Origin: Lentisphaerota bacterium
GTDB taxonomy: Bacteria > Verrucomicrobiota > Kiritimatiellia > JAAZAB01
Direction of reading: 5' to 3'
Assembly: GCA_016182435.1 (NCBI GenBank)
Contig: JACPGN010000118.1
Coordinates: 1-9,124 of the forward strand
DNA: 9,124 bases
Position 1 is the first letter of the stretch. The number at the start of each line of letters is the position of its first letter. A model generated the notes under the pieces. The model searched no databases. It was not told where the DNA came from and saw only the letters and a list, made by a program, of their open reading frames with translations. Of this stretch, positions 1 through 9,124 are shown piece after piece. A program made the translations under genes and the position numbers.

Positions 1-3000
1 GAAGCCAAGGCGCTATTCCTGCCTGAGGGCGCGAGGGAACCGGAGTGGCCGGATGGGCCAAATACGGTCATTAACGTCCACCCGGCGGAATACTGTGGCG
101 CTAACAGCCTGTACAATGCCTTTGTCCGCCAGTTTGGCCGGCAGCTTAAGCCGTCCAGCGCGCTCACGTCAGCGCAGGCCGCTGGTATGCAGGCGCTGCA
201 GAATACCGGTTACGTTGTGATTCCGCCTTCCGGCACTTTCCGGGACCTGCAGCGCCAGTTGGATTTCATTATTGGCCGTTTGCGCTGCCGCATAATCCTG
301 CTCTTGCCCATTCATCCCACGCCGACCGTTTATGGGCGCATGGGCCTCTTCGGCAGTCCCTATGCGGCGCTCGATTTTATGGAGGTGGACCCGGCCCTGG
401 CGGAGTTTGATCCCAAGGCTACGCCGCTGGAGCAGTTCGGCGAGCTGGTGGATGCCATCCACGCCCGCGGGGCGCGGGTCTTCCTGGATATCGCCATCAA
501 CCATACCGGCTGGGCCGCTAAACTCCACAGCGAACATCCCGACTGGCTCCTGCGCGAGAGTGACGGCACGATTCGCTCACCCGGCGCCTGGGGCGTGGTC
601 TGGCGCGATCTTACCGAGCTCGACCACCAGCATGCGGGCCTGTGCCATTACCTGGCGGAGGTTTTTCTTGCCTGGTGCCGACGGGGCGCCGACGGCTTCC
701 GCTGCGACGCCGGCTACATGATTCCAGTCAGCGCCTGGGAGTTTATTACGGCCACCGTGCGCCGCGAATTCCCCGACGCACTTTTCCTTCTCGAAGGCCT
801 GGGCGGCAAGATGGAAACCACCACGGCGCTGCTCAACACGGCCAACCTGAACTGGGCCTATTCCGAACTTTTCCAGAACTATGACCGCCGCCAAATTGAA
901 GGCTATCTGCCGCTCGCCATCCATACCAGCGCAGGCGATGGCATCCTGGTGCACTTCGCGGAAACGCATGACAATAACCGCCTGGCCGCGCGATCAATCC
1001 CCTATGCGCGCATGCGCACGGCGCTCGCCGCGCTCTGTTCCAGCAATGGCGCCTTTGCGTTTGCCAATGGCGTCGAATGGCACGCTACCGAGAAAATTGA
1101 TGTGCACGGCCGCACCGCGCTGGCCTGGGGAGCGAGCGAAAACCAGGTGGACCGGATTACGCGCCTGAATTGCCTGCTGCAGAACCATCCGGCCTTTTTC
1201 GCCGGGGCCCAAGTGCGCCTGATCCACCATCCGGCAGTGCCGGACGGCAATAGCCTTGCCCTCCTGCGCTATTCCCCCGCGGCGGATAAGCGCCTCCTGG
1301 TGTTGATCAACCTGGACGACCAGACGCCACAACCGGTGGCGTGGAATCCGGATGAGGCGGGTCTGGCTGAGCGCGAGATGATTGATTTGCTGACCGGGCG
1401 GGCGGTGGCCATCCCTTTCGCGGACGGTTTAGCGCGGCTGGAATTAGCGCCGGCTGAAGTTCTGTGTCTTAGCCAGTCCGCGCGGGATTTCGAAATGCTT
1501 CTCGCCGCGGAGCGCGACCCTTATTCCTGGCCGCCGGATGTTGTGCGCCGCCAGCAACTGCGCGCCAAGGCCCTGGAGATTGTCAAGGCCAGCCGTGGCT
1601 TAACCCCGGGTGGCGCGGGATTGAGCGATTTTTCCGAGCTGGATCCTGAGCGGCTGGCAATGGAACTGGCGAAAAATCCCGAGGCCTTCTGCAACTCACA
1701 GAATAGGCCCGGGGCCGCGCCGCGGGTTATAACCTGGGAATGGCCGCGCGATTTGAAACGAGAGGTCATGATCCCGCCGTATCACTTTATTTACCTGTGC
1801 GCGCCGATGCCCTTCCAGGCCCGCATCGAGGAGCGGGAGCCAATTGGCGCTCCCTGGCCGAGCCTCGGGCACAGGCTGGCCGGTGTTGCGGCGGCGTCGA
1901 ACTCATCCGGCAAGCTTGCCCCGCATAGTGCGGGGGCCGCCGAGCGAGATCAGTTGACCGGCAAACAGGAGAACTCACTGCCGATGGCTGACGGACGCCA
2001 TTTCGTGATATTTTGTCCTGGGGTCGCGTCGGCGCGGCCCTTGGCAGCCTGGTTAAAACTGTCTGTTTTCGAGCCGGAACGCGCCAGGCATGAAACCGCG
2101 CCGCTGCTTTTTCTGCCGGCGGGAGATGATCTGCGGGTGCCGTTGGTTTTCACGCATAAGGCTCTGCGGGGCATAAATCCAATTATCCTCAGCACCAACG
2201 GACGCGGCGGCATGCTGCGCGCGGGAGTGCGCTGGGCCGAGGTGCGCAGCCGCTATGACGCTCTTCTGGCCGGCAACCTGAATCCGGATTATCCTGAAGA
2301 CCGGCGCATCATGCTGACGCGTTGCCGCGCCTGGCTGGTGTTTCAGGGCTATTCCCAGGATATCACGGTTGACCGATTACAATTTTTCCGGCGCGGGGCG
2401 AACTCCGGTCTATGGCGCTTTCGCGTGCCATTCGGCTATGGCCAGCAAGTGTTTCTGGATATTCACGCGGCAATGATCCCGGAGCGGAATGCCGTGCGGC
2501 TGACGTTCCGCCGGTTGCCTTGCGCGCAGGCCCAAAACTGTTTGGCTGATGACCAGACCGTGCGCCTGATCATCAGGCCGGACATCGAGGATCGTTCCTT
2601 TCACGAAGACACCAAGGCGTTCCTGGGCCCGGAGCGGACCTGGGGCGCCGCGGTGCATCCGGAAGCGGCCGGGCTTGTCTTTGCGCCGGAGGGCGTTCGG
2701 CAGTTGCGCCTAACCGTTTCCGACGGCAGCTTTCAGCCGGAGCCGGAATGGCAATACATGGTTCACCATCCGGTTGAGGCCGAGCGCGGCCAGGAAGCCA
2801 ATGGAGATCTCTTCAGTCCCGGCTACTTTCGCGTACCCCTGGCTGGCGGCGCCGAGGTGCTATTGCTGGCGCAAATACTGACCCCGGCGGAAAGCAAAGC
2901 GGCGACGGAGCCCGTCGCCCTCCAGAGGAATGGGTCATGGAGGGCGGTCGGCTCGACCGCCGGCAATGCAGCGCCGGACGAGCCGCTCTTGGACGTTCTT

Positions 3001-4233
3001 GAGCAGGCCATGCGGCAGTTTATCGTTCGGCGCGGCAAGCAGAAGACGGTGATTGCCGGTTATCCCTGGTTCCTCGACTGGGGCCGTGATACCCTCATTT
3101 GCGCGCGCGGCTTGATCGCCGGGGGTTTGCTTGAGGAGGTCACGGCAATTCTCAAACAATTTGGGGCCTACGAGCAGCAAGGCACGTTGCCGAACATGAT
3201 TTGCGGCGAGGATGCGCGCAACCGCGACACGTCCGATGCGCCTCTGTGGTTTATCGTTGCCTGCGCGGAAGCCTGCCGCGCCCGCAGTCGCTATCCGTCG
3301 GCTGACGGATTGCGGGCGGGTCGCGCCGCTAACCATCCCGACTCTCCGGGAGGTCGGGACCTGTTAGCCCAACGGTGTGGCCAACGGACGCTGCGCGAGG
3401 TCCTGGAATCAATTGTCGAAGGCTATCGGCAGGGCACGCCCAATGGCATCCGGATGGATCCCGCGAGCGGCTTGATTTTCAGTCCGGCGCACTTTACCTG
3501 GATGGACACGAATCATCCGGCCGGCTCGCCCCGTCAAGGCTATCCTATTGAAATTCAAGCGCTCTGGTTTGCGGCCCTTAAGTTCCTGGCTGGCTTGGAT
3601 AAACATGGCGCTTCTTACCAGGCGCTGGCCGATCAGGCACGCAGTTCGATCCATCAGTATTTCTGGAATGAAGAACGCGGGTATTTTGTTGACTGTCTGC
3701 ACGCCCGGGCCGGCCAAGAGGCCGCGCGCGCTATGCCGGACGATGCCTTGCGGCCGAACCAGTTGCTGGCATTGACTTTAGGGGCAGTGGCCGACCGGAC
3801 TCTTGCGGCGCGCGCCTTGGCGGAGTGCGCGCAACTGCTGGTGCCCGGCGCTATCCGCACGCTCGCCGACCGTTCCGTGGAGTATCCCCAGCCCATCATG
3901 CTGGGCAATCGCTTGCTTAACGATCCGTTGCGGCCTTACTGGGGGCGCTACGAGGGGGATGAAGACACGCGCCGCAAGAGCGCCTATCACAACGGCACAG
4001 CCTGGACCTGGCTTTTTCCCTCATTCTGTGAAGCGTGGGTTCAGGTGCATGGCGATAGCGGACGCCCCGCTGCCCTGGCGTGGCTGGGCAGCAGCGTTCA
4101 ACTGATGAGTCGCGGCTGTCTGGGCCAGGTTCCGGAAATCCTGGATGGCGATTACCCGCACACCCCGCGCGGCTGTGATGCCCAGGCTTGGGGCGTGACC
4201 GAACTGTATCGGGTCCTGAAAAGTCTGCGTTGA
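1..4233 (+). CDS. Bifunctional glycogen debranching enzyme (GH13 glucanotransferase + GDE_C amylo-1,6-glucosidase), 5'-truncated
   Basis: The frame is open from base 1, so the true start lies outside the window; the ATG at 187 is internal. 1410 residues are visible (codon 1 = base 1). An N-terminal GH13 barrel (about 80-430) has all four conserved regions: DIAINH at 163-168, GFRCDAG with nucleophile Asp236, LLEG with acid/base Glu265, and ETHDNNR with His323-Asp324. A middle beta domain of GDE_N type spans about 510-960. The C-terminal (alpha/alpha)6 GDE_C domain (about 1000-1405) shows GYPWFLDWGRDT (1020-1031), TWMD (1166-1169), PIEIQALW (1182-1189), YHNGTAWTW (1329-1337) and GCDAQAWG (1391-1398). 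By family knowledge such proteins move maltosyl/maltotriosyl stubs and then hydrolyse the alpha-1,6 branch glucose of glycogen in the cytoplasm. Three linkers, about residues 615-660, 970-990 and 1094-1120, look longer than family norm and coincide with DNA palindromes. No catalytic residue is missing. Confidence 0.93.
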   Translation, partial: EAKALFLPEGAREPEWPDGPNTVINVHPAEYCGANSLYNAFVRQFGRQLKPSSALTSAQAAGMQALQNTGYVVIPPSGTFRDLQRQLDFIIGRLRCRIILLLPIHPTPTVYGRMGLFGSPYAALDFMEVDPALAEFDPKATPLEQFGELVDAIHARGARVFLDIAINHTGWAAKLHSEHPDWLLRESDGTIRSPGAWGVVWRDLTELDHQHAGLCHYLAEVFLAWCRRGADGFRCDAGYMIPVSAWEFITATVRREFPDALFLLEGLGGKMETTTALLNTANLNWAYSELFQNYDRRQIEGYLPLAIHTSAGDGILVHFAETHDNNRLAARSIPYARMRTALAALCSSNGAFAFANGVEWHATEKIDVHGRTALAWGASENQVDRITRLNCLLQNHPAFFAGAQVRLIHHPAVPDGNSLALLRYSPAADKRLLVLINLDDQTPQPVAWNPDEAGLAEREMIDLLTGRAVAIPFADGLARLELAPAEVLCLSQSARDFEMLLAAERDPYSWPPDVVRRQQLRAKALEIVKASRGLTPGGAGLSDFSELDPERLAMELAKNPEAFCNSQNRPGAAPRVITWEWPRDLKREVMIPPYHFIYLCAPMPFQARIEEREPIGAPWPSLGHRLAGVAAASNSSGKLAPHSAGAAERDQLTGKQENSLPMADGRHFVIFCPGVASARPLAAWLKLSVFEPERARHETAPLLFLPAGDDLRVPLVFTHKALRGINPIILSTNGRGGMLRAGVRWAEVRSRYDALLAGNLNPDYPEDRRIMLTRCRAWLVFQGYSQDITVDRLQFFRRGANSGLWRFRVPFGYGQQVFLDIHAAMIPERNAVRLTFRRLPCAQAQNCLADDQTVRLIIRPDIEDRSFHEDTKAFLGPERTWGAAVHPEAAGLVFAPEGVRQLRLTVSDGSFQPEPEWQYMVHHPVEAERGQEANGDLFSPGYFRVPLAGGAEVLLLAQILTPAESKAATEPVALQRNGSWRAVGSTAGNAAPDEPLLDVLEQAMRQFIVRRGKQKTVIAGYPWFLDWGRDTLICARGLIAGGLLEEVTAILKQFGAYEQQGTLPNMICGEDARNRDTSDAPLWFIVACAEACRARSRYPSADGLRAGRAANHPDSPGGRDLLAQRCGQRTLREVLESIVEGYRQGTPNGIRMDPASGLIFSPAHFTWMDTNHPAGSPRQGYPIEIQALWFAALKFLAGLDKHGASYQALADQARSSIHQYFWNEERGYFVDCLHARAGQEAARAMPDDALRPNQLLALTLGAVADRTLAARALAECAQLLVPGAIRTLADRSVEYPQPIMLGNRLLNDPLRPYWGRYEGDEDTRRKSAYHNGTAWTWLFPSFCEAWVQVHGDSGRPAALAWLGSSVQLMSRGCLGQVPEILDGDYPHTPRGCDAQAWGVTELYRVLKSLR
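1876..1945. repeat. Palindromic segment inside the debranching enzyme (mid-domain linker)
   Basis: Two adjoining perfect palindromes lie within the open frame: ggcaagcttgcc at 1909-1920 and the hairpin ccccgca-tag-tgcgggg at 1919-1935, enclosed by weaker cggcgg/ccgccg arms. They encode a Ser/Gly/Ala-rich linker between the recognisable PFQARIE and SLPMADGRHF blocks, where I expect only a short loop in relatives. The family of this repeat is not identified; its core (cccgca...tgcggg) resembles a deletion form of the dispersed repeat found elsewhere in the window. Confidence 0.5.
2918..2961. repeat. Double hairpin inside the debranching enzyme, before the GDE_C domain
   Basis: Two consecutive inverted repeats overlap by two bases: ccctcca (2918-2924) with tggaggg (2938-2944), and ggcggtc (2943-2949) with gaccgcc (2955-2961). 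The segment codes in frame for part of a low-conservation linker between the GDE_N-type domain and the GDE_C domain, where length variation should be tolerated. Confidence 0.5.
3281..3360. repeat. In-frame copy of a dispersed palindromic repeat within the GDE_C domain
   Basis: 3281-3320 has outer arms cccgca/tgcggg and a perfect inner stem atccgtc-ggct-gacggat. Its ends match the intergenic copy at 4301-4334, sharing agtcgctat on the left and ttgcgggcggg on the right. It is followed by a second hairpin, tcccgac (3336-3342) with gtcggga (3353-3359). Together they encode roughly residues 1094-1120, between the WFIVACAEA and RTLREVL blocks that are normally separated by a shorter loop. The reading frame is preserved. 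Confidence 0.7.
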
Positions 4234-4299
4234 AAAGTTTGGGGCGTGTTGCTCAAATCAAATCCGGCCTCAGCGCGGCCGGCTACAGAACGCAACCCA

Positions 4300-4348
4300 G
4301 CCCGTAGTCGCTATGCGCCAGCGTTGCGGGCGGGAACGGGCATTTTTT
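4300..4348 (+). terminator. Possible intrinsic terminator downstream of the debranching enzyme
   Basis: Outer stem gcccgt (4300-4305) with acgggc (4336-4341) and inner stem cgct/agcg are followed by A and six T residues (4343-4348). It lies about 66 bases after the stop codon and is built from the dispersed repeat copy. The stem is interrupted, so termination strength is uncertain. Confidence 0.4.
4301..4334 (+). repeat. Dispersed palindromic repeat, copy B
   Basis: It has the left part cccgtagtcgctat and right part ttgcgggcggg, matching the ends of the intragenic copy at 3281-3320 but with a shorter centre. It is embedded in the MITE-like element. Confidence 0.65.
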
Positions 4349-4481
4349 CGTTGTAGCCGGGGGCGGTGACCCCGGTATTTTGGCATCGTCCGGTTTTGGG
4401 CAACACGCCCTTTAAAGTCTATCCGGCCCATGTCGGTTTTTCTGCTTGCATTCGGCAGGGGGATTAATTAGCGTCGGCCGC

Positions 4482-4554
<73 letters not shown>

Positions 4555-4658
4555 TTTATCAAGAAATTACGCTTGCGTTCTTCGGGCGGTTGTAATAGGA
4601 ATAGCTTTCATCCGTATTCAGCTATAGCCAGCGTAACTTGTCAGGGAACTTTGACGCC

Positions 4659-5951
4659 ATGGCCAAAATCTTACTGGTAGATGACGAACCGAGCATTCTG
4701 AGCGTATTGAGCGTTCTGCTTAAGGCGGAAGGCTATGAGGTCGTGCCCTGCGATGGCGGCGATAAAGCGGTGGAATTGATCAAAAACACGCCATTCGATC
4801 TTATGCTTTCGGATATTCGCATGCGCCCGGTTGACGGGATGCAACTGCTCAAGCTGGCCGTGGAACACCAGCCTTCAATGGCGGTGTTGATGCTCACGGG
4901 TTATGGCACGGTGGAAACGGCCGTGGAGTCTTTGAAGCTGGGCGCCTTCGATTATATTACCAAACCTTTTAAGCTGGATGAACTGCTGATCACGGTTAAG
5001 CGCGCCCTGGAATATAACAAGGCCCTGAGCGAAAACGTGCAGTTAAAAGCTCAGCTTACCGGGCAGTACCAGTTTGAAAACATCGTGGCCGAAAGCCGCA
5101 CCATGCGCAACGTGTGCGAAATGATCGAGCGCGTGGCGCCGACCGATACCACCGTGCTGATTTATGGGGAAAGCGGCACGGGCAAGGAGTTGGTGGCTAA
5201 GGCCATCCATGCTCACAGCAATCGCAAGACCAAAAAGTTTCTGCCGCTCAACTGCGCGGCCTTGCCGGAACCGCTCCTGGAATCGGAATTGTTCGGCCAT
5301 ATGAAAGGCGCGTTTACCGGCGCCAGCGCCGATAAGGAAGGTCTCTTTGAAGTGGCCGATCAGGGCACCATTTTTCTGGATGAAATTGATTCCATGCCGC
5401 TCAATATCCAGGCCAAACTATTGCGGGTCCTGCAGGATAAGGAAATCCGCCGGGTAGGCGGCAATGAGACGATTCAGGTGGATGTCCGGGTTCTGGCGGC
5501 TATCAGTACGCGCCTGGAACTCTTGATCGAGCAGGGCAAGTTCCGCGAGGATCTTTATTATCATTTTTTGCGCCAGGAAACCGGGGGCAATAAGACCATG
5601 CCAACGATGGATGCTGACGTTATCAGCCTGTTTGAGCAGTATGCCTGGCCGGGCAATGTCCGTGAACTTGAAAATGCCCTGAAACATGCCCTGACCTTCG
5701 CCAAGGATAATGTGATTATCCGGGATTGCCTGCCGGCTAAACTGTCGCAAAGCGCCGCTTCCGTAGTGAGTGGGCAAAGGAAGTTGGATGATTTCCGCGG
5801 GAAATCGCTGAAAGCCTTCCTACGCTCGAAGGAGAAGGAGTATCTGTCCCAGGCCCTCGCGTATACGGATGGGGACAAACAAAAAGCGGCTAAAGCCTTG
5901 AGAATCAGCCTCGCTACCCTCTATCGCAAGTTGCCGGAGCCAAAAGATTAG
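4659..5951 (+). CDS. NtrC-family sigma-54-dependent response regulator with shortened AAA+ domain
   Basis: 430 residues from ATG 4659, preceded by AGGGA at 4643-4647; the in-frame TTG at 4638 would add seven residues upstream of the usual receiver-domain start. The receiver domain (1-120) has Asp8-Asp9, phospho-acceptor Asp52, Thr80 and Lys102. The AAA+ domain (about 145-365) has Walker A GESGTGKE (170-177), the sigma-54-contacting GAFTGA loop (217-222), Walker B LDE (240-242) and WPGNVRELEN from 330 with sensor II Arg335. A Fis-type helix-turn-helix ends the protein (about 385-428). After FREDLYY (295-301) the sequence jumps to HFLRQ. The usual segment with the LYYR arginine and PPLRER-EDI motif, about 24 residues, is absent. 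The sensor I region reads AAISTRLE rather than the common AATNRDLE. Phosphorylation by an unlinked histidine kinase is expected. Proximity to a sigma-54 promoter and pilin gene suggests a PilR-like role, but activity is doubtful. Confidence 0.93.
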   Translation: MAKILLVDDEPSILSVLSVLLKAEGYEVVPCDGGDKAVELIKNTPFDLMLSDIRMRPVDGMQLLKLAVEHQPSMAVLMLTGYGTVETAVESLKLGAFDYITKPFKLDELLITVKRALEYNKALSENVQLKAQLTGQYQFENIVAESRTMRNVCEMIERVAPTDTTVLIYGESGTGKELVAKAIHAHSNRKTKKFLPLNCAALPEPLLESELFGHMKGAFTGASADKEGLFEVADQGTIFLDEIDSMPLNIQAKLLRVLQDKEIRRVGGNETIQVDVRVLAAISTRLELLIEQGKFREDLYYHFLRQETGGNKTMPTMDADVISLFEQYAWPGNVRELENALKHALTFAKDNVIIRDCLPAKLSQSAASVVSGQRKLDDFRGKSLKAFLRSKEKEYLSQALAYTDGDKQKAAKALRISLATLYRKLPEPKD

Positions 5952-5990
5952 TGCCTCAGCCAGCAGGAACCTTCATAAAAAACAAGAATG

Positions 5991-6186
5991 TTTCCGCCTG
6001 AAGCGGACCCGCAGAGGAGGGAACCACGCGCGGCGCGTGGCAAGCCACGGACTCGTCCCGCGCTTCGCGGGATGGCACGGATAACACTGATTGTTGACGG
6101 CCGCCCGGCGGCCGTCAACGGTCTGACCATCCGTGAAATCCGTGTAATCAGTGGTTTCCGCCATAGCGGATCCGTCTGAGGAGGAA
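5991..6186. repeat. Composite palindromic element bounded by a partial direct repeat
   Basis: The two ends share tttccgcc, agcgga, ccg and aggagg in the same order (5991-6019 and 6155-6183), each end being a small hairpin tccgc/gcgga. Between them lie ccacgcg/cgcgtgg (6024-6030, 6034-6040), tcccgcg-ctt-cgcggga (6056-6072), cactgatt (6085-6092) with aatcagtg (6146-6153), and a perfect 12-bp stem gttgacggccgc (6093-6104) with its complement at 6108-6119. The heptamer atccgtg occurs twice (6129, 6138) with an inverted copy near 6076. No coding function is apparent. Confidence 0.6.
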
Positions 6187-6412
6187 ATTTCTTTGGGTTG
6201 CGCGCATAGACCACATTGGGTATTAATCAGGAAGTAAGGCGAAATTAAGCCCGCGAAGCCCAAAATTAAGCATTCATTTTCTAATTTTTGGGAAAATGAC
6301 AGCAGGATTTACACGAAAATATATAAAGAAGTATTTGATCATAGGATAAAATGGTGACTTTTTGTCTCAATAAAATGGAGAAAGCTTAAAATAGAGCGGT
6401 AAAATGGCGCGG
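6187..6412. other. AT-rich intergenic stretch upstream of the pilin promoter
   Basis: No gene is seen. This is the most AT-rich part of the window, rich in A and T runs. It contains a near-perfect inverted repeat cccaaaatta/taatttttggg at 6259-6292 (one extra T in the right arm), the direct repeat aaattaagc at about 6242 and 6263, and repeated taaaatgg octamers at its right end. The position upstream of a sigma-54 promoter suits activator or IHF-like binding, which is inference. Confidence 0.45.
6347..6407 (+). promoter_or_regulatory. Cluster of taaaatgg repeats, candidate activator sites
   Basis: The octamer taaaatgg occurs at 6347-6354, 6371-6378 and 6400-6407, with the variant taaaatag at 6387-6394. 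The cluster lies about 70-130 bases upstream of the -24/-12 promoter, the usual distance for enhancer-binding protein sites. In an AT-rich stretch some recurrence is expected by chance, so the role is speculative. Confidence 0.3.
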
Positions 6413-6464
6413 GGCCTCAGCTTGCCTGCCCGCAGTGCTACAGCGTTGCAGGCGGGCTGAGGCC
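6413..6464. repeat. Dispersed palindromic repeat, copy C, with outer arms
   Basis: Perfect outer arms ggcctcag (6413-6420) and ctgaggcc (6457-6464) enclose the repeat core 6425-6457. The core matches the reverse complement of the copy at 8009-8045 almost exactly at both ends, differing mainly by a few missing central bases. It lies just upstream of the sigma-54 promoter. Confidence 0.7.
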
Positions 6465-6474
6465 ATTGGGATCT

Positions 6475-6490
6475 TGGCATACTTCTTGCT
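6475..6490 (+). promoter_or_regulatory. Sigma-54 (-24/-12) promoter for the pilin gene
   Basis: TGGCATACTTCTTGCT matches the sigma-54 consensus TGGCAYRNNNNTTGCW at every defined base, with GG (6476-6477) and GC (6488-6489) exactly 12 apart. Transcription would start near 6500, giving a leader of about 130 bases before the pilin ATG. Sigma-54 control of major pilins by PilR-type activators is known from Pseudomonas, Geobacter and Myxococcus. Confidence 0.75.
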
Positions 6491-6536
6491 TTTATATTTA
6501 CAGAGCTATATTGTAAACTCCAGCAACTTCATTAAG

Positions 6537-6547
6537 AAGGGAGGTGG
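6537..6547 (+). promoter_or_regulatory. Strong Shine-Dalgarno-like sequence in the pilin leader without an obvious start
   Basis: AAGGGAGGTGG is an almost ideal anti-16S match, but no ATG, GTG or TTG lies at standard spacing. The next ATG (6566) is followed at once by TGA, forming a start-stop pair. It may be a ribosome standby site, a leader control element or chance. Confidence 0.3.
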
Positions 6548-6571
6548 AAGGCAATATTTCAAGGTATGTGA

Positions 6572-6625
6572 ATGAACCGAAATGTTGGACTTGGAAAAGA
6601 TGCTAATATAGATAGAGGGAGATAA
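6572..6625 (+). other. Possible 17-codon leader ORF ahead of the pilin gene
   Basis: ATG 6572 to TAA 6623-6625 encodes MNRNVGLGKDANIDRGR. AAGG (6561-6564) precedes it at seven bases, and the stop lies six bases before the pilin ATG, which would allow translational coupling. ORFs this short occur readily by chance and no family is recognised. Confidence 0.2.
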
Positions 6626-6631
6626 AAAGGA

Positions 6632-7030
6632 ATGAAAAAAGGTTTTACATTGGTCGAGATTATGATCGTGGTGGCAATCATCGGGTTGCTGGCTGCGATC
6701 GCGATCCCGTCGTTCTTGCGGGCACGCCTGACATCTCAGCAGAATGCCTGCATTAATAACATTCGTCAGATCGAGGCGGGTAAGGACCAGTATGCTCTGG
6801 AAAATGGTCTTACGAATGAACAGGCAATCGGCGCCAGCGATACGGCGGCATTCGGGTTACTTGTTGGCGGTGCAGCGGGCTACATCAAAGGCTTTCCGCT
6901 GTGTCCGGCTTCGACAAATATCGCCACCCAGCCGCGGACGGCGGCTCTGTCGGCAGCCGACTATGATGTTAACCCGGTTGGCAGCAACACTGCCTGCCTT
7001 AGAGTGCCGGCGACGCACGTGTTGCCTTAA
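6632..7030 (+). CDS. Type IV pilin / type II secretion pseudopilin-like protein
   Basis: 132 residues. The start is typical of class III signal peptides: MKKG cleaved before Phe5, Glu9 at position +5 of the mature protein, then a hydrophobic helix to about residue 28. The prepilin peptidase would cleave and N-methylate it at the inner membrane, and the helix packs in the pilus or pseudopilus core. The following ARLTSQQNACINN block and KDQYALENG are typical of short PVC/Omnitrophota pilin-like proteins. Cys91 and Cys122 could form a C-terminal disulfide loop; Cys40 lies near the helix. GAGGGAGA at 6615-6622 gives a good ribosome binding site. The gene is monocistronic: a sigma-54 promoter lies upstream and an intrinsic terminator follows closely. 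Sequence alone does not separate pilus subunit from secretion pseudopilin. Confidence 0.9.
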   Translation: MKKGFTLVEIMIVVAIIGLLAAIAIPSFLRARLTSQQNACINNIRQIEAGKDQYALENGLTNEQAIGASDTAAFGLLVGGAAGYIKGFPLCPASTNIATQPRTAALSAADYDVNPVGSNTACLRVPATHVLP

Positions 7031-7052
7031 TACGACGGAATTGTTCGATAAG

Positions 7053-7088
7053 GAGCTCCACCCCGCGCGGGGGTGGAGCTCTTTTTTT
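7053..7088 (+). terminator. Strong intrinsic terminator of the pilin gene
   Basis: A perfect 12-bp stem, gagctccacccc (7053-7064) and ggggtggagctc (7070-7081), with loop gcgcg is followed by seven T residues (7082-7088). It begins 22 bases after the pilin stop codon. Confidence 0.95.
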
Positions 7089-7111
7089 GGGTGTAGGAAT
7101 TTTCCGAGTTG

Positions 7112-7173
7112 GTAGGAGGGGCACTACATGCCGCGATTTCGGCGACCGTCGCCGCGCATAGCGCGCCTCCCAC
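7112..7173. repeat. Imperfect palindromic element
   Basis: Ends gtaggaggggc (7112-7122) and gcgcctcccac (7163-7173) are inverted copies with two mismatches. The centre holds the hairpin cggcga-ccg-tcgccg (7140-7154). It is non-coding and looks like an intergenic repeat unit; other copies are not present in this window. Confidence 0.5.
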
Positions 7174-7203
7174 ATAGAAAGCGTGAAACAATTGCGTTTA
7201 TTT

Positions 7204-7230
7204 CCTCTCCCTTGGGAGAGGGCCTTTTTT
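7204..7230 (+). repeat. Solo hairpin with T run, partial copy of the neighbouring cruciform
   Basis: cctctccc (7204-7211) and gggagagg (7214-7221) form an 8-bp stem, followed after GCC by six T residues. It repeats the first arm of the element starting at 7234 and could act as a weak terminator. Confidence 0.45.
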
Positions 7231-7233
7231 ATT

Positions 7234-7328
7234 CCCTCTCCCTTGGGAGAGGGCAGGGTGAGGGGAGTCTGAGCGGTTGCCCCTCACCCGATCCCGCAAC
7301 GCGGGATCGACCTCTCCCGAGGGAGAGG
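7234..7328. repeat. Large cruciform-type palindromic element abutting the nitroreductase start
   Basis: In order: hairpin ccctctccc-tt-gggagaggg (7234-7253), arm gggtgagggg (7256-7265), its complement cccctcaccc (7280-7289), hairpin gatcccgc-aac-gcgggatc (7290-7308), and hairpin cctctccc-ga-gggagagg (7311-7328). Related CCTCTCCC/GGGTGAGG repeats are common intergenic elements in many bacteria. Confidence 0.7.
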
Positions 7329-7330
7329 TG
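7322..7330 (+). promoter_or_regulatory. Ribosome binding site formed by the right arm of the palindromic element
   Basis: GGAGAGGTG is the only purine-rich Shine-Dalgarno candidate before the ATG at 7342, with 11 bases between. Seven of its nine bases belong to the stem gggagagg that pairs with cctctccc (7311-7318), so folding of the repeat RNA would hide it. Confidence 0.55.
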
Positions 7331-7341
7331 AACTAAAAAAC

Positions 7342-7950
7342 ATGCATCCCAAGACATTCAAAACATTGGTGGTTAAGACCCGGACAGTTCGGCGGTTCCA
7401 TCAGGAGTTTCGGGTTAAACGGTCTGAGCTGTTGGAGCTGGTAGACCTGGCCCGGCTTTCGGCTTCCGGGGGCAATTTGCAATCGCTTAAATTTATCCTA
7501 TCCTGCGAGTCAAAGCGCAATGAGCGGATCTTTCCCTGCCTGGCGTGGGCCGGTTATCTCAAGGGGTGGGGTGGTCCGGCGGAAGGCGAGCGTCCGGCGG
7601 CCTATATTATCATCCTGGGCGATACCACGATTCGCCGGGATTTCGGCTGTGACCACGGTATTGCCGCCCAGAGCATGATGCTGGGCGCCACGGCCAGGGG
7701 GTTGGGCGGCTGTATTATCGGCTCCATCCAGCGGGAGCGCCTGCGTTCTGCGCTGGCCATTCCGGGCGAATATGAAATTCTCCTGGCACTGGCCCTGGGC
7801 CGGCCGAAGGAAAAAGTCATCCTGGAAACCGTGAAAGATGGCGATATTAAATACTGGCGGGATAACAAAAGCGATATTAAATACTGGCGGGATAACAAAA
7901 GTCGGCATCACGTGCCCAAACGCTCCCTGCGCGAGATTGTGCTGGAATAG
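7342..7950 (+). CDS. Nitroreductase-family flavoprotein with internal tandem duplication
   Basis: 202 residues. The N-terminal KTRTVRRF (12-19) is the family's FMN-phosphate-binding arginine motif. SASGGNLQSLKF follows where the family has its ligand-binding S-x-x-N-x-Q block, then a mid-protein AAYIIILGD strand and a C-terminal CDHGIAAQSMMLGATARGLG helix, which in the family packs at the dimer and flavin interface. The length suits the small single-domain nitroreductases, NAD(P)H-dependent oxidoreductases acting as dimers in the cytoplasm; the substrate cannot be told. DIKYWRDNKS occurs twice in a row (168-177 and 178-187) just before the conserved-looking HHVPKR (189-194). One copy is expected, so the protein carries a ten-residue insertion near its C-terminus. 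It stands alone, between palindromic elements. Confidence 0.9.
   Translation: MHPKTFKTLVVKTRTVRRFHQEFRVKRSELLELVDLARLSASGGNLQSLKFILSCESKRNERIFPCLAWAGYLKGWGGPAEGERPAAYIIILGDTTIRRDFGCDHGIAAQSMMLGATARGLGGCIIGSIQRERLRSALAIPGEYEILLALALGRPKEKVILETVKDGDIKYWRDNKSDIKYWRDNKSRHHVPKRSLREIVLE
7841..7900 (+). repeat. Perfect 30-bp tandem duplication within the nitroreductase gene
   Basis: Bases 7841-7870 and 7871-7900 are identical over all 30 positions. The length is a multiple of three, so the frame is kept and ten residues are repeated. Absence of any mismatch points to a recent event, or to an assembly or library artefact. Confidence 0.97.
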
Positions 7951-8008
7951 ATTGCGCTGAAAAACCCGGCGGACGACACGGAGGTCGTTAATGACCGTGC
8001 GAGTGCTT

Positions 8009-8045
8009 GCCCGCCTGCAACGCTATGCGTAGCATTGCGGGCAGG
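8009..8045 (-). repeat. Dispersed palindromic repeat, copy D
   Basis: On the minus strand it reads cctgcccgcaatgctacg at its start and ends in gcgttgcaggcgggc, matching copy C (6425-6457) on the plus strand at both ends. The centre holds the small palindrome gcta-tgcg-tagc. It directly abuts the inverted repeat at 8045-8109. Confidence 0.75.
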
Positions 8046-8109
8046 TCATTCCCATGAAAATGGGAATCCAGAAAAAGTCAGACTGGATTCCCGCCTACGC
8101 GGGAATGAC
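8045..8109. mobile_element. Short MITE-like palindrome with 27-base arms
   Basis: The left arm (8045-8071) and right arm (8083-8109) are inverted copies apart from their central loops, separated by 11 bases. Each arm contains its own hairpin: attccca/tgggaat on the left and attcccgc-ctac-gcgggaat on the right. The attcccg...cgggaat and ctggattccc motifs resemble widespread short palindromic repeats in bacterial genomes. It has no coding capacity. Confidence 0.65.
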
Positions 8110-8174
8110 AGATGCATAAATTAGCCTTTATTAGAATGACTACAATTTCAAATATGTTTGGCTAGATCTCTGCC

Positions 8175-8939
8175 ATGAAAATCCTGGCTTTGGCGGCGCA
8201 TCCGGATGATATCGAGTTCTTGTGCGCCGGCACGCTGATTCTGCTTAAAGAGCGCGGCCATGCGATTGCCCTGGCCACGATCAACAACGGCTCCTGCGGT
8301 TCGGCCACGCTGCCGCCGGATGAGATTGTCCGGATTCGCGCTGGCGAGGCGCGCGCCGCCGCTGCGCTGATCGGCGCAACGTATGAGTGCCTCGGAATCC
8401 CCGACCTGGAATCCGTGTTTGACAATCCCACCCGGCGCAAAGTCGCGGAACTGTTGCGGCGTGCGCAACCTGATATCGTCTTTACCCATTACCCGGGCGA
8501 CTATATGGCTGACCATGAGATTGCCGGCCAGTTGGCCCGCGACGCGACCTTTACGGCGACCCTGGGCAATTATTCCACGGGTGCGCAGCCCGCGGCGCCG
8601 ATCCTTAAACGTTTGCCGTATCTTTACTATTTTGCGACCGTGGAGAGCCGGGACCATTTCGGCCAGGATGTGCCTTTAGACCTGATTGTGGATATTGGCG
8701 CGGCGCTGGACAAAAAAGTGGCCATGCTGTGCTGCCACGCCTCCCAGCGCGAATGGCTGCGGCATGAGCACGGCATTGATGAATACGTTGATTTCCTGAA
8801 GCGGGAAGCGGCTCGGCTCGGGAAGCGCCGTGGTTGTGCCTTTGGCGAGGGATTCCGCCAGCACCGCGGCCACGCCTATCCGCATGATGATATTCTGAAA
8901 ACACTGTTGACCCAGGAACCGAAAAAGAAAGGAGCATAA
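8175..8939 (+). CDS. PIG-L family (LmbE-like) zinc-dependent deacetylase
   Basis: 254 residues. The zinc-binding AHPDD motif is at 8-12 (ligands His9 and Asp12, with Asp11 the expected catalytic base) and ADHE follows with His114 as third ligand. A Rossmann-like start (MKILALAAHPDD) and the R-x-x-E-A-x-x-A-A-x-x-I-G-A helix after it are typical. Family members remove N-acetyl groups from GlcNAc-type sugars or sugar conjugates such as mycothiol or bacillithiol precursors and GlcNAc-PI; the substrate here is unknown. The length is usual for the family. No strong ribosome binding site precedes ATG 8175, but MKIL is the natural start. The stop overlaps the next gene's start (TAATG), so the two are probably translated together, pointing to a role in sugar metabolism. 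Confidence 0.93.
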   Translation: MKILALAAHPDDIEFLCAGTLILLKERGHAIALATINNGSCGSATLPPDEIVRIRAGEARAAAALIGATYECLGIPDLESVFDNPTRRKVAELLRRAQPDIVFTHYPGDYMADHEIAGQLARDATFTATLGNYSTGAQPAAPILKRLPYLYYFATVESRDHFGQDVPLDLIVDIGAALDKKVAMLCCHASQREWLRHEHGIDEYVDFLKREAARLGKRRGCAFGEGFRQHRGHAYPHDDILKTLLTQEPKKKGA

Positions 8940-9124
8940 TGAAGTATTCGTTCATGAGTTTTTCATGTCCGCAGTTGACTTTTGTTCAACTGCTGGCTAC
9001 GGCCAAACGTTTTGGTTATGACGGCGTTGAGCCGCGCATTGACGCCGAGCACCGGCACGGCGTGGAAACGGCGGCTTCAGCCGCACAGCGCCAGGAAATT
9101 AAAAAACTGGCCCGCGCTCATGGG
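8939..9124 (+). CDS. Sugar-phosphate isomerase/epimerase (xylose-isomerase-like TIM barrel), 3'-truncated
   Basis: 62 codons are visible from ATG 8939 to the window end. The start shares the A of the upstream TAA stop, and AAAGGAG (8928-8934) gives a ribosome binding site within the upstream gene. The sequence MKYSFMSFSCPQLTF, then LLATAKRFGYDGVEPRID, matches the first beta strand and first helix-strand unit (G-[YF]-D-G-[VI]-E) of the AP-endonuclease-2/IolE-like fold. Members isomerise or epimerise sugars using a divalent metal whose ligands would lie beyond the window. Pairing with the PIG-L deacetylase suggests a short operon on an amino-sugar or related compound; the exact substrate is not inferable. 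Confidence 0.85.
   Translation, partial: MKYSFMSFSCPQLTFVQLLATAKRFGYDGVEPRIDAEHRHGVETAASAAQRQEIKKLARAHG

Follow-up and report, generated by a model that had tools for sequence, protein, structure and literature searches.

A glycogen debranching enzyme gene was found to carry, in frame within the region coding for its GDE_C domain, a segment that is a variant of a family of dispersed palindromes. The best overall explanation, and very probably the right one, is a non-autonomous palindromic mobile element of about 36 nt, one copy of which would have landed in frame in this gene. The window (the whole stretch of 9,124 nt that was analysed) contains the 3′ part of the gene, its 5′ end lying beyond the window, together with a tRNA-Lys, a sigma-54 response regulator, a pilin-like gene, a nitroreductase and a PIG-L protein (Table 1). 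The closest relative found was genome G001 (81% protein identity with the window), in which contig JACPGM010000090.1 ("Lentisphaerae bacterium"; hereafter L003) shows an identical gene order and 79–90% nucleotide identity to the window across the shared genes. An initial annotation of the window had proposed a palindromic repeat in frame inside a catalytic domain at 3281..3360, with a second hairpin immediately after it and sister copies between genes at 4301, 6425 and 8009. The repeat was present and is better placed as two separate segments, the second of which is the hairpin that had been predicted, and the three intergenic sequences were recognized as family members.

Table 1. Features of the window and copies of the element inside genes of the G001 sample.
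Sequence	Feature	Position	Strand	Basis or remark
Window	Debranching enzyme host gene, GH13-like + GDE_N + GDE_C	1..4233	+	ORF; Pfam PF00128, PF12439, PF06202
Window	Palindromic element lying in frame (45 nt; family consensus 36 nt)	3276..3320	+	Protein alignment, L003 comparison, hairpin
Window	Second palindrome	3336..3359	+	Net +18 nt relative to L003
Window	Intergenic copy, subfamily CCAGCCCG(C/T)AGTCGCTAYGCGCCAGCGTTGCGGGCGGG	4297..4334	+	nhmmer E 1.6e-6
Window	Outer hairpin GGCCTCAGCTTG / CTGAGGCC, interrupted by the copy at 6425-6456	6413..6464	+	
Window	Intergenic copy, 32-nt variant, in the loop of another hairpin	6425..6456	+	nhmmer E 4.1e-6
Window	Intergenic copy	8010..8045	-	nhmmer E 6e-12
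G001	RtcB			In-gene copies: two, nested
G001	BioF/KBL			In-gene copies: two or more, nested
G001	EpmA-like synthetase homologue			In-gene copy
G001	HflX			In-gene copy
G001	MoeA			In-gene copy
G001	Cytidylyltransferase			In-gene copy
G001	Radical SAM protein			In-gene copy
G001	HD-domain protein			In-gene copy
G001	Debranching enzyme (L003)			In-gene copy, same site as window
G001	Likely membrane protein, no Pfam match			In-gene copy

Other genomic copies, on which the initial annotation had made its reading depend, were abundant in the relative. A profile of the family, a dispersed palindrome with a 36-nt consensus, was built from 52 seeds in 1.08 Mb of G001 sample, and 62 copies were recovered at E<0.1 in a 1.27-Mb sample of this genome; searching reversed sequence (about 1.1 Mb) gave no match at E<1 and four at E<10. 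The sample comprised 94 stretches of the approximately 3.1-Mb genome: up to 20 kb from the start of each of contigs C1–C75 (75 stretches), 16 stretches from contigs already known to match, which push the copy density upward, two stretches with Y1 transposase genes, and L003. Genome-wide, a 13-mer core (<=1 mismatch) gave 209 matches in G001 versus 30 for the reversed pattern, and 139 versus 37, 86 versus 40 and 116 versus 52 in genomes G002, G003 and G004, respectively. Of 288 genomes examined in the phylum, 11 contained a 30-nt core (<=2 mismatches), in several cases as identical copies, and the reversed control was found in none. For analyses of lengths and flanks, 56 of 65 copies were used, nine being dropped for a length below 30 nt or for lying too close to an end. 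These 56 copies, all of at least 30 nt, ranged from 32 to 45 nt, the commonest length being 36 nt (26 copies), with 38 nt in eight, 39 nt in seven and 32 nt in six. The 8010-8045 copy of the window was identical to G001 copies in L132, L156 and L164. Profile search of the 24 kb of L003 located family copies only at 3218 and 13178; none was detected in the spacer matching 4297-4334, the 6425-6456 copy was missing, and so was the 8010-8045 copy, where the L003 spacer is much shorter. An Rfam search returned one tRNA and a borderline match to whalefall-1. A 121-base query had no match in a plasmid collection, and 11 pattern matches in viral contigs included no relative.

Comparison of filled and empty sites allowed us to establish how the element inserts. 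A gap-free empty site was found elsewhere in the sample or in the window for 23 of the 56 copies (E<=1e-3), and for 29 when gaps were allowed, versus 1/56 in a control with swapped flanks; a looser search (E<=1) raised the number to 34. Some of these empty sites were family members themselves, the element being also inserted, as nested copies, in its own copies. Two hairpins exemplify targets seen both empty and filled: one with the junction between GTAGGGCGCGTTCG and CCGAACGCGCC, which is common when empty, and one with the junction between GGCCTCAGCTTG and CTGAGGCC, which is filled in the window by the 6425-6456 copy and for which the empty site in L124 agreed at 30/30 bases across the junction. 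No target-site duplication was seen in the empty/filled pairs. Among the 65 copies, duplications of at least 6 nt were not in excess (three versus about 2.5 in shuffled flanks), and matches of 4–5 nt around the junction were above the shuffled level (22 versus 11.5). The sequence GCCGCGCC, common to both flanks of the copy in L003, was considered as a target-site duplication and rejected, since long duplications occur at the frequency of shuffles and the empty sites lack them. The base before the junction was a purine in 42 of the 56 copies and the base after it a pyrimidine in 47, both holding in 37, which is no more than a tendency. These results indicated that the element inserts with fixed ends, without target-site duplication and without loss of target sequence.

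The lack of clear target-site duplications argues against a DDE-type transposase, and insertion without duplication fits the single-strand chemistry of Y1 HUH enzymes. As the likeliest engine we tentatively suggest a Y1/HUH enzyme of the IS200/IS605-RAYT type, or another transposase whose substrate is a single-stranded hairpin. Y1 transposase genes (PF01797) were present in 25 of 29 relatives, and in all eight carriers tested of the 11 known; they were also present in 5 of 14 unrelated controls. In 30 fetched Y1 loci (89 kb) only one family copy was detected at E<0.1, in a single locus, and the two Y1 stretches of G001 (L195 and L196, one Y1 gene lying at a contig end) contained none. A RAYT/REPtron link was consequently discarded, Y1 genes being common elsewhere and the scanned Y1 flanks showing no association with the repeat. 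Alternatively, template switching during replication, or hairpin-primed copying, might spread palindromes with no transposase at all. This would agree with long duplications not being in excess, with the dyad targets and nested copies, and with the fact that no linked mobiliser was found in the G001 sample or the 30 Y1 loci. We regard it as unlikely, however, because the element keeps the same ends in unrelated targets and, for the most part, across several genomes: at 20 fetched places of the 30-nt core (two of them from G001), CCT preceded the core in 18 and GGG followed it in 17. Fixed ends point to site-specific cutting.

Other hairpin repeats, many carrying a GTAG tag, were strongly favoured as targets at their apices. 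Of 48 distinct contexts, 10 had their junction on a strong-dyad apex, compared with 1.1% of random genomic positions and 1.6% of nearby ones; considering only the 15 contexts that hold any strong-dyad apex, 10 junctions were on it versus 2.7 expected. RNA folding placed the junction in a hairpin loop in 18 of the 48 contexts, versus 23% of other positions of the same sequences (81 of 5000 draws reached this value); the background was such that 32% of random genomic positions fell in loops, little below the observed fraction. Since the folding test was weaker than the dyad test, placement at the apex is a preference and not a rule. Strict hairpin-loop targeting was therefore rejected, given also that the swapped-flank test that had suggested it (14/56 versus 1.5%) overstated the effect; the apex claim relies on the dyad test with random and local positions.

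Twelve of the 56 copies were in hairpins with GTAG beside the stem, as were two G178 copies in a hairpin of the same type, and this would be expected if the 36-mer were merely the variable loop of GTAG-tagged REP hairpins, co-moving with them under a RAYT transposase. Such a cargo relationship is, however, quite improbable, since inside genes the unit stands alone (exactly 36 nt in the EpmA-like gene), empty examples of such hairpins are frequent (23 matches for outer family A), and other genomes show similar ends within differing flanks.

The initial annotation had suggested counting copies inside and outside ORFs. This was done in the G001 sample, where 12 of the 62 copies were located in frame within ten ORFs, nine of which have Pfam domains (Table 1), and 50 were outside ORFs or unassigned. 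Assignment relied on a home-made coding score, whose coding 5th percentile (-0.06) and wrong-frame 95th percentile (0.14) overlap. With the threshold set at -0.15, 17 of 65 copies passed, and five were then removed: L151, probably upstream of a start, and L142, L132, L127 and L212, in ORFs of 63–129 aa. The copies in L167, L162 and L155:10622 were excluded, being probably upstream sequence. Among the ten ORFs, certainty is lowest for those in L176 and L190, which pass the threshold narrowly, and in L164, which has no Pfam match. The tRNA-synt_2 (Pfam) protein is taken here to be EpmA-like and the CTP_transf_like (Pfam) protein presumably corresponds to HldE, both names being drawn from domain content. 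Alignment of the DNA with orthologues identified exact empty sites in two of these genes, of 36 nt in the EpmA-like gene and of 75 nt (a 36-mer carrying a 39-mer) in the RtcB gene, in six orthologues in each case. The spacer concerned in RtcB is 40 residues long in the G001 protein, against 15 in 119 of the 120 homologues listed. For HflX, RtcB, BioF and MoeA, the best alignments shown had no counterpart of the inserted residues in solved relatives, the HflX copy being part of a 51-residue gap; the alignment of the EpmA-like protein with LysRS was less clean.

The 36-nt consensus can be read without a stop codon in four of its six frames, and all four occur among the in-gene copies. Since 36 nt are also a whole number of codons, a copy inside a gene can often add a loop of 12–13 residues and leave the gene alive. 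All six single in-gene copies tested had lengths that are multiples of a codon, versus 28 of 46 others (p 0.066). This excess is only suggestive, and such lengths are expected anyway, because selection on the gene demands them.

In the debranching enzyme gene of the window, the first palindrome covers codons 1092-1107, the extra residues of the alignment coming after A1094, and folds as one hairpin of -27.4 kcal/mol. Its boundaries were set against the copy at the same place in L003, which is 39 nt long. The second palindrome, missing from L003, resembles a sparse separate family with four other matches (<=5 mismatches) in the G001 sample. The spacing from ACRA to LL is 26 residues in the window protein versus about five in most of the listed homologues, a net gain of 21 residues (15 from the first palindrome and six from the second), fewer than the roughly 25 estimated at first. 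The consensus family model did not reach the window copy at E 10 in an nhmmer search of about 1.1 Mb, because this copy has a different apex. Its counterpart in L003 scored 29.7 bits and fits a subfamily pattern that had 11 other matches in the fetched loci, some being the same place fetched twice. Membership of the window copy is thus assigned from the score of the L003 copy and from the arms that both share, arms and flanks being nearly the same in the two. Since the element is common to the window and L003, its insertion in this gene is probably older than their split.

The position of the insert in the protein was examined in an AlphaFold2 model built from the window segment and 59 of 75 usable homologous segments (mean pLDDT 87, pTM 0.90), whose fold matched the yeast debranching enzyme 7eim with probability 1.00. 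The insert separates two helices of the GDE_C domain, at a point where few residues are found in most homologues. Values of pLDDT dropped to 45–48 at model residues 111-130 (protein 1100-1119), from 97 in block 91-100 and with a return to 93 in block 131-140. The block with the start of the insert (101-110) kept a pLDDT of 81, the helix being predicted to continue to residue 108. The insert would be exposed at the enzyme surface, a point that the initial annotation had proposed to check by modelling; its first residues are predicted to prolong a helix.

Homologues confirmed that these residues are an insertion. Among the 120 matches listed of 5023, clear repeat-derived residues occurred in only three proteins, namely that of the window, P0002 (from L003) and P0003, and were lacking in 117; P0005 may hold a degenerate form. 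The gene tree united the window protein and P0002 as sisters (support 1.0) and placed P0003 in another clade, beside P0004 and P0011, both without the repeat. P0003 contains the same element in the same loop plus a further copy, and its residues LPAALCAALRAG are exactly what a family variant present in L123 and L140 yields on translation. The same residues in unrelated genomes, which would have told against a mobile insertion, were thus approached only by P0003, another branch of the same clade, and its carrying the same element argues for a hotspot and not for an old conserved segment. The second palindrome is also scattered, occurring in the window protein, P0003, P0009 and L002, with a related form in P0005, and one insertion without losses does not explain the distribution of either insert on the gene tree. 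A few listed homologues have other insertions here or just downstream, and length variants affect the same loop (tandem units in L001 and L004; GPVHHSLGEGG in P0004, P0008 and P0031). These length variants and scattered inserts indicated that the loop is an indel hotspot, through repeated insertion, transfer between lineages or repeated loss, which have the same appearance here.

If the added loop had been kept for a changed enzyme function, it would be understandable that the window and L003 share it and that P0003 has it together with a further copy. This is improbable, since the loop varies in length and sequence, the model is unsure over much of it, and functionally unrelated proteins have been struck. 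The in-gene copies are probably tolerated passengers and not functional parts. That the segment is only a fast-evolving GC-rich linker resembling the family by chance, as the other length variants of the loop and the failure of the family model on the window copy might suggest, is hardly credible and is largely refuted by the score and subfamily pattern of the L003 copy and by the translated family variant in P0003.

The element was compared with published descriptions of known systems. Rickettsia palindromic elements (RPEs), of which the initial annotation saw the hallmark here, likewise occur in intergenic positions as well as in frame within conserved genes. Classical RPEs measure 105–146 bp (PMC2229807), and RPE-4 and RPE-6 are short CGTC-tagged repeats (PMC3733652), whereas the present unit measures 36–39 nt, is untagged and belongs to another phylum. 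The element thus functions like an RPE and, by its length, tag and phylum, is not assignable as one. GTAG/CGTC REPs are hairpins of 20–40 nt, single or grouped, mostly intergenic and in some cases in frame in genes, a few families sitting inside other palindromes (PMC3733652). The present family shares with them the stem-loop of 20–40 nt, the high copy number and the mostly intergenic location, and differs in that a terminal GTAG or CGTC abuts only 2 of 56 copies, that its copies enter the loops of GTAG-tagged hairpins and that no association with Y1 genes was found in the loci scanned. REPs mobilized by RAYT (TnpA-REP, Y1 HUH) transposases are also short non-autonomous hairpins in high copy. 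A GTAG motif and a CT cleavage context are described for TnpA-REP (PMC8266576); GTAG is not at the ends of the present element, and only one of the 30 fetched Y1 loci contained a copy. Bacterial MITEs are small, non-autonomous, with inverted repeats, and sometimes fused in frame to genes (PMC2229807), but are much longer and, unlike the present empty/filled pairs, are associated with target-site duplication.

As regards novelty, the initial annotation knew of no such elements in this kind of organism. Of the species surveyed in 2013, Opitutus terrae (Verrucomicrobia) had the most intragenic GTAG repeats (PMC3733652), so that the phenomenon was already known in the superphylum and the novelty is smaller than supposed. 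Titles and abstract openings returned by searches of the open-licence literature contained no report of this repeat or of intragenic palindromes in Kiritimatiellota/Lentisphaerota, and the 36-nt family, its preference for hairpin apices and its 12-codon unit appear to be new.

According to the mechanism that we propose, a palindrome of about 36 nt would have spread through some genomes labelled Kiritimatiellota or Lentisphaerota by insertion with fixed ends, neither duplicating nor losing the target; insertions would favour the apices of other hairpin repeats, including its own copies; a Y1/HUH-type transposase acting on single-stranded hairpins may drive the movement; and a copy landing in a gene would often add a loop of 12–13 residues rather than kill the gene. 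A more speculative extension, which we consider possible, is a hairpin-to-hairpin system, in which an untagged 36-nt palindrome would enter the loops of folded single strands, whether foreign REP hairpins, its own copies or gene segments. Since the unit corresponds to precisely 12 codons and is open in four frames, its insertion would recurrently generate in-frame protein loops, and the same enzyme loop may have been struck more than once in related lineages.

These findings extend protein-coding palindromic elements to uncultured bacteria labelled Kiritimatiellota or Lentisphaerota. The unit is short enough for its insertion into conserved enzymes (RtcB, HflX, MoeA and a class II synthetase-like protein) to have survived. 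Empty/filled pairs within one genome make the chemistry of insertion, without duplication and at hairpin apices, directly testable. The findings also serve as a warning that short clade-specific inserts in proteins of such genomes may be due to mobile DNA instead of adaptation, and would provide an example of selfish DNA adding new pieces to proteins.

The debranching enzyme gene showed further variable segments besides the palindromic element in its GDE_C loop. In this same loop, the homologue P0051 carries an in-frame insert, DCGYSFAKATKDRLR, unlike that of the window. A few residues downstream of the loop, an insert GPVHHSLGEGG is present in three other homologues, P0004, P0008, and P0031, which do not form one group on the gene tree. 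Outside the loop, most of 22 aligned homologues lack a stretch of about 35 residues present in the window enzyme, and a further inverted repeat lies in the GDE_N–GDE_C linker, where homologues P0009 and P0005 also have long, differing inserts.

Features of the window and of the relative genome G001
Feature	Coordinates	Sequence or strand
Stretch of about 35 residues, debranching enzyme	1843-1960	WPSLGHRLAGVAAASNSSGKLAPHSAGAAERD
Inverted repeat, GDE_N–GDE_C linker	2900-2962	
Longer repeat	6070-6206	
Whalefall-1 RNA match	7280-7331	minus
Tandem duplication, nitroreductase gene	7841-7900	
Repeat segment including the 36-mer	8005-8112	
36-nt family copy	8010-8045	minus
Inverted repeat	8046-8108	TCATTCCC...GGGAATGA
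BioF gene (G001)	L155:8241-9677	

Other repeats were found in the window. One inverted repeat directly adjoins a copy of the 36-nt palindromic family, and the segment spanning both had up to 34 matches in the sample of G001, the closest relative genome found (94 stretches, 1.27 Mb). The longer repeat had up to 11 matches in this sample, and a relative of it in the G001 stretch L138 hosts an inserted 36-nt family copy. A borderline Rfam match to whalefall-1 RNA (37 bits versus a 37-bit cut-off) sits in a spacer rich in repeats.

The nitroreductase gene contains an exact, in-frame tandem duplication of 30 bp; its counterpart in the G001 stretch with the same gene order (L003) is about 30 nt shorter. 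The BioF gene of G001 contains an apparent nest, in which a reversed 36-mer is split by two more family members, with about 38 extra residues.
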